From assembly GCA_005879535.1 (NCBI GenBank), contig VBKI01000053.1, positions 1 through 64,000 on the forward strand: a DNA stretch of 64,000 nt, in the 5' to 3' direction. The position numbers were made by a program, and so were the translations under genes. This document shows positions 1 through 64,000 of the stretch, piece after piece. This DNA is from Deltaproteobacteria bacterium. Its GTDB lineage: Bacteria; Myxococcota; Myxococcia; Myxococcales; 40CM-4-68-19. The notes beneath the pieces were generated by a model. The model was not told the DNA's origin. It searched no databases and saw only the letters and a list, made by a program, of their open reading frames with translations. Each line of letters begins with the position of its first letter. Positions within the stretch are counted from its first letter, which is position 1.

Positions 1-1
1 C

Positions 2-1104
2 GAGACGCACCTCGCTGACAACGAGTTGGTCCACCTGCCGCTGCGTTCGGTCACTGCCGCCAGGATCGAATCCTATCTGCAGGGCAAGGCGGCCGACCTC
101 GCTCCCGCCTCACTCAATCAGCTCCGCGGCATGATCCGCACCGCCTGGAATGCCGGTCGCCGAGCTGGCTTCTGCGCGGGGGCAAACCCCGTCGCGGACG
201 TCAAGCTCCGCCGCGTCCCCAAGCGTAAGCCGACGTTCCTCGAGGCGCACGAGGTGGCGCCCGTACTCGAGCAGATCGCCGAGCGCTGGCGGCCCTTCTT
301 CGCGACGGCCATCTACACCGGCCTGCGCAAGGGCGAGCTGATCGGGCTGCGCAAGAGCGATATCGACCTGCACCGTCTGCTGCTCACGGTGCGCAGCAGC
401 TACGACCGGACCACCAAGGGCGCGCACGAGGAAGCGATCCCCATCGCAGCTGAACTCGTGCCTTACCTCGAGCGTGCTCTCGACCAGTCGCGCAGTGAGC
501 TCGTCTTTCCCGGACCCGATGGAAAGATGCTCAGCGAGCACACTCCGGTCGGCGACATGCTTCGTCGCGCGCTCTGGGGCGTGCTGGAATCGTCACGGGA
601 TGGCGCCACGTCTGCCGCTGGTGCAAGCGCGAGGAACACCACGCCGACGATGCGCAGCGCTTCTGCACCACCTGCGTGCGCCAGGAGCGGCCCGGGTTTC
701 CCAAGCGCGGCCGCAAGCTGATGGCCATTCCCATCCCACGCCGCGTGCGCTTCCATGACTTGCGCCACACCACCGCGAGCTTGCTGCTCGCCGCCGGCGC
801 CGACCTGTACGCCGTCGCACGCATCCTGCGGCATACCGATCCGAAGCTGACCTTCGACGTCTACGCGCACCTCGTCCCTGGCTACCTGGCTGGGGCGATC
901 GGCCGCCTGCAGCTCGGTCTTCCGCCGCCCGCGCCGACAAATTTTGGTGCACCCGTGGTGCACAGGTCGCGAAAGGCGGCCGAAGCGGTGATCGACGCAC
1001 CGACAAATCGCCCGGGTTTCCGCGATCGCAGAGTGGCGGGCGCTACTGGATTCGAACCAGTGGCCTTCGGCTTCGGAGACCGACGCTCTATCCAACTGAG
1101 CTAA
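2..1104 (+). pseudogene. Tyrosine recombinase/integrase, frameshifted, 5' end outside the window
   Basis: This is a phage/island-type tyrosine integrase that would catalyse site-specific recombination. The first part (frame starting at base 2) holds the SAM-like DNA-binding region and the first catalytic arginine in YTGLRKGEL. The second part, in another frame, holds the box II motif HDLRHTTAS, RHTD, and the nucleophile tyrosine in DVYAHL. The break is at 572-575, where a CT is doubled; removing two bases restores continuous reading (RRALGRAGIVTGWRHVC). The restored frame contains a CxxC...CxxC pair at about 613-684, between the first arginine and the HxxR box, looking like a zinc ribbon. The frame runs antisense into tRNA-Arg, so the true C-terminus is probably shorter. 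The opening reads from the window edge, so the gene begins upstream. It could also be an intact gene with an assembly error. Confidence 0.85.
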
Positions 1105-1110
1105 GCGCCC
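1034..1110 (-). tRNA. tRNA-Arg (anticodon CCG)
   Basis: Read on the minus strand, this folds as a complete 77-nt cloverleaf: acceptor stem GGGCGCT/AGCGCCC, D arm with AGTTGGATA loop, anticodon stem TCGGT/GCCGA with loop CTCCGAA (anticodon CCG), 5-nt variable region, T arm ACTGG-TTCGAAT-CCAGT, discriminator G and encoded CCA. It decodes CGG arginine codons. Its 3' half faces the integrase remnant, the usual arrangement when a tRNA gene 3' end serves as an integration (att) site. Its 5' end overlaps the stop codon of the glycosyltransferase gene by about 10 nt. Confidence 0.97.
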
Positions 1111-2480
1111 GCAGGCGGCGGTGTGTACCCCGCCGGGACGGCAGTGGCAAGACTGAATGGCGCTGCTGCGGTGCGCCCGGAAGGCGACGCCGCCGCGAGG
1201 GCGAGAAGTGCCGAGCACAGCCACCAATAGTTGCAGAACGACTGCTTGTTCCAGATCAGCACCCCCGCCCATGCGGCGGCGGCGGCAGCGCACGCCAGCG
1301 GCAGCTCGAGACGCCGGCGGGCGCAGAAGGCGAGCACCGCCGCTCCGAGCACGACGCCTGCGAGCGCAATGGCCTGCACCGAAGGACCCGCGAGCCGGAC
1401 GCCCAAGGCCGTCAGCGAGAGCGAGTCCGCCCGGAAACCCTGGACGAAATGGAAGCGCACCAGCCCACGCCAGAAGCCCGCGGGATCGGGAAGGGCAAAC
1501 GGCACGAGCAACGCGAGCAGCACGGCTGCCGCCACCCAGAGACTGCGCCGGCGCGGCATTGCGAACGCGAGCGGGACGACGAGGAAGAGCGAATACTGCT
1601 TGCTCGCCACCAGCAGTCCCAGCGCCGCGCCGACGAGCGCCCAGTGCGCGCCGCGGGCAATCGCGTACACCGTGAGCGCGAAGCAGAACAGCACCAGCGG
1701 CTCCGTCCACGCCTGCTCGAGCACGAACATCGTGCGCGGCTGGAAGAGCACCAGCGCCGCGGCCAGCTCGCCGGTGTTCCCCGGAGCGGCGCGCGCGATG
1801 AGCCACGCCGCCGCCACCGTCAAGGCGAGGAGCGCATAGCGGACGTCGCCGAAGGCGGCGAACGCCGGCACTCCCGCGAGCAGCGTCAAGGGCGGATAGG
1901 GAAAGGCGGCCACGCGCTGTCCCTGCAGCAGCTCCGGAGCGTACGGCGCCAGCGCATTCGGACCATAGATGTCCGGATACGACGCGGAGTACGGATTCGC
2001 GCCGTGCAGCAGCGCGTCCGCCCCGCCCTGCTGGAAGACCCAGACGTCGATCCACGGCCGCGGGCTCGCGCGGAGCACCACGATGCCCAGCAACAAGAAA
2101 CAGAGAAGCAGAAGCAGGAAGCGCGCGCGGACCAGCGACGCGCGCAGATGGATGCACAAGTACGCCGAGAGGACCACCAACGAGATCAGCGCGAACCAGC
2201 GAAAGCCGCCCTGGAACGCTCGCGGATCCGCGTAGTAGGTCGGCGTCGTGAAGAGATGGCAGGCAAGCCCCGCCGCACACCCCGCGCCGAGCACCGCTTG
2301 CGCCGCGACCGGGTTCTCCAAAGCCGCGCTGCGCTTGCGCCAGACCACGCCGATGAGCGCCGCGATCGTCGCCAGCGTCACCAGCGCCAGCGCGCGCTCG
2401 TCGTACGTTCCGCTGGAGATCTGTAACGCCAGTGCGACGGCGAGCGCCGCCAGCGCAAACAGCGCCGCGGGACCCGTCAC
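1101..2480 (-). CDS. Polytopic membrane glycosyltransferase, GT87/DUF2029-like
   Basis: A 459-residue protein with about ten hydrophobic membrane segments, starting with an N-terminal anchor. A conserved-looking extracytoplasmic segment follows the fourth helix (PRPWIDVWVFQQGGADALL, then NPYS), resembling the acidic first loop of GT-C-fold mannosyl/arabinosyltransferases such as GT87/DUF2029, which use polyprenyl-phosphate sugars at the membrane. The family is inferred from topology and this loop; donor and acceptor are unknown. It starts with GTG in a GTGA overlap with the stop of the EVE-domain gene upstream, so it is probably translationally coupled to it. Its TAG stop lies inside the 5' end of tRNA-Arg. 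Confidence 0.75.
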   Translation of the reverse strand: MTGPAALFALAALAVALALQISSGTYDERALALVTLATIAALIGVVWRKRSAALENPVAAQAVLGAGCAAGLACHLFTTPTYYADPRAFQGGFRWFALISLVVLSAYLCIHLRASLVRARFLLLLLCFLLLGIVVLRASPRPWIDVWVFQQGGADALLHGANPYSASYPDIYGPNALAPYAPELLQGQRVAAFPYPPLTLLAGVPAFAAFGDVRYALLALTVAAAWLIARAAPGNTGELAAALVLFQPRTMFVLEQAWTEPLVLFCFALTVYAIARGAHWALVGAALGLLVASKQYSLFLVVPLAFAMPRRRSLWVAAAVLLALLVPFALPDPAGFWRGLVRFHFVQGFRADSLSLTALGVRLAGPSVQAIALAGVVLGAAVLAFCARRRLELPLACAAAAAAWAGVLIWNKQSFCNYWWLCSALLALAAASPSGRTAAAPFSLATAVPAGYTPPPAGA

Positions 2481-2941
2481 TTCTCTCCCATCCGGACGAT
2501 GAGCGCGAACTCCTTCTCGCCGACCGGCTGGACCGAGAGACGCTGCCCTCGCTGCACCAACGGCATGTTCGAGAGCGCCTTCGTCTCGCGGATCTCCTGC
2601 AGAGTGATCGGGTGCGCCAGCTTGTGCACCGCCTTCACGTCGACCTGGAACCAGCGCGGCGCTCCCGGCACGCTCTCCGGGTCGTAGTGATCGTTCTGGG
2701 GATCGAACTGCGTCGGGTCCGGATATCCCTCGCGCGCGACTTCCGCGACGCCCACCACGGCCGGCGGGTCAGCGCTGGAATGATAGATGAGGACCCCGTC
2801 GCCCTTCTTCATCCCGTCGCGAAGAAAATTGCGCGCCTGGTAATTGCGGACGCCGTCCCAGCCGCTGGTGCGGTTCGGGGCGCGCATCAGGTCGTCGAAC
2901 GAGAAGACGTCGGGCTCCGTCTTCAGCAGCCAGTGCGCCAT
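2477..2941 (-). CDS. EVE-domain (PUA-like) nucleic-acid-binding protein
   Basis: A 154-residue protein almost entirely made of one EVE domain: N-terminal AHWLLKTEPDVFSFDDL, then WDGVRNYQARNFLRDGMKKGD, and VGVAEVAREGYPDPTQFD. EVE domains have a PUA-like fold that binds modified bases in DNA or RNA; the closest known shape is the thymocyte nuclear protein 1 / YdcG type. The chosen ATG overlaps the DsbA-like gene stop (TGATG), and the product then begins directly at the conserved motif, whereas an upstream start would add 15 unrelated residues. The stand-alone form is common in bacteria; its ligand here is unknown. Confidence 0.88.
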   Translation of the reverse strand: MAHWLLKTEPDVFSFDDLMRAPNRTSGWDGVRNYQARNFLRDGMKKGDGVLIYHSSADPPAVVGVAEVAREGYPDPTQFDPQNDHYDPESVPGAPRWFQVDVKAVHKLAHPITLQEIRETKALSNMPLVQRGQRLSVQPVGEKEFALIVRMGEK

Positions 2942-3843
2942 CACCTGGCCCTGGCTCGCCCCTGCGGCGCCGGCCCGAACTTCCATCCCTCCTCATGCTG
3001 CCACTGCAGCTCGTCGTCGACGGAGAAGGCTAGGTACCAGGGCTTGATCGGCAGCACGTTGTAGCGCCCGTCGATGAACAGCGAAGGCGTGCTCTCGACG
3101 CCCGCGGCGAGCCCCTCGCGGCGATTCTTCTCGACCTGATCGTCGAATTTCCCGGCGTACACCTGCTTCAACATCTCGTCCCCGTCGAGGCCGACCTCCT
3201 TCGCGTACGCCTTCAGATTTTCGTCCTCGAGCTGCTCCTGATGCGCGAACAGCGTCGCGTTCAGCGGCCAGAACTTCCCCTTGGAACGCGCATACTCGGC
3301 GCACGCCGCGGCGATGCGCGCCCGCGGGTGGGAAGTGAATGGGAAATACTTCGCGCAGAGCCGGGCCTTCCCCTTGCGCGCCTTCTCGACCAGCTCCTCG
3401 AGCGGGGTTACCGCCAGGGCGCAGTGCGGGCACTGGTAGTCGCTGAACTCCACGAGCGTGACGGGCCCTTTGCCGTCGACGGGACAGGCGGCGGCGTTCA
3501 GACGAACGCGCCGGCCGGGATCGAACGAGGCGTAATACTGCTCGACCAACTGCACGATCGGCGTCGCCGGATGGCCTTCGCTCGCGAGCTGCTTGACCAG
3601 CGCCGCCATCCGCACGGCGTGCGGATCCGTCTGACCAGCCGCGAGGCACTTGGCGAGCGTGTCCTGACAGCCTGCGTAGTTGAACACCTCAGTGGCGACG
3701 TCGAGGAAAACGCCGCGCTGCGCGTGTGTGAGATCGGCGAGATCGGCGCGCGGAACGATGTTGCGGGCCTGCTCCGCGGTCACCGGATTCGACTGCGCCA
3801 TCGCCGCGGACGCCGCAAGCGACAGCAAGACGAAGAAGCGCAT
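2941..3843 (-). CDS. DsbA-family thioredoxin-fold exported protein
   Basis: A 300-residue exported protein. Residues 1-17 (RFFVLLSLAASAAMA) form a signal peptide. A helical N-terminal region with a Cys pair (NYAGCQDTLAKCLA) precedes a thioredoxin-like domain with active site CPHC at about residues 138-141 and a later cis-proline-type ESTPSLFIDG. It is likely a periplasmic thiol-disulfide oxidoreductase or disulfide isomerase like the DsbA/DsbG or BdbD group. The CPHC dipeptide matches E. coli DsbA. The start was placed at the Met just before the signal peptide rather than 12 codons upstream. It lies 10 bp after the DUF1501 gene and overlaps the EVE gene by one base. Confidence 0.88.
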   Translation of the reverse strand: MRFFVLLSLAASAAMAQSNPVTAEQARNIVPRADLADLTHAQRGVFLDVATEVFNYAGCQDTLAKCLAAGQTDPHAVRMAALVKQLASEGHPATPIVQLVEQYYASFDPGRRVRLNAAACPVDGKGPVTLVEFSDYQCPHCALAVTPLEELVEKARKGKARLCAKYFPFTSHPRARIAAACAEYARSKGKFWPLNATLFAHQEQLEDENLKAYAKEVGLDGDEMLKQVYAGKFDDQVEKNRREGLAAGVESTPSLFIDGRYNVLPIKPWYLAFSVDDELQWQHEEGWKFGPAPQGRARAR

Positions 3844-3853
3844 GGGCACGCGT

Positions 3854-5068
3854 TTATACCAGACCGGGGAGTGGCGCACCGTCGAATCCGGGGAACACGC
3901 GCCGCACGTCGCGAACGCCGAGCTGGGCCTTTGCCGCCGCGGCGAGCAAGCTGCGCAAGTCCGTGGTCACCGCCAGGTCGCGGCCCTCGTATAGCCGGTT
4001 CTCTTGAAGGCCGGGCCAGATGCCGTGAATTCTCCCTCCGCGGACGCCGCCGCCGAGCACGAACGCGATGCTGGCGTGCCCGTGATCCGTGCCGTTGGCG
4101 CCGTTCTGCCGCACGGTGCGGCCGAATTCCGTCGCGGCGATCAGCATCACGTCCGAGGCGCGGCGGCCCAGATCGCGCTGGAAGGCAGCCAGCGATTCCG
4201 CGAGCCGGCGCAAGCCGCTCTCCAGGCGGGCCGGCTGCGCGGCATGCGTGTCCCAGCCGCCCGCGTCGAGGCAGCCGATCCGCAGCCCGACGTCCGCCTT
4301 GATCAGTCGGGCGAGCTGCCGGAGCGGCTGCGAGAGAGGGGCTTTCGGGTAGTCGGGCGCCGGACCCTCGAGTCCGCCTTCCAACTTCCCCTCGAGGAGC
4401 TGCAGCGCGGCGAACGCCTCCTTTCCGGAAGCAGCCACCGGCTCGTCGGAGTGCAAGCCGTACATCGCGTCGAATGCGGCCTGCGCCTCGATGCGACCCT
4501 TCTTTCCCGCCGGCGCTCCCGCCAGCGCGTGCAGACGGAGCTGGTCGAGCGAGGAGAACGCGAGAGCGCCGCGCGCACCCTGCAGGGACCGCGGCAGGCG
4601 CTGAGAGACCGCGACGGCCTCCACCAGCGACGGATTCCGGATCTCTGCGAGCGAACGCGCGAGCCAGCCGTCCGGCGTCCCTTTCACACCCGGGGTGCCC
4701 AGCTCGAGGAAGTCCTGCGCGTCGAAGTGCGATCGCGTCGGATCCGGCGAGCCGATCGCGTGGACGATGGCGAGGGAACCGTCGCGCCAGAAGGGCAGCA
4801 GCGACTCCATCGAACGATGAAGCGCGAATCCCGGAACCCCGAGATCCGCCATGTCCTCACGGCGCGCGAGCTGCGGGCGCAGCGCGTACAGCCTCGGCTC
4901 GTCCACCGGAGGCACTGCGTGCAGCCCGTCGAGGGCGCCGCGGAGAAAGAGGAACACGAGGACCTTGCTGCCGCCGGTCTCCTGCGCGAGGGCGCGACGA
5001 GTCCAGACCGGCAGAAACGAGCCTGCCGCGACCAGGGCGCCGTGCTTGAGGAGGAATCGCCGGTTCAC
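3854..5068 (-). CDS. DUF1501 exported protein (Tat-type signal)
   Basis: A 404-residue protein of the DUF1501 family, an alkaline-phosphatase/sulfatase-fold relative of unknown function usually encoded next to DUF1800 proteins, as here. The N-terminus NRRFLLKHGALVAAGSFLP carries twin arginines and a hydrophobic stretch ending in ALA-Q, a Tat-type signal. Family motifs are visible: VFLFLRGALDGLHAVPP, RSHFDAQDFLELG, GGWDTH, and TEFGRTVRQNG followed by TDHGHA. GTG is chosen as start because AGGAGATGAG lies just upstream and the DUF1800 stop is one base before it. The molecular role is unknown; pairing with DUF1800 suggests a joint periplasmic or surface function. Confidence 0.9.
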   Translation of the reverse strand: MNRRFLLKHGALVAAGSFLPVWTRRALAQETGGSKVLVFLFLRGALDGLHAVPPVDEPRLYALRPQLARREDMADLGVPGFALHRSMESLLPFWRDGSLAIVHAIGSPDPTRSHFDAQDFLELGTPGVKGTPDGWLARSLAEIRNPSLVEAVAVSQRLPRSLQGARGALAFSSLDQLRLHALAGAPAGKKGRIEAQAAFDAMYGLHSDEPVAASGKEAFAALQLLEGKLEGGLEGPAPDYPKAPLSQPLRQLARLIKADVGLRIGCLDAGGWDTHAAQPARLESGLRRLAESLAAFQRDLGRRASDVMLIAATEFGRTVRQNGANGTDHGHASIAFVLGGGVRGGRIHGIWPGLQENRLYEGRDLAVTTDLRSLLAAAAKAQLGVRDVRRVFPGFDGAPLPGLV

Positions 5069-5069
5069 C

Positions 5070-6686
5070 TCATCTCCTCTGCAGCTCGGGAGCGCCGAGC
5101 AGCAGTCCCACGGCGCGCGCGGGCACCAGATCGGGCGGAGCGGGAGATCGGCGCAGCTCCTCGAGGATGTAGGCGCGCGTCTTCTCCGAAAGCTCCGTTG
5201 CGCCGAGCCGCGCTGCGACCTTCTGCACCGTCTCTTCCGCGGTGGCGGCCTGCAGTGGCGCCAGATCGAGACGCGTGCCAGGCACCTTTCCGTTCGCGAG
5301 TTGAAGACCAAAGTCGATGCGGGCGAGGAGCGCTCCGGAGGTGAGCCAGGTCTGGGCCCGGTCGGGATAGCCGGTCGGGGCCTGCGCCGCATAGAGCGGC
5401 TCGCCGATGCGCGCCACCACCTTCGCGAGGGCCTGCGGATCGTCCACTGCCGCATCGAGAGCGCGCAGTGACGCGGCCACCAATTCCAGCGGCGAGCGAA
5501 CCTTCGCGCGAAGCGCCGTGCGGCTCCAGAACTCGGGCGATTCGAACAGGGTGCGCAACATCGAGCGGATGTCGCCGGCGGTGCGCAGATACGTGACCGC
5601 GACGCGATCGACGAGCGCGTCCGGCGGTTCGTCGCTCACGAACCTGCGGGCCAGCTTCTGGGCGATGAATCGCGCCGTCGCGGGATGGGCGGCGAGGACG
5701 TGCAGCACCTGCTTCGCATCCTCTTCGCCCCGACCCGGTGGAATGAGTAGCCCGAGCACCACCTTGCTGCCGAAATCGTGCACCGCGGGCCGGAAGACGA
5801 AATGCGGATTCGTCCTCGGCTCCGCGACGGTCCACCCGGTAAAGCAGCGGGCGACCTCGACCACGTCCTCTTGCGTGTACCCGCCGTCGACGCCGAGCGT
5901 GTGCAGCTCGAGGAGCTCGCGGGCATAGTTCTCGTTGATTCCGCGGTTCTGCTTCGCGCCCGGACGGGGGACCGCCGAGCGCCAGTTGTCGAGGTAGATC
6001 AGCATGGCCGGGCTATGCGCCGTGGCCTCGAGCAGCTCGGGGAAGCTTCCCAGCGCGTGCGCGCGGATGACGTTCTGCTCGTAGTCGGGAAGGAGCGCCG
6101 CCTCCTCGTGCTTCCCGGCGAAGACGTTGAAGTGATTGAACCAGAAGTCGGTCATCACCTCCTTGAGCTGCCGCCGCGAGAACACCGCGCGCATCAGCTT
6201 GGCCTGCGCGAGCTGGGAGATCGCGTCCCTCTTCAGCGATCCATTGCGCATCGGTTCCTGCGGCTCGCCACCGTCGGGAGGAGGAGGCGCGTCTTCGACC
6301 ATCGCGGCTCGCTTGCGCATCTGGCGCTGCTCCACGAGCTTCTGCACCAGTGCGTCGGGACCTTCCCGGAGCAGGTCGAATCGCTGAAGCTTCTGCTCGA
6401 GCAGAGCGTCGTCGAGGCGCTCCGGGTGCAGCTGCTCCTCGACGAAGGCGGCAATCCCCACGCTCTGCGCACGCAGCCGATCTTCCGGCCGCGCACCGAA
6501 CGTAGTGCGCGAGAGGATGTGCTCGATCATCTCCGGGGCAGTCAGCGGCGGCGCACCCGGGGCGGCTGCCTCTTGCGCCGCCGCTTCCGGCGCCTCCGCG
6601 GCGAGCGCAGGTGTGAGGTCCTTGCGCGCCGCATGCGAGCAAGCCAGCACCAAGGCGCAGAGCAAGGCGGGACGCGCCATCGACAT
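5070..6686 (-). CDS. DUF1800 exported protein, probable lipoprotein
   Basis: A 538-residue DUF1800 protein. The N-terminus ARPALLCALVLACSHA has a hydrophobic run ending at a lipobox-like VLAC, so it may be a lipoprotein. Family hallmarks are the HILSRTTFGARPED opening, DFWFNHFNVF, NENYARELLELHTLGV and DVVEVARCFTGW. The function of the family is unknown; in many bacteria it is coupled to DUF1501, and here the two are separated by one base. The start ATG has a second ATG two codons on, so it is uncertain by two residues. It lies 32 bp downstream of murJ on the same strand and is likely cotranscribed with it. Confidence 0.9.
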   Translation of the reverse strand: MSMARPALLCALVLACSHAARKDLTPALAAEAPEAAAQEAAAPGAPPLTAPEMIEHILSRTTFGARPEDRLRAQSVGIAAFVEEQLHPERLDDALLEQKLQRFDLLREGPDALVQKLVEQRQMRKRAAMVEDAPPPPDGGEPQEPMRNGSLKRDAISQLAQAKLMRAVFSRRQLKEVMTDFWFNHFNVFAGKHEEAALLPDYEQNVIRAHALGSFPELLEATAHSPAMLIYLDNWRSAVPRPGAKQNRGINENYARELLELHTLGVDGGYTQEDVVEVARCFTGWTVAEPRTNPHFVFRPAVHDFGSKVVLGLLIPPGRGEEDAKQVLHVLAAHPATARFIAQKLARRFVSDEPPDALVDRVAVTYLRTAGDIRSMLRTLFESPEFWSRTALRAKVRSPLELVAASLRALDAAVDDPQALAKVVARIGEPLYAAQAPTGYPDRAQTWLTSGALLARIDFGLQLANGKVPGTRLDLAPLQAATAEETVQKVAARLGATELSEKTRAYILEELRRSPAPPDLVPARAVGLLLGAPELQRR

Positions 6687-6718
6687 CCCAGACACGACGG
6701 ACGTCTGGGTGGTGAAAT

Positions 6719-8329
6719 TCAAAGCCGCAGCATCCGGCGCGCACGCTCCAGCGCGCGGGAAGCCTCGTCGACCTTGAGGGCGAGCGCGACGCCCAGGTAC
6801 GTCGCGCCGAAGATCGCGAGCACCACGACAGCCCGAATCACCGGATGCACGGGAGGGAGGGCAATCTTCACCAACAGGCCGGCCGCGGTCGCTGCGGCAG
6901 CCGAAGCCCAGAGGCGGGGGAGCAGGCCCTTCGGCAGATGGCAGGGCCCGATGCGTGCGCCAATCCCGCGGCGGAGGAGCGCAAACTCGATCCAACCGGC
7001 AACGCCTGCGCTGCCCGTCAGGCCAAGCGCGCCATAGCGCAGGTCGATGTGCAGGAGCCGCGGCACCCAGAGGCCGAAGAAGACGCCCAGCGCCGCGGTG
7101 AGCACCACTCGCAGCGTCGCGTAGCGCAGAGGCGTTCGGGTATCCCGCAGCGCGTAGAAGGCGCTCGAATAGAGCCGCGCCATCGTGGCCGCGAGCAACC
7201 CGACGGTGCTGCCGATGAGGAACAACCAGACGTACTGCGTGTCGCGGGCGCGAAAGTTGCCCGTCTCGAAGAGGGCAGCGCAGATGACGTCGCCGAGGGC
7301 AAGGAACGCGGCCACCGTCGGCACCACCGGAAACGCGATGGTCCGCAGCCCTGCCTCCGTCTGCGCATGCAACTTCTCGCGCACGTCCGCATCCGCCGAC
7401 ATCGACGGCAGCGCGGCGGCGCTCACCGCCATGCCGAACAGCGAGACCGGCAGCAGGTAGACCGTCTGCGCGTAGCCGAAGGCCGCCACGGTCCCGGTCT
7501 GCATGAAGCTGGCGATCAGCATGTCGACGTACGCGGAGAGCTGGACGACTCCGCGTCCGGCGACGACGGGAAAGAAGTTGCGCGTCACCTCCGCCACGTC
7601 GGCATCGCCACGACCCAGCGAGAGACGCGCGCTCTTCCCCAGCAGCCGGACGACGGAGGGCAACTGCACGAGAAGCTGTAACGCCCCTCCCGCGACCGCG
7701 CCCCACGCGGCCCAGACCGCGATGCGCGACTGATCGCCCGGCGGCCCTGCGTGGGCGCCGAGGATCAGCGCCGCGACGATGGCCGCGCTCCAGACTACGG
7801 GCGCCGCGTAGCTGAGGAAGAACCGCCCGTGGCTGTTCAGGACGCCGATGCAGAAGGCGGAGAGGACCAGCAGCGAGATCCCGGGAAAGAAGATCCGGAC
7901 CAGGACGATGGCGAGGCCGCGCGTGTCTCCGCTGAAGCCAGGAGCGATCACGTCGAGCAGCCAGGGAGTGGCCGCGATACCGATCAGTGCCAAGGCGCCG
8001 GTCAGAAGCGACAGCAATCCGGCGACGGCGCCAGCCACCCGACGCGCTTTCCCCTCTTCGCCACGCGCGCGGAGCGCGGCGTACACGGGAATGAAGCTGG
8101 CGGAGAGCACGCCTTCGCCGAGCAGGTTCTGCAGGAAGTTCGGGATCCGCAGCGCAGCGGTGTAGGCGTCGGCGGCGGGCGACGTCGCGAGGTAGTACCC
8201 GAGCACGCGCTGCCGGATCAGCCCTGCGATCCTGCTGAGCAGGATTCCGGCGGCGACCAGCAGCGCCGCGCCGCCGCTCCGCGGCTTCTGAGGAGCCGGA
8301 GCTGCGGGCGTCGCGGCGACTTCGCTCAC
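6719..8329 (-). CDS. murJ: Lipid II flippase MurJ (MviN family)
   Basis: A 536-residue integral membrane protein of the MOP/MviN family with about 14 membrane segments. It would move lipid-linked peptidoglycan precursor (lipid II) across the inner membrane. Typical MurJ stretches are visible: LLSRIAGLIRQRVLGYYL in the first helix, ADAYTAALRIPNFLQNLLGEG, LSASFIPVY, and FYALRDTRTP late in the protein. The start is GTG, followed by an Ala/Pro-rich cytosolic tail of about 20 residues. It follows the lipoprotein gene by 43 bp and precedes DUF1800. Other MviN-family flippases for O-antigen or exopolysaccharide exist, but the sequence fits MurJ well. Confidence 0.93.
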   Translation of the reverse strand: MSEVAATPAAPAPQKPRSGGAALLVAAGILLSRIAGLIRQRVLGYYLATSPAADAYTAALRIPNFLQNLLGEGVLSASFIPVYAALRARGEEGKARRVAGAVAGLLSLLTGALALIGIAATPWLLDVIAPGFSGDTRGLAIVLVRIFFPGISLLVLSAFCIGVLNSHGRFFLSYAAPVVWSAAIVAALILGAHAGPPGDQSRIAVWAAWGAVAGGALQLLVQLPSVVRLLGKSARLSLGRGDADVAEVTRNFFPVVAGRGVVQLSAYVDMLIASFMQTGTVAAFGYAQTVYLLPVSLFGMAVSAAALPSMSADADVREKLHAQTEAGLRTIAFPVVPTVAAFLALGDVICAALFETGNFRARDTQYVWLFLIGSTVGLLAATMARLYSSAFYALRDTRTPLRYATLRVVLTAALGVFFGLWVPRLLHIDLRYGALGLTGSAGVAGWIEFALLRRGIGARIGPCHLPKGLLPRLWASAAAATAAGLLVKIALPPVHPVIRAVVVLAIFGATYLGVALALKVDEASRALERARRMLRL

Positions 8330-8372
8330 GCCGCGCAGGATACCGGTCAGCTCCCGCGCAGCGCGAGAAAAT

Positions 8373-10691
8373 CTACCCGAGCGGCGAGCACTTCACCGGG
8401 TTGGTCGTCGTGATCGTGTTGTTCTCGGGATGGCAGTCGCCGATGACTTCCTTCTCGTCGACGATGGCCTTTACCCGGACGGCCTGGGTCTGCGGCGGCG
8501 CGGGCCAGGGAACGCTCACCGTCTCCGAATCGCCCGGCTTCAGCGTCTTCGTCGTCAGGCCCTGTCCGATGTGCGCCGTCTGGCCGTTGTCGAGGATGGC
8601 GTAGAAGTCGACGGTGACGCCCGGCTTCGAAACCAGCGCACCCCCGTTGTAGACGATGGCGCTCGCCTTCCCCGAGCCGCCGTTGGCGCAGGTCGACATG
8701 TCCACGTCCACCGCGCAGACGGAGAGGTCGGGCGAGCTGAACTGCCCCTGCCCCTGCACGTTCTGCCGGTAGCTGTTCGACTCTCCCGGCGACCAGGAGT
8801 TGGTCTCCGGGAACGGCAACGTTCCATCCAGGTTCACGTTCGTCACGTGGTAGGTGTGCTGGTTCCAGACGCTGCGCGTGTTCACCCACTTGTCGCTGGG
8901 AGATCTCAGCGCTTTCAGCCCGACGTAGCGCCTGTAGTTCGTGTTCGGCCAGACGGGGCCGCACTGCTCGCAGATGTTGTTGTTGGGCACGAGGATCTTC
9001 GCGCGCCCGGTGCCGTCGATGTCCGCGACGATCGGCATCTCATACTCGGTGCACGATACGTTCGGCTCCTTGATCAACTCCTGCCCGGACTTTCCATCGA
9101 ACACATGGAAGAAGCACTGGTCGGAGTAGACCACCGTCGGCATTCCCTTTCCCTCGAAGTCGAAGACCGAGCTGCCGGTATTGGCGGAGCAGTCGAATGT
9201 CTTCGAGCTCCAGATCCAGCCGACGCCGGGCTTCCAGACCGAGTACGCGCTCTGGGAAGCCACGCCGACTTCCGGCATGCCGTCGCCGTCGAAGTCCGCG
9301 ATGGTCGGCGCTCCTCCGGGGTTGTAGTCGCTCCCGTTGCAATCGGCGAAACCCTTGGTGGGCAGCGGAATGGGATTGAGGAGCAGGCCGCCGGTCCAGT
9401 CGTGGATCCGCAAAAATCCGCGGCTGACGACCACCACCTGCGGATGCGGATCGTCCGGCTTCAGCCCCATTACCGAGCCGTACTTCGAGAAGTTCGCGAC
9501 GGCCGGAAATCCTTCCGGGCAAAGCGAGCCGGATCCGCCGGCGCAGGGAAGGCCACGCGGCATCTTCACGCCCTCGCCGAACATCGGCTTGCAGGTGTAG
9601 CCCGTGGCCGAGGCTGGGTCCTTGACGAGCTTGAGGGCCTGGTTGCCGGTCACCACCTCCGGAATTCCGTCGAGATCGAGGTCCGCCACCGCGCTGAGCG
9701 TGCCGTCCCCGTTGCCGCCGACCGAGCCGCCGGCGTTCGTCTGCGGGCACAGTGTCTCGCCGGTCGCGCCATCGAACACGCCATTGCCGACCACGACCTG
9801 CGCAGGGCCCGTGGGCCCGAGCAGCCGTGCGATCACCGGAGCTCCCCACCAGATTTGTGCCTTGCGAGTCACCCAGAGGAAGCGGCCGTCGCTGCCGAAG
9901 GCAATCAGACCGCCATGCTGATGGGCGTTCTTCGGATTCGGTACACGCGGCGGCTCGTCGTAGGGATCCCAACCGCCGGTGATGAAACAGACCTCTCCGG
10001 TTCCCATGCAATCGCCGGCTGCGATTCCGGAGTTGCCGTTGACGGAGAACTCCATGTGGGTCCACATGTCGAAGGGAGCAGACCACAAGGGCGATCCGTC
10101 CGAGCCGCGCACGGCGCGCATCACGCCCTGCACCTCGAACATCTCGCCGCCTTTCGTTCCCGGTGAAGTACCCGAGAAGGTGTTGAACACCACCGCGGGC
10201 TCGCTGTCCTTGGGGTGCAGCCGCATCACGACGGGCGTGCTGATCACTTGGTGGTGAGCCGGGTACTCGACGTTCAGTGGGATATCCATCGGCGAAGGCG
10301 CCTCGGGTCCCAGCGGCGTGGAAAACGGCCACCACCAGGCGTGCTCCGGCGGCTCGAACGAGCCGTGCGGAATGAAGATGCACGCAGGATCCGGCTGCTT
10401 GCACTGCGCGGATGCCGGGAGGCACTGGCCATTGCTGCAGAAATAGTCCGAGGGGCAGCTCACCTTCGCGCACGCCGTCGGCACCGTCACCGGCTGCGCT
10501 GCGTGGCACGTCCCGTCGGCCTGGCAGACGCCGTCGCCGCAGTCGGCGTCGCGCTCGCACCTGCCCGTGCCGCCGGCCGCGACACTGCAATCCTCGCTCT
10601 GGGGGTCGCACGCCTGCGACGCGGCGTTCCTGTCCACGCACGCCGCAAGCAGGCCGACCAAAACGACGATCGCGAGCTTCCCCGACCCCAT
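8373..10691 (-). CDS. Secreted Cys-rich lipoprotein with FG-GAP/VCBS-type repeats
   Basis: A 772-residue surface lipoprotein. The signal GKLAIVVLVGLLAAC ends in a lipobox with Cys18. A Cys-rich, EGF-like stretch follows (about residues 25-105), then a long region with repeated Asp-rich calcium-loop motifs: DLDLDGIPEVV, DFDGDGMPEVG, DIDGTGRAKIL. These are FG-GAP/VCBS-like blades of an integrin-type beta-propeller. The C-terminal 140 residues look like a CARDB-type beta-sandwich (VYNGGALVSKPGVTVDFYAI). Such architectures are frequent in myxobacteria and may serve adhesion or scaffolding; the function is unknown. The ATG has a strong ribosome site (GGGGGAGGTG). It is divergent from the tetR gene and shares its upstream region. 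Confidence 0.85.
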   Translation of the reverse strand: MGSGKLAIVVLVGLLAACVDRNAASQACDPQSEDCSVAAGGTGRCERDADCGDGVCQADGTCHAAQPVTVPTACAKVSCPSDYFCSNGQCLPASAQCKQPDPACIFIPHGSFEPPEHAWWWPFSTPLGPEAPSPMDIPLNVEYPAHHQVISTPVVMRLHPKDSEPAVVFNTFSGTSPGTKGGEMFEVQGVMRAVRGSDGSPLWSAPFDMWTHMEFSVNGNSGIAAGDCMGTGEVCFITGGWDPYDEPPRVPNPKNAHQHGGLIAFGSDGRFLWVTRKAQIWWGAPVIARLLGPTGPAQVVVGNGVFDGATGETLCPQTNAGGSVGGNGDGTLSAVADLDLDGIPEVVTGNQALKLVKDPASATGYTCKPMFGEGVKMPRGLPCAGGSGSLCPEGFPAVANFSKYGSVMGLKPDDPHPQVVVVSRGFLRIHDWTGGLLLNPIPLPTKGFADCNGSDYNPGGAPTIADFDGDGMPEVGVASQSAYSVWKPGVGWIWSSKTFDCSANTGSSVFDFEGKGMPTVVYSDQCFFHVFDGKSGQELIKEPNVSCTEYEMPIVADIDGTGRAKILVPNNNICEQCGPVWPNTNYRRYVGLKALRSPSDKWVNTRSVWNQHTYHVTNVNLDGTLPFPETNSWSPGESNSYRQNVQGQGQFSSPDLSVCAVDVDMSTCANGGSGKASAIVYNGGALVSKPGVTVDFYAILDNGQTAHIGQGLTTKTLKPGDSETVSVPWPAPPQTQAVRVKAIVDEKEVIGDCHPENNTITTTNPVKCSPLG

Positions 10692-10801
10692 CCCGCACCT
10701 CCCCCAGGCTCAGCGGCAAGTTGGGGCCCAAGCTGCCGGGAGGCAACCGGGCGTGCGTCCGTCAGGAAACACTCCCGATTTCGCTCGTCTATGACCAACG
10801 G

Positions 10802-10856
10802 GTCAGAAACCCTTTGACCGTTTCTGACTTGGTGTTTAGAAACCGGCACGGTTTCT
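10802..10856 (+). promoter_or_regulatory. tetR promoter with two palindromic operators
   Basis: A sigma70-like promoter TTGACC (10814-10819), 17-bp spacer, TAGAAA (10837-10842) precedes the tetR-type gene. Two perfect inverted repeats overlie it. The first, GTCAGAAAC-N9-GTTTCTGAC (10802-10828), brackets the -35. The second, AGAAACCG-N3-CGGTTTCT (10838-10856), covers the -10 and start region. The shared GAAAC/GTTTC half-sites suggest binding of one dimeric regulator, most simply autorepression by the adjacent TetR. An AAAGGA ribosome site follows at 10861-10866. The divergent lipoprotein gene lies 111 bp away and could also be affected. Confidence 0.7.
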
Positions 10857-10872
10857 GGTCAAAGGACCAAGC

Positions 10873-11568
10873 ATGGCCCGCCCCGCCGACCCCAACGCCA
10901 AGGAAGCGCTCGTCGCTGCCGCTCGCGCGGAGTTCGCCCGGCGAGGGTTGGTGGGCGCCCGGATCGAGGACATCACTGCGGCGTGCAACCTTTCGAAGGG
11001 GGCGTTCTACCTGCACTTCCAGTCCAAGGAGGCGCTGCTCGGCGAGCTCGTGGACGCGTTCCTCGAGTATCTCGGGGAGTGCGACGACCGCCGCGAGCGC
11101 GACATGGCGGACTTCTTCGCCGAGTTCGGCGCCATCACCCGCCGCGATCTGGAGGAGCGCTCCCCGCGCTACCGCAAGTTCCTCGAGATGGAGACGGCCG
11201 AGGATCAGCGGGTGCTCGAGCACATGTGGGCGTACCGCGATGTCGTCGGCGTGCTCCTGCGCGGCGCCCAAGGGACGAAGTTCGAGGGCGCAATCTGGGA
11301 GATCACCGACCGCGAAGTCGAGCGCATCAAGCAGAACTTCGACCGCTACCAGGACGAGCACGCCTGCCGCACCGACATCCCACCCGAGATCTTCGGCTCG
11401 TTGATCGTCGGCACCTACGTGCTGCTCGGCATGCGCATGAGCCGCATGACCGAGAAGCCGGACCTCGCCGAATGGGCCCGCAGCCTCCACACGCTGATCC
11501 GCGAAGGCAGCATCCCTGCCGAGGAAAAACCCGAATCCGCAGTGTCGCTGCAGGACGGTCCCTCGTGA
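10873..11568 (+). CDS. TetR/AcrR-family transcriptional regulator
   Basis: A 231-residue TetR-family repressor. Residues 8-55 form the helix-turn-helix domain: ALVAAARAEFARRGLVGARI, then IEDITAACNLSKGAFYLHF with the typical GAFYLHF recognition helix. The C-terminal part would be the ligand-binding and dimerisation domain; its ligand cannot be told. The promoter carries two palindromes, supporting autoregulation. Downstream are a small unknown gene and a TolC-type channel, so the likely target is an efflux or export function. No inner-membrane pump or adaptor gene is present in the window to complete a tripartite system. Confidence 0.92.
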   Translation: MARPADPNAKEALVAAARAEFARRGLVGARIEDITAACNLSKGAFYLHFQSKEALLGELVDAFLEYLGECDDRRERDMADFFAEFGAITRRDLEERSPRYRKFLEMETAEDQRVLEHMWAYRDVVGVLLRGAQGTKFEGAIWEITDREVERIKQNFDRYQDEHACRTDIPPEIFGSLIVGTYVLLGMRMSRMTEKPDLAEWARSLHTLIREGSIPAEEKPESAVSLQDGPS

Positions 11569-11574
11569 TCGAGC

Positions 11575-11835
11575 ATGAGGATCTCGTTGCGCAAAGCCAT
11601 CGCCGGGCACAAGCTGGTGCCCGGGTACAACGTGAAATACGACGGCCAGATCAAGACGCTGGACGAGCAGAACGATGCCTCCTCCGGGGCGCTGACGCTG
11701 CTCGTGGTTCCGGTCGCCGGGGTGGAGAAGCTGTCCTTCGTACGGCTCTTCAGGCGCAGTCGCCAGGAGAAGCCCGTGCTGGTTTCCGCAGGCGCCGAGG
11801 AAGAAGCGGCGCTGGCGCGCGTGGTGAACGGGTAA
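11575..11835 (+). CDS. Small hypothetical protein between tetR and tolC-like genes
   Basis: An 86-residue protein that I do not recognise. It starts 6 bp after the tetR stop and ends 4 bp before the TolC start, so it fits tightly within the apparent operon. The composition looks natural (YNVKYDGQIKTLDEQNDASSGA, then a hydrophobic strand LTLLVVPVAG and a basic C-terminal half). There is no signal peptide or obvious motif. The spacing and amino-acid use support a real gene, but no family can be named and the region could instead be leader for the TolC gene. Confidence 0.55.
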   Translation: MRISLRKAIAGHKLVPGYNVKYDGQIKTLDEQNDASSGALTLLVVPVAGVEKLSFVRLFRRSRQEKPVLVSAGAEEEAALARVVNG

Positions 11836-11839
11836 GCGC

Positions 11840-13228
11840 ATGAACAGGACTTGCAAGGTGGCGCTGCTTCTGGCAGCGGGTGCGGTGGGGATTTCTCTCG
11901 CGGCGTCGGCTCAGAAACAACAGCCTGGAGCCATTGCTCCCCCGCCCCGGGCGGAGCTCGGTCCGCAGCGGCGGCGCATCTCGTTGCGTGAAGCGCTTCA
12001 ACTCGCGGCGGAGCAGAGCCCGGATGTGGCGTCAGCGCGGGCGACGGCGGCCATCGCAGAAGCGAGCGTCCGCCGGGCGTGGACGGCATGGCAGCCGGAC
12101 GTTACGGCGACAGGGACGTTCGATCATACGAACGGAATCTCCGTCGTCGATTTCCGTCCGCTCGTCACCGCGCTCGGGCATCCGGAGCTTGCGGCCGATC
12201 CTCGATTCGCTCCGACCACGATCGTTGCGCAGAACAGCCGCTACGCGACCTTGCAGCTCAACCAGCCACTCCTGACTCCACAAGGGCTGTTCTTGCCGGG
12301 AGTCGCAAACTCGTCGGCCGAAGCGGCCTTGCGCGGATTCGATGAGGCGCGCGAGCAGGTGTTGCTGAACGTCGCGCGCAACTACCTCGCCTTGCAAGGA
12401 TTGGAGGGACTGCTGGAAGCAGCGCGGGAGGCGGAGAAGGTCGCCCTGCGTCGAGAGCAGGATGCGCGAGCGCGGATCGCCGCGGGCACCGACGTGGAGA
12501 TCGCGTTGTTGCGCGCGCAGACGGAAACGGCGCGGGCGCGTGCGCAGATCGCGAACATCCAGGGTCAGAAAGACTCGACGCTACCGGTGCTCGAAGCGCT
12601 GGTCGGCGAGCCCATCGATCCGCTGCCCGCGCGCATCGAGGATTTCGGACCCAGCGGCGAGGAAGCTGCAAGCCCCTGGGAAAACGCGTACTCGGTGAAG
12701 AGCGCCATCGCCGCAGCCAACGCCGCCCAGAAATCGGTGCGACTCGCCCAGTTCCTGTGGCTGCCGACCGTCTCCGGCATTGCACGCGAGAACTACAACT
12801 CCAACGCCGGCTTCGCCGGAAAGGATTGGATCTACGACCTGATTCTGACCGTCAGCGTCCCGATCTACGACCGTGGCGTGCGATATGCGCAGCTGCATGA
12901 AGACCAGGCGCGCCTGGCTCGGGCACAGGCAGATCTGGCGACGGTTCGCGCGCGTGCGCGCTCCAACTGGATCGGCGCCCGGGCAAACCTGGTAGCCGCC
13001 GATGCCGTGCTGCGGCAGAGCGAATCGCAGTCGCAGCTGGCGACGCGGGCGCAGGCGCAGGTCGACGCGTCCTATCGCGCGGGCGTGGCTACGTCGCTGG
13101 ACGTCTCGGTCGCCGACCAGGAGAAGTTCGCCGCCCAGAGCACGGCGGCGCAGGCGCGAGCGCAGCTGGAGATTCGCCGGGCGGAGCTGGCGGCGGCAGC
13201 GGGCAGGCTGTACGAGTCCTCGCGCTGA
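11840..13228 (+). CDS. TolC-family outer-membrane efflux channel
   Basis: A 462-residue outer-membrane efflux protein. A signal peptide (RTCKVALLLAAGAVGISLAASA) is followed by two TolC/OEP repeats rich in alanine-heptad coiled coil, for example SLREALQLAAEQSPDVASARAT and the second copy around AQADLATVRARARSNWIGAR. Family members form trimeric beta-barrel/alpha-tunnel channels linking inner-membrane pumps to the outside. It lies downstream of a TetR regulator, presumably in the same transcription unit. No cognate membrane-fusion or pump gene is adjacent, so the partner must be encoded elsewhere. Confidence 0.93.
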   Translation: MNRTCKVALLLAAGAVGISLAASAQKQQPGAIAPPPRAELGPQRRRISLREALQLAAEQSPDVASARATAAIAEASVRRAWTAWQPDVTATGTFDHTNGISVVDFRPLVTALGHPELAADPRFAPTTIVAQNSRYATLQLNQPLLTPQGLFLPGVANSSAEAALRGFDEAREQVLLNVARNYLALQGLEGLLEAAREAEKVALRREQDARARIAAGTDVEIALLRAQTETARARAQIANIQGQKDSTLPVLEALVGEPIDPLPARIEDFGPSGEEAASPWENAYSVKSAIAAANAAQKSVRLAQFLWLPTVSGIARENYNSNAGFAGKDWIYDLILTVSVPIYDRGVRYAQLHEDQARLARAQADLATVRARARSNWIGARANLVAADAVLRQSESQSQLATRAQAQVDASYRAGVATSLDVSVADQEKFAAQSTAAQARAQLEIRRAELAAAAGRLYESSR

Positions 13229-13233
13229 CGCGC

Positions 13234-13833
13234 TCAGGACACCTTTGCGACGAGCCGTTCCAGCGCCGCGCGCCCGCCTTGCAGGAGAGGCGCACCGTCG
13301 CCGACGAGCAGCGAGTCGAACTCCAGTCTGGCCAGCGTGCGAAGCGACTCGATCAGCATGCGCTTGTCGTCGATGACCTTGTCGGGCAGCAAGGCGCATT
13401 CGCCAGGCGGATTTCCCACGCAGGCGTCGCCGACCAGCAGCACGCGCCCCTCCGGCCAATGGAGAGCGATCTCGCCCGGTGACTTCCCTTGGGCGTCGAC
13501 GACGGCGAAAGGACCGACGCGATCTCCCGGGCGCAGATCGTCGTCGACGACGACTCCCCTCTCCCGGACGAACGGGGCGTCGGCGGGATGGATGGCGACG
13601 CGCGCTGCCGTCCGCTCCCGCACCCGCATGCAGGCGCGGAAGTGGTTGCGGTTGGTGAGCACGATCCGGGCGGCGCCTTCGCGGGCAATCTCCTCGAGCA
13701 CGTCGTCGGTCATCTCGACCGGATCGATGCAGACGTTTCCCTGCGGATGCCGGACGAGCCAGCCGTTGAAGTCGTAGCCGTGGCGAGCGGAGAACCACGG
13801 CCAGTTGAGGATGCCGGGCAGGATCTCGCGCAT
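13234..13833 (-). CDS. MBL-fold (metallo-beta-lactamase-like) protein, atypical metal site
   Basis: A 199-residue protein with the overall pattern of an MBL-fold hydrolase: N-terminal strand pair around FNGWLVRHPQGNVCIDPVEM, an RIVLTNRNHF segment where the HxHxDH motif normally lies, VLLVGDACVG with the later aspartate, and a final FDSLLVGDGAPL. The usual metal-binding HxHxDH reads TNRNHFRA, so most ligands are missing or replaced. It may be a catalytically inactive or divergent branch. It converges on the TolC gene (5-bp gap) and diverges from the MFS gene. Confidence 0.72.
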   Translation of the reverse strand: MREILPGILNWPWFSARHGYDFNGWLVRHPQGNVCIDPVEMTDDVLEEIAREGAARIVLTNRNHFRACMRVRERTAARVAIHPADAPFVRERGVVVDDDLRPGDRVGPFAVVDAQGKSPGEIALHWPEGRVLLVGDACVGNPPGECALLPDKVIDDKRMLIESLRTLARLEFDSLLVGDGAPLLQGGRAALERLVAKVS

Positions 13834-13904
13834 GCCGCTCGCCTACACCCGGCGGGCGCCTTTGTGAAGCGCCGCACGCGCCTTCCGCTATAAGTCCGCG
13901 CTTC

Positions 13905-15236
13905 ATGTTCGCCGTCTTCCGCCACCGCGCCTTTCGCTGGATCTGGATCGGCGCGCTCGTCAGCAACGTCGGGAACTGGATGGAGGCGGTCGCGCAGAGC
14001 TGGCTGGTGCAGCAACAGACCGGCTCGCCCTTCATGGTGGAGTTGCTGGCGGCGAGCGAGTTCGTGCCCCACGCCGTGCTGATGCTGGCGGCAGGATGGC
14101 TCGCCGATCACTACGATCGCCGCAAGCTCCTGCTCGCGGGCCAGTCGATGATGATGGTTCTCGGCGCCGTTCTTGCCGTTGCGGCACACCTCGGCTGGGC
14201 GACGCCGTGGGTCATCATCGCCATCTCCTTCGCCGAAGGCGCAGCCTGGGCCGGGGTCACGCCTTCCTGGCAGGCGTTGATTCCGGCGGTGGTCCCTCGG
14301 TCGGAGTTGCCTTCCGCCATTGCGCTGAACTCCGCCCAATTCAACACCGCGCGCCTGCTCGGGCCGATGATCGCCGGCGCCCTGCTCACCACCGTGAGCG
14401 CTGCGTTCGTGTTCGACCTGAACGTGGTCAGCTTCCTCGGCATCGTGGTGGTGCTGGCGCTCGTGCGCGTCCCGCGCGCCGAATTGGCCGCCGCGCACAC
14501 TTCAGGAGGAGAGCTGAAGCAGTCGGGCGGCGTCATGCCCGCGCTGCGCTGGGCAATGCGCGAGCCGGGCCCGCGACGGATCATCCTCGGGGTCTTCGCC
14601 TTCGCGCTGCTCGCCGCGCCGGTCCAGGGCCTGCTTCCGGCGATAGCGGACCAGGTCCTCCACGTCGGCGCCCACGGGTACGGCGTCCTGCTGTCCTGCC
14701 TCGGCGCCGGAGCCGTCGTCGGCGCCCTGACGCTTGCGCGACTGCCGCGAACCTATCCCCGGCACCACCTGATTCCGCTCTCGATGCTCGCATTCGCGCT
14801 GTGTGCCCTGGTCTACGGCAGCTCCCGCTGGCCCCTGGTCTCTGGTGCGGCGCTGGCTGTCGGCGGAGTGTTCTGGGTGTGGTCGCTCGCGTCTTCCAGC
14901 ACCGCGATGCAGCTGCTGGTCCCGGAGGGCCTGCGCGGACGCGCCATGAGCGTCCTCGCGCTGGCGACCACCGGACCGCTTCCCCTGGGGCACCTGCTCG
15001 GCGGAACCGTCGCGCACGCGTTCGGGATCCGCGCCGGCGTACTGTTGAGCTGTGGCGCTCTTGCCGCGTTCGCCGCGTGGGCCGCCTCTACGCGCGAGCC
15101 AGGAATCGACGCCATGCAGCTCGCGCCGCCGCCGCCTCGGGGATTCCGCGCCGCTCTGTGGGAAGCCTTGACTGCCGCATCGCACCGGGCGCAGGTGGCA
15201 GAGCCGCGCGCAGCGGAGCCGCTGGAGGAGTCATGA
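13905..15236 (+). CDS. MFS transporter, EntS/DUF894-like exporter
   Basis: A 443-residue major facilitator protein with 12 predicted membrane helices. The opening FRWIWIGALVSNVGNWMEAVAQSW and the motif A loop GWLADHYDRRKLLL match the EntS/DUF894 branch, which exports siderophores or drugs. Substrate unknown. The upstream region shows a TATAAG (13889-13894) that could be a -10 hexamer, without a convincing -35. The stop overlaps the next gene ATG by 4 nt, so the transporter, the NTF2-like protein and the alcohol dehydrogenase probably form one operon. Confidence 0.88.
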   Translation: MFAVFRHRAFRWIWIGALVSNVGNWMEAVAQSWLVQQQTGSPFMVELLAASEFVPHAVLMLAAGWLADHYDRRKLLLAGQSMMMVLGAVLAVAAHLGWATPWVIIAISFAEGAAWAGVTPSWQALIPAVVPRSELPSAIALNSAQFNTARLLGPMIAGALLTTVSAAFVFDLNVVSFLGIVVVLALVRVPRAELAAAHTSGGELKQSGGVMPALRWAMREPGPRRIILGVFAFALLAAPVQGLLPAIADQVLHVGAHGYGVLLSCLGAGAVVGALTLARLPRTYPRHHLIPLSMLAFALCALVYGSSRWPLVSGAALAVGGVFWVWSLASSSTAMQLLVPEGLRGRAMSVLALATTGPLPLGHLLGGTVAHAFGIRAGVLLSCGALAAFAAWAASTREPGIDAMQLAPPPPRGFRAALWEALTAASHRAQVAEPRAAEPLEES

Positions 15237-15622
15237 CCGACGAGCAACGCGAGGTCTGGGAACTGGTCCGGCGGAGCAATCGCGCCTGGGTGGCCGGAGC
15301 GGCGCACGAGGTGGGCGAACTCTTCGACGAGAAGGCCGTCGTCGTCGCGCCCGGGTTGCAAGGACGGGTCGAAGGACGCGAGGCCGTGGTCCGCAGCTAC
15401 GAGGAATACGTGCATCATGCGCACACGCATTCCTTCGAGGAGCTGGAGCACTCGATCGACGTGTTCGGAGATCTGGCCGTGGTCGCGTATCGGTTCGCGG
15501 TACGCTACGCGCTCAACGGCGAGGACGGGGAGCGCGACGAGATGGGCCAGGAGGTCCTCGTCATGCGTCGCGGCGCCGGCGGTTGGAAGGTCCTCTGGCG
15601 CACGCAGACGCCAGAGGAGTAG
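15233..15622 (+). CDS. NTF2-like (SnoaL/DUF4440-type) protein
   Basis: A 129-residue protein of the NTF2/SnoaL-like fold: an N-terminal helix (REVWELVRRSNRAWVAG), ELFDEKAVVVAPGL followed by EGREAVVRSYEEYV, and C-terminal strands ending in GGWKVLWRTQTP. Such proteins are small cone-shaped barrels that bind or isomerise small molecules; the reaction is unknown. The ATG is within an ATGA overlap with the MFS stop, and the dehydrogenase gene begins 5 bp after its stop, indicating cotranscription. Confidence 0.82.
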   Translation: MTDEQREVWELVRRSNRAWVAGAAHEVGELFDEKAVVVAPGLQGRVEGREAVVRSYEEYVHHAHTHSFEELEHSIDVFGDLAVVAYRFAVRYALNGEDGERDEMGQEVLVMRRGAGGWKVLWRTQTPEE

Positions 15623-15627
15623 CTGCG

Positions 15628-16599
15628 ATGCGAGCGATGGTGCTGATCGAGCCACGGCGTCCGCTCGAGCTCCGCGAGCTGCCGGATCCCGATCCACAGC
15701 CCGGCCAGGTCCTCCTCCGCGTGCGCGCCTGCGGCGTATGCCGGACGGATTTGCACGTCGCCGACGGTGAGCTCGCCGAGCCGAAGCTGCCGCTCGTACT
15801 CGGACACGAGATCGTCGGCATCGTCGAGAAAGGCGGCTCACGCTTCGCGAGAGGGACGCGGGTCGGCGTTCCCTGGTTGGGCTGGACCTGCGGCGTTTGC
15901 GAATACTGCCGCGCGGGGCGGGAGAATCTCTGCGACCAGGCGCGATTCACCGGGTACCAGATCGACGGCGGATACGCGGAGCTGACGGTCGCCGACGAGC
16001 GCTACTGCTTTCCGCTCCCCGATCGCTACTCGGACGCCGAAGTCGCGCCCCTTTTGTGCGCGGGGCTCATCGGAGCACGCTCCTTGCGGATGGCAGGCGA
16101 CGCGCGGCGGCTGGGGCTGTATGGCTTTGGCGCCGCCGCGCACCTGGTGGCGCAGGTTGCGCGCGCCGAAGGTCGCGAGGTGTACGCGTTCACTTCGCCG
16201 GGCGACGCGGAGGCGCAACGATTCGCGGTCTCGCTCGGCGCCGTCTGGGCGGGATCGTCGCTGGAGATGCCCGCGGAACTGGACGCCGCGATCCTCTTTG
16301 CACCCGTCGGAGCTCTCGTTCCCCAGGCGCTGCGCGCCGTGCGGAAAGCGGGCGTGGTCGTCTGCGGCGGGATCCACATGAGCGACGTTCCCTCGTTCCC
16401 CTATCGCCTGCTCTGGGGGGAACGCGTCGTGCGCAGCGTCGCCAACCTCACCCGGCGCGACGCCGAGGAGTTCCTCGCAATTGCCGGGCGCCTGCCGCTG
16501 CGCACGCGCGTCGCCGCCCATCCGCTCACCGCGGCCAACGACGTGCTGGCCTCGTTGCGGGCCGGCGGCGTCGTCGGAGCAGCCGCCCTCGTTCCCTGA
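15628..16599 (+). CDS. Zinc-dependent alcohol dehydrogenase (MDR family)
   Basis: A 323-residue medium-chain dehydrogenase. The catalytic zinc ligands appear in ACGVCRTDLHVADGE and LGHEIVG; the four-cysteine structural zinc loop is GWTCGVCEYCRAGRENLC. The NAD(P) fold carries GLYGFGAAAHLVAQVA. It resembles AdhP-type alcohol dehydrogenases oxidising primary alcohols with NAD. The ATG was chosen because the protein then starts at the family-typical RAMVLIEP; an earlier in-frame ATG lies inside the preceding gene. It follows the NTF2-like gene by 5 bp, so it may act with it, but the substrate is unknown. Confidence 0.9.
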   Translation: MRAMVLIEPRRPLELRELPDPDPQPGQVLLRVRACGVCRTDLHVADGELAEPKLPLVLGHEIVGIVEKGGSRFARGTRVGVPWLGWTCGVCEYCRAGRENLCDQARFTGYQIDGGYAELTVADERYCFPLPDRYSDAEVAPLLCAGLIGARSLRMAGDARRLGLYGFGAAAHLVAQVARAEGREVYAFTSPGDAEAQRFAVSLGAVWAGSSLEMPAELDAAILFAPVGALVPQALRAVRKAGVVVCGGIHMSDVPSFPYRLLWGERVVRSVANLTRRDAEEFLAIAGRLPLRTRVAAHPLTAANDVLASLRAGGVVGAAALVP

Positions 16600-16674
16600 C
16601 TGGCCATCCGCCACATACCCGATTGGCTTGACGCGACCGACGCGTCATGTGCTTGATCGCCGGGGGACTCTCTC

Positions 16675-16893
16675 GTGGCGGACAATCTCTACGCCCTGCT
16701 GCAGCAGGCGCGCCAGGTCGCCACGACGAGCGGCGCCAAGATCTTCGGCGTCGAGACCGCCATCGTCACCAACGTCAAGGACCCCGATACCCTCGGCCGC
16801 GTGAAGGTCTGCTTCCCGCGACTCCCTGGCAAGCCGGAGAGCGACTGGGTCCGCGTCGCCCAGCCTTCGGCCGGGCCCGATCGCGGCTTCTAG
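16675..16893 (+). pseudogene. Truncated gp5/VgrG-type baseplate protein N-terminal fragment
   Basis: A 72-codon GTG-started frame ending in TAG. The segment FGVETAIVTNVKDPDTLGRV then KVCFPRLPGKPESDWVRVAQ then PSAGPDRGF is the start of the gp5/phage baseplate assembly protein V OB-fold found in VgrG and contractile-injection spikes. The family continues with a YFLPEVGDEV-type strand, but the frame stops right after DRGF, so most of the protein is missing. In the neighbouring frame from that point an unrelated metalloprotease-like sequence begins, indicating that a deletion joined two genes. No other injection-system gene is present in the window. Confidence 0.75.
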
Positions 16894-16894
16894 A

Positions 16895-17890
16895 TCGTAC
16901 GTCGCCGCGCATGAGCTGGGGCACGGCGATTCGCTGCCGGACGAGTACAACGAGCGCTGGAACGCGTTCTCCAACAGCGAGCTCAGCTTCCAGATGAACA
17001 CGCCGGGGGACCCGTTCGAGACCGACGGCGTCAACTGGGACCCCGCGCAGGTCACCAGCCCCGACAGCGGGCTGATGAACGGCGTCCAGACCATGCGGAA
17101 CCGGTACTTCTGGCATTCCGCCGAGTTCGCCCGCACCGCGAGCGGGATCCCGCTGCTGGTGAAGCTGGGCCTCAACTACACGAAGTTCGAGGTGCCGCCG
17201 CACGAGACCGTCGCGCCGGAGACGGCGACCACGGTGCCGCGGCGCAGCTACGTGTACTGGCCGATCCAGGACAAGGTCGACGACACGGCCGGGTCGCGGA
17301 GCCAGTACGACCTGCTCCTGTATGCGATGGGCGAGGACCGCTTCACCAAGCACCTCATCCCGAATGGCCCGTTCGAAGGGACGCTGGTCGTGGTGGTGAA
17401 GATGCTGTTCACCTTCGACGCCACCTTCGCGCCGAGCGTCGGCACCATCCTGCCGGCATTGCGCAACCGGATCCGCGCGGACCACGGCAGCAAGTTCTAC
17501 GCCGTGGGCAAGGTCCGGGTCGGAACTCCGCAGGAGTGGGAGTTCAAGAAGTGCCTGATCCGCTTCTCGCCGCGCTTCATCGTCAGCAACGGCAACACCG
17601 GGAACGCGACCTACAACGGCCTGGTGACCCACGTAGGACCGCACTTCCGCATCAACGTGAACAACGCTGCGCCGGCGAACACGCGGTGGACCGCGGCAGC
17701 GCCGAACCGCAACCTGATCCTGGAAGCCGACGCTTCGAGCCCGAACGCGCAGAATGTGCTCCAGGGCGCGTTCAGCGATCGGTTCGCCGAGATGCTCGGC
17801 TTCGCCAACGCGGCCGCGGTGACGGCGGCCTCTCTCAACCCGTACGCGCAGAAGGTGATTACCACCGCGGCCGATGTCAAAACGTTCTGA
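16895..17890 (+). pseudogene. C-terminal remnant of a zinc-metalloprotease-like protein (HELGH)
   Basis: An open frame of 331 codons with no usual start codon until ATG 16994. Upstream of that ATG the same frame encodes SYVAAHELGHGDSLPDEYNE at 16895-16954, a HExxH zincin motif that the ATG-started version would lose. The remainder (SELSFQMNTPGD, then WDPAQVTSPDSGLMNG, a long beta-rich part and a TAADVKTF end) matches no family I know. I infer a decayed 3' fragment fused by deletion to the baseplate fragment. A shorter protein from ATG 16994 (298 residues) may still be made. The end overlaps the next gene by 17 nt. Confidence 0.6.
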
Positions 17891-19187
17891 GGCGCGCCTC
17901 GCGGCGATCCTGCTGTGCGTCGCCTGCGCGCTCGGGGCGGCGGAGAAGACGAGGAAGAGACCAGTGATCGACGTGACCCGACAGATCGCGCTTCTCCCGC
18001 CCAAGCCGGTCTCCCTCCCGGGAGTCCCCATCCGGCAGGTCGATGTGCGCCTGCCCTTGCCGAAAGCGTCGCCGGCGCCGGGCACCGCGTGCCCGCGTCT
18101 GTTCTGCAACGACGGGCTCACTTCGAGGCTGCCCGCCGCCGCCCCGAAGGACGGCTGGAAAATCCGTTGGCAGGCGCCCGTCATCCCCGAATTCACGCCG
18201 ACCGCGGTCGTGCAGGACGGCGATCGCGTCCTCGCGTATGGCGGCGGCGCGTGGCGCCTCTTCGATCTCGACGGCAAGCCGCTGCAGGATGGACGCAACG
18301 GGTCCAGCGGCATGGTGCTCGACGCCGGACACGGGCTCTTCTACTTCGTCAATCCAGACGGCTTCCTCGCGGCGCATCGTCTCTCCGACGGGAATGCGGA
18401 ATACAACCTCAACCCGGCGCCCGGAGACGCCTGGCCCTTCATCGCGCGACGCGGCAACCGGTTCATCGACGCCGCCGTCGATCTGCCGAAGCCATATCGG
18501 CCGGAGCCGCCCAATCGGGCTGTGTTGCAGCACCTCGACGTGGACGCGAAGATCGAAGTCGACGCCGTCAAGGTCGTCTCCAACCTCACCGCGCTGGCGA
18601 CCCTGCAGCTGAAGACGAGCACGATGCTCGCGGCCATGCGCGGAGACGACGTGATCTTCGCCGCCCCGGGCAGGATCTTCCTCTCGTCGAGCGATCTGCA
18701 GCCGCGGGCAGCGCTCGACGGAGATTTCGCTCCGCGCTTGCTCAGCGTCGACGAGCTCGGCCGCATGCACCTCATCGTCGGAACCGGCGACAAGCTCTCG
18801 GTCTGGGTGGTGACGCCCGACGGAAGCCGGACGGTCTCGAGGCCGCTGAATACGGAATACGGCCCACCGATCGCGCCGCCGATCGTCGGCTACGATCACC
18901 GCATCCATCTCGTCGCCGCGGACGGGATCGTCACGCTCGATGCCTACGGCGGTCCGCTCTGGGAGCGCCGGCCGCAAGGCCGGGTCGCGGGCGCAGGCGC
19001 AGCTGCCGACGACCAGCTCATCGTCGCCGCGGGACGCGAGCTCCAGGCGTACGACGGCAAGGGGGAGCGGGAGATCCTCTTCCGCTCGGTCGCGGGAGCG
19101 CTCACCACTCCTCCTGCGATGAGCGCGAGCGGAGAGATCTTCGTGGCCACGGCCGAAGCGCTCTTCTGCCTGTCGCGCGCGAAATGA
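17874..19187 (+). CDS. Exported PQQ-like beta-propeller protein
   Basis: A 437-residue protein with a signal peptide (RLAAILLCVACALGA) and a repetitive all-beta body. Recurrent blade-like segments are RVLAYGGGAWRLFDLDGKPL, HGLFYFVNPDGFLAAHRLSD, IHLVAADGIVTLDAYGGPL, ELQAYDGKG and GEIFVATAEALFCLSR, typical of PQQ-like/quinoprotein propellers used as scaffolds or binding domains. No catalytic residues are evident. The start overlaps the end of the metalloprotease-like remnant, which suggests they were once cotranscribed. Confidence 0.75.
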   Translation: MSKRSEARLAAILLCVACALGAAEKTRKRPVIDVTRQIALLPPKPVSLPGVPIRQVDVRLPLPKASPAPGTACPRLFCNDGLTSRLPAAAPKDGWKIRWQAPVIPEFTPTAVVQDGDRVLAYGGGAWRLFDLDGKPLQDGRNGSSGMVLDAGHGLFYFVNPDGFLAAHRLSDGNAEYNLNPAPGDAWPFIARRGNRFIDAAVDLPKPYRPEPPNRAVLQHLDVDAKIEVDAVKVVSNLTALATLQLKTSTMLAAMRGDDVIFAAPGRIFLSSSDLQPRAALDGDFAPRLLSVDELGRMHLIVGTGDKLSVWVVTPDGSRTVSRPLNTEYGPPIAPPIVGYDHRIHLVAADGIVTLDAYGGPLWERRPQGRVAGAGAAADDQLIVAAGRELQAYDGKGEREILFRSVAGALTTPPAMSASGEIFVATAEALFCLSRAK

Positions 19188-19282
19188 GCGCGCCGCCTGG
19201 CGAAATGCAACCTCCGTCGGTCTCGCGACACCCCCGCGACGAGCAGGATGCCGCAGCGCGGCGGAATTGATACACAACCCGG

Positions 19283-20623
19283 ATGGCCCAGACCACCCTC
19301 TCCGATCGGATCCTGCGCGATCTCGGGGCGCGCCTGAAGGCGCAGCACGATGAATTCGCACGCCATTATCCAGGCGAATCCGGCACGCGCCAGCCGGTGC
19401 ACACCGTGTACGGTGGCTCGCACCTGTTCAAAAGCGATACCACGAGGAAGCTCGGCGACCTCGCCCTCAAGGCCCTCGCGCAGTACGCGCCCAACGCCAC
19501 CACCTTCGCGGAAGCGATCGGCATCGACCCGGCAGTCGGCGACACCGTCTACGCACGCGTGCAGGAGAAGCTGAAGCGCGAGGCCGTGGAAGACTTCCGC
19601 ATCGACTTCGAGGACGGCTACGGCATCCGCGGCGACGCCGAGGAGGACGGGCACGCCGCCCAGGCCGCGCAGGAATGCGGGAGGGGGCTGAAGAACGGGA
19701 CGCTCAGCCCGTTCGTCGGCATCCGCATCAAGTCGCTCAGCGGGGAGCTCGCGGGCAGGGCGCTGCGTACGCTGGACGTCTTTCTCACCGGGCTCGGCGG
19801 CGCGCTCCCGCCGAACTTTGTCGTCACCTTGCCGAAGATCACCGCTCCGGCCCAGGTGGCGACGCTGGTCGCCGCCTTCGAGGCGCTGGAACCGAAGCTC
19901 GGATGGAAGGCGGGCGCGCTCAAGGTCGAATGCATGGTGGAGACCACGCAGTCCATCCTCGATCACGACGGCACTTCGATGTTGCCGAAGTTCATCGACG
20001 CCGCGAAGGGCCGCATGACCGGCGCGCACTTCGGCACCTACGATTACACGGCCTCGTGCGACATCACCGCGGCGTACCAGTCGATGCGGCACCCGGCCTG
20101 CGACTTCGCCAAGCACATGATGAAAGTCGCGTACGCCGGAACGTCCGTCTTCCTTTCAGACGGCGCAACCACCACCATGCCCGTCGCTCCGCACAAAGGA
20201 GACGCGCTTGGCGAGGAGCAGAAGCGCGAGAACGCGCGCGCCGTCCACGCCGCGTGGCGACTGCACGCAGACGACGTCCGCCACTCGCTCGCCAACGGCT
20301 TCTACCAGGGCTGGGACCTGCACCCGGGGCAGCTCCCCAGCCGCTATGGCACCGTGTACGCCTTCTTCCTTCGCAGCCTCCCCGCCACGCTCGACCGGCT
20401 GCAGAACTTCATCAACAAGGCCGCGCAAGCGACGCTGCACGGCGATACCTTCGACGACGCGGCCACCGGCCAGGGACTGCTCAACTTCTTCCTCCGCGGC
20501 GTGAACTGCGGCGCGCTGACCGAGCAGGAGGCGCTTTCGACGGGCCTGACCATCGAGGAGTTCCGCGGCCGGTCGTTCCTGAAGATCCTCAACAACCGCA
20601 AGGCGAGCGCTCAGAAGGCGTAA
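19283..20623 (+). CDS. DUF6986-type HpcH/HpaI aldolase-like protein
   Basis: A 446-residue cytosolic protein resembling the DUF6986 relatives of the HpcH/HpaI-citrate lyase beta TIM barrels, sometimes labelled phosphoenolpyruvate kinase or aldolase. Visible signatures are HTVYGGSHLFKSDT near residue 40, the acidic metal-site-like segment RIDFEDGYGIRGD, ALKVECMVETTQSILD, and HFGTYDYTASCDITAAY. Members are predicted to cleave or form C-C bonds of oxo-acids; no substrate is established by the context. It stands alone in direction, convergent with and overlapping by 13 nt the outer-membrane protein gene. Confidence 0.72.
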   Translation: MAQTTLSDRILRDLGARLKAQHDEFARHYPGESGTRQPVHTVYGGSHLFKSDTTRKLGDLALKALAQYAPNATTFAEAIGIDPAVGDTVYARVQEKLKREAVEDFRIDFEDGYGIRGDAEEDGHAAQAAQECGRGLKNGTLSPFVGIRIKSLSGELAGRALRTLDVFLTGLGGALPPNFVVTLPKITAPAQVATLVAAFEALEPKLGWKAGALKVECMVETTQSILDHDGTSMLPKFIDAAKGRMTGAHFGTYDYTASCDITAAYQSMRHPACDFAKHMMKVAYAGTSVFLSDGATTTMPVAPHKGDALGEEQKRENARAVHAAWRLHADDVRHSLANGFYQGWDLHPGQLPSRYGTVYAFFLRSLPATLDRLQNFINKAAQATLHGDTFDDAATGQGLLNFFLRGVNCGALTEQEALSTGLTIEEFRGRSFLKILNNRKASAQKA

Positions 20624-21204
20624 CCGAGGATCATCTTGAAGATCAGCGACTGGCTGGCGGAGGTCAGCCCCTCGCCGACCGCGGCGTTGACCTCCACGCC
20701 CTCGAGCGCCAGCAGGTCGATGGCCTCGAACAGGTAATGCTCTCCCTCCGCGAGGGAGCCGTAGTACTCGAGACCCGCCGCGATCGGCCCGAGCTTCAGT
20801 TTGGCCATCACTCCCGGCTCGAACGAGAGCGGAAACCCGACGTTGGGGTTGGCGGCGAAGAGGAAGCGGGCGTTCTCCCAGGCGAGGATGGGCCGGATCT
20901 CGCCGCCCCAGCCTTCGTTCGGGATCCGCGCAATTTCGCCATTGATGAAGAACTTGGTGCGCAGCTTCACCCCCTCATAGCGGCCGTCGGAGGTCTGGAA
21001 GTAGCCGCCCAGCTCCCAGAAGGGCAGGACGCCGAACGACGGTTCCAAGGTGACGTTCAGGGTCCCGCCGCGGGGCCGGTTGACGTGAACTTCGAGGCCG
21101 GCCTGGCCCTGGTCGTCGGCCCTTCCGTCGTAGACCTGGATCTCGAACGGATCGAACGCGAGCGCCGGCGCAGCGGCGAAGAGTGCGAGGAGCGCGGCCC
21201 GCAT
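20611..21204 (-). CDS. Exported outer-membrane beta-barrel-like protein
   Basis: A 197-residue protein with a signal peptide (RAALLALFAAAPALA) and alternating beta-strand segments such as GTLNVTLEPSFGVLPFWELG, LRTKFFING, PIAAGLEYYG and the terminal SLIFKMILGYAF, ending in phenylalanine as outer-membrane barrels do. It may be a small porin-like or structural barrel. I do not recognise a family. It is followed on the same strand by nothing and preceded, 9 bp upstream, by the NUDIX gene, so the two may be cotranscribed. Confidence 0.72.
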   Translation of the reverse strand: MRAALLALFAAAPALAFDPFEIQVYDGRADDQGQAGLEVHVNRPRGGTLNVTLEPSFGVLPFWELGGYFQTSDGRYEGVKLRTKFFINGEIARIPNEGWGGEIRPILAWENARFLFAANPNVGFPLSFEPGVMAKLKLGPIAAGLEYYGSLAEGEHYLFEAIDLLALEGVEVNAAVGEGLTSASQSLIFKMILGYAF

Positions 21205-21213
21205 CTAGTCCGT

Positions 21214-21711
21214 TCAAGCCACGGTCGGGCCGAGTCCGCCCCGGGCCGCGAGCCAGTCGCGGACGGCCTGGCCGGTGCCGAGCGGCCACGGGCGCAGCTT
21301 GTCGGGAGGCACCGCCTTCACGCCGGCGATCTCGTCGCCCACGACGATCTCTCCGTGCCCGCGCACGTGGTACGCGAGGATGATCTGGTTCATCTCGAGG
21401 AACGGATAGGCGCCGATGAAGGAGACGATCTCGCCCTTCAGGCCCACCTCCTCCTTCACCTCGCGGAGGACGCCGTCCTCGGGCGACTCCCCTTTTTCCA
21501 GGAAGCCGGAAACCAGGCCGTACCATTTCTCCGGCCAGCCCTTGTTGCGGACCAAAAGGACCGTCTGCCCGTGCTCGACGAGGGCCGCCACCACCGGCGC
21601 GGGGTTGTCGTAGAAGACGTAATCGCAGGATTCGCTCGCGCAGACGAGTCGCGTGCGCTCATCCAGCTTGCGGGCGATGAGCGGACTGGCGCACGACGGG
21701 CAGAACTTCAT
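21214..21711 (-). CDS. NUDIX hydrolase with N-terminal zinc ribbon
   Basis: A 165-residue protein. Residues 1-35 form a two-CxxC zinc ribbon (FCPSCASPL, then CASESCDYVFY). The NUDIX box reads GFLEKGESPEDGVLREVKEEVG with REVKEEVG carrying the metal-binding glutamates. This is the layout of NudC-like and related pyrophosphohydrolases that cleave NADH or other nucleotide diphosphates, although it is shorter than NudC (about 260). The start at the Met opening the zinc ribbon is preferred to an upstream Met overlapping the divergent HAD gene. The exact substrate is unknown. Confidence 0.88.
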   Translation of the reverse strand: MKFCPSCASPLIARKLDERTRLVCASESCDYVFYDNPAPVVAALVEHGQTVLLVRNKGWPEKWYGLVSGFLEKGESPEDGVLREVKEEVGLKGEIVSFIGAYPFLEMNQIILAYHVRGHGEIVVGDEIAGVKAVPPDKLRPWPLGTGQAVRDWLAARGGLGPTVA

Positions 21712-21751
21712 CCGCGAAGGCACAGGGATTCCGTGCCAAACTGCCGACGCC

Positions 21752-22375
21752 ATGTCAATCGCGCTCCTCAGCTTCGACGTTTTCGGGACCGTTCTGGACT
21801 GGCGGCGAGGACTGCGGCAGGCGCTTGGGGGACGCCTGTCGGACGCGCAGTTCGACCGCATCGTCGATCGGCAGGGTGCCCTCGAACAGGCCGATTTCCG
21901 GCCCTATACGGAGATCGTCGCGCAATCGCTGGTCGACGAGCTCGGGATCGGCGCTCAGGAGGCAGCGGCGATCGGCGCGGCAGCCGGGACGTGGCCGCTG
22001 TTTCCGGATGCCGCCCAGGCCCTCCGGCAGCTCCGATCCGTGGCGCCTTGCGCCGCGATCACCAACAGCGATCTCCGGCACCGGCCGCAGATCGAGGCAC
22101 AGCTCGGATTCGGGCTTGACGGGTGGATCTGCGCCGAGGAGGTCCGGGCGTACAAGCCCGACCGGCGGATGTGGCAGACGGCTGCGGAGCGCATGGGCGT
22201 GAAGCCCCGGCGCGAGTGGTGGCACGTGTCCGCCTACGCCGACTACGATCATGAGACCGCGCGGTCGCTGGGGTTGTCCTGCGTGTTCGTCCGGCGCCCG
22301 CATTCCCGGCCGGGTGCTGCCGATCTGGCCGTGGCCGACCTCGCCGCGCTCGCCGATTCACTGCCCAGGAGTTAA
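21752..22375 (+). CDS. HAD-family hydrolase, haloacid dehalogenase type II-like
   Basis: A 207-residue HAD hydrolase. Motif I is SFDVFGTVLDW with nucleophile Asp9; motif II is AAITNSD; motif III is AYKPDRRM; motif IV lies in YADYDHETARSLG. It lacks the second DxD acid of many phosphatases and looks like (S)-2-haloacid dehalogenases of type II, which release halide from 2-halo acids; phosphatase activity is also possible. The start is the Met directly before the motif. Divergent from the NUDIX gene (40 bp gap) and overlapping the amidohydrolase tail by 4 bp. Confidence 0.85.
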   Translation: MSIALLSFDVFGTVLDWRRGLRQALGGRLSDAQFDRIVDRQGALEQADFRPYTEIVAQSLVDELGIGAQEAAAIGAAAGTWPLFPDAAQALRQLRSVAPCAAITNSDLRHRPQIEAQLGFGLDGWICAEEVRAYKPDRRMWQTAAERMGVKPRREWWHVSAYADYDHETARSLGLSCVFVRRPHSRPGAADLAVADLAALADSLPRS

Positions 22376-23679
22376 CTCACCGCGCTGAGGACGCGCCGGG
22401 CCTCCGAGGATGCTGCGGCGGCGAGCTTGCCGGCATCCAAGGTGAGCAGACGGCGATCGCGCACCAGCACCCTGCCGTCGACGAGCACGTCCGTGACGTC
22501 GCTCGCGCGCGCGCAATAGACGATGGTCGCATGCAGATCCGGCCCCGCCGGCTGGAAGTGCGCGGCGGAGAGGTCCAACACGGCGATGTCCGCCTTCTTC
22601 CCCACCTCGAGCGAGCCGATCTCCTCCGACAGACCCAGCGCTCGCGCGCCGCGCACCGTGGCCATCGCCAGCACCTCTGCCGGCGGCACAGCCGCGGCCC
22701 CAGCCGCCGGGAGATGGATGGTCGCCGCGAGGCGCATCTCGTGAAAGACGTCGAGCGTGTTGTTGCACGGCGCTCCATCGGCGCCGAGGGCCACGTTCAC
22801 TCCGGCCGCCAGCAGCCGCGTCAGCGGCGCGTGACCGCTCGCCAGCTTCAGATTTGCGCCAGGGCAATGGGCCACCGACGTCGCCGTACGCGCAAGCGTC
22901 TGGATTTCGTCCAAAGTCACCTGGACGCAATGCGCGAGCACCGTCCGCGGCCCGCAGAGTCCCGCCTGCTCCAGATAGGAAACGTTCTCCGCTCCAGTCT
23001 GCTCGCGAACCAGCTCGACCTCGCGCCAACTCTCGCTCGCATGCGTGTGCACGAGCCAGTCCTCGCGCGTGCTCAGCTCGCAGACAGCGCGGAGCAGCGC
23101 CGGCGTGCAGGAGAGCGCAAATCGCGGGCAGAGCGCCCAGCGAATCCGGCCGCCCGCAGCGCCGTGCCATTTGCGTCCGAGGCTTTCCGCCTCGCGCAGG
23201 GCGCTCGCGCCGTTCTCGGGCAAAGGTCCGCTGCCGGCGTCCATCAGGCATTTCCCGCCCGTATACCGGACGCCGCTCTCCTCGGCCGCGCGGAGCACGG
23301 CTTCGGTGTGATGTACCGTCGCCATGTCGAGCACGGATGTCGTCCCCCCGAGGAGGAGCTCGGCGATCCCGAGGCGCGCGGAGAACGCGAGCGACCTCTC
23401 GTCGTGCGCGGCCTCGTACCGCAAGATCCGCTGCTCGAGCCAGTCCATCAGATCGAGGCCGTCGGCCTGGTTGCGAAACAGCGTCTGGCAGAGATGGACG
23501 TGCGCCTGGATCAGCCCCGGTAGTACCGCCTTTCCGGCGCAATCGATGATCCGGGTGCCACGCGGCGGCTTGACCCTGCCGATGCGTACGATCCTGACGC
23601 CGTCGACGAGGACGTCCGCGCGCCGCACCGTTCGCGCCGCGTCCATGGTGACGACGGTGCCGTCGCGGAGCAGGATCAT
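22372..23679 (-). CDS. Amidohydrolase: SAH/MTA deaminase-like (MtaD/ATZ/TRZ family)
   Basis: A 435-residue amidohydrolase. The metal-binding motifs appear in order: QAHVHLCQTLFRN, WLVHTHASESWRE, TVLAHCVQV, and VALGADGAPCNNTLD. The nearby QADGLDLMDWLEQRI segment is typical of the S-adenosylhomocysteine/5'-methylthioadenosine deaminase group and of chlorohydrolases (AtzB/TrzN). The likely reaction is hydrolytic deamination of an adenosine-type nucleoside in methionine salvage; substrate is not fixed by sequence. The start at MILLRDG begins directly at the first composite-domain strand; an upstream Met would add 14 poorly matching residues. Divergent from the rhomboid gene. Confidence 0.87.
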   Translation of the reverse strand: MILLRDGTVVTMDAARTVRRADVLVDGVRIVRIGRVKPPRGTRIIDCAGKAVLPGLIQAHVHLCQTLFRNQADGLDLMDWLEQRILRYEAAHDERSLAFSARLGIAELLLGGTTSVLDMATVHHTEAVLRAAEESGVRYTGGKCLMDAGSGPLPENGASALREAESLGRKWHGAAGGRIRWALCPRFALSCTPALLRAVCELSTREDWLVHTHASESWREVELVREQTGAENVSYLEQAGLCGPRTVLAHCVQVTLDEIQTLARTATSVAHCPGANLKLASGHAPLTRLLAAGVNVALGADGAPCNNTLDVFHEMRLAATIHLPAAGAAAVPPAEVLAMATVRGARALGLSEEIGSLEVGKKADIAVLDLSAAHFQPAGPDLHATIVYCARASDVTDVLVDGRVLVRDRRLLTLDAGKLAAAASSEARRVLSAVS

Positions 23680-23764
23680 CGGATCAGGGACAGGATCTGC
23701 TCCATGCGGCACGCTTACCACAGCCGAATGGGCACGGACGGCCGGCGTGCGTTATGGAAGTGCA

Positions 23765-24460
23765 GTGATCCCCATCCGTGACACCATCCGCTCCCGCACG
23801 GCTCCGGTGGTCACGGTCGCGTTGATCGTCGTGAACGTGATGGTGTTCCTGCACGAGATCGCTCTCGGCCCGTACATCGAGCGTTTCGTCTACGCCTATG
23901 GCTTGATCCCGCGGCGATTCGTGTACTGGCCGGGTGCGCCACTGGATCCGATGCGGTTCCTGCCGCTCTTCACCAGCATGTTCTGGCACGGCGGCTGGCT
24001 GCACCTGATCGGCAACATGCTCTACCTCTGGATCTTCGGCGACAACGTCGAGGATCGCCTCGGCCACCTGCGCTTTTTGCTCTTCTATGTCTTCGCCGGC
24101 GCCGCCGCGGGGCTCACGCATGTGGTGCTCGGTCCGACATCCGCGTTGCCGACCGTCGGAGCTTCGGGCGCGATTGCGGGCGTGCTCGGCGCTTATCTGG
24201 TCACGTTTCCGCGCTCGCGCGTGCTCACCTTCATACCCATCTTCTTCCTCCCCTGGTTCGTGGAGATTCCCGCGGTCGTCTATCTCGTCTTCTGGTTCCT
24301 GATGCAGCTGCTCCAGGGACTGGGATCGATCGGAGCGCCGGTGGAGACCGGCGGCGTGGCTGTCTGGGCGCACATCGGTGGCTTCGTTGCCGGCATCGTG
24401 CTGATCAAGCTCATGCAACCAACGCGCCGCCGGCCGCGTCAGCTCGGTGTCGAGCCGTGA
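23765..24460 (+). CDS. Rhomboid-family intramembrane serine protease
   Basis: A 231-residue, six-helix rhomboid protease that would cut single-pass membrane proteins. The catalytic serine is in VGASGAIAG and the histidine in AHIGGFVAG. The N-terminus IPIRDTIRSRTAPVVTVALI and the HGGWLHLIGNMLYLWIFG loop are typical. GTG is the chosen start, with GGAAG about 7 bases upstream; no in-frame ATG fits. The gene lies immediately upstream of the fatty acyl-AMP ligase but that gene has its own promoter between them. Confidence 0.92.
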   Translation: MIPIRDTIRSRTAPVVTVALIVVNVMVFLHEIALGPYIERFVYAYGLIPRRFVYWPGAPLDPMRFLPLFTSMFWHGGWLHLIGNMLYLWIFGDNVEDRLGHLRFLLFYVFAGAAAGLTHVVLGPTSALPTVGASGAIAGVLGAYLVTFPRSRVLTFIPIFFLPWFVEIPAVVYLVFWFLMQLLQGLGSIGAPVETGGVAVWAHIGGFVAGIVLIKLMQPTRRRPRQLGVEP

Positions 24461-24467
24461 AGTTCGC

Positions 24468-24496
24468 TTGACGACGCAGGCCGCTGCCGTTTACAC
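24468..24496 (+). promoter_or_regulatory. Promoter of the fatty acyl-AMP ligase gene
   Basis: TTGACG at 24468-24473, a spacer of exactly 17 bp, and TTACAC at 24491-24496 make a sigma70-like promoter. Transcription would begin at about 24503, only a few bases before the ATG at 24506, so the message would be nearly leaderless; there is no ribosome-binding sequence between. The hexamers are almost the same as those before the PKS gene (TTGACG-N17-TTAAAC), suggesting common regulation. Confidence 0.6.
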
Positions 24497-24505
24497 GGGG
24501 CGCCC

Positions 24506-26266
24506 ATGATCGGCGTCGTCCCTGCCCTGAACGCTTGCGAAGGCGAGCATTCGCGCGGTTTCACCTTCATAGGCGCCAGAGGTCCCGGCAAGGATCTCTT
24601 CGTTTCCTTTCATGATCTTCGCCTCGCCACCCAGCGGCGCGCCGCTCATTACGCGGCGGCCGGGATCGGGCGCGGCGACCGGGTAGCGCTGGTGGTACCC
24701 GAGGGAGAGCAGTTCATCCCCGCATTCCTCGGCGCGCTTTGGGGTGGATTGATCCCGGTACCGCTCTACCCGCCGGTCTCGCTCGGCAAGCTGGACGCGT
24801 TCATGGATGCCCTGGTGAGCATCCTCAACGTCGCGAAGCCCCGGATCCTGGTCACGACCGAGCGCGTCGCCAAGGTGCTGTGGTCGGCGGTCGGCCGGAT
24901 CCCGAGCATCGAGAAGGTGCTGACGACCGCAGAGTTGGCGAAGGATGCCGGCGCGCTTCCAGCCGCTGCCGACGTGCGCGACGACGAGGTGGCCTTCCTC
25001 CAGTTCACGTCCGGCAGCACCGCGCTCCCCAAGGGAGTGATGGTGACGCACGGAAGCCTGGCAGCGAACTGCGCGGCCATCGTGCGTGACGGACTGTGCG
25101 CCGACGGCGCGCACGACGTCGCCGTGTCGTGGCTGCCGCTGTACCACGACATGGGGCTGATCGGGTTCGTCATCGCCCCCATCTGCTTCCGGATCCCGGC
25201 AGTGTTCATCGCGACGATGAGCTTCATCAAGAACGCCACCATCTGGCTGGAGACTTTGCACAAGTACCGGGGGACGCTGACGTTCGCGCCCAACTTCGCA
25301 TACGCGCTGATCACCAAGCGGGCGAGGCCGGAGCAGATCGCGCGCTGGGACTTGTCGCGGATGCGCGTCTTTGGTTGCGGGGCGGAGCCGATCAATCCGG
25401 AGACGATGCGCGCCTTCGTCGCCGCCATGGCGCCCGCCGGGGTGAAGCCCGAAACGCTTCTCCCTTGTTATGGAATGGCCGAGGCGACGCTGGCCATCTC
25501 GTTTGTTCCCATCGAGGAGCCTCTCCAGACCGACCGCATCGACCTCGACCGGTATCACCGCGACCACAAGGCCGCGCCCGTCTCCGACAGCGCACCCTTT
25601 CTCGAAGTGGTGAACTGCGGTCGCACTTTTCCCGGCCACGAGCTTTCCGTCCAGGACGACGACGGCCGCATCCTCCCCGACCGCCACGTCGGCGAGGTGT
25701 GCCTCCGGGGCCCGAGCGTCACCGCCGGCTACTGGGAGAGTCCGGAAGCCACGAAGGCGACATTCCGCGGCGGGTGGCTGCGGACCGGCGATCTCGGCTA
25801 TCTCGTCGCCGGCCGCGTTTTCGTCTCCGGCCGGATCAAGGACATCCTCATCGTCAACGGGCGCAACTACTACCCCCAGCGGATTGAATGGCTGGTGGAC
25901 GAGATCCCCGGCGTGCGCAAGGGAAGCTCGGTGGTCTTCACCCGGCCCGGCTCCGCGTCCGAGGAGATCGTGGTGGCGGTCGAGTCGCGCACCGCCGATC
26001 CGGCGGCGCTCAGGGCGCAGATCGTCTCGCGCGTCGGCGAGGAGTTCCAGCTCGCCGTCTCCGACGTGGCGCTGGTCGCGCCCGGTGCCCTCCCGAAGAC
26101 GTCCTCCGGCAAGCTGCAGCGGAGGAAGACGCGCGAGCAGTACCTGAACGGCACCATTGGACGCGTCGGCCGCGGAGGCAGCACGCGGATTGCGGTGGCC
26201 AGGCACCTCGCGCTGTCGCTGGTCGGGCGGGCGCGCCACGAAGTCAGGAAGCTCTTCGGAGGTTGA
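24506..26266 (+). CDS. Fatty acyl-AMP ligase (FAAL)
   Basis: A 586-residue ANL-superfamily enzyme. The ATP-binding loop is QFTSGSTALPKGVMVTH; the FAAL-typical WLPLYHDMGLIG follows, then CYGMAEATLAISF, RTGDLGYL and the C-terminal lysine region LPKTSSGKLQRRKTREQYL. FAALs activate a fatty acid to acyl-AMP and pass it to an acyl carrier protein, loading PKS and NRPS lines, rather than to CoA. The Met with FTFIGARGPGKDLFVSFHDL starts the family normally. The free ACP gene begins 3 bp after its stop and the PKS lies beyond, so it most likely primes that PKS. Chain length specificity cannot be read from the sequence. Confidence 0.93.
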   Translation: MIGVVPALNACEGEHSRGFTFIGARGPGKDLFVSFHDLRLATQRRAAHYAAAGIGRGDRVALVVPEGEQFIPAFLGALWGGLIPVPLYPPVSLGKLDAFMDALVSILNVAKPRILVTTERVAKVLWSAVGRIPSIEKVLTTAELAKDAGALPAAADVRDDEVAFLQFTSGSTALPKGVMVTHGSLAANCAAIVRDGLCADGAHDVAVSWLPLYHDMGLIGFVIAPICFRIPAVFIATMSFIKNATIWLETLHKYRGTLTFAPNFAYALITKRARPEQIARWDLSRMRVFGCGAEPINPETMRAFVAAMAPAGVKPETLLPCYGMAEATLAISFVPIEEPLQTDRIDLDRYHRDHKAAPVSDSAPFLEVVNCGRTFPGHELSVQDDDGRILPDRHVGEVCLRGPSVTAGYWESPEATKATFRGGWLRTGDLGYLVAGRVFVSGRIKDILIVNGRNYYPQRIEWLVDEIPGVRKGSSVVFTRPGSASEEIVVAVESRTADPAALRAQIVSRVGEEFQLAVSDVALVAPGALPKTSSGKLQRRKTREQYLNGTIGRVGRGGSTRIAVARHLALSLVGRARHEVRKLFGG

Positions 26267-26269
26267 GGG

Positions 26270-26530
26270 ATGGGCGAGAGGATCGACGTCATCGAGATGT
26301 TCAAGCAGGCGGCCTTCGAGGTCGACAATCGTCGCCTGCCCGACCTGAAGGCGGATACGCCGATCGCCACGCTGGGGATGGACTCGGTGGCGGTGATGGA
26401 GCTCGTCGCCTGGTTCGAGGAGAAGCTCGGCGTCAGGATCCCCGACGAGGAGCTGTCGAAGATCCGCACCGTGCGCGACCTGCGCGACACGATCGCGCGG
26501 CTTTCGCCGGATAAGCAGTTCGCCGCCTGA
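26270..26530 (+). CDS. Stand-alone acyl carrier protein
   Basis: An 86-residue acidic ACP. The phosphopantetheine attachment site is LGMDSVAVMEL with Ser39; the four-helix pattern is clear (DVIEMFKQAAFEV, ELVAWFEEKLGVRIPDEEL, TVRDLRDTIARL). It is 3 bp downstream of FAAL and would receive the activated fatty acyl chain and hand it to the ketosynthase of the PKS, whose protein has no loading domain. It would need a phosphopantetheinyl transferase from elsewhere. The stop sits in a stable hairpin shared with the convergent gene. Confidence 0.93.
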   Translation: MGERIDVIEMFKQAAFEVDNRRLPDLKADTPIATLGMDSVAVMELVAWFEEKLGVRIPDEELSKIRTVRDLRDTIARLSPDKQFAA

Positions 26531-26551
26531 TCAGCGCTGCCGCTGATCAGG
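26526..26551. terminator. Hairpin at convergent gene ends, possible bidirectional terminator
   Basis: A perfect 11-bp inverted repeat, CCTGATCAGCG-CTGC-CGCTGATCAGG, spans both stop codons: the ACP TGA at 26528-26530 and the GST TGA (TCA at 26531-26533 on the plus strand). It would form a stable stem in transcripts from either side. There is no T-tract on either strand, so it is not a textbook intrinsic terminator; it could block 3' exonucleases or pause convergent transcripts. Confidence 0.55.
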
Positions 26552-27157
26552 ATGGGCCTTGGCGAAGGCGTCGAGCTTCATGCAAGCGTCGTAGATGCGG
26601 CGCGTGCGCGGGAAGCCGGCGATGTCGACCTTGTACCGGATCGCGTTCGCCACCTGAGGCACCAGGAACACATCCGCCGCCGTGGGCGCATCGCCGTGGC
26701 AGTACGGTCCGCTCTCCGGCAACGCCGACTCCAGCCCGCGGAAGCCCTCGTGGATCCAGTGCGCGTACCAGCGGTCGCGCGCCGCATCGTCGGCCTTCAG
26801 CTCGCGCGCGAGGTAGCGCAGCACCCGCAGGTTGTTGAGCGGATGGATGTCGCAGGCGACGAGCTGCGCGATGGCGCGGACGCGCGACCTCGCCAGCGGC
26901 TCTTTGGGCAGCAGCGGCGGCTCGGGATGCGTCTCGTCCAGATACTCGACGATCGCCATCGACTCGAAGAGGAACTGTCCCGGCGCGAGCTCCAGCGCGG
27001 GAACGGAATGCATCGGGTTGACCCGCCGGTACTCCTCCGTCAGGTGCTGGTTCGCCCGCAGGTCGAAGACCACCGACTCGTACGCGAGGCGCTTGAGGTT
27101 GAGGGCGATGCGGACGCGGAACGCAGCGGAGGAGAGCACTGCTTCGTAGAACTTCAT
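26531..27157 (-). CDS. Maleylacetoacetate isomerase-like glutathione transferase (zeta class)
   Basis: A 208-residue GST. The N-terminal thioredoxin-like domain has the zeta-class SSAAFRVRIALNLKRL with the serine pair, HSVPALEL with the cis-proline and ESMAIVEYLDE; the helical C-domain contains PLNNLRVLRYL and YCHGDAPTAADVFLVPQV, matching MaiA. MaiA isomerises maleylacetoacetate to fumarylacetoacetate in tyrosine/homogentisate breakdown. The ATG lies in an ATGA overlap with the upstream epimerase stop, so they are coupled. No other tyrosine-degradation gene is near, so a role in the adjacent lipid pathway is possible but unproven. Confidence 0.85.
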   Translation of the reverse strand: MKFYEAVLSSAAFRVRIALNLKRLAYESVVFDLRANQHLTEEYRRVNPMHSVPALELAPGQFLFESMAIVEYLDETHPEPPLLPKEPLARSRVRAIAQLVACDIHPLNNLRVLRYLARELKADDAARDRWYAHWIHEGFRGLESALPESGPYCHGDAPTAADVFLVPQVANAIRYKVDIAGFPRTRRIYDACMKLDAFAKAHPDQRQR

Positions 27158-28137
27158 AGCCACCCCTCGGCGCGGTACCACTTCACCGCTTCCTGCACTC
27201 CTTGTGCCCACTGCACGCGCGGCTCCCAGCCGAGCTCGCGCCTCGCGCCCGCGCCGGAGCAGACCCAATGCGGCTGCGTCAGCTCGTTCACCTTGTCGAG
27301 CGTCAGCATCTGCGCCGTATTGGTCATCTTTCCCCAGAGCTGCGTCGCCGCTGCCGCCACCTTGACGACGCCGAGCGGCATTCCAAAGCGCACCAATGCG
27401 CGGCGGCCGAGCGCAGTCTCGATCTCCTTGAGGGCGTCACGCCAGACGTAGACCGAGCCATCGTCGACGAAATAGCTGCGGCCAGAGGGCACGCCCTGCG
27501 CGTGCAGCACCCGCACGACCGCCGCCGCGCAGTCTTCGACGTAGACGACGCTGAGCGTGTTCGTCCCGTCGCCGGTCATCGGCAGCACGCCGTTGCGAAC
27601 GGAGGTGAAGAACGCCAACGTCTCGCGGTCGCGCGGGCCGTAGATCAGCGGTGGTCGCACGACGGTGACGTGAAGCCGGTCCTTCGCCGCCAGCACCGCC
27701 CGTTCCGCCTCGAGCTTGCTCCGCCCGTAGTGCGTAACCGGCCGGGGCTCGACGTCATCGGCAACCGGCGTGCCGTCGGTGCTCGGTCCCACGGCCGCAA
27801 GCGACGATACGTACACGAACCGCGGGACGGGCCGGCGCAGCGCCGCCTCGAGCAGGTTCCTGGTGCCCTGGGTGTTCACCTCGAAGAACTCCGCTGGCCG
27901 CCGCGCCTTCACGATGCCAGCCACGTGCACGACGGCGTCCACGCCGTCCACGGCCGCGCCGAGCGACGCGCGATCCTCGATGGCGCCGGGAGCCAGCTCG
28001 ACGCGCGGCAGCCTGTCCAACACCTTCCGCTCGCTGCGCGGGCGGACCAGCGCCCGGACTACATGGCCTTCCGTCGCCAGCCGCTCAGCGACGAACGACC
28101 CGAGAAAGCCTGAACCCCCGGTCAGCAGGACCCGCAT
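27154..28137 (-). CDS. NAD(P)-dependent epimerase/dehydratase-type reductase
   Basis: A 327-residue extended short-chain dehydrogenase. The nucleotide-binding loop is LLTGGSGFLGSFVAERL; the catalytic Tyr-Lys is THYGRSKLEAERAV with Ser in VYVSSLAAVG. It resembles the 3-beta-hydroxysteroid dehydrogenase/epimerase branch. In Caulobacter a reductase of this superfamily (CerR) reduces 3-ketosphinganine, which makes this gene a candidate for reducing the alpha-amino ketone expected from the neighbouring PKS. This link is inference. It is divergent from the PKS gene (118 bp apart) and overlaps maiA by 4 nt. The start is the Met directly before the Rossmann strand. Confidence 0.85.
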   Translation of the reverse strand: MRVLLTGGSGFLGSFVAERLATEGHVVRALVRPRSERKVLDRLPRVELAPGAIEDRASLGAAVDGVDAVVHVAGIVKARRPAEFFEVNTQGTRNLLEAALRRPVPRFVYVSSLAAVGPSTDGTPVADDVEPRPVTHYGRSKLEAERAVLAAKDRLHVTVVRPPLIYGPRDRETLAFFTSVRNGVLPMTGDGTNTLSVVYVEDCAAAVVRVLHAQGVPSGRSYFVDDGSVYVWRDALKEIETALGRRALVRFGMPLGVVKVAAAATQLWGKMTNTAQMLTLDKVNELTQPHWVCSGAGARRELGWEPRVQWAQGVQEAVKWYRAEGWL

Positions 28138-28197
28138 CGCGCGCCCGTATAACCCAAGTGGCCGCCGGACGGCGGAAAAGGTCGAGAAGAACGATCC

Positions 28198-28226
28198 TTG
28201 ACGTGTAGCATCAAAGGGCCTTAAAC
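28198..28226 (+). promoter_or_regulatory. Promoter of the PKS gene
   Basis: TTGACG at 28198-28203, a 17-bp spacer, and TTAAAC at 28221-28226. The expected transcript start is near 28233, giving a leader of about 23 bases with a GGAGG ribosome site at 28247-28251 before the TTG start at 28256. It differs from the FAAL promoter by one base in the -10 hexamer. Confidence 0.6.
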
Positions 28227-28255
28227 GTCGCTCGGCAGGCTGTTTTGGAGGCGGT

Positions 28256-31200
28256 TTGGAGATAGCGATCGTCGGGCTGGGGTGCCGTTTCCCCGGCGCC
28301 CGGGACCCACTCGCGTACTGGGAGCTCATCCGCAGCGGCACGGTCGTCTTCCGGCCCATCCCGGCGTCGCGCTGGGACCATTCCCGGTTCTACGACCCGA
28401 CCACCCGCGTTCCCGACAAGGCGTACATCGACAAGGGCGCCTTCCTCACCGACGAGGAGCTGCGGGAGTTCGCCTCGCTCCACTATGGGATCGCTCCACG
28501 GCGGATCCAGGTGACCGACCCGCAGCACCGGCTGCTGCTCGACTGCGTGAGCTCCGCGCTGCAGGACGCCGGGTACGAGCGACGCCCTTTCGAGCGCACC
28601 CGCGCCGGCGTCTTCATCGGCGCGAGCGTCAGCGAGCACAAGGAGTTCCTCCTCTCCCGCATCCGCGCCGTGCAACTCTTCGACGGCGCCTTCGGGCGCG
28701 CCCTTTCCGGACCGGAAGCCGACAACCTTCGCGACGCGCTGATCGAGCACGTGGTGCCGATGCGGGCCTTCTCGATGCCCGGCAACCTGCTCAACATGGC
28801 CGCCGCCATCGTCGCCCAGACATGGGACCTGGGCGGCCCCGCGCTCTCGGTCGACGCGGCCTGCTCCTCGGCGCTGGTCGCCACGCAGCAGGCCATCGTC
28901 AACCTGCGCGGCGGCCAGATCGACCTCGCGATCGCGGGTGGGGTGTACCTGAACCTGCTGCCGGACAACCTGGTGTGCTTCAGCCGCATCGGGGCGCTGT
29001 CCCGCCGTGGTGAATGCCGTCCCTTCGACGCCGGCGCCGACGGATTCGTGATGGGCGAAGGCGCCGGCGTGGTGGTGCTCAAGCGCCTCGACGACGCGGT
29101 TCGCGACGGGGATCGCATCTACGCCGTGGTGAAGGGAGCGTCGGCGAACAACGACGGCCGCAGCGAAGGGCCGATGACGCCGCGCCAGGGCGGTCAGCTC
29201 GAAGCCTTGCGGATGGCATATCGCGATGCGGCCATCTCTCCCACGAGCATCGGTTACCTCGAGGCGCACGGAACTGCCACGACCGTCGGCGACGTCGTCG
29301 AGGTGGGAGCGTTGCGCCAGCTCTTCGACGAGGCGGGATGGACGGCGGGCGGCGGCATCCGCACGGCGCTCGGAAGCGTCAAGGCGAACATCGGACACAC
29401 CATGTCCGCGTCCGGCATCGCGGGTCTGATCAAGACGGCTCTCGCGCTCCACCACGGAAAATTGCCGCCGCAACCGGGTGTCGCCGAGGAAAATGCGAAG
29501 CTCGAGCTGGGAGCCGGGCCGTTCTTCCTGCCGAGAGCCGAGACGCCGTGGGAGAGGAACGGGCGTCCGCGCCGCGCCGGCGTCAGCTCGTTCGGGTTCG
29601 GCGGCACCAACGTGCACCTGGTGCTCGAGGAGGCGCCGCAGCCGGCCCAGCCTCGCCGCACGCTTCCCGCGCCGGGCAAGGCGCGCGCCGAGCTGTTCCT
29701 GCTCGGCGGCGCTCGCGCCCCGGTGGTCGCGAAGTTCGCGCGGCAGATCGCTGCTTCCCTCCCCGGTCTGAGCCGCGAAGGGCGCTCGTTGGCCGACGTG
29801 GCGTACACGCTCTCGCAGCGCACGCACGGCGATGCCCGGCTCGCGCTGGTGGCGGACTCGTTCGACGTCCTCGCCGAGAGACTGCTCGCGTCCGCGGACG
29901 CGCTGGAGAAGCGCGGCGACGGCGTGGCGGACCGGATGGCGCATCCGGAGCCCTCGGTCCCCGTCCAGCTCTTTCCGGGCGCGGTGTTCGCGCAGGGGCC
30001 GTTCGAGAACCGGAAGGTCGCCCTGCTCTTTCCCGGCCAGGGCGCGCAGAAGGTCGGGTTGCTCCGCGAAGCGTACGAGCAGATACCAGCCTTCCGCGAA
30101 AAGCTCGATCAGCTCGATGCGTCCATCGCCGACCTGCATCCGCGCATCGGCGGATCGCTGCGCGGCTTCCTCCATGCGGAGCCGTCCGCGGAGGCCGAGA
30201 GACGCCTGACGCGCACCGAAGTCTGCCAGCCGGCGATGGCCGCCGTCGGCCTTGCCCTCCACGCGCTGCTGCACAAGCTCGGCATTGGCGGCGACGTCGC
30301 GGTCGGGCACAGCCTGGGCGAATTCGCGGCCGCGGGCGCAGCCGGATTGATTGGCGCGGAAGATGCCGTCCGACTGGTGTCACAACGCGGACTGGCCATG
30401 GTGGACTTGCCGCTCGCCGACGCGGGGGGCATGGCGAGCGCTGCCGCGTCTGCGCAGGAAGTCGCGGATGCGCTGCGCGGTATCGACGGAATCGTCGTCG
30501 CCAACCTGAACCACCCGAATCAGACGGTCATCTCGGGAACCACCGCCGCCGTGAACGCCGCGAGCACGAAGCTGACGGAGCGCGGTATCGCGGTGACGTC
30601 GCTGGACGTCTCGCACGCCTTCCATTCGCCCTTGATGGAGGGAGTCGCCGACACCATGCGCGCCCTGGTCGCCGATCTGCCGCTGGATCGCGCGGCGATC
30701 CCGGTGGTCAGCGCCATCACCGGCAAGCCCTACGCCGGCGACGAGCGCGACGTGTGGGTGCGGCACGCGACGGCGCCGGTAGACTTCGTCTCCGCACTTC
30801 GGGCGACGGCGGCGCTCGGCGCCCGCATCTTCATCCAGGTCGGCGCGGGCGGCGTGCTGACGTCCTTCGTGCGCGCGACGCTCCCCGAGAGCGAGCGGAC
30901 GGTGAACGTGTCCTTGGCATCCCGCGAGGACGACGGCCTGCAGCAGCTCGCTCTCGCGCTAGGGCACATCTGGGCAGCGGGCATCGAGCTGAACGCAGCC
31001 CCGCTCTTCGAGGGACGGGATGCCGGGCTCATCACCTTGCCGCCCACAGCGCTCGATACGCAGCCGTACTGGGTCGTCGAACGCCCGCAGGTCCCCGCAG
31101 AGCCGTTGCGGCTGCCCACGGCAGCGCAGGAGATGACGCAGATGGATCCGTTGGTGGCGCTGTTCCGCGAGCAGGTCGCTCTGTTGCAGCAGCAGGCGAA

Positions 31201-34200
31201 GGTGCTGGAGCAGCAGGCAGCGGCGCTGGCTGGAAAGGGAGTGGCGCTGCCGCAGCTCCCGGCGATCCCGCAGCTTCCGCAAAGCGCGTCGGCAGCACCG
31301 CCGGCGTCCCGGCCTGTCGAGCTCGCCGCCGCCGAGGCGGTAAAGCCGTTACCCCCGTCCGAGGAGCGGGTGGCGAAGGCGATCTTCGCGTCCGTCGCCC
31401 GCATCAGCGCGTTTCCGCTGGAGGCCATCAAGCCCTCGCAGACGCTCGCCGGCGATCTCGGCTTCGACTCGCTGATGACCGTCGAGCTGGACGGCGACGT
31501 GAACAAGGCGTTCCCGGGCTCCGGCGGACTGCCGCGGAACCTGCTCGGGCCGCAGACCAGCGTACAGGACATCGTCGAGCACGTGGCGCGGGCCGTCGCG
31601 CAGCCGCATGCGCCCATCGCTCCGGTGCTTTCGCCCATCCTCGGCGAGATGGCGAGCGAAGGGCGCGAGCTGCTTCCATTCGCCCCCTCGTTCGTCGAGG
31701 CGAATCTCGGCACGCCGGCGGCGGAGAACCCGTTGCCCAAGCGCCTGTTGCTCACGCGCGATCCGCTCGGCGTCGCGGACGCGCTCGCCGCGCTCCTCAA
31801 CGACAATGGCCACGACGCAATCGTCGGCGAGCCTGGAGACCCGCTGGAGAACATCGGCGGCGTGATCCATCTCGCGCCGCTCGGCCGTGGGGAGTCGGAG
31901 GTCGAGCCAGGGTTCAAGGCGGTGCTGGAAATGCATCGGCTCGCGCGGGCGCAGGCCGGGGCCGCCTCCGGCGGCACGTTCGTGGTCGCCGTCCCCGGGA
32001 CCGACGAGATCGACGCCGCCCTGGCCGGCTACGTGAAGGCCTTGGCGCGCGAGCGCACCGACGAGCTGGTCAAGTGCGTCGAGTTGCGCAGCGGGGACGG
32101 AGCTGGGGCCATGGCGAACGCGCTGTTCGCCGAGCTGCGCTCGGGCAACGCCGCCGCCGAGGTGCGCTGGGCAGGCGGAACGCGATACGAGCCGGATCTG
32201 GTGCCGGCCGCAACCGGCGAGCCCGTCGAGATCGGCTCCGGCGACGTCGTCCTGGTGACCGGTGGAACCCGTGGCATCGGGTTCAAGCTGGCGCAAGCGC
32301 TCTCCGAGCGGGGAGCGGCGGTGGCGCTGGCAGGCCGGACGCCCCCTCCGGCGCTGCCGCCACGGGCCGTATTCGTGCAATGGGACGTGACGAAGCCGGC
32401 GGCAACCGCTCTCGACGACGCGCGGGCGCGGCTGGGAAAGTTCACCGCCATCGTGCATGCCGCCGGAATCACCGAGGACGGTCCGGCCGCGGATGCGCGG
32501 GACGAGTCCGTCGAGCGCGTGCTTGCGACGAAGGTCGCCGGTTTCTGGGGCGCGGTCCTGGCCACGATGCAGGATCCGATCCGCGCCGTGGTTGCGGTTT
32601 CGAGCTGGGCGGGCCGCTTCGGAAACGCCGGGCAGACTTCGTACGCCGCCGCGAATGCGGCGCTGTCGCACGCCGTTGCGTCGCTTGCCCGCAAGCGCCC
32701 TGGCGTCCGGGCATCGTCCCTGGAGTATCCGCCCTGGGAAGGGACGGCGATGGTGGCGAAGATTCCGCCGCTCGTGCGAGCCGCGCTCGCCGAGCAGGGG
32801 GTGCCGTTCATCGACGACGCAGCGGGGATCGCGGCGTTCCTCTCGGCGCTGCGCGGCGGCTGGTCCGGGCCCGTCCTGCTTGCGCACTCTCGTCCCGCCC
32901 GCCGGATTGCGCACAAGGTTCGCATGCAGGTGTCGCGAGCCGAGCATCCGTACCTCGAAGACCATCAGCTCGCCGGTCAGCCGGTGCTTCCCCTTGCGGC
33001 AGCCCTCGACGTCGCCGCGTATGCGGCGGCGGAAGCGATCGGCACCTCCGGAGCGCCGCTCCTGCTCCGCGATTTCCGGCTGCGTCAACCCATCCGCATC
33101 GCCGACGCCGCCCAGTTCACCGTCTCCGTGAGTGGGTCGAACGAGCTGGCCGTGTCGCTGTCCTCCGCTGCTGCAGGAGCGCCGCGGGCGTTCTCGCGCG
33201 CCCCCGCTTACACGGCATTCGTCACGCCCGCCGCCGACGTCGCTTCCGCCTTGAGCTCCGCCCTTCCCGCCCCGGCAGCGATGGCTCTGCCCGAGCTGCC
33301 GATGACGCTGGACGAGTTCTACGGCGGCTTCACCTTCCACGGTCCGCGGATGCGCGCGATCGAGTCCATCGAGCAGATGTCGCCGCAGGGCATCGTCGGT
33401 TGGGTGCGGACGAGCAAGCCGGCCAACTGGATCCGCAATCCGCACCGGTCTTCGTGGACCGTGGATCCGCTCGCGGTCGACGGCGCGTTCCAACTCGCCG
33501 CGTACTGGGCGTGGTCCCACCTGCAACGGGCGGGGTTTCCCATCGGCATCGAGGAGTTCGTCCAGGTCGCTCCGCTGGGCGAGGGCCCGGTGCGCGCCTC
33601 GCTCACGCTCGAGCAGAGCGGCGGCGACGAGGTCCGCGGCACCATCGTGCTGCAGTCGCGCGACGGCAGGGTGGTGGCCGTTGCCCGCGGCGTGCAGGGG
33701 GAGTTCAAGCACCGCGATCCGCGCTTCCTCATCGGCCGCACCTCGCCGCTGAAGACGGCTCCCCCGGCTCCGGAGCCGAAGCCGCCGGCGGTCGACGAGG
33801 CGACGTATCGCATCGAGCAGTTCCCCGAGGTCCAGGAGCTGGAGCAGCGGCTCGGCCTCGCCACTGCGTTCGGCCTGCGCAATCCGTACTTCAACGTCCA
33901 CGAGCGCGTCACCAACGACACTTCGGTGATCGGCGGCCGGACGGTGATCAACTGGTCCAGCTACAACTACCTTGGCCTGTCTGGCGACCCGAACGTCACC
34001 CGGGCCGCGCAGGAAGCGGTCGCGCGGTACGGCACCAGTGTCTCCGCGAGCCGCGTCGCCTCCGGCGAGAAGCCGCTGCACCGCGAGCTCGAGCAGGAGC
34101 TGGCCGCGCTGCTCGGCACGGAGGACAGCGTCGTCACCGTGTCCGGCCACGGCGTCTTCGTCACCACCATCGCCACGCTGGTGAAAGACGGCGACCTCGT

Positions 34201-35032
34201 GTTGCACGACGCGCTGGCACACGACTGCATCGTCTCCGGCGCCAAGCTGTCGGGCGCGAAGCGCCGGCCGTTCCCGCACAACGACTGGCGCGCGCTGGAG
34301 AAACAGCTCCAGCAGCTCCGGCCGCACTACCGGCGCGTCCTCATCGCCATCGAGGGCGTGTACTCAATGGACGGGGACTTCCCCGATCTGCCGCGCTTCA
34401 TCGAGCTGAAGAAGAAGTACGGCTGCCTCCTCCTGGTCGACGAGGCGCACTCCATCGGCGTGATGGGGAAGACCGGAGCTGGAATCGGCGAGCACTTCGG
34501 CGTGAACCGCGCCGACGTCGACCTCTGGATGGGGACGCTGAGCAAGAGCTTCGCCTCCTGCGGCGGCTACGTCTGCGGCAGCAAGCAGCTCGTCCAGTTC
34601 CTCAAGTACAGCGCCGGTGGTTTCGTGTTCAGCGTGGGCATCTCGCCGGCGAACACCGCCGCGGCGTTGGAGGCGCTGCGGCAGCTCAAGGCGCATCCGG
34701 AGAAGGTGGCGCGCCTGCACGAGCGGGCGTCGCTGTTCCTCCGGCTGGCGAAGGAGAAGGGAATCGACACGGGCTTCTCGGCGGAGAGCGCGGTCATTCC
34801 GGCCATCCTGGGGAACTCGCTGCACGCGCTTCAAGTCAGCGATGCCCTCAAGCAGCGGGGAATCAACGTGCAACCGATTCTCTACCCCGCCGTCGAGGAA
34901 ACCGCGGCGCGCCTCCGGTTCTTCTGCACCGCCACGCACACCGAGCAGCAGATCCGCGAGACCGTGGAAGTGCTGGCGGAAGAGATCGCGCGGGCGCGGG
35001 CCGAATCCGGCGAGGCGACCGGTACGGCTTAA
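28256..35032 (+). CDS. Type I PKS with fused alpha-oxoamine synthase: KS-AT-ACP-KR-DH-AONS
   Basis: A 2258-residue multidomain enzyme. Ketosynthase about 1-430 with Cys203 (DAACSSAL), His338 (EAHGTA) and His381 (NIGHTM). Acyltransferase about 590-900 with Ser686 (GHSLGE) and HAFH at 787-790, predicting malonyl selection. A coiled, Gln/Pro-rich linker, then ACP with Ser1072 (GFDSL). Ketoreductase about 1330-1530 with GGTRGIG at 1336 and Tyr1463. Dehydratase about 1560-1830 with HxxxGxxxxP at His1570 and DGAFQ at Asp1742. From about 1850, a PLP-dependent alpha-oxoamine synthase like KAPA synthase or serine palmitoyltransferase, with Lys2097 (LSKSF) and LVDEAHSIGVMG. There is no enoylreductase and no thioesterase, so the AONS domain probably releases the chain as an alpha-amino ketone. 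ACP before KR and DH is an unusual order. TTG start, set by GGAGG 4 bases upstream and by the KS beginning at residue 2. Confidence 0.95.
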   Translation: MEIAIVGLGCRFPGARDPLAYWELIRSGTVVFRPIPASRWDHSRFYDPTTRVPDKAYIDKGAFLTDEELREFASLHYGIAPRRIQVTDPQHRLLLDCVSSALQDAGYERRPFERTRAGVFIGASVSEHKEFLLSRIRAVQLFDGAFGRALSGPEADNLRDALIEHVVPMRAFSMPGNLLNMAAAIVAQTWDLGGPALSVDAACSSALVATQQAIVNLRGGQIDLAIAGGVYLNLLPDNLVCFSRIGALSRRGECRPFDAGADGFVMGEGAGVVVLKRLDDAVRDGDRIYAVVKGASANNDGRSEGPMTPRQGGQLEALRMAYRDAAISPTSIGYLEAHGTATTVGDVVEVGALRQLFDEAGWTAGGGIRTALGSVKANIGHTMSASGIAGLIKTALALHHGKLPPQPGVAEENAKLELGAGPFFLPRAETPWERNGRPRRAGVSSFGFGGTNVHLVLEEAPQPAQPRRTLPAPGKARAELFLLGGARAPVVAKFARQIAASLPGLSREGRSLADVAYTLSQRTHGDARLALVADSFDVLAERLLASADALEKRGDGVADRMAHPEPSVPVQLFPGAVFAQGPFENRKVALLFPGQGAQKVGLLREAYEQIPAFREKLDQLDASIADLHPRIGGSLRGFLHAEPSAEAERRLTRTEVCQPAMAAVGLALHALLHKLGIGGDVAVGHSLGEFAAAGAAGLIGAEDAVRLVSQRGLAMVDLPLADAGGMASAAASAQEVADALRGIDGIVVANLNHPNQTVISGTTAAVNAASTKLTERGIAVTSLDVSHAFHSPLMEGVADTMRALVADLPLDRAAIPVVSAITGKPYAGDERDVWVRHATAPVDFVSALRATAALGARIFIQVGAGGVLTSFVRATLPESERTVNVSLASREDDGLQQLALALGHIWAAGIELNAAPLFEGRDAGLITLPPTALDTQPYWVVERPQVPAEPLRLPTAAQEMTQMDPLVALFREQVALLQQQAKVLEQQAAALAGKGVALPQLPAIPQLPQSASAAPPASRPVELAAAEAVKPLPPSEERVAKAIFASVARISAFPLEAIKPSQTLAGDLGFDSLMTVELDGDVNKAFPGSGGLPRNLLGPQTSVQDIVEHVARAVAQPHAPIAPVLSPILGEMASEGRELLPFAPSFVEANLGTPAAENPLPKRLLLTRDPLGVADALAALLNDNGHDAIVGEPGDPLENIGGVIHLAPLGRGESEVEPGFKAVLEMHRLARAQAGAASGGTFVVAVPGTDEIDAALAGYVKALARERTDELVKCVELRSGDGAGAMANALFAELRSGNAAAEVRWAGGTRYEPDLVPAATGEPVEIGSGDVVLVTGGTRGIGFKLAQALSERGAAVALAGRTPPPALPPRAVFVQWDVTKPAATALDDARARLGKFTAIVHAAGITEDGPAADARDESVERVLATKVAGFWGAVLATMQDPIRAVVAVSSWAGRFGNAGQTSYAAANAALSHAVASLARKRPGVRASSLEYPPWEGTAMVAKIPPLVRAALAEQGVPFIDDAAGIAAFLSALRGGWSGPVLLAHSRPARRIAHKVRMQVSRAEHPYLEDHQLAGQPVLPLAAALDVAAYAAAEAIGTSGAPLLLRDFRLRQPIRIADAAQFTVSVSGSNELAVSLSSAAAGAPRAFSRAPAYTAFVTPAADVASALSSALPAPAAMALPELPMTLDEFYGGFTFHGPRMRAIESIEQMSPQGIVGWVRTSKPANWIRNPHRSSWTVDPLAVDGAFQLAAYWAWSHLQRAGFPIGIEEFVQVAPLGEGPVRASLTLEQSGGDEVRGTIVLQSRDGRVVAVARGVQGEFKHRDPRFLIGRTSPLKTAPPAPEPKPPAVDEATYRIEQFPEVQELEQRLGLATAFGLRNPYFNVHERVTNDTSVIGGRTVINWSSYNYLGLSGDPNVTRAAQEAVARYGTSVSASRVASGEKPLHRELEQELAALLGTEDSVVTVSGHGVFVTTIATLVKDGDLVLHDALAHDCIVSGAKLSGAKRRPFPHNDWRALEKQLQQLRPHYRRVLIAIEGVYSMDGDFPDLPRFIELKKKYGCLLLVDEAHSIGVMGKTGAGIGEHFGVNRADVDLWMGTLSKSFASCGGYVCGSKQLVQFLKYSAGGFVFSVGISPANTAAALEALRQLKAHPEKVARLHERASLFLRLAKEKGIDTGFSAESAVIPAILGNSLHALQVSDALKQRGINVQPILYPAVEETAARLRFFCTATHTEQQIRETVEVLAEEIARARAESGEATGTA

Positions 35033-35670
35033 AGAAGTCGTAGCGAAAGCGCCTTCAGCACCGCGCGCGTGCGGTCGCGCACCCAGAGCTTGCCGAGAAT
35101 GCTGGCGACGTGGTTCTTCACCGTCCGCTCGGCGACGCCCAGCGCGTCGCCGATCTCGCGGTTCGAGTAGCCGCCGGCCAACAGCCGCAGCACTTCCCGC
35201 TCCCGCGCGGTGAGGTCTTCCCTCACCTCGTCGTGTCTTTCGCCCGTTTGCAACGAGGCGAGGCCGCGCAGCACCGTGTCGCTGACGGCGGGTTTGAACC
35301 AGGTTCCGCCGGCGGCGACGGCGCGGATGGCCTCGCCGAGCTCCTGGGGCGAGGCGTCCTTGAGCAGGTAGCCCCGCGCTCCGGCCCGGAGGGCGGCGAG
35401 GAACGCGTCCGCGTCGTCGAAGGTGGTGAGGACGATGCAGCGGATCGGATTCGCGTCCGCCCCCAGCTCGCGCAGGACGGCGATTCCGTCGGCGCGCGGC
35501 ATGCGCACGTCGAGGAGCGCGACGTCCGGCCGGCTCCGGCGCAGCATCTCGACCGCCTCCGCGCCATCGCGCGCCTCGCCCTCGACGCGCAGGCCGCCGT
35601 CCAGCTCGAGCACCCGGCGGAGCCCCTCGCGGACCAGGGTTTCGTTCTCCACGATGGCCACGCGGATCAC
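35029..35670 (-). CDS. NarL/FixJ-type response regulator
   Basis: A 213-residue two-component response regulator. The receiver domain has the phosphoacceptor Asp54 in ALLDVRMPRADG, and TTFDDADAF and YLLKDAS follow; the C-terminal LuxR helix-turn-helix is LTAREREVLRLLAGGYSNREIG with VKNHVASIL. Its GTG start overlaps the kinase stop (GTGA). It converges on the PKS gene: the two stop codons overlap in a CTTAAG-like palindrome. It could regulate the lipid cluster, but this rests only on position. Confidence 0.92.
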   Translation of the reverse strand: MIRVAIVENETLVREGLRRVLELDGGLRVEGEARDGAEAVEMLRRSRPDVALLDVRMPRADGIAVLRELGADANPIRCIVLTTFDDADAFLAALRAGARGYLLKDASPQELGEAIRAVAAGGTWFKPAVSDTVLRGLASLQTGERHDEVREDLTAREREVLRLLAGGYSNREIGDALGVAERTVKNHVASILGKLWVRDRTRAVLKALSLRLL

Positions 35671-36704
35671 GAAGCGCTCCGCAGCGGCACGCTCGCGCGC
35701 ACGGCGAAACCGGCTCCGGAGTCGACGGTCAGCGTGCCGCCTGCCGCCTCCACCCGCTCCCGCATTCCCCGCAGCCCGTTTCCCGTCCGCAGCTCGGGTG
35801 CTCCTTCTCCGTCGTCGCGGGCGCGCAGCTCGAGCATGCCGTTGCGCTGCACGAGCTCGAACCAGAGGTTGCTCGCGGATGCATGGCGGGCGGCGTTGGT
35901 CGCGATCTCCTGCGCGCACCGGAGGATGGCGGTGGCGCAGAGAGGATCGCGCACGGAAAGCGAGGCGGGCGCCTCGACATGGATGCGCGGGGTGGGAAGC
36001 TCCTCGGCGATGGCGCGCAGCGCGACGCAGAGATCGACCCGTTCCGGGTCGCGCAGCTCTTCGACGGCGCCGCGCACCTCCGCGAGCAGGCCGCGGGAGA
36101 GATCCCGGGCGGCCGCCAGCGCTTCGCCGCTGCGGTCGGCGACCTCCAGGTTGAGCCGCAGCGCGGTCAGATGGTGGCCGAGGCGATCGTGCAGCTCGCG
36201 GGAGATGCGCAGCCTCTCCGCCAGGCGCTCGTTCTCGAGCTGCAGCTCCTGCGTCCGCGCCAGGCGCCACATCCCTTCCGCCGCGAAGTACGCGAGCAGC
36301 TGGAAGCCCAGGTACGGTGGGGCAAGGAGCAGCGCCGCTCCCCGGTTCCAGTGGATGGCGATGGCGGCGAACAGCGCCGCGCTCTGAAGGGCAATGGCGG
36401 CGAGACCTGCCCGGCGCGAGGTCCTTCCTCCGAGTTGGAGCGCGACCAGCACCAGCAGCGCGCCTTCGAACCCGTCGCACAGGATCAGGACGAGCGCGAT
36501 CACGGCCGCGGCCTGCGGAACGATCCAGAGCAGCCGTCCGGTGCGCAGCGCCAGCGCGAGAACGACGCCGAAGGCGACGTATGCCGCGGACCATGCGGCA
36601 AGCCGCCATGGCTCCTGCGCGCCACGGATGAAGATCGGGAGCCCGACCATCACCCAGACCGCGGCGCCGCCTGCCGCGATGAGCCTGCGCAGCTCCCTCG
36701 GCAT
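35667..36704 (-). CDS. Membrane sensor histidine kinase, DesK/NarX (HisKA_3) type
   Basis: A 345-residue kinase with about five or six N-terminal membrane helices, then HisKA_3: ISRELHDRLGHHLTALRLNL with the phosphoaccepting His, and a HATPase_c domain with NAARHASASNLWFEL and GNGLRGMRERVEAAGG. Multi-helix sensors of this type often respond to membrane state (DesK) or dissolved signals. The start was put at the Met before the first helix. It is cotranscribed with the response regulator through a GTGA overlap and diverges from the ankyrin gene. Confidence 0.9.
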   Translation of the reverse strand: MPRELRRLIAAGGAAVWVMVGLPIFIRGAQEPWRLAAWSAAYVAFGVVLALALRTGRLLWIVPQAAAVIALVLILCDGFEGALLVLVALQLGGRTSRRAGLAAIALQSAALFAAIAIHWNRGAALLLAPPYLGFQLLAYFAAEGMWRLARTQELQLENERLAERLRISRELHDRLGHHLTALRLNLEVADRSGEALAAARDLSRGLLAEVRGAVEELRDPERVDLCVALRAIAEELPTPRIHVEAPASLSVRDPLCATAILRCAQEIATNAARHASASNLWFELVQRNGMLELRARDDGEGAPELRTGNGLRGMRERVEAAGGTLTVDSGAGFAVRASVPLRSAS

Positions 36705-36829
36705 GTCCGGAGCATACGCTGGGCGCTCCCGGGCGCACATGGGCCTGAAGGACCACGCCACGGATCGCACTTCGGGACGATGTGGCCGGCCCGGGGCCGC
36801 GGCTACGAGGAGAGCAAGGAGGAACACAC

Positions 36830-37549
36830 ATGCTCATGGCCATGGTTCTTGCTGCCGCCGATCCCGCCGACTTCCTCGCCGCCGTGCGGGCACTGGACCT
36901 TGCACGCGTCGAGCGGCTGCTCGAAGACGATCCGTCGCTCGCCTCCGCCCGCGACGAGAAAGGATCCGCCGTCGCTGCAGCGCTCGGCGCACGTCGCGGC
37001 GAAGGGTTCGTGCCTCGCCGCCAGAATCGCGTCCTCGACGCGATCCTGCGGCGTCAACCCCGGCTCGCGGGCTGGGAAGTCTCCGCGGTCGGAACCGCAG
37101 AAGACGTCCGCGCGCAGGTCGCAGGTGATCCCGCCTTCGTCAAGAGCGTCGCACCCAACGGCTGGACTCCGCTGCACGCCGCGGCCTTCGCCGACAACGC
37201 CGCGACGGCGGCCATCCTGCTCGCTGCGGGCGCGGACGTGAACGCGCGGGCGAAGAACAAGTTCGACAACACGCCCCTTCACGTGTCGATGCTCTCGCAG
37301 TCGTCGGAAGTGGCGAAGGTGCTGATGGCGCACGGCGCCGAGATCGATGCGCGCATGTCGGAAGGCGCCACTGCCCTGCACGAGGCGGCCATGAACGGCG
37401 ACGCCGTCTCGATCCGGATGCTGCTCGACGCCGGGGCGGATCCGTCGCTGAAGATGCCGAACGGCAAGACGGCGCTCGATCTCGCCCGGAAAGGAAAGCA
37501 TCAAGAGGCGGCGCGCGTCCTGCAGGCGGTGTCTGCCAAGGTGCGGTGA
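36830..37549 (+). CDS. Ankyrin-repeat protein
   Basis: A 239-residue protein. The first 100 residues are helical and unassigned; from about residue 105 there are four ankyrin repeats: GWTPLHAAAFADNAATAAIL, NTPLHVSMLSQSSEVAKVLM, ATALHEAAMNGDAVSIRMLL, KTALDLARKGKHQEAARVL. These mediate protein-protein contacts. The start has a perfect-looking AAGGAGG about 9 bases upstream; a hydrophobic LMAMVLAAADPA follows but is short for a signal peptide. The partner is unknown. Confidence 0.85.
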   Translation: MLMAMVLAAADPADFLAAVRALDLARVERLLEDDPSLASARDEKGSAVAAALGARRGEGFVPRRQNRVLDAILRRQPRLAGWEVSAVGTAEDVRAQVAGDPAFVKSVAPNGWTPLHAAAFADNAATAAILLAAGADVNARAKNKFDNTPLHVSMLSQSSEVAKVLMAHGAEIDARMSEGATALHEAAMNGDAVSIRMLLDAGADPSLKMPNGKTALDLARKGKHQEAARVLQAVSAKVR

Positions 37550-37629
37550 CAGCGCGGTCGGAAGAGGCGGAGCGCGGCCGCATGCTGGTCTGCTACTCTC
37601 GGTCGGGTGCCGTCCGGGAGAAGGCAGCG

Positions 37630-37773
37630 ATGAACAAGACTTTGGCAATCCTCATCGGAACATTGCTTGGCTGTGCGACGTCGCAAGGCCTGCAGGACAA
37701 CGTGCAAGACAGGCCCACCAGCACCACCGTGCTCATGAACGGCGCCGCCCGGGACGACACCTCCACGAAATGA
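37630..37773 (+). CDS. Small lipoprotein
   Basis: A 47-residue peptide with a short signal (NKTLAILIGTLLGC) ending in a clear lipobox LLGC, then a polar Ser/Thr/Asp-rich tail (ATSQGLQDNVQDRPT and on to DDTSTK). An AGAAGGCAG stretch sits upstream of the ATG. Cleavage would leave a mature lipopeptide of about 34 residues. I do not recognise the family. It lies between ankyrin gene and the convergent menG. Confidence 0.6.
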   Translation: MNKTLAILIGTLLGCATSQGLQDNVQDRPTSTTVLMNGAARDDTSTK

Positions 37774-37804
37774 AGCTTGCGTGGTCTCTGCGCGCCAGGT
37801 CGAC

Positions 37805-38491
37805 CTACTTCACGCCACGGTAGACGTACGCCGTCCCGAACGTCAGCGGGTGCGCCTCCGTGGCGCTGAACGCGTCCGACTCCCGCATCACGCCGAGGAA
37901 CTTCTCACCCGCGGGAAAGGCCGCCGCCGTCCGGGGCAGATACTCGTAAGCGGCGCGGTTCCCCGTGAGCAGGCCCCCCACTACCGGCATCACCCCGCGG
38001 CTGTAGGCGCGGAAGAGCGCGCCGAAAGGGCCGCGCGGCTGGCCGAACTCGAGCACGATGACGCAGCCGCCGGGCTTTACCACCCGCGCCATCTCCCGCA
38101 GGCAGAGCAGCGGATCGTCGACGTTGCGAATCCCGAACGCGATCGAGGCGACGTCGAACTGTCCGTCCGGGTAGGGCAGCGCGAGAACGTCGGCGACGGC
38201 GAACTTCACCTGAAGGTGCGCCTTCGCCGCCTTGGCCGGAGCGCTTTCCAGCATCTCGGCGCAGAAGTCCGTCCCGATCACCTCGCCGCCGGCGCCGACC
38301 GCGCGCTTGAACTCGAGCGCCAGATCTCCGGTGCCGGTGGCGCAATCCAGCACGCGCTGTCCCGGAGCTGCCCCCGAGAGATGGACTGCCGCCCGCCTCC
38401 AGCCCTTGTGAATGCCGAGCGAGAGCACTTCGTTGGCGGTGTCGTAGCGCCGCGCGATCGAGGCGAACATCTCGCGCACTTCGGCGCTCAT
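37805..38491 (-). CDS. menG: Demethylmenaquinone methyltransferase (UbiE/MenG)
   Basis: A 228-residue class I methyltransferase that adds the C-2 methyl of menaquinone using SAM. The SAM site is VLDCATGTGDLALEFKRAV, then GTDFCAEML, and the UbiE signature segments FASIARRYDTANEVLSLG and GIRNVDD. The start is in an ATGA overlap with the aroF stop upstream, so both are likely made together. The divergent men operon across the intergenic region supplies the substrate, which fixes it as MenG rather than a ubiquinone enzyme. Confidence 0.93.
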   Translation of the reverse strand: MSAEVREMFASIARRYDTANEVLSLGIHKGWRRAAVHLSGAAPGQRVLDCATGTGDLALEFKRAVGAGGEVIGTDFCAEMLESAPAKAAKAHLQVKFAVADVLALPYPDGQFDVASIAFGIRNVDDPLLCLREMARVVKPGGCVIVLEFGQPRGPFGALFRAYSRGVMPVVGGLLTGNRAAYEYLPRTAAAFPAGEKFLGVMRESDAFSATEAHPLTFGTAYVYRGVK

Positions 38492-39345
38492 CGCGCGACC
38501 GCCCGCCGATCTTCTACGGGACGCCATAGCTCGCGCCCCACCGCATTGAGAACGGGCGCGAGCCGCGCCATGAGCGTCCTGAGGTCGTCAGGGAGCAGGG
38601 CCTGCTCGCCGTCGCTCAGGGCCTCGGACGGGCGCGGATGGACCTCGACGAGCAATCCGTCGGCGCCCGCGGCTGCGGCGGCGAGGCTCAACGGGATCAC
38701 CAGCTCGCGCCGCCCGGACGCGTGGGAAGGATCGACCATCACCGGCAGATGCGTGCGCTGCTTCGCGATCACCACCGCCGAAAGGTCGAGCATGTTCCGG
38801 GTGGACGGCTCGAAACCGCGGACGCCCCGCTCACAGAGAATGACCTGATCGTTTCCACCGGCGAGGAGATATTCCGCCGCGAGCAACCACTCTTCGACCG
38901 TGGCGGCGAGACCGCGCTTGAGCAGGACCGGCCGCCGAAGCTGGCCGAGCGCCTTCAGCAGCGGGAAGTTCTGCATGTTGCGGGCGCCCACCTGGAGCAG
39001 CGCCACACCGTCGAAAGCAGGCAGATCGGCGGGCTCGAGCACTTCAGTGACGACAGCCAACCCTTGCTCGCCCGCCGCGTCGAGGAGCAGGCGAACTCCC
39101 CGCGCACCGAGTCCCTGGAAGCTGTATGGACTCGACCGCGGCTTGAAGGCGCCGCCTCGCAGCACCGGACAGCCCGCCGCGGCGACCAGGCCAGCAGCGG
39201 CCTCGATCTGCTCTCCGCTTTCGACGGCGCACGGGCCCGCCATGACTACGAACGCCGGGCCACCCACAGTCACCCCGGGGGCGATACGGACCCTAGTGCC
39301 CTGCGGCCGATGGTCGCGGAGCACCAGCGACGGCCCTGAGGTCAT
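38488..39345 (-). CDS. aroF: 3-deoxy-7-phosphoheptulonate (DAHP) synthase, AroF/KdsA-like type
   Basis: A 285-residue enzyme condensing phosphoenolpyruvate and erythrose 4-phosphate, the first step to chorismate. Motifs of the type I-beta group: VMAGPCAVES, LRGGAFKPRSSPYSFQG, ARNMQNF, LLKRGLAATVEEW, GNDQVILCERGVRGFE and PVMVDPSHASG. It lacks an obvious regulatory ACT or mutase domain. It is the first gene of the leftward pair aroF-menG, facing the menF promoter, which places chorismate supply next to menaquinone synthesis. The start is the Met at MTSGPSLVL. Confidence 0.92.
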   Translation of the reverse strand: MTSGPSLVLRDHRPQGTRVRIAPGVTVGGPAFVVMAGPCAVESGEQIEAAAGLVAAAGCPVLRGGAFKPRSSPYSFQGLGARGVRLLLDAAGEQGLAVVTEVLEPADLPAFDGVALLQVGARNMQNFPLLKALGQLRRPVLLKRGLAATVEEWLLAAEYLLAGGNDQVILCERGVRGFEPSTRNMLDLSAVVIAKQRTHLPVMVDPSHASGRRELVIPLSLAAAAAGADGLLVEVHPRPSEALSDGEQALLPDDLRTLMARLAPVLNAVGRELWRPVEDRRAVAR

Positions 39346-39394
39346 GGGCGGCGTCCTCGCTGCGTCTCCGGGATGCGAATCTGTTGCATCAGAG

Positions 39395-39428
39395 GTTTCA
39401 GAATGTTTTGAAACAAGTGTGGTATAGC
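39395..39428. promoter_or_regulatory. Palindrome and extended -10 in the aroF/menF divergent region
   Basis: An inverted repeat GTTTCA-N8-TGAAAC (39395-39414) lies directly upstream of an extended -10 sequence TGG-TATAGC (39420-39428) oriented toward menF, with transcript start near 39435. No good -35 is present, which fits an extended -10 promoter. On the other strand TTGTTT (39416-39411) and TCTGAT (39393-39388), 17 bp apart, could serve aroF. The palindrome lies in both, so a regulator could control both directions. Confidence 0.45.
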
Positions 39429-39429
39429 G

Positions 39430-39444
39430 GGCCCCCCCGGGGCC
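39430..39444 (+). repeat. GC-rich inverted repeat before menF
   Basis: GGCCCC-CCC-GGGGCC forms a 6-bp all-GC stem with a 3-base loop, starting near the predicted menF transcript start and ending about 9 bases before the AGGGAG ribosome site. It may shape early transcription or translation of menF, or be incidental to the base composition. Confidence 0.4.
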
Positions 39445-39462
39445 GGCAAGCAGGGAGCGCAG

Positions 39463-40686
39463 ATGGCGTGGGTCCACACAGCCAGGCCGCAGATCCCCTC
39501 GGCCGGAGCGGAGGTCCCGCGTGCTCCGTCGCGTCTGCCGGACGGCTCCTGGTCTCATCCGGAGGCCGGCGTCCGCCTCTTCGCTTATGGGGCTGCGGAG
39601 ATCCGCGAGGGGGCCTCGCTCGGCGCCGTGCTGTCGAGCCTGGAAATGCCATCGGCGCTCCCGCGGCATCTACCCGGTCCGTGGTTCGGCGCCGCCGCGT
39701 TCAATGACGGTCTCGGCCCTGACTGGGCAGGTTTCTCGCCGCTGCGCTTCACGTTGCCCGCGCTCCTCGCCTGGAGCGAGAACGGCCATCACCACCTGAG
39801 GGCGTTCGGCGACCGGGCCCAGGAGCGGCTCGACTGCGCGCGGGCAAAGCTCGACGTGCCGTACGCGACCTCGCCTTCCGCGCCCGCGCGAATCCGGCGC
39901 CGCCGCGGGGAGCGCGAGCATTGGAATACGCTCGTCCTCCGCGCGCTGGAGGCCATCGCCTCGCGCGCTCTGGACAAGGTGGTGCTCGCGCGCGCCATCG
40001 ACGTCGAGGCGGACGCGCCCATCGATCCGCAGGAGCTGCTCCGCGCGCTCGAAGGGCGATATCCGAGCTGCAGGGCCTTTCTAGTGCGCGGATCGGGTGG
40101 CGTCTTCCTCGGAGCGACGCCGGAGATCCTCTGCCGTGTCGAAGGTGGCAGGGTCGAAGCCGACGCGCTCGCCGGCTCTGCTTCCCCCGAGCACGCCTCG
40201 GAGCTGCCCACCAGCGGCAAGGACCTGCGCGAGCACCGCTGGGTCGTCGATCACATCACCGACGCCCTCGCCGGCGTCGCCGACCACGCCCATTGGCCCC
40301 GCGAGCCACGCGTCCGCGCGCTGGCCAACGTCGTCCATCTGCACACGCCGGTGGTCGCACACCTCTCTCCCGGACGCGGGATTGCCGATGTGGCGGCGGC
40401 TCTTCATCCGACACCGGCGGTGGGCGGCGTTCCCGTCGGAGCCGCCCTGCGCTTCCTCGCCGACCACGAGGGCCTCGACCGCGGCCTGTATGCGGGCGTC
40501 GTCGGCTGGGTCGGCGAAGAGCGGGCCGAGCTGGCCATCGCCTTGCGCTCCGCTCTGGTCCGCGGCCGGCACGCGCGGATCTTCGTCGGAGCCGGCATCG
40601 TGGATGGCTCGTCGCCCGGCGCGGAATGGGAGGAGACGGAGCTCAAGGCGCGCGCGCTCCTCGACGCGCTCGGAGCGCGCTCGTGA
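39463..40686 (+). CDS. menF: Isochorismate synthase MenF
   Basis: A 407-residue chorismate-binding enzyme converting chorismate to isochorismate. Family features: FGAAAFNDGL early, DKVVLARAIDVEAD, GGVFLGATPEILCRVEGG, ALAGSASPEH, LREHRWVVDHI, and TPAVGGVPVGAALRF near the C-terminus. It begins the seven-gene men operon; its stop overlaps menD by GTGA. The start ATG has AGGGAG 7 bases upstream. An isochorismate synthase for siderophores is conceivable, but the operon makes the menaquinone role clear. Confidence 0.95.
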   Translation: MAWVHTARPQIPSAGAEVPRAPSRLPDGSWSHPEAGVRLFAYGAAEIREGASLGAVLSSLEMPSALPRHLPGPWFGAAAFNDGLGPDWAGFSPLRFTLPALLAWSENGHHHLRAFGDRAQERLDCARAKLDVPYATSPSAPARIRRRRGEREHWNTLVLRALEAIASRALDKVVLARAIDVEADAPIDPQELLRALEGRYPSCRAFLVRGSGGVFLGATPEILCRVEGGRVEADALAGSASPEHASELPTSGKDLREHRWVVDHITDALAGVADHAHWPREPRVRALANVVHLHTPVVAHLSPGRGIADVAAALHPTPAVGGVPVGAALRFLADHEGLDRGLYAGVVGWVGEERAELAIALRSALVRGRHARIFVGAGIVDGSSPGAEWEETELKARALLDALGARS

Positions 40687-42311
40687 ACTTCAATCTCCTC
40701 TGGGCCGGCGCGGTGGCTGACGAGCTGGTGCGCGCCGGAGCGCGCGATGCGGTGATCTGTCCCGGCTCCCGCAGCGCCCCGCTCGCCCTCGCCCTGGCCG
40801 ACCGCCTGCGGCCGCACACCGTGATCGACGAGCGCAGCGCGGCGTTCTTCGCCCTCGGAGCGGCGAAAGCGTCCGGCCGTCCCGTCGCGCTCCTCTCCAC
40901 TTCCGGAAGCGCGGCGGCGCATTTCTACCCCGCGCTGCTGGAGGCCGAGGCGACGGCCATCCCGGTGATCGCGATCACCGCCGATCGCCCGCCGGAGCTC
41001 CATGGCTGGGGCGCGCCGCAGCAGCTGGATCAGCACCGGCTCTTCGGCGGCCACGCCTTTTTCGCCGATCTCGGCCTGCCCGATCCGCTGACGCTTTCGC
41101 ACATGCGCGCAACCGTCGCGCGCGCACTCCATCACGGGGGGCCGGCGCATCTGAACGCGCCCTTCCGCGAGCCTCTGGCCCCTGTTCCCGGTCCGCTGCC
41201 CGAGGTCCGCAACGAGCCCGCCGTGCACCACGTGTCGGCGCGCGGCATGCCCGACGTGCGCGAGCTCGCCGGGATCCTCTCCCGGCATCCACGCGGTGTG
41301 ATCGTCTGCGGTCCCCGCGACGCTCGCGACGATTTTCCCGCTGCCGTCCGGGAGCTGTCGCGCGCTCTCGGCTACGCCGTCCTCACGGATGCGGCGTCGG
41401 GTGTCGACGAAGGCGTCGCGCATGCGGATCTGATCCTGAGGAACGAAGCCTGGGCGCGCGCGCTGCGGCCCGAAGCCGTCGTGCGGGTGGGCGGAGCAAT
41501 CAGCTCGAAGCTCGTGCAGTCCTGGGTGGAGCAGGCCCGGTGCACGATCGTGATTCACGAGCGCGGCGAGCCAGTCGATCCGGCGCACGGAGCAACGGCG
41601 GTGGTCGCCGGGCCTGCTGCGGAAGTGTGCAAGGCAATTGCCGCGTCAGCGCGCGCCGAAGGTCCCCTCCGGCGTCTGTTCGAAGGCGCCGAGAGGCGCG
41701 CCCGCGGTGCCCTCGAAGTGGCCTTCGCCGAAGGTGATTGGGGAGAGCCGCTCGTCGCCCGCGAAACGGCGCTGGCAGCGGACCTGCTCTACGTGGCGAG
41801 CAGCATGCCGGTCCGCGACGTGGACGCGTTCGCGCCGCGGCGGGGTCGAGTGCTGGTGAACCGCGGGCTGAACGGCATCGACGGGATCGTCTCCAGCGCC
41901 GCCGGCGCCGCCGCCGTCACCGGCACGAAGGCCGTCGCGCTCGTGGGCGATCTCGCGCTGCTGCACGATCTGGGCGGCCTGATCGCTGCCGCCCGGTTGC
42001 GGCTCCCGCTCACCGTCGTCTGCGTGAACAACGACGGCGGCGGCATCTTCCATTTCCTTCCCATCGCCGCGCACGCCGAGCGGTTCGAAGAGCTGTTCGC
42101 CACTCCGCACGGGCTCGATCTGGAAGGCGCTGCGCGGCTCTGCGGAGCCACCTTCACGCGTGTCGCGGACGGGAGAGCGCTGCGCAGCGCGCTGCAGCGA
42201 ACCACCGCCGGCCTGCAGATGGTCGAGGCGCGCACGGACCGCGCCGCCAACGTGGCGCAGCACCGTTCGCTGCAGGCCGCCGTGATCGCGGCGCTCGGGG
42301 ATCCGCCTTGA
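40683..42311 (+). CDS. menD: 2-succinyl-5-enolpyruvyl-6-hydroxy-3-cyclohexene-1-carboxylate synthase MenD
   Basis: A 542-residue thiamine diphosphate enzyme joining isochorismate and 2-oxoglutarate. The N-terminal ThDP domain starts with VICPGSRSAPLALAL and has the catalytic-glutamate region VIDERSAAFFALG; the C-terminal pyrophosphate domain shows NRGLNGIDGIVSSAAGAAA, ALVGDLALLHDLGG and VNNDGGGIFHFLP with the GD...NN metal-binding pattern. The GTG start lies in the menF stop (GTGA). Length matches the family. Confidence 0.96.
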   Translation: MNFNLLWAGAVADELVRAGARDAVICPGSRSAPLALALADRLRPHTVIDERSAAFFALGAAKASGRPVALLSTSGSAAAHFYPALLEAEATAIPVIAITADRPPELHGWGAPQQLDQHRLFGGHAFFADLGLPDPLTLSHMRATVARALHHGGPAHLNAPFREPLAPVPGPLPEVRNEPAVHHVSARGMPDVRELAGILSRHPRGVIVCGPRDARDDFPAAVRELSRALGYAVLTDAASGVDEGVAHADLILRNEAWARALRPEAVVRVGGAISSKLVQSWVEQARCTIVIHERGEPVDPAHGATAVVAGPAAEVCKAIAASARAEGPLRRLFEGAERRARGALEVAFAEGDWGEPLVARETALAADLLYVASSMPVRDVDAFAPRRGRVLVNRGLNGIDGIVSSAAGAAAVTGTKAVALVGDLALLHDLGGLIAAARLRLPLTVVCVNNDGGGIFHFLPIAAHAERFEELFATPHGLDLEGAARLCGATFTRVADGRALRSALQRTTAGLQMVEARTDRAANVAQHRSLQAAVIAALGDPP

Positions 42312-42982
42312 GGACGTTGCTGCTGCACGGTTTCGCTGGAAGCCCGCGCACGCTCGCGCGCTTCCTTCCCGAGGCGGAGGCGCCCGACTTGCCCGGACAC
42401 GGCGGCGCTGCCGATGCCACTTCCTGGAACGATGCCCTCGCTGCTCTCGAGCCGGCGGACCCGGTGCGCATCGTCGGCTACTCGATGGGGGCGCGGCTGG
42501 CGTTGGGCCTCGCCTTGCGCAATCCAGCGATGGTCAGCGAGCTGGTCCTGGAAAGCGGCACGGCCGGCATCGAGGACACAGGTGAGCGCGCCCAGCGGAA
42601 GGCCGCCGACGACGACCTGGCCGCCTTCATCGAACGCGAAGGGATGGAGAAGTTCATCGACCGCTGGGAGCGGCACCCTACCCTTGCATCCTTGCGGCCG
42701 TTTGCAGCGCAACTCCGCTTCGAGCGGCTTGCGCATCGTCCAGCCGGGCTCGCCAGCGCGCTGCGCCATCTCGGCGCGGGCGCGCAGCCGAGCTACTGGG
42801 CGGATCTGCCGCGCCTGCGCGTACCCGTCCGTCTGATCACCGGCGCGAACGACGAGAAGTTCTCCGCGCTCGCGCGCCGGATGCGCGACCTCCTCCCGCA
42901 GGCGTCGCTGATCCCGATTCCCGACTGCGGGCACGCGCCGCACCTCGAACGACCCCAGGCATTCGTGGAGGCACTGCGATGA
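42308..42982 (+). CDS. menH: MenH-type alpha/beta hydrolase (SHCHC synthase)
   Basis: A 224-residue alpha/beta hydrolase that would eliminate pyruvate from SEPHCHC to give SHCHC. The oxyanion segment is [13 protein letters not shown], the nucleophile serine [10 protein letters not shown], the acid-region TGANDEKFS, and the histidine [12 protein letters not shown] start in a TTGA overlap with menD is chosen because it begins the first strand and all other junctions overlap by 4 nt. Similar hydrolases exist for other pathways; the context supports MenH. Confidence 0.88.
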
Positions 42983-43794
42983 AGTGGAACCTGGTGCAGA
43001 AGCACGAAGACGTCATCTACGAAAAATCGGGCAACGGGATTGCCAGGATCACCATCAACCGCCCCGAAGTCCGCAACGCCTTCCGCCCGCAGACGCTGTT
43101 CGAGTTGCAGAAGTGTTTCGACGACGTGCGCGAGGATCCGGATACCGGCGTCGCCATCCTCACCGGCGCCGGGAACGAGGCGTTCTGTTCGGGCGGCGAC
43201 CAGCGCATCCGGGGGACGCAAGGATACGTCGGCCGCGACGGTGTTCCCCGCCTGAACGTCCTCGACCTGCAGAAGCAGATCCGGTCGCTCCCGAAGCCGG
43301 TGGTCGCGATGGTCGCCGGATATGCCATCGGGGGCGGGCACGTGCTCCACGTCGTCTGCGACCTGACCATCGCGGCCGACAATGCCCGCTTCGGCCAGAC
43401 CGGACCGCGGGTGGGCAGCTTCGACGGCGGGTTCGGATCCTCGACGCTGGCGAGCATCGTCGGCCTGAAGAAAGCGAAGGAGATCTGGTTCCTCTGCCGC
43501 CAGTACGACGCCCAGCAGGCGCTCTCCATGGGGCTCGTGAACGCGGTGGTCCCGCTCGCCCGCCTCGAGGAGGAGACCGTGAAGTGGTGCGAGGAGATGC
43601 TCCAGCTCAGCCCGCTGGCGCTGCGGATGCTGAAGCGCAGCTTCAACGCCGCGCTCGACGGCCAGGCGGGGATCCAGGAGCTGGCGGGCGACGCGACCAT
43701 GCTCTTCTACATGAGCGAGGAAGCGCAGGAAGGCCGCGACGCGTTCAAGGAGAAGCGCAAGCCCGACTTCCGGAAGTTTCCGAGGCGACCATGA
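42979..43794 (+). CDS. menB: 1,4-dihydroxy-2-naphthoyl-CoA synthase MenB
   Basis: A 271-residue crotonase-fold enzyme that closes the second ring of o-succinylbenzoyl-CoA. MenB landmarks are [47 protein letters not shown], the [10 protein letters not shown] loop, and the C-terminal FKEKRKPDF. The ATG overlaps the menH stop by 4 nt. Length fits the family (260-290). Confidence 0.96.
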
Positions 43795-44660
43795 CCGAGC
43801 TGGCCGCCATCCGGCCCGGACTCGGCGTGTGGCTGATGGCCGCGCGCCCGCGTACGCTGAGCGCGGCGGTCTCGCCGGTTCTGGTGGGGACCGCCATCGC
43901 GCACCGCGTCGGGGCACTGCGCCCCGCTGCCGCCGCGCTCGCGCTGCTCGCGTCGCTGCTCATCCAGGTCGGAACGAACTTTGCGAACGACTACTCGGAT
44001 TTCCGGCACGGGGCGGACGCCGACCGGGTGGGGCCGACGCGAGTCACACAGAGCGGCCTCGTGCCGCCGGGAACCGTCAAGCTCGCTGCCTGGTTTGCAT
44101 TTGGCATCTCCGGATTGTTCGGGATCGCCCTGGCCGCGATGTCCGGCTGGCCCATCCTGGTCATCGGTTTGGCGTCGGTCGCTGCGGGTTGGCTCTACAC
44201 CGGTGGGCCGTGGCCGCTCGGCTACCACGGGCTCGGCGATCTCTTCGTCTTCGTCTTCTTCGGGCTGGTCGCCACCTGCGGCACGGTGTACGCGCAGGCC
44301 CTCTATGTTCCATCCATGGCCTGGATGGCGGGAGCGGCGGTTGGATCGCTCGCGACGGCCATCCTGGTGGTCAACAACCTTCGCGACCGGAAGACCGACG
44401 CGCACGTCGGCAAGAACACGCTGGCGGTGAAGCTCGGCGCGCGCGCGACGCGCGTGCAGTATGCGATCCTGGCACTTGCGCCGTTCGTCCTCGCCATCCT
44501 GCTGGGTACTCTCTGGCCGCTGCTCGCCTTGCCCGCTTTGCTCCGGGCGCTGCGCACCGTGCTCACCCAGGAAGGAGCTGCCCTGAACCGCGGCCTCGGC
44601 GAGACGGCGCGCGCGCAGATTCTCTATTCGCTGCTGCTGGCCGCGGGATTGTGGCAATGA
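43791..44660 (+). CDS. menA: 1,4-dihydroxy-2-naphthoate polyprenyltransferase MenA
   Basis: A 289-residue UbiA-family integral membrane prenyltransferase with about eight helices. The first aspartate motif is [14 protein letters not shown] and the second is [19 protein letters not shown]; between them, [20 protein letters not shown] is the usual N-terminal helix. It joins DHNA to a polyprenyl chain with loss of CO2. The ATG overlaps menB by 4 nt. Chain length of the quinone is set by another enzyme. Confidence 0.95.
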
Positions 44661-45646
44661 TGCCGGCGCGCGCCGTCGGGCGGCGCATCGAAGTGCGCCC
44701 CTACCGCTTGCGGCTCACGCGACCGGTGCGCACGGCGCGCGGCATCCATGAGCTGCGCGAAGGCTTTCTCGTCTTTGCCCACGACGGAGAGCGCATCGGC
44801 CGCGGCGACGCGGCGCCGCTGCCGGAGCTCGGGACCGAGTCGCTCCGCGAGTGCCACCGCCAGCTCCAGGAGGCGACCTTCGAGGCCTTCCCGGAGACTC
44901 CCGCCGCACGGTGCGCCGTCGAGCAGGCGTTGCTCGACCTCGAAGCGCAGCGCGCCGGCGTCCCTCTCGCGCGGCTGCTCGAGCGCGCGGCGCCGCTGGA
45001 AGTGCCCGCGAGCGCCTTGCTCTCCGCCGACGCGGTTCCCGAGCTCGCGCGGGAGGCGCAGCGCGCGGTGGCCGAGGGATTCCTCACCTTGAAGCTGAAG
45101 GTGGGGATGGGCGACGACTACGCGCGCGCCGCGGTCGTTCGCGACGCGGCCGGGCCCGACGTGAAGCTCCGGCTCGACGCAAACGGCGCCTGGGACGCTC
45201 CCGAGGCGCTCCGGAAGCTGCGAGAGCTCGCGCCGCTGCGGATCGAGCTCTGCGAACAGCCCACGCCGGACCTGCTCGGCCTGGAAGGGTCACAGGTGGC
45301 GTTGGCGGCCGACGAGATGGTGGCTTCCGACCCGGAGGGCGCGCTCGCCCGCGCGGCCGTCATCGTTCTCAAGCCGATGCTCCTCGGCGGCATACTTCCC
45401 GCTCTTCGCCTCGCACGGCGCGCGCACGAGCGCGGCCGCAAGATCGTCGTCACCAGCTCGCTGGAGAGCGCCGTCGGGCGCGGCGGCGCAGCACACCTCG
45501 CTGCCGCTGTGCTCGCGCTCGGACCGCAGCCTGCTGCCGGCATCGCCACCGGGACGCTGGTCGAGGAAGACGTCGGCCCGGACCCGTTCGCCCCGGCCGG
45601 TGGAATCGTGCGCATCCCGGCTTTGCCGGGACTCGGTCTGCCGTGA
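44657..45646 (+). CDS. menC: o-Succinylbenzoate synthase MenC
   Basis: A 329-residue enolase-superfamily dehydratase making o-succinylbenzoate from SHCHC. The catalytic KxK is in LTLKLKVGMGDD, metal ligands follow in KLRLDANGAW, IELCEQPTPD and ALAADEMV, and the late lysine in VIVLKPMLLGG. The first of two adjacent ATGs sits in the menA stop (ATGA). Members are hard to tell from other enolases by sequence alone, but the operon fixes it. Confidence 0.93.
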   Translation: MMPARAVGRRIEVRPYRLRLTRPVRTARGIHELREGFLVFAHDGERIGRGDAAPLPELGTESLRECHRQLQEATFEAFPETPAARCAVEQALLDLEAQRAGVPLARLLERAAPLEVPASALLSADAVPELAREAQRAVAEGFLTLKLKVGMGDDYARAAVVRDAAGPDVKLRLDANGAWDAPEALRKLRELAPLRIELCEQPTPDLLGLEGSQVALAADEMVASDPEGALARAAVIVLKPMLLGGILPALRLARRAHERGRKIVVTSSLESAVGRGGAAHLAAAVLALGPQPAAGIATGTLVEEDVGPDPFAPAGGIVRIPALPGLGLP

Positions 45647-46821
45647 AGCTCGTCTTCCGCGGATCGGCGCTGGAGATCGCGCCTACCGCCGTGCATGAGC
45701 GGCGGATCTTCGCCGAAGGAAACAACACGCCGGATACCGCCGGTCTCGTGCTTGGCGCGATGGATCGGGGCGCGGAGCTGGTACTGCTCAATCCGCGCCT
45801 GACCGCCGCGGAGCGGACGGCGCAGAGGCAATCGATCTCGGGGATCCCGCCCGCGGGCGAGGCCGCGTTGGTCCTCTTCACGTCGGGCACCACGGGTTCG
45901 CCCAAGGCGGCCCGCCTGGCACGCGACAATCTCGAAGCGAGCGCGCTCGCGGCGAACCAGGTCCTCCAGGTCGACGCCCGGTCCCGCTTCCTCTGCGTGC
46001 TGCCGCTGTTCCATGTCGGCGGCCTCGGAGTCCTTTTCCGCTGCGGGCTGGCCGGCGCCACCGTGCTGCTGCACGAGCGCTTCGACGCCGCGGCAGTCGC
46101 GGGGGAGCTGCGCGAGGGGGCGACGCACGCCAGCCTGGTCGCGACCACGCTCGCGCGGGTGCTGGAGCAGGGTGCCACATTCCCGCCCGCCATCGTTGCC
46201 GTCGGCGGCGGTCCGGTGCCGAAGCCGCTCCTCGAGCGCGCCCGAAGCGCGGGGCTGCGCGTTCTGCAGACCTGGGGAATGACCGAAACGTGCTCGATGG
46301 CCACCTGCGAGCGCCCGGACGACGCCGACGGCGCGACAGCCGGACCACCTCTCCCGGGGTTCCAGGTGGTCGTGGACCAGGGAGAAGTCGTCGTTCGCGG
46401 ACCGGCGGTGATGCGCGGATATCTGGGGCAGCCGCCGCTTCAGGGAGGGTCCTTCCGCACCGGCGATCTCGGCGAGATGGATGCTCGGGGACGGCTCATC
46501 GTCCATGCGCGCCGGAGCGATCTCATCGTCAGCGGAGGCGAGAACATCTATCCCGCCGAGGTGGAGGCAGCGCTGCTCGCACACCCGGAGGTGCGCGATG
46601 CGGCGGTGCTCCCCGCCTCGGACGAAGAGTGGGGGCAGATCGGCGTCGCGTACGTCGTGACGGACGCGCCGGTGAGCGGCTTGCGCGAGTTTCTCCGTGC
46701 GCGCCTCGCGAAGTACAAGGTGCCGGTGCGTTTCGTAGCGGTTTCCGAGCTGCCCCGGAACGCCGCCGGCAAGGTCGATCGGGTCGCGCTGCAGGGGCGC
46801 CTGGAACTGGAAGAGCGCTGA
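45643..46821 (+). CDS. menE: o-Succinylbenzoate-CoA ligase MenE
   Basis: A 392-residue AMP-forming ligase activating o-succinylbenzoate to its CoA ester. The ATP loop is LVLFTSGTTGSPKAARL; further motifs are LPLFHVGGLG, TWGMTETCSM, RTGDLGEMD, IVSGGENIYPAEVE and LPRNAAGKVDR. It is shorter than most MenE proteins (about 450-490), having a condensed N-terminal domain. GTG start in the menC stop (GTGA). It is the last men gene; moaA begins 15 bp further on and may be read through. Confidence 0.94.
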   Translation: MKLVFRGSALEIAPTAVHERRIFAEGNNTPDTAGLVLGAMDRGAELVLLNPRLTAAERTAQRQSISGIPPAGEAALVLFTSGTTGSPKAARLARDNLEASALAANQVLQVDARSRFLCVLPLFHVGGLGVLFRCGLAGATVLLHERFDAAAVAGELREGATHASLVATTLARVLEQGATFPPAIVAVGGGPVPKPLLERARSAGLRVLQTWGMTETCSMATCERPDDADGATAGPPLPGFQVVVDQGEVVVRGPAVMRGYLGQPPLQGGSFRTGDLGEMDARGRLIVHARRSDLIVSGGENIYPAEVEAALLAHPEVRDAAVLPASDEEWGQIGVAYVVTDAPVSGLREFLRARLAKYKVPVRFVAVSELPRNAAGKVDRVALQGRLELEER

Positions 46822-46836
46822 CTTTGGTTCCCGAGC

Positions 46837-47973
46837 GTGGAAGCGTTATACACAGCGGCCGTGGACGCGCGCCCCCTGCCCGTCGTGTCTTCCGCGCCCC
46901 GCCCTCTCGACGCGGCGTCGCTCGGGCTCGTTGCAAGGGCCGATGCGCGGGCGCAGGGATTGTTCGACCGGTTCGGCCGCGCGCACACGTACCTGCGCAT
47001 CTCGGTGATCGAGAAGTGCAACCTCCGTTGCCGCTACTGCATGCCGGAGGAAGGCGTGGCATTGCTGCCCAAAGGCGACTTGCTCTCCTTCGAGGAGATC
47101 GAGCGCCTGGCGACGCTGTTCGTGCGGCTGGGCGTTCGCAAGATCCGCGTGACGGGCGGTGAGCCGTTGGTGCGCCGCGGGGTGGACGATCTGGTGGCGC
47201 GTCTCGGGAGGCTGAAGTCATACGGTCTGCAGCGGCTGGCGATGACCTCCAATGCGCTGCTCCTGCGGCAGCACCTCGACGGCCTCCGCGCCGGCGGGCT
47301 CGACGCGGTCAATCTTTCGCTCGATACGCTGCGTCCCGAGCGCTTCCGCGAGATCACCTTGCGCGACGGGTGCGAGGAGACCATCGCGGCGATTCGCGCG
47401 GCAGCAGCGGCGGGATTCGATTCCGTCAAGGTGAACGCGGTCGTGATGGCCGGCGTGAACGACGACGAGCTCGTCGATCTGGCGCGCGCGTTCGCTCTCG
47501 ATGCGCCCATCGAGATGCGCTACATCGAATATATGCCATTCGAGGGAAATCACTGGGGCGAGCGGCTCCGGATGTTTCCCGCCGAGGCGATCCGCGCGCG
47601 GCTCGAGGAGCAACTCGAGCTGGAGGAGATCGGGTTGGCCGAGACCGCACGCGTTTACCGGGTACGCGAGAGGAACGGCCGCGACTTCCGCGGTCGCATC
47701 GGGATCATCTCCAGCATGACCGAGCCGTTCTGCGCCACCTGCAACCGGACCCGCCTGACCGCGGACGGGCACTTCCGCTGGTGCCTGCTGGACGAAGGCG
47801 AGATCGATCTGCGCGGGCCGATGCGCGCGGGCGCCACCGACGCCGATATGGCGCGGCTCATCGAGGACGGGCTGCGCGCGAAGAAGCCGGGCCATGCGCC
47901 GGCCGAAGAGCTGGTGGCGCTGCACCAGGGCCCGGGGCACGCGGGCCGCTCGATGATCCGCATCGGCGGCTGA
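46837..47973 (+). CDS. moaA: GTP 3',8-cyclase MoaA
   Basis: A 378-residue radical SAM enzyme starting molybdenum cofactor synthesis. The SAM cluster cysteines are in CNLRCRYC (61-68), followed by VTGGEPLVRR; the second, GTP-binding cluster is FCATCNRTRLTADGHFRWC. The C-terminus ends in the essential double glycine (RSMIRIGG). GTG start; a second GTG eight codons in is possible, since the first 45 residues are not conserved in the family. No other moa gene is nearby. Confidence 0.95.
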   Translation: MEALYTAAVDARPLPVVSSAPRPLDAASLGLVARADARAQGLFDRFGRAHTYLRISVIEKCNLRCRYCMPEEGVALLPKGDLLSFEEIERLATLFVRLGVRKIRVTGGEPLVRRGVDDLVARLGRLKSYGLQRLAMTSNALLLRQHLDGLRAGGLDAVNLSLDTLRPERFREITLRDGCEETIAAIRAAAAAGFDSVKVNAVVMAGVNDDELVDLARAFALDAPIEMRYIEYMPFEGNHWGERLRMFPAEAIRARLEEQLELEEIGLAETARVYRVRERNGRDFRGRIGIISSMTEPFCATCNRTRLTADGHFRWCLLDEGEIDLRGPMRAGATDADMARLIEDGLRAKKPGHAPAEELVALHQGPGHAGRSMIRIGG

Positions 47974-47980
47974 GACCGCC
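47965..47980 (+). terminator. Short hairpin at the moaA end
   Basis: GGCGG-CTGAGA-CCGCC forms a 5-bp GC stem with the moaA TGA in its loop, at the convergent junction with the THUMP methyltransferase gene. There is no T-run, so termination is only a possibility. Confidence 0.3.
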
Positions 47981-49074
47981 TACGCCGAGACGAGCATCTC
48001 GATCGGAATTCCACCGCTCTTCGTCCGCAGCAACGTCGCGAGCGGCAGGGAGGGCACCGGCGCTGTTGCCTGCGCCTTGACGAGCACGATCCGCCATCCC
48101 GGTCTTCGCCGAGCGGCGTCCGCGACCTCCGCCGCAAGGCGGCGCACGTCGGCGTTGATGCGGACTCCATAGGGCAGATTGCAGCCAATCAGTCCGCGGC
48201 CCGGGTCGGCAGTCAGGTCCGCGAGCCGCCGTTGGAGGATGTCGATGTCCACTCCCGCGCGGGAAGCGTTCTCGGCCGTAGCTTCGACGGCGCCCGCGTC
48301 CTGATCGGAAGCCTCGATACGCACGGTGACAGGACGCTCTTGCTTCCGCGCGGCAACGGTCAGGTGTTCCCATTGCCGCGCGGAGAATTCCGGCCAGCGC
48401 TGGAAGGCAAACCTGCGCGCGATGCCCGGTGCACGGCGCATCGCGATCAGCGCGGCCTCGATGGCGATGGTCCCGGATCCGCAGAGCGGATCGCAGAATG
48501 GTTCCTCGCCGTCGTAGCCTGCGCCGAGGAGCAGCGCAGCCGCGAGGGTCTCGCGGAGCGGTGCCTTCGCCTGAGGCCCGCGCCAGCCGCGCTGGTGCAA
48601 CAGTGCGCCGCTGGAATCGACGCTGACGGTGCAGACGTCGTGGTCGAAGCGGGCGAGGAAAAGCTGCGCGTCCGCCGGCGCCTCCTCGCCGGTACTCTCG
48701 ACGCGCGAAATCCTGAAACCGACCCTCGCCTCCAAGGCCGCGTGAAGCCGCTGCGCTACTGCACCCGAGTGGTAGAGCCGCGACTTGCGGCACGTCACCC
48801 GGAAAGCCGCGCATGTATCCTTGCGCAGGAACCGTTCCCACGGCAGCGCTGACGCTTTCCGCACCAGTTCCGGGAAGGTCGTGGCGCGAAAGGGCTCGCC
48901 GATCCGCAGCAGCACGCGGCTTGCCGTGCGCAGCCAGAGGTTCAGCCGCATCGCTTCCGACAACCCGCCTGCCACTTCGACGCCGCCCGCCAGCGCGCGC
49001 CCAGGAAGGCCGAGCGCTCGCATCTCCGACGCCAGGACCGGCTCCAGACCCGGCGCGCAGACCGCGAACAGCAT
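47980..49074 (-). CDS. THUMP-domain RNA (guanine-N2 or related) methyltransferase, RlmL/TrmN-like
   Basis: A 364-residue RNA methyltransferase. Residues 1-150 hold a ferredoxin-like/THUMP region (FAVCAPGLEPVLASEM, RVLLRIGEPFRATTFPELV). The catalytic Rossmann part shows LLLGAGYDGEEPFCDPLCGS, the acceptor motif GLIGCNLPYGVRI (N-L-P-Y), and VRIEASDQDAGAV. This is the layout of the N-terminal half of RlmL or of TrmN/Trm14, which modify guanines in rRNA or tRNA. The start is the Met opening the family pattern. It is divergent from the methyltransferase gene. Confidence 0.85.
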   Translation of the reverse strand: MLFAVCAPGLEPVLASEMRALGLPGRALAGGVEVAGGLSEAMRLNLWLRTASRVLLRIGEPFRATTFPELVRKASALPWERFLRKDTCAAFRVTCRKSRLYHSGAVAQRLHAALEARVGFRISRVESTGEEAPADAQLFLARFDHDVCTVSVDSSGALLHQRGWRGPQAKAPLRETLAAALLLGAGYDGEEPFCDPLCGSGTIAIEAALIAMRRAPGIARRFAFQRWPEFSARQWEHLTVAARKQERPVTVRIEASDQDAGAVEATAENASRAGVDIDILQRRLADLTADPGRGLIGCNLPYGVRINADVRRLAAEVADAARRRPGWRIVLVKAQATAPVPSLPLATLLRTKSGGIPIEMLVSA

Positions 49075-49104
49075 CGCGCCCTGCTCTACGACATCCTGTG
49101 GTAC

Positions 49105-49947
49105 GTGGCGAGGGCGATGCGTCAGGTGAAGGGCGAACAGGTGCGGCGCGAGCTGCTCCCCGGGCAGTCGGTGGAGCTGCTCAAGGAGCTCCATCTGGTC
49201 GGCCGCGACGGCGCGCTTCACGCCGACACCCTGCGCAAGCTCAAGCAGGTCAACCACCTCGTTCAGCTGCTGACGCCGGCGGTGGACGACGTGCTCGAGC
49301 GGCATCCGAGCCCGGTGTTGGTCGACGCCGGCGCCGGCAACGCCTATCTCGGCTTCGTCCTGTACGAGCTCTTCCTGCGCGAGCATCCCAGCGCTGTGAT
49401 CTATTCAGTAGATACGCGCGCCGATCTGGTCGCGCGCGGGCAGGAGCGCGCGGAGCGCCTCGGCTTCTCGCGGATGCGCTTCGTTCGGGGCGGTATCGGC
49501 GATTCTCCTGGCGAACTGCCGGAGCGCGTGCACATGGTCCTCGCCCTGCACGCGTGCGACACCGCGACGGACGACGCGCTGCTCCTCGCTCTGCGCCACG
49601 ATGCGGACCACGTCGCCGTCGTGCCCTGTTGCCAGGCGGAGGTGGCCGCGCAGCTGAAAGAGAACCGGCACGCCGCCCCGCAACCTTGGCCGCTCTTGTG
49701 GGGACATGCCATCCATCGCCGCGAGATCGGCGCGCACCTCACCAACGTGATCCGCGCGCTGGCGCTGCAGAGCCGCGGGTACCAGGTGACGGTCACGGAG
49801 TTGACCGGCTGGGAGCATTCGCTGAAGAACGAGCTGATCCTCGGCCGCCGCGTGCACCGCGAGCACCGCGGCGCGCGCGCCGAGTTGGAAAAGCTGCTGG
49901 AGACGACCGGAGTGCGACCCAAGCTGGTTCGGGAGCTGAGTGGATGA
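49105..49947 (+). CDS. SAM-dependent methyltransferase (Methyltransf_32-like)
   Basis: A 280-residue protein with a class I methyltransferase core: SAM motif PVLVDAGAGNAYLGFVLYE, and the Methyltransf_32-type signatures VLALHACDTATDDAL and VVPCCQAEVAAQL. Members are thought to modify RNA or small molecules; the substrate is unknown. GTG 49105 is the first conventional start, but the frame is open further upstream and codes EQHRALLYDILWYVAR, which looks like a natural protein start; a CTG start at 49081 is possible. Its stop overlaps the agmatinase gene (ATGA). Confidence 0.8.
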   Translation: MARAMRQVKGEQVRRELLPGQSVELLKELHLVGRDGALHADTLRKLKQVNHLVQLLTPAVDDVLERHPSPVLVDAGAGNAYLGFVLYELFLREHPSAVIYSVDTRADLVARGQERAERLGFSRMRFVRGGIGDSPGELPERVHMVLALHACDTATDDALLLALRHDADHVAVVPCCQAEVAAQLKENRHAAPQPWPLLWGHAIHRREIGAHLTNVIRALALQSRGYQVTVTELTGWEHSLKNELILGRRVHREHRGARAELEKLLETTGVRPKLVRELSG

Positions 49948-50900
49948 GTTTCGACCCCAACGCCGCCGCTGGCCCCGACTCGGGCATCTTCGGACTCGAC
50001 CACTCGCCGGAATCGGCGCGCGTCGTGCTGGTGCCCGTGCCGTTCGAGGCGACCACCAGCTACGGCGGAGGGACATCGCAGGGGCCGGCCGCGATCCTGC
50101 GCGCGAGCCGCCAGGTCGACCTCTGGGACCTCGAGACGGGGAAGCCATATGAGGCCGGGATCGCCATGTTGCCCGAGCCTTCCTTCCGGCCGCCGTCCGG
50201 GCGCGACCCGGCGACCGTCAATCCCGTCTCGCGGGAGGTGAACGCGTGGGTGCAGAAGACGTGCGCGGATTGGCTCGCACGCGGAAAGATCGTGGGGACG
50301 GTAGGCGGCGACCACAGCATCTCATTCGGCGCCATCGCGGCGCACGCCGCGAAGTATCCCGGACTGGGCGTCCTGCACTTCGACGCGCACGCGGATCTGC
50401 GGCACGCGTACGAGGGATTCGAGCACTCGCATGCCTCGATCATGGACAACGTCGTCCGCGAGACGAGCATCGAGCGGCTGGTCCAGGTCGGCATCCGCGA
50501 CCTGTGCGAGGAGGAGCACGAGCGCATCGCTTCCTCCGGCGGCCGCATCGTCACCTTCTACGACGCGGAGCTGGCGGAAGCGCGCTTCGCCGGGGAGTCC
50601 TGGGCAGCGCAGTGCGGCCGGATCGTCGCGAAGCTGCCGAAGCTCGTCTACGTGAGCTTCGACATCGACGGCCTCGACCCGGCACTCTGCCCGCACACCG
50701 GCACGAAGGTGCCGGGCGGACTTTCGTTCCAGATGGCGACGTCGCTGATCGCAGCGGTCGTGAAGAGCGGCCGAAAGCTCGTGGGCTTCGACCTGACCGA
50801 GGTGGCGCCGGCACAGGACGGCAGCGAGTGGGACGAGAACGTCGGCGCACGGATGCTTTACAAGCTGATTGGATGGTCGCTGAAGTCTGCGGCTGCGTGA
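49944..50900 (+). CDS. Agmatinase/arginase-family ureohydrolase
   Basis: A 318-residue binuclear manganese ureohydrolase. Metal-binding motifs are VGGDHSISFG, LHFDAHADLRH and VSFDIDGLDPALCP; SYGGGTSQGPAAIL is the N-terminal entry. Agmatinase (agmatine to putrescine and urea) is the most likely activity; formimidoylglutamase or arginase cannot be excluded. ATG overlaps the preceding methyltransferase stop by 4 nt. No speA-type decarboxylase is in the window. Confidence 0.9.
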   Translation: MSFDPNAAAGPDSGIFGLDHSPESARVVLVPVPFEATTSYGGGTSQGPAAILRASRQVDLWDLETGKPYEAGIAMLPEPSFRPPSGRDPATVNPVSREVNAWVQKTCADWLARGKIVGTVGGDHSISFGAIAAHAAKYPGLGVLHFDAHADLRHAYEGFEHSHASIMDNVVRETSIERLVQVGIRDLCEEEHERIASSGGRIVTFYDAELAEARFAGESWAAQCGRIVAKLPKLVYVSFDIDGLDPALCPHTGTKVPGGLSFQMATSLIAAVVKSGRKLVGFDLTEVAPAQDGSEWDENVGARMLYKLIGWSLKSAAA

Positions 50901-50915
50901 TATCTACCGCGGCGC

Positions 50916-51680
50916 ATGCCTCCTCGATGCGACGGCGAACCTGGCGATTCCGTCGAGTTCGTGCGCAAGCAGAAGTCGTACTGGCAGGAGGTGGACGAGC
51001 CGCATTTTCGTTGGCAGACGGAAGGGCCGTACATCGCGGGCACCGAGGCCGCGCTCCTCGCACGGGCGCAACCGCGCCCTGGAGAGCGGATGCTGGAGAT
51101 CGGCTGTGGCGAGGGTGCGAATCTCGTTCATCTCCGGCACGGGCAGGCGGATCTCGACCTGTTCGCCGTGGACTTCTCTCATGCGAAAGCCCGCTTCGCA
51201 CGCACGGCAACCGCAGCGCACGTCGCGAACGCAGACGCGGCGTGCTTGCCGTTCCGGAGCGGAACGTTCGATGCGGTGCTGGTCCGGGATCTTCTCCATC
51301 ACGTGCCCGATCGCCGCGCGGTGATTTCCGAGGCATTGCGTGTGCTGCGCTCCGGGGGGTCGATCACCGTCATCGAGCCGAACGCGTGGAACCCTCTGGT
51401 GGCCGCGATGGCGGTTGCCATCCCTCCCGAGCGCGGAATGCTGCAGTCGACGATGCGCCGGGTCGGAACGGAGCTTCGGGAGGCAGGAGTCACGAAAGTC
51501 GCGATGGAACGAGAGCAGCCGCTGCCGATTTCCCGTGTCCTCCTCCATTACAGGCTGGGCCTGCCGGCATTAGGGCGGAATCGCTTGATCGCCGCCATCC
51601 TGCGAGTGGCCGAGAGATCCGCTTCCGTTCTGCCGCGGTCCACGTGGGCCTACTTCGTGGTCCGCGGCCTCGCGCCGTGA
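50916..51680 (+). CDS. Class I SAM-dependent methyltransferase
   Basis: A 254-residue methyltransferase. Motif I is RMLEIGCGEGANLVHLRHG, then FAVDFSHAKARFA, DAACLPFRSGTFDAVLVRDL and LRSGGSITVIEPN, the UbiE/Methyltransf_11 pattern. It opens the glycan region, followed by a GT2 gene, so it may act on a sugar or lipid carrier; the substrate is unknown. It begins 15 bp after the agmatinase stop. Confidence 0.87.
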   Translation: MPPRCDGEPGDSVEFVRKQKSYWQEVDEPHFRWQTEGPYIAGTEAALLARAQPRPGERMLEIGCGEGANLVHLRHGQADLDLFAVDFSHAKARFARTATAAHVANADAACLPFRSGTFDAVLVRDLLHHVPDRRAVISEALRVLRSGGSITVIEPNAWNPLVAAMAVAIPPERGMLQSTMRRVGTELREAGVTKVAMEREQPLPISRVLLHYRLGLPALGRNRLIAAILRVAERSASVLPRSTWAYFVVRGLAP

Positions 51681-51696
51681 ACGGCGTAGCTTTCGC

Positions 51697-52455
51697 GTGG
51701 TATGCCTCGTCGGTCCTGCTAGCATCCGCGCTCCCAAGGAGGATACCGTCCGCGCGCTGGTCATCGTCCCCGCGTACAACGAGGCGCGCAGTCTCCCGAC
51801 CTTGCTGCCCGCGATCCGGGAAGCAATGCCGGCAGCGGACATCTGCGTCGTCGACGACGGCTCGGACGACGAGACCGCTGCCATCGCGGCGGCGCACGGC
51901 GCGGTGGTGCTCCGGAATGCCGTGAACCTCGGCATCGGAGGCGCGGTGCAGGCGGGCTACCTCTGGGCGCGGGATCATGGCTACGAAGTCGCGGTACAGG
52001 TGGACGGGGACGGTCAGCACGACCCACGCTCCGTTCCGCTCCTGCTCGCGCCGATTGCCGAGGGCGGCGCGGATCTCGTCATCGGGTCGCGCTTCCTCAC
52101 CGCCGGTGGCTTCAGGTCGACTGCGCTGCGCCGCGCGGGGATCAGGTATCTCTCGTGGTTCATCGCGATGCGATGCGGGGCGCGCGTGAGTGACCCGACC
52201 AGCGGCCTGCGGGCCGCAGGGCGGCGTGCCATCGAGCTCTTCGCGCGGGCGTACCCCTCCGACTATCCCGAGCCAGAAAGCATTCCCATCGCCATCCGCG
52301 CCGGACTGCGCGTCACCGAGCAGGCGACCGAGATGGCGCCGCGGCGTCACGGTCGCAGCTCCATCGGAGCGTCGCAGACGCTCTACTACCTGATGAAGGT
52401 GTCGCTGGCGCTGATCCTGCTGCCGCAACACCCAAACCGGAGGGACGCCAGATGA
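51697..52455 (+). CDS. Glycosyltransferase family 2 (dolichyl-phosphate mannosyltransferase-like)
   Basis: A GT2 enzyme of up to 252 residues. The GT-A core has VIVPAYNEARSLP, CVVDDGSDDETA, the DxD-type VQVDGDGQHDP and DLVIGSRF, with the DPTSGLRA acceptor loop, as in polyprenyl-phosphate sugar transferases. The annotated GTG at 51697 gives 17 extra residues; an AAGGAGG at 51736-51742 instead points to initiation at 51748, just where the conserved RALVIVPAYNEA starts, but that codon is GTC. The following DUF2304 gene overlaps by 4 nt, a common GT2 partner. Confidence 0.9.
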   Translation: MVCLVGPASIRAPKEDTVRALVIVPAYNEARSLPTLLPAIREAMPAADICVVDDGSDDETAAIAAAHGAVVLRNAVNLGIGGAVQAGYLWARDHGYEVAVQVDGDGQHDPRSVPLLLAPIAEGGADLVIGSRFLTAGGFRSTALRRAGIRYLSWFIAMRCGARVSDPTSGLRAAGRRAIELFARAYPSDYPEPESIPIAIRAGLRVTEQATEMAPRRHGRSSIGASQTLYYLMKVSLALILLPQHPNRRDAR

Positions 52456-52850
52456 CATCCGCCGAAGCGATCTCCCCTCAGCTGCGCATCTTCGGCGCAG
52501 CCGTGTTGCTGGTCTTCGTCGGCTGGGTGGTTCGGCTGGTGCGCACGGAACGCCTGACGCTGCGCGACAGTCTCTTGTGGCTGCTCTCCACGTTGGTCGC
52601 ACTCGTCACGATCGCGTTTCCTGAGTTGCTCTTCGAGACGGCGCACCTGCTCGGCGTCCAGGTGCCTTCGAACGCCCTGTTCGTCCTGACCATCCTGTAC
52701 CTGCTGCTGAACCTGTTTTCCGTGACGGTGGGTGTCTCGTTCGTGTCTGCACGTACCCGGCGGCTCACGCAGGAGTGCGCGCTGTTGCGCGCCGAGATCG
52801 AGCTCCTCCGCGGCGACAGATCAAGTGCCGCCCACCCGAGCGAAGCCTGA
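52452..52850 (+). CDS. DUF2304 membrane protein
   Basis: A 132-residue protein with three membrane helices (RIFGAAVLLVFVGWVVRLV, LLWLLSTLVALVTIAF, NALFVLTILYLLLNLFSV) and a cytosolic coiled coil at the C-terminus (TRRLTQECALLRAEIELL). This is the DUF2304 pattern, typically encoded beside a GT2 glycosyltransferase as here (ATGA overlap). It likely assists or anchors the transferase at the membrane; the biochemical function is unknown. Confidence 0.88.
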   Translation: MTSAEAISPQLRIFGAAVLLVFVGWVVRLVRTERLTLRDSLLWLLSTLVALVTIAFPELLFETAHLLGVQVPSNALFVLTILYLLLNLFSVTVGVSFVSARTRRLTQECALLRAEIELLRGDRSSAAHPSEA

Positions 52851-52858
52851 GCATGCCC

Positions 52859-53506
52859 TCATGACCCAGCGTCCCGAGGCGGCGCGGGATCGTCAGCTGC
52901 AGCCGTCCGGAACGAAAGCACCTGACAAGCCGCGAACGCGGTGGCAATCGCGAGAGCGCACGCACCCAGCGCCGCAAGGAACAGGTCAACACCCGCCATC
53001 GCCCGGAAGACTTCTCGTGCGCGCCGCGCCGGCAGGCGCCAGCTGTAACCCTGGATTACTTCCACGGCCGGGGTGGCCCCGTCTCCGCGAAGCGCGACGG
53101 GTCTTCCCGAGACCACCGTCGAGGTCAGAGACAGGGCGCCGCCGGTCGCCGCCTCGCTGGGCACGGCCAGCACTGCCACGTCACCGTTTCGCGCCTCGAT
53201 TGCGCGGTCGTCGCACGACGTCGGTCCACAGAGGCGCAGCTTCACCTGCGCCGGCGCGGCCGCTTCGAAGCGCACCGCCACCGCGCGGTATGGAATCGAA
53301 TCGGCGGCAAGCGGAATCGCCACCGTGCGCTCCGCCTCGAGCAGCACCTCGACCTGGGAGCCCGCGATCGCAACCGCGCGGCGCCCCTTGGGCCGCTGAT
53401 GCAGATCCAGGGCGAAGAGACCGCAAGCCCATGCCACCGGCGCGACGACGAGCGCGGTCGCGCCTGCCCGCCTGGCGAGACTCAAGGTTGGTGTGATCGT
53501 CGTCAC
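52859..53506 (-). CDS. Hypothetical two-helix membrane protein
   Basis: A 215-residue protein with an N-terminal membrane helix (ATALVVAPVAWACGLFAL), a beta-rich external region of about 120 residues containing a Cys pair (LRLCGPTSCDDRA), and a C-terminal helix (FLAALGACALAIATAFAAC). No family recognised. GTG start within a GTGA overlap with the DUF2142 gene upstream, so it is translated with it and may be its partner. Convergent with the DUF2304 gene (8 bp). Confidence 0.7.
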   Translation of the reverse strand: MTTITPTLSLARRAGATALVVAPVAWACGLFALDLHQRPKGRRAVAIAGSQVEVLLEAERTVAIPLAADSIPYRAVAVRFEAAAPAQVKLRLCGPTSCDDRAIEARNGDVAVLAVPSEAATGGALSLTSTVVSGRPVALRGDGATPAVEVIQGYSWRLPARRAREVFRAMAGVDLFLAALGACALAIATAFAACQVLSFRTAAADDPAPPRDAGS

Positions 53507-54855
53507 GCGTAGTAGCGGACCAGAGCGCGCGCGACCGCCGCCGCGTCGATCAGCAGGAGCAGCGGTGCGAACGCCCAGGCGCCGTCCATCCACGCTCCGA
53601 GCCGGCGGGACAGCGCGCGCAACCCGATGACCAGGCCGAGCGCCTGCAGCGGAAACAAGGGCAGGAGGTAACGTCCCTGGATCAGCCCCATGCCCATTTT
53701 GCGGACGATGATCAGCTCCATCGCGTGCAGGGCGACGAGGACGAGTGCAGTCCCTCCCGCGGCGAGCCACGCCACCGCATGCTCACGGGCATCCAGGCGC
53801 CGCCAGGCCAGCGCGAACCCTACCACCGCCAGCAGGACGCTGAGCGCCAGGGCGCGGTAATAGTCGTCGTGAATCCAGGTATCAAGCCATCCCCAGCACA
53901 TCCAGAAGGTCTTGTGCCAGATGACGTACAGGCGATCCGGAGTCATGGTCCACGCCATGATCTCGCCGTAGGACAGCGGGTGCGGCGTGGACGGCAAGTT
54001 CTCCGCGACGCGAGCGCGGATCGACCAGGCGACGATCGACACCGCCGCCGGAGCGAGCGCTGCCGCGGCGCGGAGCCAGGATCCGAGGCGCCGCGGGCCG
54101 AGGACGAGGGCGACCGCGACTCCCAGTACAGGGAGAATGAACGCGAAGAGCGGCTTCGAGAGACCACCGGCCACCGTGGCTGCGACGAGGAGAAGGTATG
54201 CTCGCCGGCTCCCTCCCTCGCGCGCGAGCAACGCCACCGCCGCGAACGCGCCGGTCGCGCAGGCGATCAGGGCAGCATCGTTGTTCACCACCGCGGAGAG
54301 ATGCGCGATCATGGGCTGCGCCGGCACGATGATGCCCAGCAATGCCCCGTCGCGGACCCGTCCAGACCAGGCGACACCCAGGAGGAATGCGAGACAGGCG
54401 GTAACGACTCCCCATCCCACCGAGGCAAGGCGCGCAGCGAAGAGCCGCTGCAGATACGGCGCGTGGCGCGCGAGACGGTACGCTCCGGCCGCGGGCGCGT
54501 AATAGAGCGGCGGATAGGTGGACGCGGGGCCGCAACCGGTCGTGGCACGCGACGAGGGCTGATCGGGATCCGGCGCAACGAATGCCGACAACGGCGGCAT
54601 CGGTCGTTCCGGCCGGAACTTGATCGGGTCGTTCAGGGTCGCCGTGAGCGCCCGGTTCTCGGCGCTGTACCCCCCGCAAACGGACTTCGGGATGGGGAGG
54701 CGCAAATCCTCTCCCAGCCGCTGGACGTAGTCGAAGTGCGCCGGCTCGTCGGGGCCATTGAACGGTGGAATGAGGCCGGCGAGCAGGACGCCCCGTGCGA
54801 ACGTGAGGAATGCCACGAAGCCGAGCCACAGCCTCCACGATCCATTCGCGCTCAT
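53503..54855 (-). CDS. DUF2142 polytopic membrane protein
   Basis: A 450-residue protein with about 11 membrane segments. The DUF2142 hallmark follows the first helix: LIPPFNGPDEPAHFDYVQRL; later come QPMIAHLSAVVNNDAALIA and GRYLLPLFPLQALGL, and the terminal RYYA. DUF2142 proteins resemble GT-C transferases and occur in glycan loci, but their reaction is unknown. A related protein is encoded at 59078-61564. It is divergent from the following GT2 gene. Confidence 0.85.
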   Translation of the reverse strand: MSANGSWRLWLGFVAFLTFARGVLLAGLIPPFNGPDEPAHFDYVQRLGEDLRLPIPKSVCGGYSAENRALTATLNDPIKFRPERPMPPLSAFVAPDPDQPSSRATTGCGPASTYPPLYYAPAAGAYRLARHAPYLQRLFAARLASVGWGVVTACLAFLLGVAWSGRVRDGALLGIIVPAQPMIAHLSAVVNNDAALIACATGAFAAVALLAREGGSRRAYLLLVAATVAGGLSKPLFAFILPVLGVAVALVLGPRRLGSWLRAAAALAPAAVSIVAWSIRARVAENLPSTPHPLSYGEIMAWTMTPDRLYVIWHKTFWMCWGWLDTWIHDDYYRALALSVLLAVVGFALAWRRLDAREHAVAWLAAGGTALVLVALHAMELIIVRKMGMGLIQGRYLLPLFPLQALGLVIGLRALSRRLGAWMDGAWAFAPLLLLIDAAAVARALVRYYA

Positions 54856-54927
54856 CGGTTTCGCAGCGAAGCCTCTGCGCGGCTCCGTGTAGCACACACC
54901 CGCCGCGTTCTGGTAGCTGAAGACGGA

Positions 54928-55722
54928 ATGATGAAGTTCACCGTCGTCACTCCCTCTTTCAACCAGGCGCGGTACCTGGAACGAACCATCGAGAGCGTGC
55001 TGTCCCAGCGCGGCGACTTCGAGCTCGAGTACCTGGTGGTGGACGGCGGTTCGTCGGATGGGAGCGTCGACATCCTGCGCCGCTACCAGGGCCGCCTGTG
55101 GTGGGTCTCGGAGCCCGACCGCGGCCAGTCGCACGCCATCAACAAAGGGCTGGCGAGGGCGACGGGCAGCGTCCTCGCCTGGCTCAACTCCGACGACACC
55201 TACGAGCTGGGTGCGCTCGACCGGGTCGCCCGCACGTTTCGCGACACCGGCGCGCGCTGGTGCTTCGGCGAGTGCCGCATCGTCGATGAACAGGATCGCG
55301 AGATCCGCCGAGCCATCCGCTGGTACAAGCGACGACTCGGGCGCCAGTACAGCCTCGGGCGGCTGCTTACGAAGGACCTCGTCCCGCAACCCGCGACCTT
55401 CTTTCGCCGCGACCTGTTCCTCGAGGCCGGGCCCGTCGACGAGGCCTACCACCTGGCCATGGACTATGACCTGTGGCTGCGGTTCGCCCGCATCGCAGAA
55501 CCAGCCTTCATCCCGGAGGCGCTGGCGACGTTCCGCTGGCACGATACGTCGAAGAGCGGCGGGCGCTACGCCGACGCTGCATGGGAGGCTTACGGAATTG
55601 CCCGGCGGCACGCCCTCTCCGGTGAGCGGGCTGCGCTCCGGCGGCACTACCTCCACGTGCTTTCGCTGGTCGCCGTGTACCGCGCGCTCGATCTGCTGCC
55701 GCGATCGCGCCGGTCGGCTTGA
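54928..55722 (+). CDS. Glycosyltransferase family 2
   Basis: A 264-residue GT2. KFTVVTPSFNQARYLERTIE starts the GT-A fold, with YLVVDGGSSDGSVDIL, WVSEPDRGQSHAINKGLARA, WLNSDDTY as the metal-binding motif and AMDYDLWLRFA at the acceptor site. This EPDRGQSHAINKG type is common in exopolysaccharide and O-antigen loci. Two adjacent ATGs are possible starts. Sugar specificity is unknown. Confidence 0.92.
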   Translation: MMKFTVVTPSFNQARYLERTIESVLSQRGDFELEYLVVDGGSSDGSVDILRRYQGRLWWVSEPDRGQSHAINKGLARATGSVLAWLNSDDTYELGALDRVARTFRDTGARWCFGECRIVDEQDREIRRAIRWYKRRLGRQYSLGRLLTKDLVPQPATFFRRDLFLEAGPVDEAYHLAMDYDLWLRFARIAEPAFIPEALATFRWHDTSKSGGRYADAAWEAYGIARRHALSGERAALRRHYLHVLSLVAVYRALDLLPRSRRSA

Positions 55723-55853
55723 AAAGGGGCAGCCCCGAATGGTCCGCGGGGCGCATTTGCTGACGAATTTCTGACGTTGCCTCGTCGCGTCCACTTCACA
55801 CCCCGCATTACAGTGCTTCCCCTTCCCCTGAGGCGCGAAGCTCGGAGGGGGCG

Positions 55854-56753
55854 ATGGCTCGGGTGCAGGTCCTGGTCGCGGCGGCGGTGGTCGCGTGTTC
55901 GGGGCAGGCTTCCCATTTTCGGCTTCAGGTTGCGTCGTCGTCGAGCACCGGAGCCGGTCAGGCCCCGACCGTCACCATGCAGGCGGGGGAGACCCGGCTG
56001 GTGCGGTTCATGGTGGTCGGCGAGGTGCCTGAATCCGTCACCTTTTCCGCGACAGGACTTCCATCGTTCGCCAGCCTGACCGGCCCGCTCCTGACGCTTT
56101 CGCCGGCGCGGCCGGATGCGGGCGAGACGGTTGTCACAGTCACGGCGAGCGCGGGCTCGGAATCGGCGAGCGCCTCGCTGCGCGTGGTGGTGGAGCGCGG
56201 GAACAAGCCGCCCCTATGGCACGCCGGAGTCGGCGACCATTACCTCCTCCGCGATGATGCGCCCTACAATCAGGGCTACCACCACGTCGGCATTTGCCCC
56301 GGTCCTTCGTGCACGCTCGTCGGCACGCCGAGGCTCCTCCTCGAGTTGGGCGAGCCTGATGGTGATGCGATCAACGTCGAAGTTGAAGTCGTCGTCCGGG
56401 GGCAAGCCTTCTCCCGCAAGGCCACGCATATCGGCCGCAAGGAGCGTGAACCGGGGGCATACAGCCTCTATGAGCTCGAAATGCCCCTGACCGGATTGAC
56501 GACGGACCAGTCGTATGACTTTGCGATTCGCGTGACGGATGAATTCGGAGCGTCCTACGATATGAAGTCTTCCGACGGTTGGGTGTACGCTTGGGGCCTC
56601 CTGCCATTCGAGTTCGATCTGGGTCCCTGCACGACGCACCAGTGCGCGTGCCTTCCCGCCGGCGCATGGGCCGACGGGGCGCCCGAATGCTGCAGCGGTG
56701 CCGCCGATCCGGGTGGTTGGTTGCCCGGGTTCGTGGACTGGACCTGTCGTTGA
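55854..56753 (+). CDS. Secreted or lipoprotein with Ig/cadherin-like region
   Basis: A 299-residue exported protein. The start RVQVLVAAAVVACSGQA has a lipobox-like VVAC. Residues 40-115 resemble a small Ig/cadherin-like beta-sandwich (VTVTASAGSESASASLRVVV). A second part (DGDAINVEVEVVVRG) and a Cys-rich tail (CTTHQCACL, ECCSGAADPGG) follow. Family and role are unknown. The start ATG has GGAGGGGG just upstream. It is a single gene within the glycan region. Confidence 0.7.
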   Translation: MARVQVLVAAAVVACSGQASHFRLQVASSSSTGAGQAPTVTMQAGETRLVRFMVVGEVPESVTFSATGLPSFASLTGPLLTLSPARPDAGETVVTVTASAGSESASASLRVVVERGNKPPLWHAGVGDHYLLRDDAPYNQGYHHVGICPGPSCTLVGTPRLLLELGEPDGDAINVEVEVVVRGQAFSRKATHIGRKEREPGAYSLYELEMPLTGLTTDQSYDFAIRVTDEFGASYDMKSSDGWVYAWGLLPFEFDLGPCTTHQCACLPAGAWADGAPECCSGAADPGGWLPGFVDWTCR

Positions 56754-56787
56754 CTCGACGAGGGCCCTGCTCTATTGAGACGGGCCC

Positions 56788-58236
56788 GTGTCGTTGCCCG
56801 TCGATGCGCCTTCCACAGCCGTAGGTGAAGCGAAGATCTCCCGGCCGCAGGTCTCGCAGGATCGCATCGCACCTGCGCCCCGCGCGAAGGGCATCGCCTC
56901 GCGGATCAGCGCGTTCATGCGCAAGGGGATGGAAGAGGACACCCTGCGCGTCCTCAACCGTCTGGTGCGTCCCGGCGACCACGTACTCGAGGTCACTGCC
57001 GGCCCCCATTCCTACGCCCATGCGCTCACGGCGGCGCGGGTGGAGACATTCCACGTCGATGCGACGCGGCTGGCATCCGGCGATCCCGTGGCGGAAATGC
57101 TCGGAGCGCACGGGCAGAGCGAACCCTACGACGTCATCTTCCTCCAGGGCATCGTCAGCTACACCAGCGACATCCAGGATCTGCTCACCGCGTTCCGCCC
57201 CTGGTGCACGTCCGACACGCGCCTGGTCCTGCTCTCCTACAACGCGCTCTGGCAGCCGTTGCTGCAGCTCGCGAACGCGCTGGGGATGCGCAAGCGTACG
57301 CCGGACGAGAACTGGCTCTCCTTCCACGACGTCAACAACCTGCTCCTGCTCGCCGACCTCGACCTGATTGGACACCGCAGGCGGGTCCTGTTGCCTGTGG
57401 GAATTCCGCTTCTCACTGCCCTCGCGAACCGGTTCTTTTCCGCGCTTCCCGGGCTCACCTGGTTCGGCCTTTGCGACTGGTACGTAGCGCGCGCCGCCGG
57501 CGCTCCCCATCCCGAGGGAAAGGTCTCCGTTGTCGTGCCGGCACGCAACGAAGCAGGGAACATCGCCCGCATCCTCGAGGAGATGCCGAAGATGGGCACC
57601 GGCGTGGAGGTGATCTTCGTCGAGGGCGGCTCGACCGACGACACCTGGGAGACGATTGAGCGCGAAAAGCAGCGCTACCGCGGCCACGCGGAGGTGCGGC
57701 TCCTGAAGCAGAAGGGCAAGGGAAAGAAGGACGCGTCGTTTCTCGGCTTCGACGAGGCGACCGGCGACTACCTGATGATCTTCGACGGCGACGTCACCGT
57801 GCCGCCGGCCGATCTACCCAAGTTCTACGAGGCCGCTCGGTCCGGAAAAGGAGAGTTCATCAACGGCACCCGCCTGGTCTACCCCCTGCACGAAGGGGCG
57901 ATGCGCTTCCTGAACCTGATCGCGAATCGCTTCTTCGCCATCGCCTTCTCCTTCATCCTCGGCCAGCAGCTCAAAGACACGCTCTGCGGCACCAAGGTCC
58001 TCAGCCGGCGGAACTGGCAACGTCTGCTCAGCCTTCGCGCGGAGTTTGCCGGCCGCGACCCGTTCGGCGATTTCGATCTCCTCTTCGGAGCAGCGCGGCT
58101 GCAGCTCAAGATCGTCGAGGTGCCGATTCGCTACCAGGCGAGGACCTACGGCACTACCAACATCAGCCGGTTCAGCCATGGCTGGATGCTGCTGAAGATG
58201 TGCGTCTGGGGCCTGCGGTCGCTGAAATTCGTCTGA
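56788..58236 (+). CDS. Methyltransferase-like domain fused to a family 2 glycosyltransferase
   Basis: A 482-residue two-domain protein. Residues 45-230 look like a SAM-methyltransferase fold with a degenerate motif I (HVLEVTAGPHSYAHAL) and YDVIFLQGIVSYTSDIQDLL. Residues 245-482 are a GT2: VSVVVPARNEAGNIARILEE, VIFVEGGSTDDTWETI, YLMIFDGDVTVPPADL, LCGTKVLSRRNW. The GT part resembles polyprenyl-phosphate transferases. The MT part may be inactive, serving binding. The frame runs into the following FkbM gene region but ends before its start. Confidence 0.85.
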   Translation: MSLPVDAPSTAVGEAKISRPQVSQDRIAPAPRAKGIASRISAFMRKGMEEDTLRVLNRLVRPGDHVLEVTAGPHSYAHALTAARVETFHVDATRLASGDPVAEMLGAHGQSEPYDVIFLQGIVSYTSDIQDLLTAFRPWCTSDTRLVLLSYNALWQPLLQLANALGMRKRTPDENWLSFHDVNNLLLLADLDLIGHRRRVLLPVGIPLLTALANRFFSALPGLTWFGLCDWYVARAAGAPHPEGKVSVVVPARNEAGNIARILEEMPKMGTGVEVIFVEGGSTDDTWETIEREKQRYRGHAEVRLLKQKGKGKKDASFLGFDEATGDYLMIFDGDVTVPPADLPKFYEAARSGKGEFINGTRLVYPLHEGAMRFLNLIANRFFAIAFSFILGQQLKDTLCGTKVLSRRNWQRLLSLRAEFAGRDPFGDFDLLFGAARLQLKIVEVPIRYQARTYGTTNISRFSHGWMLLKMCVWGLRSLKFV

Positions 58237-58262
58237 ACCTGTCTGCCCCATTCGAGACCTGC

Positions 58263-59087
58263 ATGAGCCTCAGCTCGACACTGGTCTCCGCGCTTGTCTC
58301 CGCCTACGGGCGCGCCAATCGATGGGGCGTGTTCCGAAGCGCCGCGGCGCGCGGCCTGTTCGTCCGCTCGTACTTCGCGTACAAGCGCCTCATCGAAGAC
58401 GCGTTCGCGTCGCTGGTGCGCAAGCGACCCGATCTCTTCGCCGGCGGACACATCATCGACGTCGGAGCGAACGTCGGCTACACGGCGACGGTCTTTGCCC
58501 GGGCCGTCTCCCCCGGTTTCCAGGTGTACGCGTTCGAGCCCGAGGCCCGGAACTTCGAGGACCTCGAGCGAACCGTCGCCCGACGGAACATGAAAGGCGT
58601 GGTGGTTCCGGTACGGCTTGCCGCCGGCGAGAAGGAAGGCGAGGTGGAGCTCTGGTGCAACGAGGCGCACCACGCCGATCACCGCATCGCCACCGACGCG
58701 CTGCGGGCCTCCGGATTACCCGTGAAGAGGACGATCCGGCTCCCGATGGTGAGCGTCGACGGATTCCTCGAGCAGCGTCGGATTGGCGGACCGATCAAGT
58801 TCGTCAAGATCGACGTGCAGGGCTACGAGCTCGCCGTGTGCAGGGGAATGGTCGCGACGATGAGCCGCAACCCCGACCTGGTCATCGCGGTGGAGTATTG
58901 TCCGGCGGCGATCAAGGAGATCGGAGACGAGCCGGCCACGCTGCCTGCGTTCTTCTCGGGCCGCGGATACGCGATCAGCATCCTGCGCGGCGATGGAGAG
59001 CTCCTGCCGGCGGATCCGGTTACCCTCGCCCGGATCATCGCGGAGCGCGGCTACGTCGATCTGCTCTGCACGCTTCCTCACGCGTAG
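58263..59087 (+). CDS. FkbM-family methyltransferase
   Basis: A 274-residue methyltransferase of the FkbM type: HIIDVGANVGYTATVFARAV is the SAM site, with VYAFEPEARNFEDLERTV, the FKIDVQG-like FVKIDVQGYELAVCRGM, and SVDGFLEQ. These enzymes O-methylate sugars and polyketides. It lies 26 bp after the GT fusion gene and probably modifies the same glycan. The start MSLSSTLVSAL is chosen because an earlier Met lies inside the preceding gene. It overlaps the convergent DUF2142 gene end by 10 nt. Confidence 0.88.
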   Translation: MSLSSTLVSALVSAYGRANRWGVFRSAAARGLFVRSYFAYKRLIEDAFASLVRKRPDLFAGGHIIDVGANVGYTATVFARAVSPGFQVYAFEPEARNFEDLERTVARRNMKGVVVPVRLAAGEKEGEVELWCNEAHHADHRIATDALRASGLPVKRTIRLPMVSVDGFLEQRRIGGPIKFVKIDVQGYELAVCRGMVATMSRNPDLVIAVEYCPAAIKEIGDEPATLPAFFSGRGYAISILRGDGELLPADPVTLARIIAERGYVDLLCTLPHA

Positions 59088-61564
59088 TACCGTTGAACGG
59101 TGTAGAAGAGGGCGCTCCCCAGCACCAGCGAGAGGAACGCCGCGAGCCGGAGCTTGATCGGTTCGCCGCTGGAGCCCACCGATCCCCCGGCGATCGCCAG
59201 GAACGCCAGCGGCGAGAGGGGAATCAGGTACCTGCCCATCCCTCCGTCGATGACCGGGGCGCCTACCTTGGTCCAGATCAGGTAGTGGTAGCCGAGCACC
59301 ATCGACCAGGCACTGGCGGCGATGGCGAGCAAGAGCAGCCGGTGCGACGCCTTCAGGATGCCGCGCGGGATGCCGAAGAAGATCGACGAGATCAGCGCCA
59401 CGAACAGGTACGAGACGATCAGCCAGTGAGGGAGCGCGACGTCGAGCCACCCCAGATTTCCCACGAAAGAGGAGAGATAGAAGCTCCCGTAGACGCGATG
59501 CGTGCGCAGCAATACGCCGATCATCCGCAACGGGTCGCCGAGCACGAGAGCCATCTGTTCGGCCGGATTCGAGCCGGCGTGCAAAGCCGGATGGTCCTTG
59601 ATCGCCAGATCAGTCCAGACGACGGTCGCTGCCAGCTGCAGGGCGACCAGGCCCGCAAGCAGTAGCGCTCGCCGCGGCACGCCCCGCAGCTTTCTCGCCG
59701 GGACCAGAAGCAACATCAACGAGAGCACGAAGTAGACCTGCTTGCAGAGCGACAGGAGAAAGGCGAGCAGCACCAGTCGCGCGATCTCGACTCGTCGAAG
59801 CGGCGTATCTCCACCAAAAGTGGCGTTCAGGAACGCTGCTACGAGGACGAAGGACAGCCAGTTGGTGACGACGTCCGGAGACGCGGATCCGGCGAGGAAG
59901 ACGGACATCGGGCTGAGCGCGAGCAGGGCCAGGCCCCACTTGAAGACCGGGGCGATGCGGATTGCGAACCACATCCCCGCAACCCAGCAAAGCAGGTTCG
60001 CCATCCGGGCGAGATAGAGCAGCACCAGCGGAGACAGACCTGCCACGCGACCTGCAGCGATGGCCAGTGCCTGCGGCAGGTACGGGATGGGCGCGTATCT
60101 GCTCGGAGCGCCAAAATCGATGAACTCGCGATCTTCGGCAGCGAGCGGTTTGGAAAGCTGAGCGAGACGGCTGTCCGGATCGAACTTGCGCTCGGGATGA
60201 AACGGAAGCTCCCAGAGTCCCACCGCGTCCTGCATCCGCAAGAAGCTCTTTGGAATCCGGGCGCCGACGAACTGCCTGCCGTCGATGACCCGGATCTCCG
60301 GCAGGACGCGGCCCTCGGAGACGGCGAACGCACGAAAGAAATGAGCCGGCTCGTCGGGGGTCTGCAGCGGAGGCGTGAGCAACGCGAATGCCAGTCCTGC
60401 GAGTGAACCGGCGACGAGGAGGAACCGCTCGGGACTCAACCATCGCCGCCCGCCGTCGAGCGGTCTGCCGGAGCTTGCTGGCTGCAATTCGCGTCGCAAG
60501 ACGTCGAACGCAGCGCGACGGGTGGTAGGGATGAGAAGACCGACGGCCAAGCAGAGCACCAAGGCACCGAGCGCAATCCATTGGCGACCGGAATGCGGTG
60601 CAGGTTCGATCCAGAGAGCGGACCCGCCGACTTCCATCAAAGAGCCGCTCCGTGCCCGTGCATCGACGCGGAGCGTGCGCGCGTCTTTCGGAACGGCGCC
60701 GTTGGCGATGAGCAGCTCCCAGGCGCCGTCGCCTGGATGCCAGCGCGAGAAAAACCTGCTCGATCCACTGCTCACCGCCAACTGCACGGCCTCGGCGGTC
60801 TCCGTCCTGACCCAGGTCTGGAACGAGAACCGCCGACCCGCGAGCAGATGCGCGTCGCCCAGGTCCTGATACAGGGCGACGTCGCCACGCGTTCCGGCAA
60901 CGATGGCGGCGAAGGCGGCACCCGGGGCACCGCGCGGGCCGCGCCGGACCGCGCCCGACCCCTCGCCTCCGAGCCCCCAGCCGTCCGGTGGCGCGTCTTC
61001 GCCGCCCGACCAGGCTGCGAGATCGAGGTTACGCAGGGCGGTGTCTGGAGCGGGATCGAGCCAGAGCGAGAATCCGCCCACCTCCACCTCTGAGCGATTG
61101 CGCGCCCAGGCGTGAAAGCGCAAGGCCGTCACGCCGGGCGGTACGGTGCCGGCGGACGTGAGCAGCTCCCAGCCTCCGCTTCCGGAATGCCAACCCGAGG
61201 TGAAGAGCCGCTGGCCCGCGTTGATGGTCAGCTGCGCGACGCCCGGCGACGTCGCCCTCACCCACGCCTCGAACTTGAAGGCGTGGCCGATGGCGAGATG
61301 GGCGTCGTCGACGTCCTGGTAGAGCGCCATGTCGCCCGACGTTGCGGAGACGATTGCGCCGAATCTTCGCCCGCCGGGAAGTGCCGGACCCGTCCGGACC
61401 GTGCCCGTGCCGGGCCCGCCCAGGACCCAGCCGTCAGGCGCGGACGAAGGTCCATTGGTCCAGGAGATCAGGTCGGGATTGCGCAGCTTGGGTCGCGGGG
61501 TGAATCCTGGGGTGCCACAACCCGCACCGATTGAAATGAGCACAGCAGCAGCGATCGTGCGCAC
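59078..61564 (-). CDS. DUF2142 membrane protein with two extracytoplasmic N-terminal repeats
   Basis: An 828-residue protein. A signal or lipoprotein-like start (RTIAAAVLISIGAGC16) is followed by two tandem copies of a roughly 150-residue module (about 29-178 and 179-325), seen as DMALYQDVDDAHL versus DVALYQDLGDAHL and GGWELLTSAGTVP versus GAWELLIANGAVP. They look like jelly-roll, carbohydrate-binding-type modules. The rest is a DUF2142 membrane part with LLTPPLQTPDEPAHFFRAF, VFLAGSASPDVVTNW and GRYLIPLSPLAFLA. GTG is the likely start, 20 bp after the upstream glycosyltransferase stop. The homologue at 53503 lacks the repeats. Confidence 0.82.
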   Translation of the reverse strand: MRTIAAAVLISIGAGCGTPGFTPRPKLRNPDLISWTNGPSSAPDGWVLGGPGTGTVRTGPALPGGRRFGAIVSATSGDMALYQDVDDAHLAIGHAFKFEAWVRATSPGVAQLTINAGQRLFTSGWHSGSGGWELLTSAGTVPPGVTALRFHAWARNRSEVEVGGFSLWLDPAPDTALRNLDLAAWSGGEDAPPDGWGLGGEGSGAVRRGPRGAPGAAFAAIVAGTRGDVALYQDLGDAHLLAGRRFSFQTWVRTETAEAVQLAVSSGSSRFFSRWHPGDGAWELLIANGAVPKDARTLRVDARARSGSLMEVGGSALWIEPAPHSGRQWIALGALVLCLAVGLLIPTTRRAAFDVLRRELQPASSGRPLDGGRRWLSPERFLLVAGSLAGLAFALLTPPLQTPDEPAHFFRAFAVSEGRVLPEIRVIDGRQFVGARIPKSFLRMQDAVGLWELPFHPERKFDPDSRLAQLSKPLAAEDREFIDFGAPSRYAPIPYLPQALAIAAGRVAGLSPLVLLYLARMANLLCWVAGMWFAIRIAPVFKWGLALLALSPMSVFLAGSASPDVVTNWLSFVLVAAFLNATFGGDTPLRRVEIARLVLLAFLLSLCKQVYFVLSLMLLLVPARKLRGVPRRALLLAGLVALQLAATVVWTDLAIKDHPALHAGSNPAEQMALVLGDPLRMIGVLLRTHRVYGSFYLSSFVGNLGWLDVALPHWLIVSYLFVALISSIFFGIPRGILKASHRLLLLAIAASAWSMVLGYHYLIWTKVGAPVIDGGMGRYLIPLSPLAFLAIAGGSVGSSGEPIKLRLAAFLSLVLGSALFYTVQRYYA

Positions 61565-61583
61565 GAGGCCGCGCCGGAGGAGC

Positions 61584-63749
61584 TCAGACGTCGTAGAGCT
61601 TTCGGATGTCGTGCTCGAGCACGCCCCAGTCCCTGGCTGCCGCGGTCGCCAGGCCGCTCGCGATGATCCGCTCGCGTAGCGTCGCATCGCCGCAGATCTC
61701 ATGGATCAATCCCACAGCCTGCTCCGGCTTTCCCGCCTGATAGAGCAGGCAGTTCTCGCGGTCGCGCAGGTACTCCGCATTGCCCGCATTCGCCGCGACG
61801 ATGGCGATTCCGCCCGTCGCCATCATCTCCAGCGGAGGATACGAGAAACTCTCGAGCAAGCTCGACTTCACGAGCAGGTGGCAGGACTGGTACGCCGCGG
61901 CGACGGAGTGGTGCGGCACTTTGTGGAGGAAGCGGTCGACGCGGTACCACCTCTTCGGGGCTCCCTGGTACGAGAGGTACCACACCTCGAACCGGGAAGG
62001 ATCGAGCTGATTGGTGATCACGAAACTCTCGTCGACGTTCTTGTAGTGGTCCTCGGAGTTCCCCTCGACCAGCACCCGGATCCTGCCGGAGAAGTCGCGG
62101 GCCTTGCGCGCAAACAGCGCCAGATCGATTCCGTTCGGCGCGTAGGCCGCTTCCTTCCTGAAGCGCTCGGCAAGCCAGCCCTGGCACCATCGCGAGATGG
62201 TGATGTACTTGAGCCGGTCGAGCGAATTGTAGGTGGCGTTCGCGAGGATCCGGCGCGGATCCCCGAACGGGTAGAAATCGGTCTCGAAGTTCTGCACGAG
62301 ATAATACCGGGATGCGAACCGCGAAGAGTGGTTCACCACGTCGACCGTCGACCACAGCGTCGCGACCGCGCGATCGAAGCGGGCGTGCACGCGCGTCTTC
62401 CGCCACGGCATCACCGGGAGGCCGGAAACGTCGGTGGCCCGCTCCTTGTCGTCCATCGAGAACAGCGTGACGTCCGCTCCGTTTTTCCGCAGGATCGACG
62501 CATGGCGGACGACGACGTTGACCCCACCGCTGACCTGGGTGGAGGGGAGGACGAACGCCACGCCGATCGGCAACTTGGAGCCAATGACCTTCGCAAACGA
62601 CACGGCCGTGGAGGACGTCACCGAGCCGCTCAGAACGGACCGCCGGGCAGCGACGCCGATCCGTTCGCGCTCCTTTGGCGACTCGATGAGGCTCGCCACC
62701 GCCCGGTACCAATCCTCGCCGGTGCGGCAGAGGAGCGCGTTCTCGCCGTTCGAGGTTCGCGCGGCCACCGCCCCTGTGTCGCTGGCCACCGTCGGCACTC
62801 CGACCAGCGAAGCCTCGATCCACTTGTTCTCGGACTTTGCTTCGTTGAAGAGGCTCGCCTCCAGCGGAGCGAGGTTGATGTCCGTGCCCGCGATCAGCCT
62901 CGGCAACCGCGTCCAGGGAACGAATCCCTCCGCCTCCACCCGTCCCGCAAAGGGCATCAATTCGGGGGGAAGGTCGAGGATCCCGACGATCTTCAGGCGT
63001 GCCTGGGGAAAGTCAGTCAGGATGCGCACCAGGGTGGGGAGGATCATCCTGACGTCGTCGTTGTGGGTAATGCTTCCGCTGAAATACCCGAGCACGACGC
63101 TGCCGTCGCCGCGCGGGCGGCGGCGCTGGAATGCCTCGTTCGACAGCGCGACCATCTTCTCCGAGGCGACGTTCCGATTGACGAACACCTCCGGAACGTA
63201 CCTGGCCAGCTCGGTCGCCAGCGGCTCGGTGGTGGTGATGGCGGCATCGCAAAGGCGAAGCGTGCGTCGCATCCGCTGGACGCCGTCCATGTAGAGGTCC
63301 TTTTCCGCAGCCGTCATCGTTCCCAGGTACTTGATGGTGCGCACGTACGTCTCGTCGATCACCAGGTCGTCGATGTCGAAGAAGACGGGCTTGTTGCAGG
63401 CCTTCGCCCGCGCGATGAACTCCTCGACGACGGGAGTATGGGGGCAGCGGAAGAACACGAACGCCCGGTAGTACCGGACGAGATCGAGATCGAGCGAGTT
63501 GTAGAAGACCGAGGCGGCGGAGAGACCGGCAAATTGCAATTGCTCGATCTGGTGGTCCACCCGGTACCGGGTCGGATGCGGCAGCGTGCATCCGTTGACG
63601 AAGAGGACGTCCCTGTATTCCCTGCGTCCGAAGAGCTTCCCGCGCCGCTCGGCAACGATCCGGCGCACGAACTGCTGCGTCTTTTCTGCGAACGCGACCG
63701 GCCCGTCGTGCACGAGCGTGTCGAGTCCCTTCCGCAGCAGGACGATCAT
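61584..63749 (-). CDS. Tandem GT4-type glycosyltransferase (two GT-B domains)
   Basis: A 721-residue protein with two glycosyltransferase units. The first (about 45-390) has RYRVDHQIEQLQFAGLSAAS, FFDIDDLVID, YFSGSITHNDDV and the nucleotide-sugar segment NEAKSENKWIEASLVGVPTV. The second (about 395-721) opens with IGVAFVLPSTQVSGGVNVVV, like rhamnosyltransferase WsaF, and has LVKSSLLESFSYPPLEMMAT. It is cytosolic, with no membrane helices. It likely adds two sugars to a surface glycan or is a bifunctional transferase. GTs with this pairing occur in O-antigen loci. Confidence 0.88.
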   Translation of the reverse strand: MIVLLRKGLDTLVHDGPVAFAEKTQQFVRRIVAERRGKLFGRREYRDVLFVNGCTLPHPTRYRVDHQIEQLQFAGLSAASVFYNSLDLDLVRYYRAFVFFRCPHTPVVEEFIARAKACNKPVFFDIDDLVIDETYVRTIKYLGTMTAAEKDLYMDGVQRMRRTLRLCDAAITTTEPLATELARYVPEVFVNRNVASEKMVALSNEAFQRRRPRGDGSVVLGYFSGSITHNDDVRMILPTLVRILTDFPQARLKIVGILDLPPELMPFAGRVEAEGFVPWTRLPRLIAGTDINLAPLEASLFNEAKSENKWIEASLVGVPTVASDTGAVAARTSNGENALLCRTGEDWYRAVASLIESPKERERIGVAARRSVLSGSVTSSTAVSFAKVIGSKLPIGVAFVLPSTQVSGGVNVVVRHASILRKNGADVTLFSMDDKERATDVSGLPVMPWRKTRVHARFDRAVATLWSTVDVVNHSSRFASRYYLVQNFETDFYPFGDPRRILANATYNSLDRLKYITISRWCQGWLAERFRKEAAYAPNGIDLALFARKARDFSGRIRVLVEGNSEDHYKNVDESFVITNQLDPSRFEVWYLSYQGAPKRWYRVDRFLHKVPHHSVAAAYQSCHLLVKSSLLESFSYPPLEMMATGGIAIVAANAGNAEYLRDRENCLLYQAGKPEQAVGLIHEICGDATLRERIIASGLATAAARDWGVLEHDIRKLYDV

Positions 63750-63848
63750 TCGCTCGTTGCGCTCGGCGGGGACATGCGCGGCTGCTGATAAGGCACGCCT
63801 TCGTCGACTGTCAAGGGCGAAACGCTCGTGGCACGAGGCGGCCTTCCC

Positions 63849-64000
63849 ATGTATGAAGCCGCGGTGACGTACTGGAAGAACAAGCGCGTGGTGGTGACCG
63901 GCGGGGCGGGATTCCTCGGATCCTTCGTCACCGAAGCGCTCCGTGGCGAAGGGGCCGACCCGTTCGTACCCAGGAGCGCGGCCTTCGACCTCCGGGACGC
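63849..64000 (+). CDS. NAD-dependent nucleotide-sugar epimerase/reductase, 3' part outside the window
   Basis: The first 50 codons of an extended short-chain dehydrogenase: [20 protein letters not shown] gives the Rossmann GxxGxxG site, followed by AFDLRD. The [17 protein letters not shown] opening is similar to GDP-L-fucose synthase; UDP-glucose epimerases are alternatives. It is divergent from the tandem GT4 gene and probably provides an activated sugar to this locus. The gene is cut by the window end. Confidence 0.8.

Follow-up and report, generated by a model that had tools for sequence, protein, structure and literature searches.

The published bacterial dihydroceramide genes, described in Caulobacter and E. 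coli BL21, are aasR, acpR, spt, epi and aca (PMC9386255), and the CerR and bCerS members of the bacterial ceramide set are treated in PMC11087976. Sphingolipids made by a polyketide synthase (PKS) are also already published. In Pseudomonas fluorescens MYb115 the SgaAB pair, a PKS and an alpha-oxoamine synthase (AOS) with proven serine palmitoyltransferase (SPT) activity on L-serine, produces sphingoid bases; SgaC is the proposed ketone reductase of this pathway, and Peters et al. regard the product as a secondary metabolite (PMC12134224, 2025). A 2013 survey of PLP fold-type I domains in PKS and NRPS proteins describes a further type, the A-CP-AOS protein of Blastopirellula marina (PMC3870968). 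Literature searches for a fatty acyl-AMP ligase (FAAL) combined with an AOS or with SPT gave no match.

Here we describe a FAAL-ACP-PKS locus in a 64,000-nucleotide window, the whole stretch of DNA that was analysed, from a myxobacterial contig (VBKI01000053.1). The FAAL, the free ACP and a PKS running from a KS to a C-terminal alpha-oxoamine synthase (AONS) domain with no thioesterase, as proposed in the initial annotation, are all recovered at their stated positions by Pfam and NCBIfam. That annotation overlooked the KR and DH domains of the PKS, which Pfam finds with conserved catalytic residues, and it left out two minus-strand genes, GST-like and EPIM, between the ACP and the PKS. The features are as follows.

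24506..26266, + strand: FAAL, AasR-like; Pfam AMP-binding 2.3e-63; best NCBIfam match PRK09192 'fatty acyl-AMP ligase', 499 bits, under the cut-off of 600
26270..26530, + strand: free ACP, 86 aa; PP-binding 1.2e-12; DSV phosphopantetheine site in the translation
26531..27157, - strand: GST, maleylacetoacetate-isomerase-like; NCBIfam maiA 255.5 bits, cut-off 171
27157..28137, - strand: extended-SDR 'epimerase' (EPIM); Epimerase 1.3e-39, 3Beta_HSD 2.3e-33
28256..35032, + strand: PKS, 2258 aa, KS-AT-ACP-KR-DH-AONS, TTG start; from Pfam domains, translation and comparison with relatives
28259..29632, + strand: KS domain, PKS residues 2-459; Pfam; Cys (DAACSSAL), His (EAHGTAT), His (NIGH)
30026..30949, + strand: AT domain, malonyl-type; Pfam 1.3e-45; GHSLGE and HAFH motifs
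31382..31585, + strand: internal ACP domain; PP-binding 8.6e-5; GFDSL motif conserved
32249..32740, + strand: KR catalytic domain; Pfam KR 3e-23; GGxxG, Ser and Tyr conserved
32894..33694, + strand: DH domain, double hot dog; PKS_DH_N 1e-12, PS-DH 3e-10; HxxxGxxxxP and DxxxQ conserved
33797..35029, + strand: C-terminal AONS domain, SPT-like release domain; Aminotran_1_2 1.3e-49

The ACP starts 4 bases past the FAAL stop, and a free ACP adjoins the FAAL in relatives too. EPIM and the PKS are divergently oriented. The GST gene is kept beside EPIM in close relatives only (it is present in L030 and L048) and is probably a bystander. Many of the opposite-strand ORFs in the window are spurious high-GC frames. 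The same FAAL, ACP and KS-AT-ACP-KR-DH-AONS cassette recurs within the window's own family, and six or more genera of a second family of the order also carry it, with AONS identities of 60-85%, so the arrangement is not due to chance; domains arising by chance or mis-annotation were rejected on this recurrence and on the Pfam and NCBIfam matches. A 26,159-aa open frame in another genome (G156) consists of masked Ns.

In a motif comparison across cassettes, which leaves out one row with a wrong-frame ORF (L042), the catalytic residues of the PKS domains are all retained. A Pfam scan of the PKS found neither a thioesterase nor an enoyl reductase (ER), and no ER was found among the cassette neighbours examined. 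From these features a pathway can be proposed. The FAAL would adenylate a free fatty acid and transfer it to the free ACP, the role predicted from its family. The KS would accept the loaded chain and extend it by condensation with the malonyl unit borne on the internal ACP, and the KR and DH would convert the product to a trans-2-enoyl thioester, the expected outcome since there is no ER. The AONS would then generate a carbanion of PLP-bound serine, whose attack on the thioester, with loss of CO2, would release a 2-amino-1-hydroxyalk-4-en-3-one of the 3-keto-sphingosine type. EPIM, CerR/epi-like, would reduce the ketone, and a GNAT encoded elsewhere in the genome, aca/bCerS-like, would N-acylate the base. 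The 4,5 double bond would thus come from polyketide dehydration and not from a desaturase.

Gene context gives strong support to the loading, extension, decarboxylative release with an amino acid and sphingoid-like product foreseen in the initial annotation. Given a KR and a DH with conserved catalytic residues, however, a saturated amino ketone is not expected; the product would be a 4-ene (2-enoyl-derived) or a 3-hydroxyacyl-derived base. A sphingosine-type base with a 4-ene is our tentative prediction, at somewhat less than even odds. Trans-acting enoyl reductases occur in other PKS systems, and if one acts here, or if the DH is bypassed, the base would be saturated or 5-hydroxylated. We hold this to be possible but doubtful: the His and Asp motifs of the DH are conserved in the window and in the compared cassettes, no ER is seen in the PKS or in the neighbouring genes examined, and in many Myxococcaceae cassettes a gene of the cyclopropane-synthase family of methyltransferases, which act on C=C bonds, lies directly 3' of the PKS.

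The initial annotation foresaw a single extension, but the KS-AT-ACP-KR-DH order also occurs in iterative PKSs, the PUFA and enediyne synthases. The PKS could build a very-long-chain or polyunsaturated ceramide base iteratively, with the FAAL giving a short starter or none. The PfaA model of NCBIfam does match the PKS, at 620 bits against a cut-off of 1010, its best stretch covering the KS-AT region only, and SgaA is described as iterative, making C24-C28 sphinganines (PMC12134224). However, nearly all intact cassettes have a dedicated FAAL and ACP beside the PKS, pointing to the loading of a ready-made fatty acid, and PKS-less FAAL-ACP-AONS relatives exist (L207, Planctomycetes), so that an AONS can act directly on a FAAL-loaded chain. 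An iterative origin of the base is therefore rather unlikely.

The AONS domain is a member of the AOS family. Aligning it, as the initial annotation had suggested, shows the PLP and serine-contact residues to be retained: the equivalents of H137, D209, A211, H212 and K243 (PLP lysine, Asp/His pair, stacking His), and those of H137, S242 and R366, named as the serine contacts of 3A2B in the survey (PMC3870968); such residues are also common to other family members. The best PDB sequence matches are to SPT (8guh/3a2b, 1e-68). A fold search with a moderate AF2 model (pLDDT 71) matches all AOS enzymes with SPT (8guh/3a2b) first, separating SPT from the others by rank order only. The domain scores under all NCBIfam SPT cut-offs (312/640, 275/500 and 218/670 bits). 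In the tree it belongs to a 33-row clade of its own (support 100/95), and the known bacterial SPTs fall in another clade (100/98); it is a homologue of SPT that stands outside the clade of the known bacterial enzymes.

The amino acid is inferred from context: the cassette is inherited together with the ceramide N-acyltransferase and excludes SPT, which makes serine the probable substrate. Alanine or glycine, giving a 1-deoxy sphingoid base, would fit the separate clade, its His-Asp/Asn signature at the His-Ala position of SPTs, and the use of alanine in fumonisin-type PKS release (PMC3870968). We consider this improbable, as the 3A2B serine contacts are kept, a Ser follows the PLP lysine as in SPT/LCB2 and unlike BioF/KBL, the SPT that is replaced belongs to a pathway normally starting from serine, and SgaB almost exclusively prefers serine (PMC12134224).

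To compare the locus with the known ceramide genes, the aasR-acpR-spt-epi-aca locus of E. coli BL21 was used as reference. By blastp the FAAL matches AasR (ECD_02851; 33%, E 2e-101), EPIM matches epi (ECD_02852; 32%, E 5e-32) and the free ACP has no significant pairwise match to AcpR. The AONS matches SPT with E 7e-56. NCBIfam has no GNAT model, and with E. coli YghO as reference an aca-type GNAT is found in the window's genome (G000:C47:67424-68557; 39% to YghO/aca, E 1e-84). When the SPT-operon EPIM of a relative is compared with this genome, EPIM alone matches it below E 1e-20 (42%). In the EPIM tree, it falls in a subgroup separate from the SPT-operon proteins and orthology is not clear; it is a candidate ketone reductase of the CerR/epi type, and a proven CerR orthologue is not supported. 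Most Myxococcaceae cassettes lack a linked EPIM. A stand-alone spt in the window's genome was rejected: no protein matches NF047600 at E<=1e-100, and of the two other AONS-type genes one exceeds the equivalog cut-off for BioF and the other, KBL/BioF-like, reaches none of the cut-offs.

Among 195 Myxococcota genomes, 39 have the cassette-type AONS and 89 a canonical SPT. Only one, a contaminated MAG, has both; the counts are per genome, ignoring kinship, and SPT may have been replaced independently only a few times. By contrast, the 6 genomes with a different PKS-AONS type all possess SPT. The GNAT is present in nearly all good-quality genomes with either the cassette or SPT and absent from most with neither, including an Anaeromyxobacter-like genus (g15) with one weak match (E 2e-35). 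The one high-quality exception (G110) holds a GNAT-GNAT-FAAL-ACP-KS run cut by a contig end, and two deltaproteobacterial cassette genomes lack a clear GNAT (L165, L176). SPT-bearing Myxococcales carry SPT and GNAT in a same-strand run, often including EPIM. The cluster comparison proposed in the initial annotation finds that C-terminal AONS cassettes recur in relatives, several contiguous with a GNAT (L142, L145 with EPIM, L148-L150, L161, L187, L200 and, in another class, L251), and these linked GNATs are sisters of same-family SPT-operon GNATs. Reduced genomes of 2.3-2.7 Mb retain the cassette and two GNATs.

From the domain order, catalytic residues, neighbourhood, SPT exclusion and co-inheritance with the N-acyltransferase, we propose that the PKS-AONS takes over the role of SPT in making ceramide and supplies the long-chain base, with a probability of roughly 0.7. 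Rather than a stand-alone secondary metabolite cluster, the locus seems to provide the first step of ceramide synthesis for the membrane. Against an SPT role count the position of the AONS outside the canonical clade, its scores under the SPT cut-offs, and the GNAT of the window's genome, which is not linked to the cassette and belongs to a divergent subgroup; the doubtful orthology of EPIM, its absence beside most Myxococcaceae cassettes and the two cassette genomes that lack a clear GNAT count against it too. The product could instead be a long-chain amino ketone or amino alcohol that stays free and serves in signalling or defence, apart from ceramide synthesis, the absence of SPT being coincidental. 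The unlinked GNAT fits this, as do FAAL and KS-AT-ACP-AONS relatives in Nocardia, Rhodococcus and Mycobacterium with no GNAT in the genome, and the different PKS-AONS type that coexists with SPT; from these relatives and that type, the AONS clade does have non-ceramide uses somewhere. We regard a secondary metabolite here as quite improbable, since SPT exclusion is near-complete, the cassette is co-inherited with the GNAT and physically linked to it in many relatives, and strongly reduced genomes retain it. Exclusion, co-inheritance and linkage likewise speak against an accessory cluster with no part in ceramide synthesis.

In Planctomycetes and in an acidobacterium, genomes with the PKS-less FAAL-ACP-AONS type encode the same N-acyltransferase. 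We suggest, with less than even confidence, that a fatty-acid-primed PKS module has replaced SPT as the first enzyme of the membrane ceramide pathway in several Myxococcota lineages, its KR-DH building the 4,5-trans bond before serine is added, and that FAAL-ACP-AONS is a second, simpler SPT-free route. SPT serves as a marker of sphingolipid production; if either system can replace it, sphingolipid-making bacteria, possibly including Planctomycetes, are undercounted. If true, it would also give unsaturated sphingoid bases without a sphingolipid desaturase, and it offers a testable case of an assembly-line enzyme taking over a core membrane-lipid step.

Like the published SgaAB, the locus partners a PKS with an AOS. 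However, SgaB is a separate protein whereas here the PKS carries the AONS as its C-terminal domain, loading by a FAAL and free ACP is a feature of the window, and the SgaAB product is treated as a secondary metabolite whereas the cassette stands in the place of SPT in a ceramide set that includes homologues of epi and aca. The A-CP-AOS proteins, such as that of Blastopirellula marina, resemble it in an AOS domain that follows a carrier protein and retains the serine contacts; in the survey excerpts they have no assigned product and no link to ceramide genes, and the table there holds no KS-AT-ACP-KR-DH-AOS protein (PMC3870968). Fungal sphinganine-analogue pathways (fumonisin, sphingofungin) also use an alpha-oxoamine synthase and an amino acid to release a polyketide chain, but their releasing enzymes are separate proteins, and they yield toxins or SPT inhibitors instead of the base of the cell's own ceramides (PMC12134224). 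In the dihydroceramide set, aasR, acpR and aca have counterparts in the window's FAAL and ACP and in the GNAT of its genome, EPIM is the candidate counterpart of epi, and the AONS, homologous to spt, sits at its place; where that set has a stand-alone SPT, the window has KS-AT-ACP-KR-DH-AONS, adding extension, reduction and dehydration before the condensation with serine.

In the window, the FAAL, ACP and PKS genes named in the initial annotation are real and correctly placed; its account of the PKS overlooked the KR and DH domains, which are present by Pfam. The FAAL, the free ACP and a PKS ending in an alpha-oxoamine synthase (AONS) domain form what we call the cassette:

24506-26266, + strand: fatty acyl-AMP ligase (FAAL)
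26270-26530, + strand: free ACP, beginning 4 bases past the FAAL
between ACP and PKS, - strand: maleylacetoacetate-isomerase-like GST
between ACP and PKS, - strand: extended-SDR 'epimerase' (EPIM)
28256-35032, + strand: PKS, 2258 aa, TTG start, KS-AT-ACP-KR-DH-AONS by Pfam

Neither an ER domain nor a thioesterase was found in the PKS or the locus by Pfam. A LuxR-type response regulator and a histidine kinase (35029-36704, - strand) lie end-to-end with the PKS, with the stop codons about overlapping, and are possible regulators of the cassette. A phosphopantetheinyl transferase (ACPS) gene adjoins some cassettes of relatives (L044:14181-14852, L043, L035, L042).

The window PKS was aligned with 17 relatives, leaving out the L042 row, a wrong-frame ORF. 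With small departures in single relatives, we found the KS Cys-His-His, the malonyl-type AT motifs GHSLGE and HAFH, the ACP DSL motif, the KR GGxxG and S/Y, and the DH HxxxGxxxxP and DxxxQ all retained. The initial annotation had proposed a sphingoid-like lipid, a proposal that depends on the PLP and substrate residues of the AONS domain. These are present: the PLP lysine, the Asp-His pair and the stacking His are kept, as are the serine-contact residues of the published 3A2B model, following the numbering in PMC3870968. Sequence and predicted fold both place the domain closest, among solved structures, to those of Sphingobacterium serine palmitoyltransferase (SPT). The domain is not classed as an SPT, because it falls outside the SPT clade of the AONS tree and scores under the curated SPT cut-offs, though we infer an SPT-like function for it.

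In this tree, which is unrooted with long branches and whose sampled sequences do not include LCB1, ALAS or CqsA, eukaryotic LCB2/SPTLC2 groups with the PKS/FAAL-linked AONS clade and not with bacterial SPTs (99/96); the two share a SYNYLG motif. One PKS (L053 / L047, genome G034) carries two tandem AONS domains, the first probably degenerate, with the stacking His replaced by Arg.

Caulobacter and E. coli BL21 make dihydroceramide with five genes, aasR (a fatty acid-ACP ligase), acpR, spt, epi and aca (yghO in E. coli) (PMC9386255). Compared with the E. coli BL21 locus, AasR matches the window FAAL (33%, 2e-101), epi the EPIM (32%, 5e-32) and SPT the AONS domain (34%, 7e-56), and YghO/aca a putative ceramide N-acyltransferase gene (GNAT) elsewhere in the window's genome (39%, 1e-84). 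SPT-bearing Myxococcales have SPT followed by GNAT on the same strand, often with an EPIM-type gene too. The EPIM is a candidate epi-type reductase, not clearly orthologous to the SPT-operon EPIM in the EPIM tree; a linked EPIM is missing in most Myxococcaceae cassettes.

We propose that the PKS-AONS takes the place of SPT in ceramide synthesis. With canonical SPT called from about 411 bits upwards against NF047600, only one of 117 relatives has both SPT and cassette: G032, a MAG that is 6% contaminated and split into 1290 contigs. In a wider set of 195 Myxococcota genomes, with cassette-type AONS called at 600 bits or more, 39 carry the cassette type, 89 SPT and one both (Fisher 6e-11, uncorrected for phylogeny; the counts are not independent events). 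A different PKS-AONS type, with lower scores, occurs in six genomes, all of which carry SPT; a PKS-AONS as such is therefore compatible with SPT. The window's genome has two more AONS-type genes, a BioF above its curated cut-off and a KBL/BioF-like gene under all cut-offs.

Among good genomes, nearly all with SPT and nearly all with the cassette have the aca/bCerS-type GNAT; most genomes with neither lack it. In an Anaeromyxobacter-like genus with neither, it is missing save for one weak match (1.8e-35). The sole well-assembled genome with GNAT but no SPT or cassette match, G110, carries GNAT-GNAT-FAAL-ACP-KS running off a contig end, and this locus is therefore a cassette interrupted by the assembly. 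GNAT adjoins the cassette in L142, L145, L148-L150, L161, L187 and L200, and in L251, from another class, PKS-AONS, ACP, FAAL, EPIM and GNAT are all contiguous. G052 and G076 have cassette-linked GNATs that, together with the GNAT of G048, are sisters of same-family SPT-operon GNATs in the GNAT tree. Two reduced genomes (2.3 and 2.7 Mb) retain the 7-kb PKS and two GNATs. A clear GNAT was not found in two deltaproteobacterial cassette genomes. Three reduced Cystobacterineae-like genomes of 2.1-2.7 Mb (G030, G085, G108; loci L043, L044, L168) have a cassette-type AONS and two GNAT genes; EPIM has no match in G030 and G108.

In the proposed pathway, the FAAL would load a fatty acid onto the ACP, the PKS would add malonyl-derived C2 unit(s) followed by reduction and dehydration, and the AONS would condense the chain with an amino acid, presumably serine, with loss of CO2. 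EPIM would then reduce the ketone and GNAT N-acylate the product. Given a conserved KR and DH and no ER, the simplest outcome of one extension would be a 2-enoyl thioester, giving a 3-keto-4-ene base (3-ketosphingosine). Serine use, extension number, chain length, double bond and final lipid are all predictions here. A methyltransferase of the cyclopropane-synthase family (CMAS, PF02353) lies directly 3' of the PKS in many Myxococcaceae cassettes (CMAS with cassette: L035-L042, L141, L142, L147, L149, L161, L200; L030:1023-1874), and in a relative from the same genus a PF02353 gene separates FAAL from ACP; the window's own genome has no CMAS. Enzymes of this family modify C=C bonds, so the cassette-linked gene fits an unsaturated product.

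The full cassette recurs in the window's own family and in several genera of a Myxococcaceae-like family of the same order. Scanning named genomes turned up 310 relatives, among them further architectures. Planctomycetes have a FAAL-ACP-AONS fusion of ~1170 aa without PKS (L153, L158, L169, L173, L180, L197, L205 and others), and GNAT is present in 10 of 10 genomes tested, possibly an SPT-free ceramide route. The acidobacterial L207 (EPIM, FAAL, ACP-AONS and GNAT, without PKS) is the gene set in its simplest form. Nocardia, Rhodococcus and Mycobacterium have FAAL with KS-AT-ACP-AONS lacking KR and DH (L170, L181-L183, L188, L209, L210); since GNAT is absent from all five such genomes tested, their product probably differs. 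Cyanobacteria pair a PKS with a discrete AONS.

A 2013 survey covered AOS domains within PKS/NRPS proteins (PMC3870968), and in Pseudomonas SgaAB makes sphingolipids by a PKS route whose releasing enzyme has proven SPT-type activity (PMC12134224). Among open-licence papers, none was found that describes a PKS-AONS fusion primed by a FAAL and replacing SPT alongside bacterial ceramide genes. Judged against that literature, PKS-made sphingolipids are already known, and what is new is the FAAL-primed fusion in the place of SPT.

Follow-up and report, generated by a model that had tools for sequence, protein, structure and literature searches.

A polyketide synthase fused to an α-oxoamine synthase in Myxococcota: a candidate desaturase-free route to sphingosine

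A soil member of the Myxococcota (Deltaproteobacteria bacterium, Myxococcales, 40CM-4-68-19; assembly GCA_005879535.1) carries a single gene in which a reducing polyketide synthase (PKS) module lacking an enoyl reductase (ER) is joined to an SPT-like α-oxoamine synthase (AOS). The gene lies within positions 1–64,000 of contig VBKI01000053.1, the stretch of DNA analysed here and called the window. A role for the locus in sphingolipid synthesis is well supported by its gene context. We propose, with a probability of about 0.55, that it makes an unsaturated sphingoid base through one extension by a PKS-AOS protein fed by a fatty acyl-AMP ligase (FAAL), the dehydratase (DH) replacing a 4-desaturase without oxygen; the double bond in the product we infer from sequence. 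The wider proposal we hold at even odds: that many Myxococcota lack a stand-alone SPT and make true 4-trans sphingosine by this FAAL-fed PKS-SPT fusion, needing neither desaturase nor oxygen since the DH sets the double bond ahead of base formation, and that this route arose independently of the animal DES one.

One frame of 2258 residues, starting at TTG with GGAGG four bases upstream, was found by Pfam to hold ketosynthase (KS), acyltransferase (AT), PP-binding, ketoreductase (KR), PKS_DH (N- and C-terminal parts) and class I/II aminotransferase (AOS) domains (Table 1). Pfam and alignment together revealed a reducing type I PKS module whose KS, AT, acyl carrier protein (ACP), KR and DH all have their catalytic residues. 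The HAFH motif of the AT we take to be malonyl-type, and D1408 of the KR to be a B-type mark.

Table 1. Features of the locus and the basis on which each was assigned
Feature	Position	Strand	Basis
Fatty acyl-AMP ligase (FAAL), 586 aa	24506..26266	+	AMP-binding and DIP2-like C-domain
Free acyl carrier protein, 86 aa, LGMDSVAV	26270..26530	+	ACP models E 3e-10, below cut-offs
Maleylacetoacetate isomerase-like GST	26531..27157	-	TIGR01262 maiA 255 bits, above cut-off 171
Extended SDR, 3beta-HSD/epimerase type	27154..28137	-	Pfam
Fused PKS-AOS, 2258 aa, KS-AT-ACP-KR-DH-AOS	28256..35032	+	Pfam
Ketosynthase (KS), C203, H338, H381	28259..29632	+	Pfam, alignment
Acyltransferase (AT), S686, H790	30011..31006	+	Pfam, alignment
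Internal ACP, S1072	31373..31591	+	Pfam, alignment
Ketoreductase (KR), structural and catalytic subdomain	31628..32845	+	Pfam, alignment, fold model
KR catalytic subdomain, K1426, S1450, Y1463, N1467	32237-32845	+	alignment
Dehydratase (DH), H1570, D1742 of DGAFQ	32876..33745	+	Pfam, alignment, fold model
α-Oxoamine synthase (AOS) domain, SPT-like	33836..34999	+	Pfam, alignment, tree

A preliminary description of this DNA had reported a KR and a DH with no ER, and had read from this a possible route to sphingosine. Both domains lie where it placed them, Tyr1463 is the KR tyrosine, and alignment found no catalytic residue missing from either site, the DH having G1574, P1579 and Q1746 beside its catalytic pair. 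The absence of the ER was likewise confirmed: Pfam detected no zinc-binding-dehydrogenase (ER) domain in the 2258-residue frame, and an ER HMM made from five synthases of the SgaA/RkpA or a similar type gave no match in the window protein and scored the other 38 fused proteins at 7.4 bits or less, against a yardstick of 493 bits for an ER-bearing synthase (L034) that itself belongs to the five. With residues 1115-1530 counted as whole KR, the longest inter-domain stretch is 126 residues. A hidden or fused ER is thus ruled out by Pfam and the ER HMM, and a broken or decayed reductive loop by the KR K/S/Y/N and DH H/D residues, kept in every ER-less fused protein wherever covered among the 39 fused loci. 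Conservation of the ER-less architecture across these loci also rules out a chance origin. The DH appears conserved about as well as the KR, at identities of 61 vs 52% (L047), 75 vs 71% (L048) and 32 vs 38% (L011). An AlphaFold model of the KR and DH folded together from 10 sequences (pLDDT 84.4, pTM 0.84) matched solved ketoreductases in its KR part (5ktk, Z 36.5, rmsd 2.9, 393 aligned) and the GphF dehydratase in its DH part (6mbf, Z 26.9, rmsd 2.6, 257/274 aligned), the structure list including two GphF DH entries and barely probing model residues past 507.

These features suggest a pathway in which the FAAL would adenylate a fatty acid and load it onto the free ACP, as its family implies, whereupon the KS would accept the chain and extend it with malonyl through the AT, presumably for a single round. 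The KR would reduce the 3-ketone to an alcohol and the DH would remove water, a chemistry to which the residues present point, and since there is no ER, trans-2-enoyl-ACP would be left. The C-terminal AOS would join this chain to L-serine, releasing CO2 and yielding 3-ketosphing-4-enine (oxidised sphingosine). This product would be N-acylated by a YghO-type ceramide synthase whose gene lies elsewhere in the genome, and its ketone reduced by the SDR adjoining the PKS. The sphingosine reading of the preliminary description is strengthened in part, by the complete KR and DH sites, the absent ER and the partner genes that back a sphingoid base, while the trans-2-enoyl chain, exactly one round, serine as the amino acid and a surviving 4,5 double bond are still predictions. 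A saturated product, sphinganine, would result if a separate ER (FabI type or other) acted on the chain or the base were reduced later, and trans-acting ERs are known to serve PKSs without ER domains. We regard this outcome as unlikely, though the most serious of the alternatives: the ER-domain HMM found no match anywhere in the 39 fused loci as retrieved and no convincing score in the fused proteins, and relatives of the SgaA/RkpA type, which supply similar AOSs, retain an ER in cis, those scanned (relatives of SgaA, not SgaA itself) reading KS-AT-DH-ER-KR-ACP.

The genes beside the fusion bear on the nature of the product. The FAAL, whose best NCBIfam model was PRK09192 fatty acyl-AMP ligase (499 bits, under the cut-off of 600), is 33% identical to the FAAL of the sphingolipid locus of E. 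coli BL21, where FAAL, SDR and ACP adjoin SPT and yghO (roles as given in PMC9386255); it probably activates the starter fatty acid. The free ACP resembles its E. coli counterpart weakly (E 0.017). The SDR is 32% identical (E 5e-34) to the epimerase of the BL21 SPT operon, and a homologue at 40% identity follows SPT and ceramide synthase in two further loci (L086, L087), none being found in a third (L088); its NCBIfam matches all fell under cut-off (best HpnA, 165/368). It is a candidate ceramide or 3-ketosphingosine reductase of the CerR type. A YghO-type ceramide synthase homologue was located elsewhere in the genome (G000:C47:67424-68566), which therefore holds homologues of both this enzyme and the CerR-type SDR. 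Matches to the GST occur in three other loci (L009, L010, L048), with none in L050.

The fused gene was found in 39 loci, from 38 Myxococcota genomes and one other MAG. FAAL is present in 29/39 as retrieved, the window being the 30th, with a FAAL that lies outside its retrieved piece (L001); of the remaining nine, eight are truncated upstream or carry a broken gene, and L047 lacks a FAAL over 7.5 kb upstream. In 28/29 FAAL-bearing fused loci (all but L116) a free ACP separates FAAL from PKS. Ceramide synthase occurs in 10/39 (its closest copy 0.4-1.4 kb away from the PKS or the FAAL), as does a CerR-type SDR (at most 0.9 kb away), and one compact locus of 12.7 kb (L113) holds PKS-AOS, ACP and FAAL, then divergent SDR and ceramide synthase. 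PKS-free fusions of same-clade AOSs with FAAL-ACP or FAAL also exist (L014; L142, L144, L149, L151), so the module is unneeded merely for feeding the AOS; what it would add is two carbons and, with no ER, a double bond.

An iterative synthase running several KR and DH rounds would instead deliver a conjugated polyenyl aminoketone, such as a 4,6-diene base, and no sphingosine. The best KS-AT models were PKS_plus_SDR (784 bits, cut-off 1740) and PfaA (621, cut-off 1010), both below cut-off. PfaA-type synthases are iterative, and the KS-AT-ACP-KR-DH order resembles that of enediyne and PUFA synthases. PfSgaA is termed iterative in PMC12134224. Against iteration, FAAL and ACP would provide a ready-made acyl starter at nearly every locus with upstream DNA, and the partner genes for ceramide synthase and reductase favour a base destined for membrane lipids; we judge it unlikely, slightly more so than a saturated product.

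Whether the fusion occupies the place of SPT was addressed by comparing genomes. Among 135 Myxococcota ceramide-synthase genomes, 86 had SPT only, 35 the fusion only, none both and 14 neither; one genome with contamination 6 (G159) carries SPT as well as the fusion. With an SPT query, no genome in the window's family reached E 1e-90, the best matches being the fusion and BioF/KBL-like proteins. A candidate stand-alone SPT in the window's own genome (contig C48) was rejected, the AOS there being BioF over cut-off; a second AOS (contig C6) is 33-36% identical to the queries. The five non-fused AOSs classified in the family comprised two BioF and one KBL over cut-off and two KBL-like below. Of five SPTs that adjoin a ceramide synthase in myxobacteria, the four scanned all scored best with SPT-CFB (478-528 bits), short of its cut-off of 640. 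The fusion thus seems to take the place of stand-alone SPT in these genomes, the DH being the possible O2-free equivalent of the 4-desaturase. The sphingoid-base product is better supported because the FAAL, ACP, ceramide-reductase and ceramide-synthase partners are joined by this SPT exclusion. Lipid_DES over cut-off was found in 29/88 SPT-only vs 3/37 fused-only genomes (Fisher 0.003, relatedness ignored) and, by genus, in 12/26 vs 3/20 (Fisher 0.03), values not to be read as probabilities because the genomes are related; the fused genomes concerned are G033, G076 and G112. As a clean complement of the fusion the 4-desaturase was set aside: the relation is a trend only, and 59/88 SPT-only genomes carry none.

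The AOS domain has the SPT-like set of a PLP lysine (K2097, in GTLSKS, where SPT has GTFSKS), a His over the PLP and an Asp and His under it, with H1989, D2062, H2065 and R2221 among its aligned residues. In the PDB it is closest to S. multivorum SPT (235 bits), followed by plant LCB2a and AONS/KBL at 206. In a midpoint-rooted tree, with Pseudomonas TMW 2.1634 and Caballeronia pairs standing in for SgaB, it fell in one clade with SgaAB- and RkpG-type AOSs (100/100), apart from BioF/KBL (98/92); inner branching is partly open, and whether it stands nearer to SPT or to BioF/KBL hinges on where the root is placed. The fold model of the AOS was poor (pLDDT 70) and was set aside. The window gene's AOS recurs in 11/12 family genomes at 79-100% identity. 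Clade and context suggest condensation with serine. Use of another amino acid appears improbable, as does an unrelated natural product with only an incidental link to the ceramide genes; alanine or glycine would lead to a 1-deoxy base or a different aminoketone. The AOS exceeds no cut-off, its scores for bioF (349), SPT-CFB (312) and glycine C-acetyltransferase (296) lie close together, and those for the SPT models fall short throughout (NF047600 312/640, NF047599 275/500, NF047603 218/670). Where S. multivorum SPT has Asn52, bound to the serine hydroxyl via water, the AOS has Tyr, and Ser53 is replaced by Asn, like Asn177 of human SPTLC2; yet the equivalents of Ser81, His138, Thr241 and Lys244 are kept, and both the SgaAB-type clade and the SPT exclusion inside ceramide-synthase genomes argue for serine. 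That the DH moves the double bond (3-enoyl) or is inactive, giving a 5-ene base or an extra hydroxyl, is very improbable: some PKS DHs isomerise, and by entry titles the nearest solved DHs come from GphF, of which isomerase variants were studied, but both DH catalytic residues are kept in all covered ER-less fused proteins.

In the open-access collection searched, no title among the matches listed dealt with Myxococcota PKS-SPT fusions or with making sphingosine without a desaturase, lipid data were found for none of the fused-gene bacteria, and PMC12766979, which surveys conserved gene clusters of Myxococcota, contains neither "sphingo" nor "ceramide" in its main text. If the proposal is true, sphingosine, a base named from brain lipids, gains a second origin in an O2-independent PKS route, and the gateway enzyme SPT has been replaced across many lineages within a single phylum. 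PKS/AOS loci resembling secondary metabolism would then be membrane-lipid genes, and the FAAL, ACP and PKS-AOS cassette would give direct enzymatic access to unsaturated sphingoid bases.

Among the nearest described parallels is PfSgaAB of Pseudomonas fluorescens MYb115, for which PMC12134224 reports a type I PKS feeding an AOS with SPT activity on serine, a strong preference of PfSgaB for L-serine, sphinganine products of C24-C28 and an SDR proposed to reduce the ketone. There the two are separate genes, whereas the window has one fused, ER-less protein; the word FAAL is absent from the main text of that paper (PMC12134224). At RkpA/RkpG-type capsule loci (Shinella, S. meliloti; similar in Caballeronia) a PKS also adjoins an AOS of the same clade, but the ER is present, the AOS is a separate gene and the neighbours are capsule genes. 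The FAAL-ACP-AOS of Planctomycetales (L014, its AOS 63% identical to that of the window) and the FAAL-AOS of Myxococcota f22 share the AOS clade, but no PKS module was found in them; the Synechococcus AMP-binding enzyme B1XHP8, likened here by description only, carries an SPT-like domain according to PMC3870968. The rhodobacterial genes (Caulobacter CC_1162-1165 and CC_1154; E. coli BL21 yghO-spt) likewise comprise an acyl-ACP synthetase, a specialised ACP, an epimerase-type SDR, an acyltransferase and SPT, but acyl-ACP there goes directly to SPT with no PKS, as PMC9386255 has it, whereas the window inserts KS-AT-ACP-KR-DH. With the animal route (SPT, reductase, ceramide synthase, DES) the predicted backbone, (4E)-sphing-4-enine, is identical. 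In animals the double bond is added late, by an oxygen-using desaturase, whereas that of the window would precede condensation and be set by the PKS dehydratase.

A single 2258-residue reading frame in the window encodes, in order, KS, AT, ACP, KR, DH and α-oxoamine synthase (AOS) domains. The preliminary description had claimed a ketoreductase and a dehydratase with no enoylreductase (ER), and this observation was confirmed as a whole: both domains lie in the interval it had assigned to them, its Tyr1463 is indeed the tyrosine of the KR, alignment found K1426, S1450, Y1463 and N1467 of the KR and H1570 and D1742 of the DH all in place, and neither Pfam nor an ER HMM detected an ER in the protein. 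The KR-DH segment is predicted with good confidence (pLDDT 84.4) to adopt a fold that, in structure comparison, resembles solved ketoreductases and the GphF dehydratase. The protein also keeps the AT motif HAFH, which we take to be malonyl-type, and KR Asp1408, presumably the mark of a B-type enzyme, for which a 3R alcohol and a trans-configured enoyl chain are expected. Such a module would add just two carbons and one double bond. The fused gene very probably has a sphingolipid function and an enoyl chain probably reaches the AOS, while the full reading, including a single round of extension and a 4-trans base, is assigned a probability of about 55%.

Coordinates of the fused gene, its neighbours and related genes elsewhere
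Feature	Location	Strand	Remark
FAAL	window 24506-26266	+	upstream of fused gene, same strand
Free ACP	window 26270-26530	+	upstream of fused gene, same strand
Maleylacetoacetate isomerase-like GST	window 26531-27157	-	between ACP and SDR
Extended SDR	window 27154-28137	-	opposite strand to fused gene
Fused PKS-AOS	window 28256-35032	+	
KR domain	window 32237-32845		
DH domain	window 32876-33745		
YghO homologue	G000:C47:67424-68566		window's genome
FAAL-ACP-AOS	L014:4209-7838		Planctomycetales MAG
KS-AT-ACP-AOS	L032:5362-10200		Streptomyces anthocyanicus plasmid
KS-AT-DH-ER-KR-ACP-AOS	L034:3587-11185		Planktothrix plasmid, one protein
KS-ACP-KR-DH-AOS	L137:1460-6994		genome G033
DES-type 4-desaturase	L153:1495-2439		

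In E. coli BL21, yghO is adjoined by genes for a FAAL, an epimerase-type SDR, an ACP and a serine palmitoyltransferase (SPT); a section of PMC9386255 assigns these genes and their Caulobacter homologues as acyl-ACP synthetase, dehydrogenase/epimerase, specialised ACP, SPT and N-acyltransferase. Identity between the window's proteins and those of E. coli is 33% for the FAAL, 32% for the SDR and 34% for the AOS, and the ACPs match weakly (E 0.017), a likeness by which the window locus resembles the BL21 gene set with an inserted PKS module. The family resemblance of the KS-AT to iterative enzymes suggests that the fused PKS may work through several rounds rather than one, but the presence of a FAAL and an ACP suggests that the starter is supplied ready-made. 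The isomerase-like gene is retained in some relatives and has no obvious connection to lipids.

The closest solved relative of the AOS is S. multivorum SPT (235 bits), followed by plant LCB2a and AONS/KBL (206). The domain falls under every NCBIfam SPT cut-off, with bioF as its best model. A midpoint-rooted tree built from 55 AOS sequences places the fused proteins in one clade (100/100) with SgaAB- and RkpG-type AOSs and FAAL-AOS fusions, and this clade and SPT jointly are split from BioF/KBL (98/92). Counterparts of SPT Ser81, His138, Thr241 and Lys244, whose roles are taken from an excerpt of PMC10196870, are retained, the PLP motif reads GTLSKS (GTFSKS in SPT), and the Ser53 position holds Asn, as in human SPTLC2. 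Tyr occupies the position of Asn52, which according to the same excerpt (PMC10196870) contacts the serine hydroxyl via water in the S. multivorum enzyme, and this slightly lowers our confidence in serine. From sequence, and by analogy with PfSgaB of a published PKS/AOS pair, whose use of serine is described in part of PMC12134224 as almost exclusive when compared with alanine and glycine, serine would still be the likely substrate.

Five PKSs going with AOSs of the same clade, as separate or AOS-fused proteins (L033, L034, L036, L037 and L038), all carry DH, ER and KR. Other AOSs of the clade are fused to FAAL-ACP (L014) or to FAAL (L142, L144, L149 and L151, from f22, a Myxococcota family of small genomes, with an adjoining SDR in L142 and L144); no PKS domain was found in these proteins, which look like PKS-free sphingoid-base synthases. 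Because ER-bearing and PKS-free alternatives exist, and the ER-less module is kept across many Myxococcota, we infer that the double bond is the purpose of the module. An ER acting in trans may instead reduce the enoyl chain. SPT was reportedly once assayed with trans-2-hexadecenoyl-CoA as a possible direct route to sphingosine. The Planktothrix protein, with a FAAL close by, is probably a fused saturated-chain version; the Streptomyces protein, near an MMPL transporter and with no reductive domains found, would yield an unreduced 3-keto chain. The SgaAB/RkpAG-type PKS and AOS pairs of L033, L036, L037 and L038 adjoin capsule or LTA-synthase-like genes, which hints at a possible sphingoid nature of the lipid anchors of capsules.

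Within the window's family, the AOS of the fused gene was found in 11 of 12 genomes (79-100% identity; AOS piece only in G008 and G011, truncated at a contig end in G005) and not in G006. AOS matches at E <= 1e-90 occurred in 49 of 195 Myxococcota genomes (the phylum being named after the label of L013, from G007), and their sites, G011 left out, were scanned with HMMs built from our own alignments. DH and AOS share one ER-free frame at 39 loci (38 genomes plus L011, from one other MAG), of which 33 match all six domains and five are cut or frameshifted; in L137, whose genome has two Lipid_DES matches, no AT was found, and a trans AT perhaps serves the protein. The remaining matches differ in layout. 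Four, from f22, are FAAL-AOS; the proteins of G070, G083, G087, G088, G099 and G101, each also SPT-positive, are short or different; and G038 contains one very long frame. When the 39 proteins were aligned with ER-bearing L034 as a fortieth row, the KR K, S, Y and N showed zero exceptions and the DH H and D only L034, where the domain order differs; DH G1574 is Glu in L011 and Asp in L129, G1696 is Ala in L012, and P1697 is Arg in L116. FAAL was detected in 29 of the 39 loci, the window's own being one more, and 28 of the 29 also encode, between FAAL and PKS, a free ACP resembling that of the window (the exception is L116). Eight of the nine loci lacking a FAAL match have unusable upstream DNA or a broken gene; in L047, no FAAL was found in the 7.5 kb covered upstream.

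A YghO homologue, 39% identical, is present in the window's genome and, counting it, in 17 of 21 genomes searched (E <= 0.001). In G012, G014, G016, G017 and G019, outside the window's family, some 0.5 kb separates it from a stand-alone SPT; for the four of these five SPTs that were scanned the best model was SPT-CFB (478-528 bits, below its cut-off of 640), and the scanned SPTs next to ceramide synthase cluster with E. coli SPT in the AOS tree (99/97). An SDR 40% identical to the window's follows SPT and ceramide synthase in two of three such regions searched (L086 and L087) and was not found in the third, L088. For Caulobacter, a portion of PMC11087976 proposes that SPT acts first and ceramide synthase second, with CerR carrying out the reduction last. 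Five ceramide-synthase regions examined in the window's family contained no AOS, and none of its genomes, whose contigs are short, had both matches on one contig. Among the 39 fused loci, the covered stretch includes a ceramide synthase in 10 and a CerR-type SDR likewise in 10, and L113 holds all five functions inside 12.7 kb. L115 and L135 have two adjacent YghO-type ceramide synthases next to the fused gene, which may use different acyl donors.

The ceramide synthase of the window's genome (E <= 1e-30) detected 135 of the 195 genomes and the SPT of G017 (E <= 1e-90) 89; the latter limit separates SPT from the fusion, since the fusion reaches only about 1e-71 to 1e-80 against this query where its AOS is nearly whole. 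The 135 divide into 86 with SPT only, 35 with the fusion only, 0 with both and 14 with neither, the last including G008 (81% AOS fragment), G006 (completeness 89) and G038 (Fisher 2e-21 for the exclusion, a value that ignores relatedness). By genus, 26 have SPT only, 20 the fusion only and one both. In this distribution the fusion looks as if it stands in for SPT. G159 alone among the 195 carries both and, with G187 and G194, is one of three fused genomes with no ceramide synthase match at E <= 1e-30. Lipid_DES exceeded its cut-off in 34 of 195 genomes (29 SPT-only, 3 fused, 2 neither), a distribution that amounts to a trend only. The desaturase of L153 scores 54.6 bits with Lipid_DES and 108 bits with FA_desaturase, and DEGS-like 4-desaturases occur in several large-genome, SPT-bearing Myxococcota genera. 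DES-type desaturases make 4-unsaturated bases plausible in Myxococcota, and there may be two routes to 4-ene bases within the phylum.

Set against the E. coli BL21 genes, the window locus is distinguished by a reducing PKS module that sits after the ACP and ahead of the SPT-like domain. The PKSs scanned from its SgaAB/RkpA-type kin contain an ER, whereas the window fusion has KR and DH and is ER-free; the SgaAB products are C24-C28 sphinganines according to part of PMC12134224.
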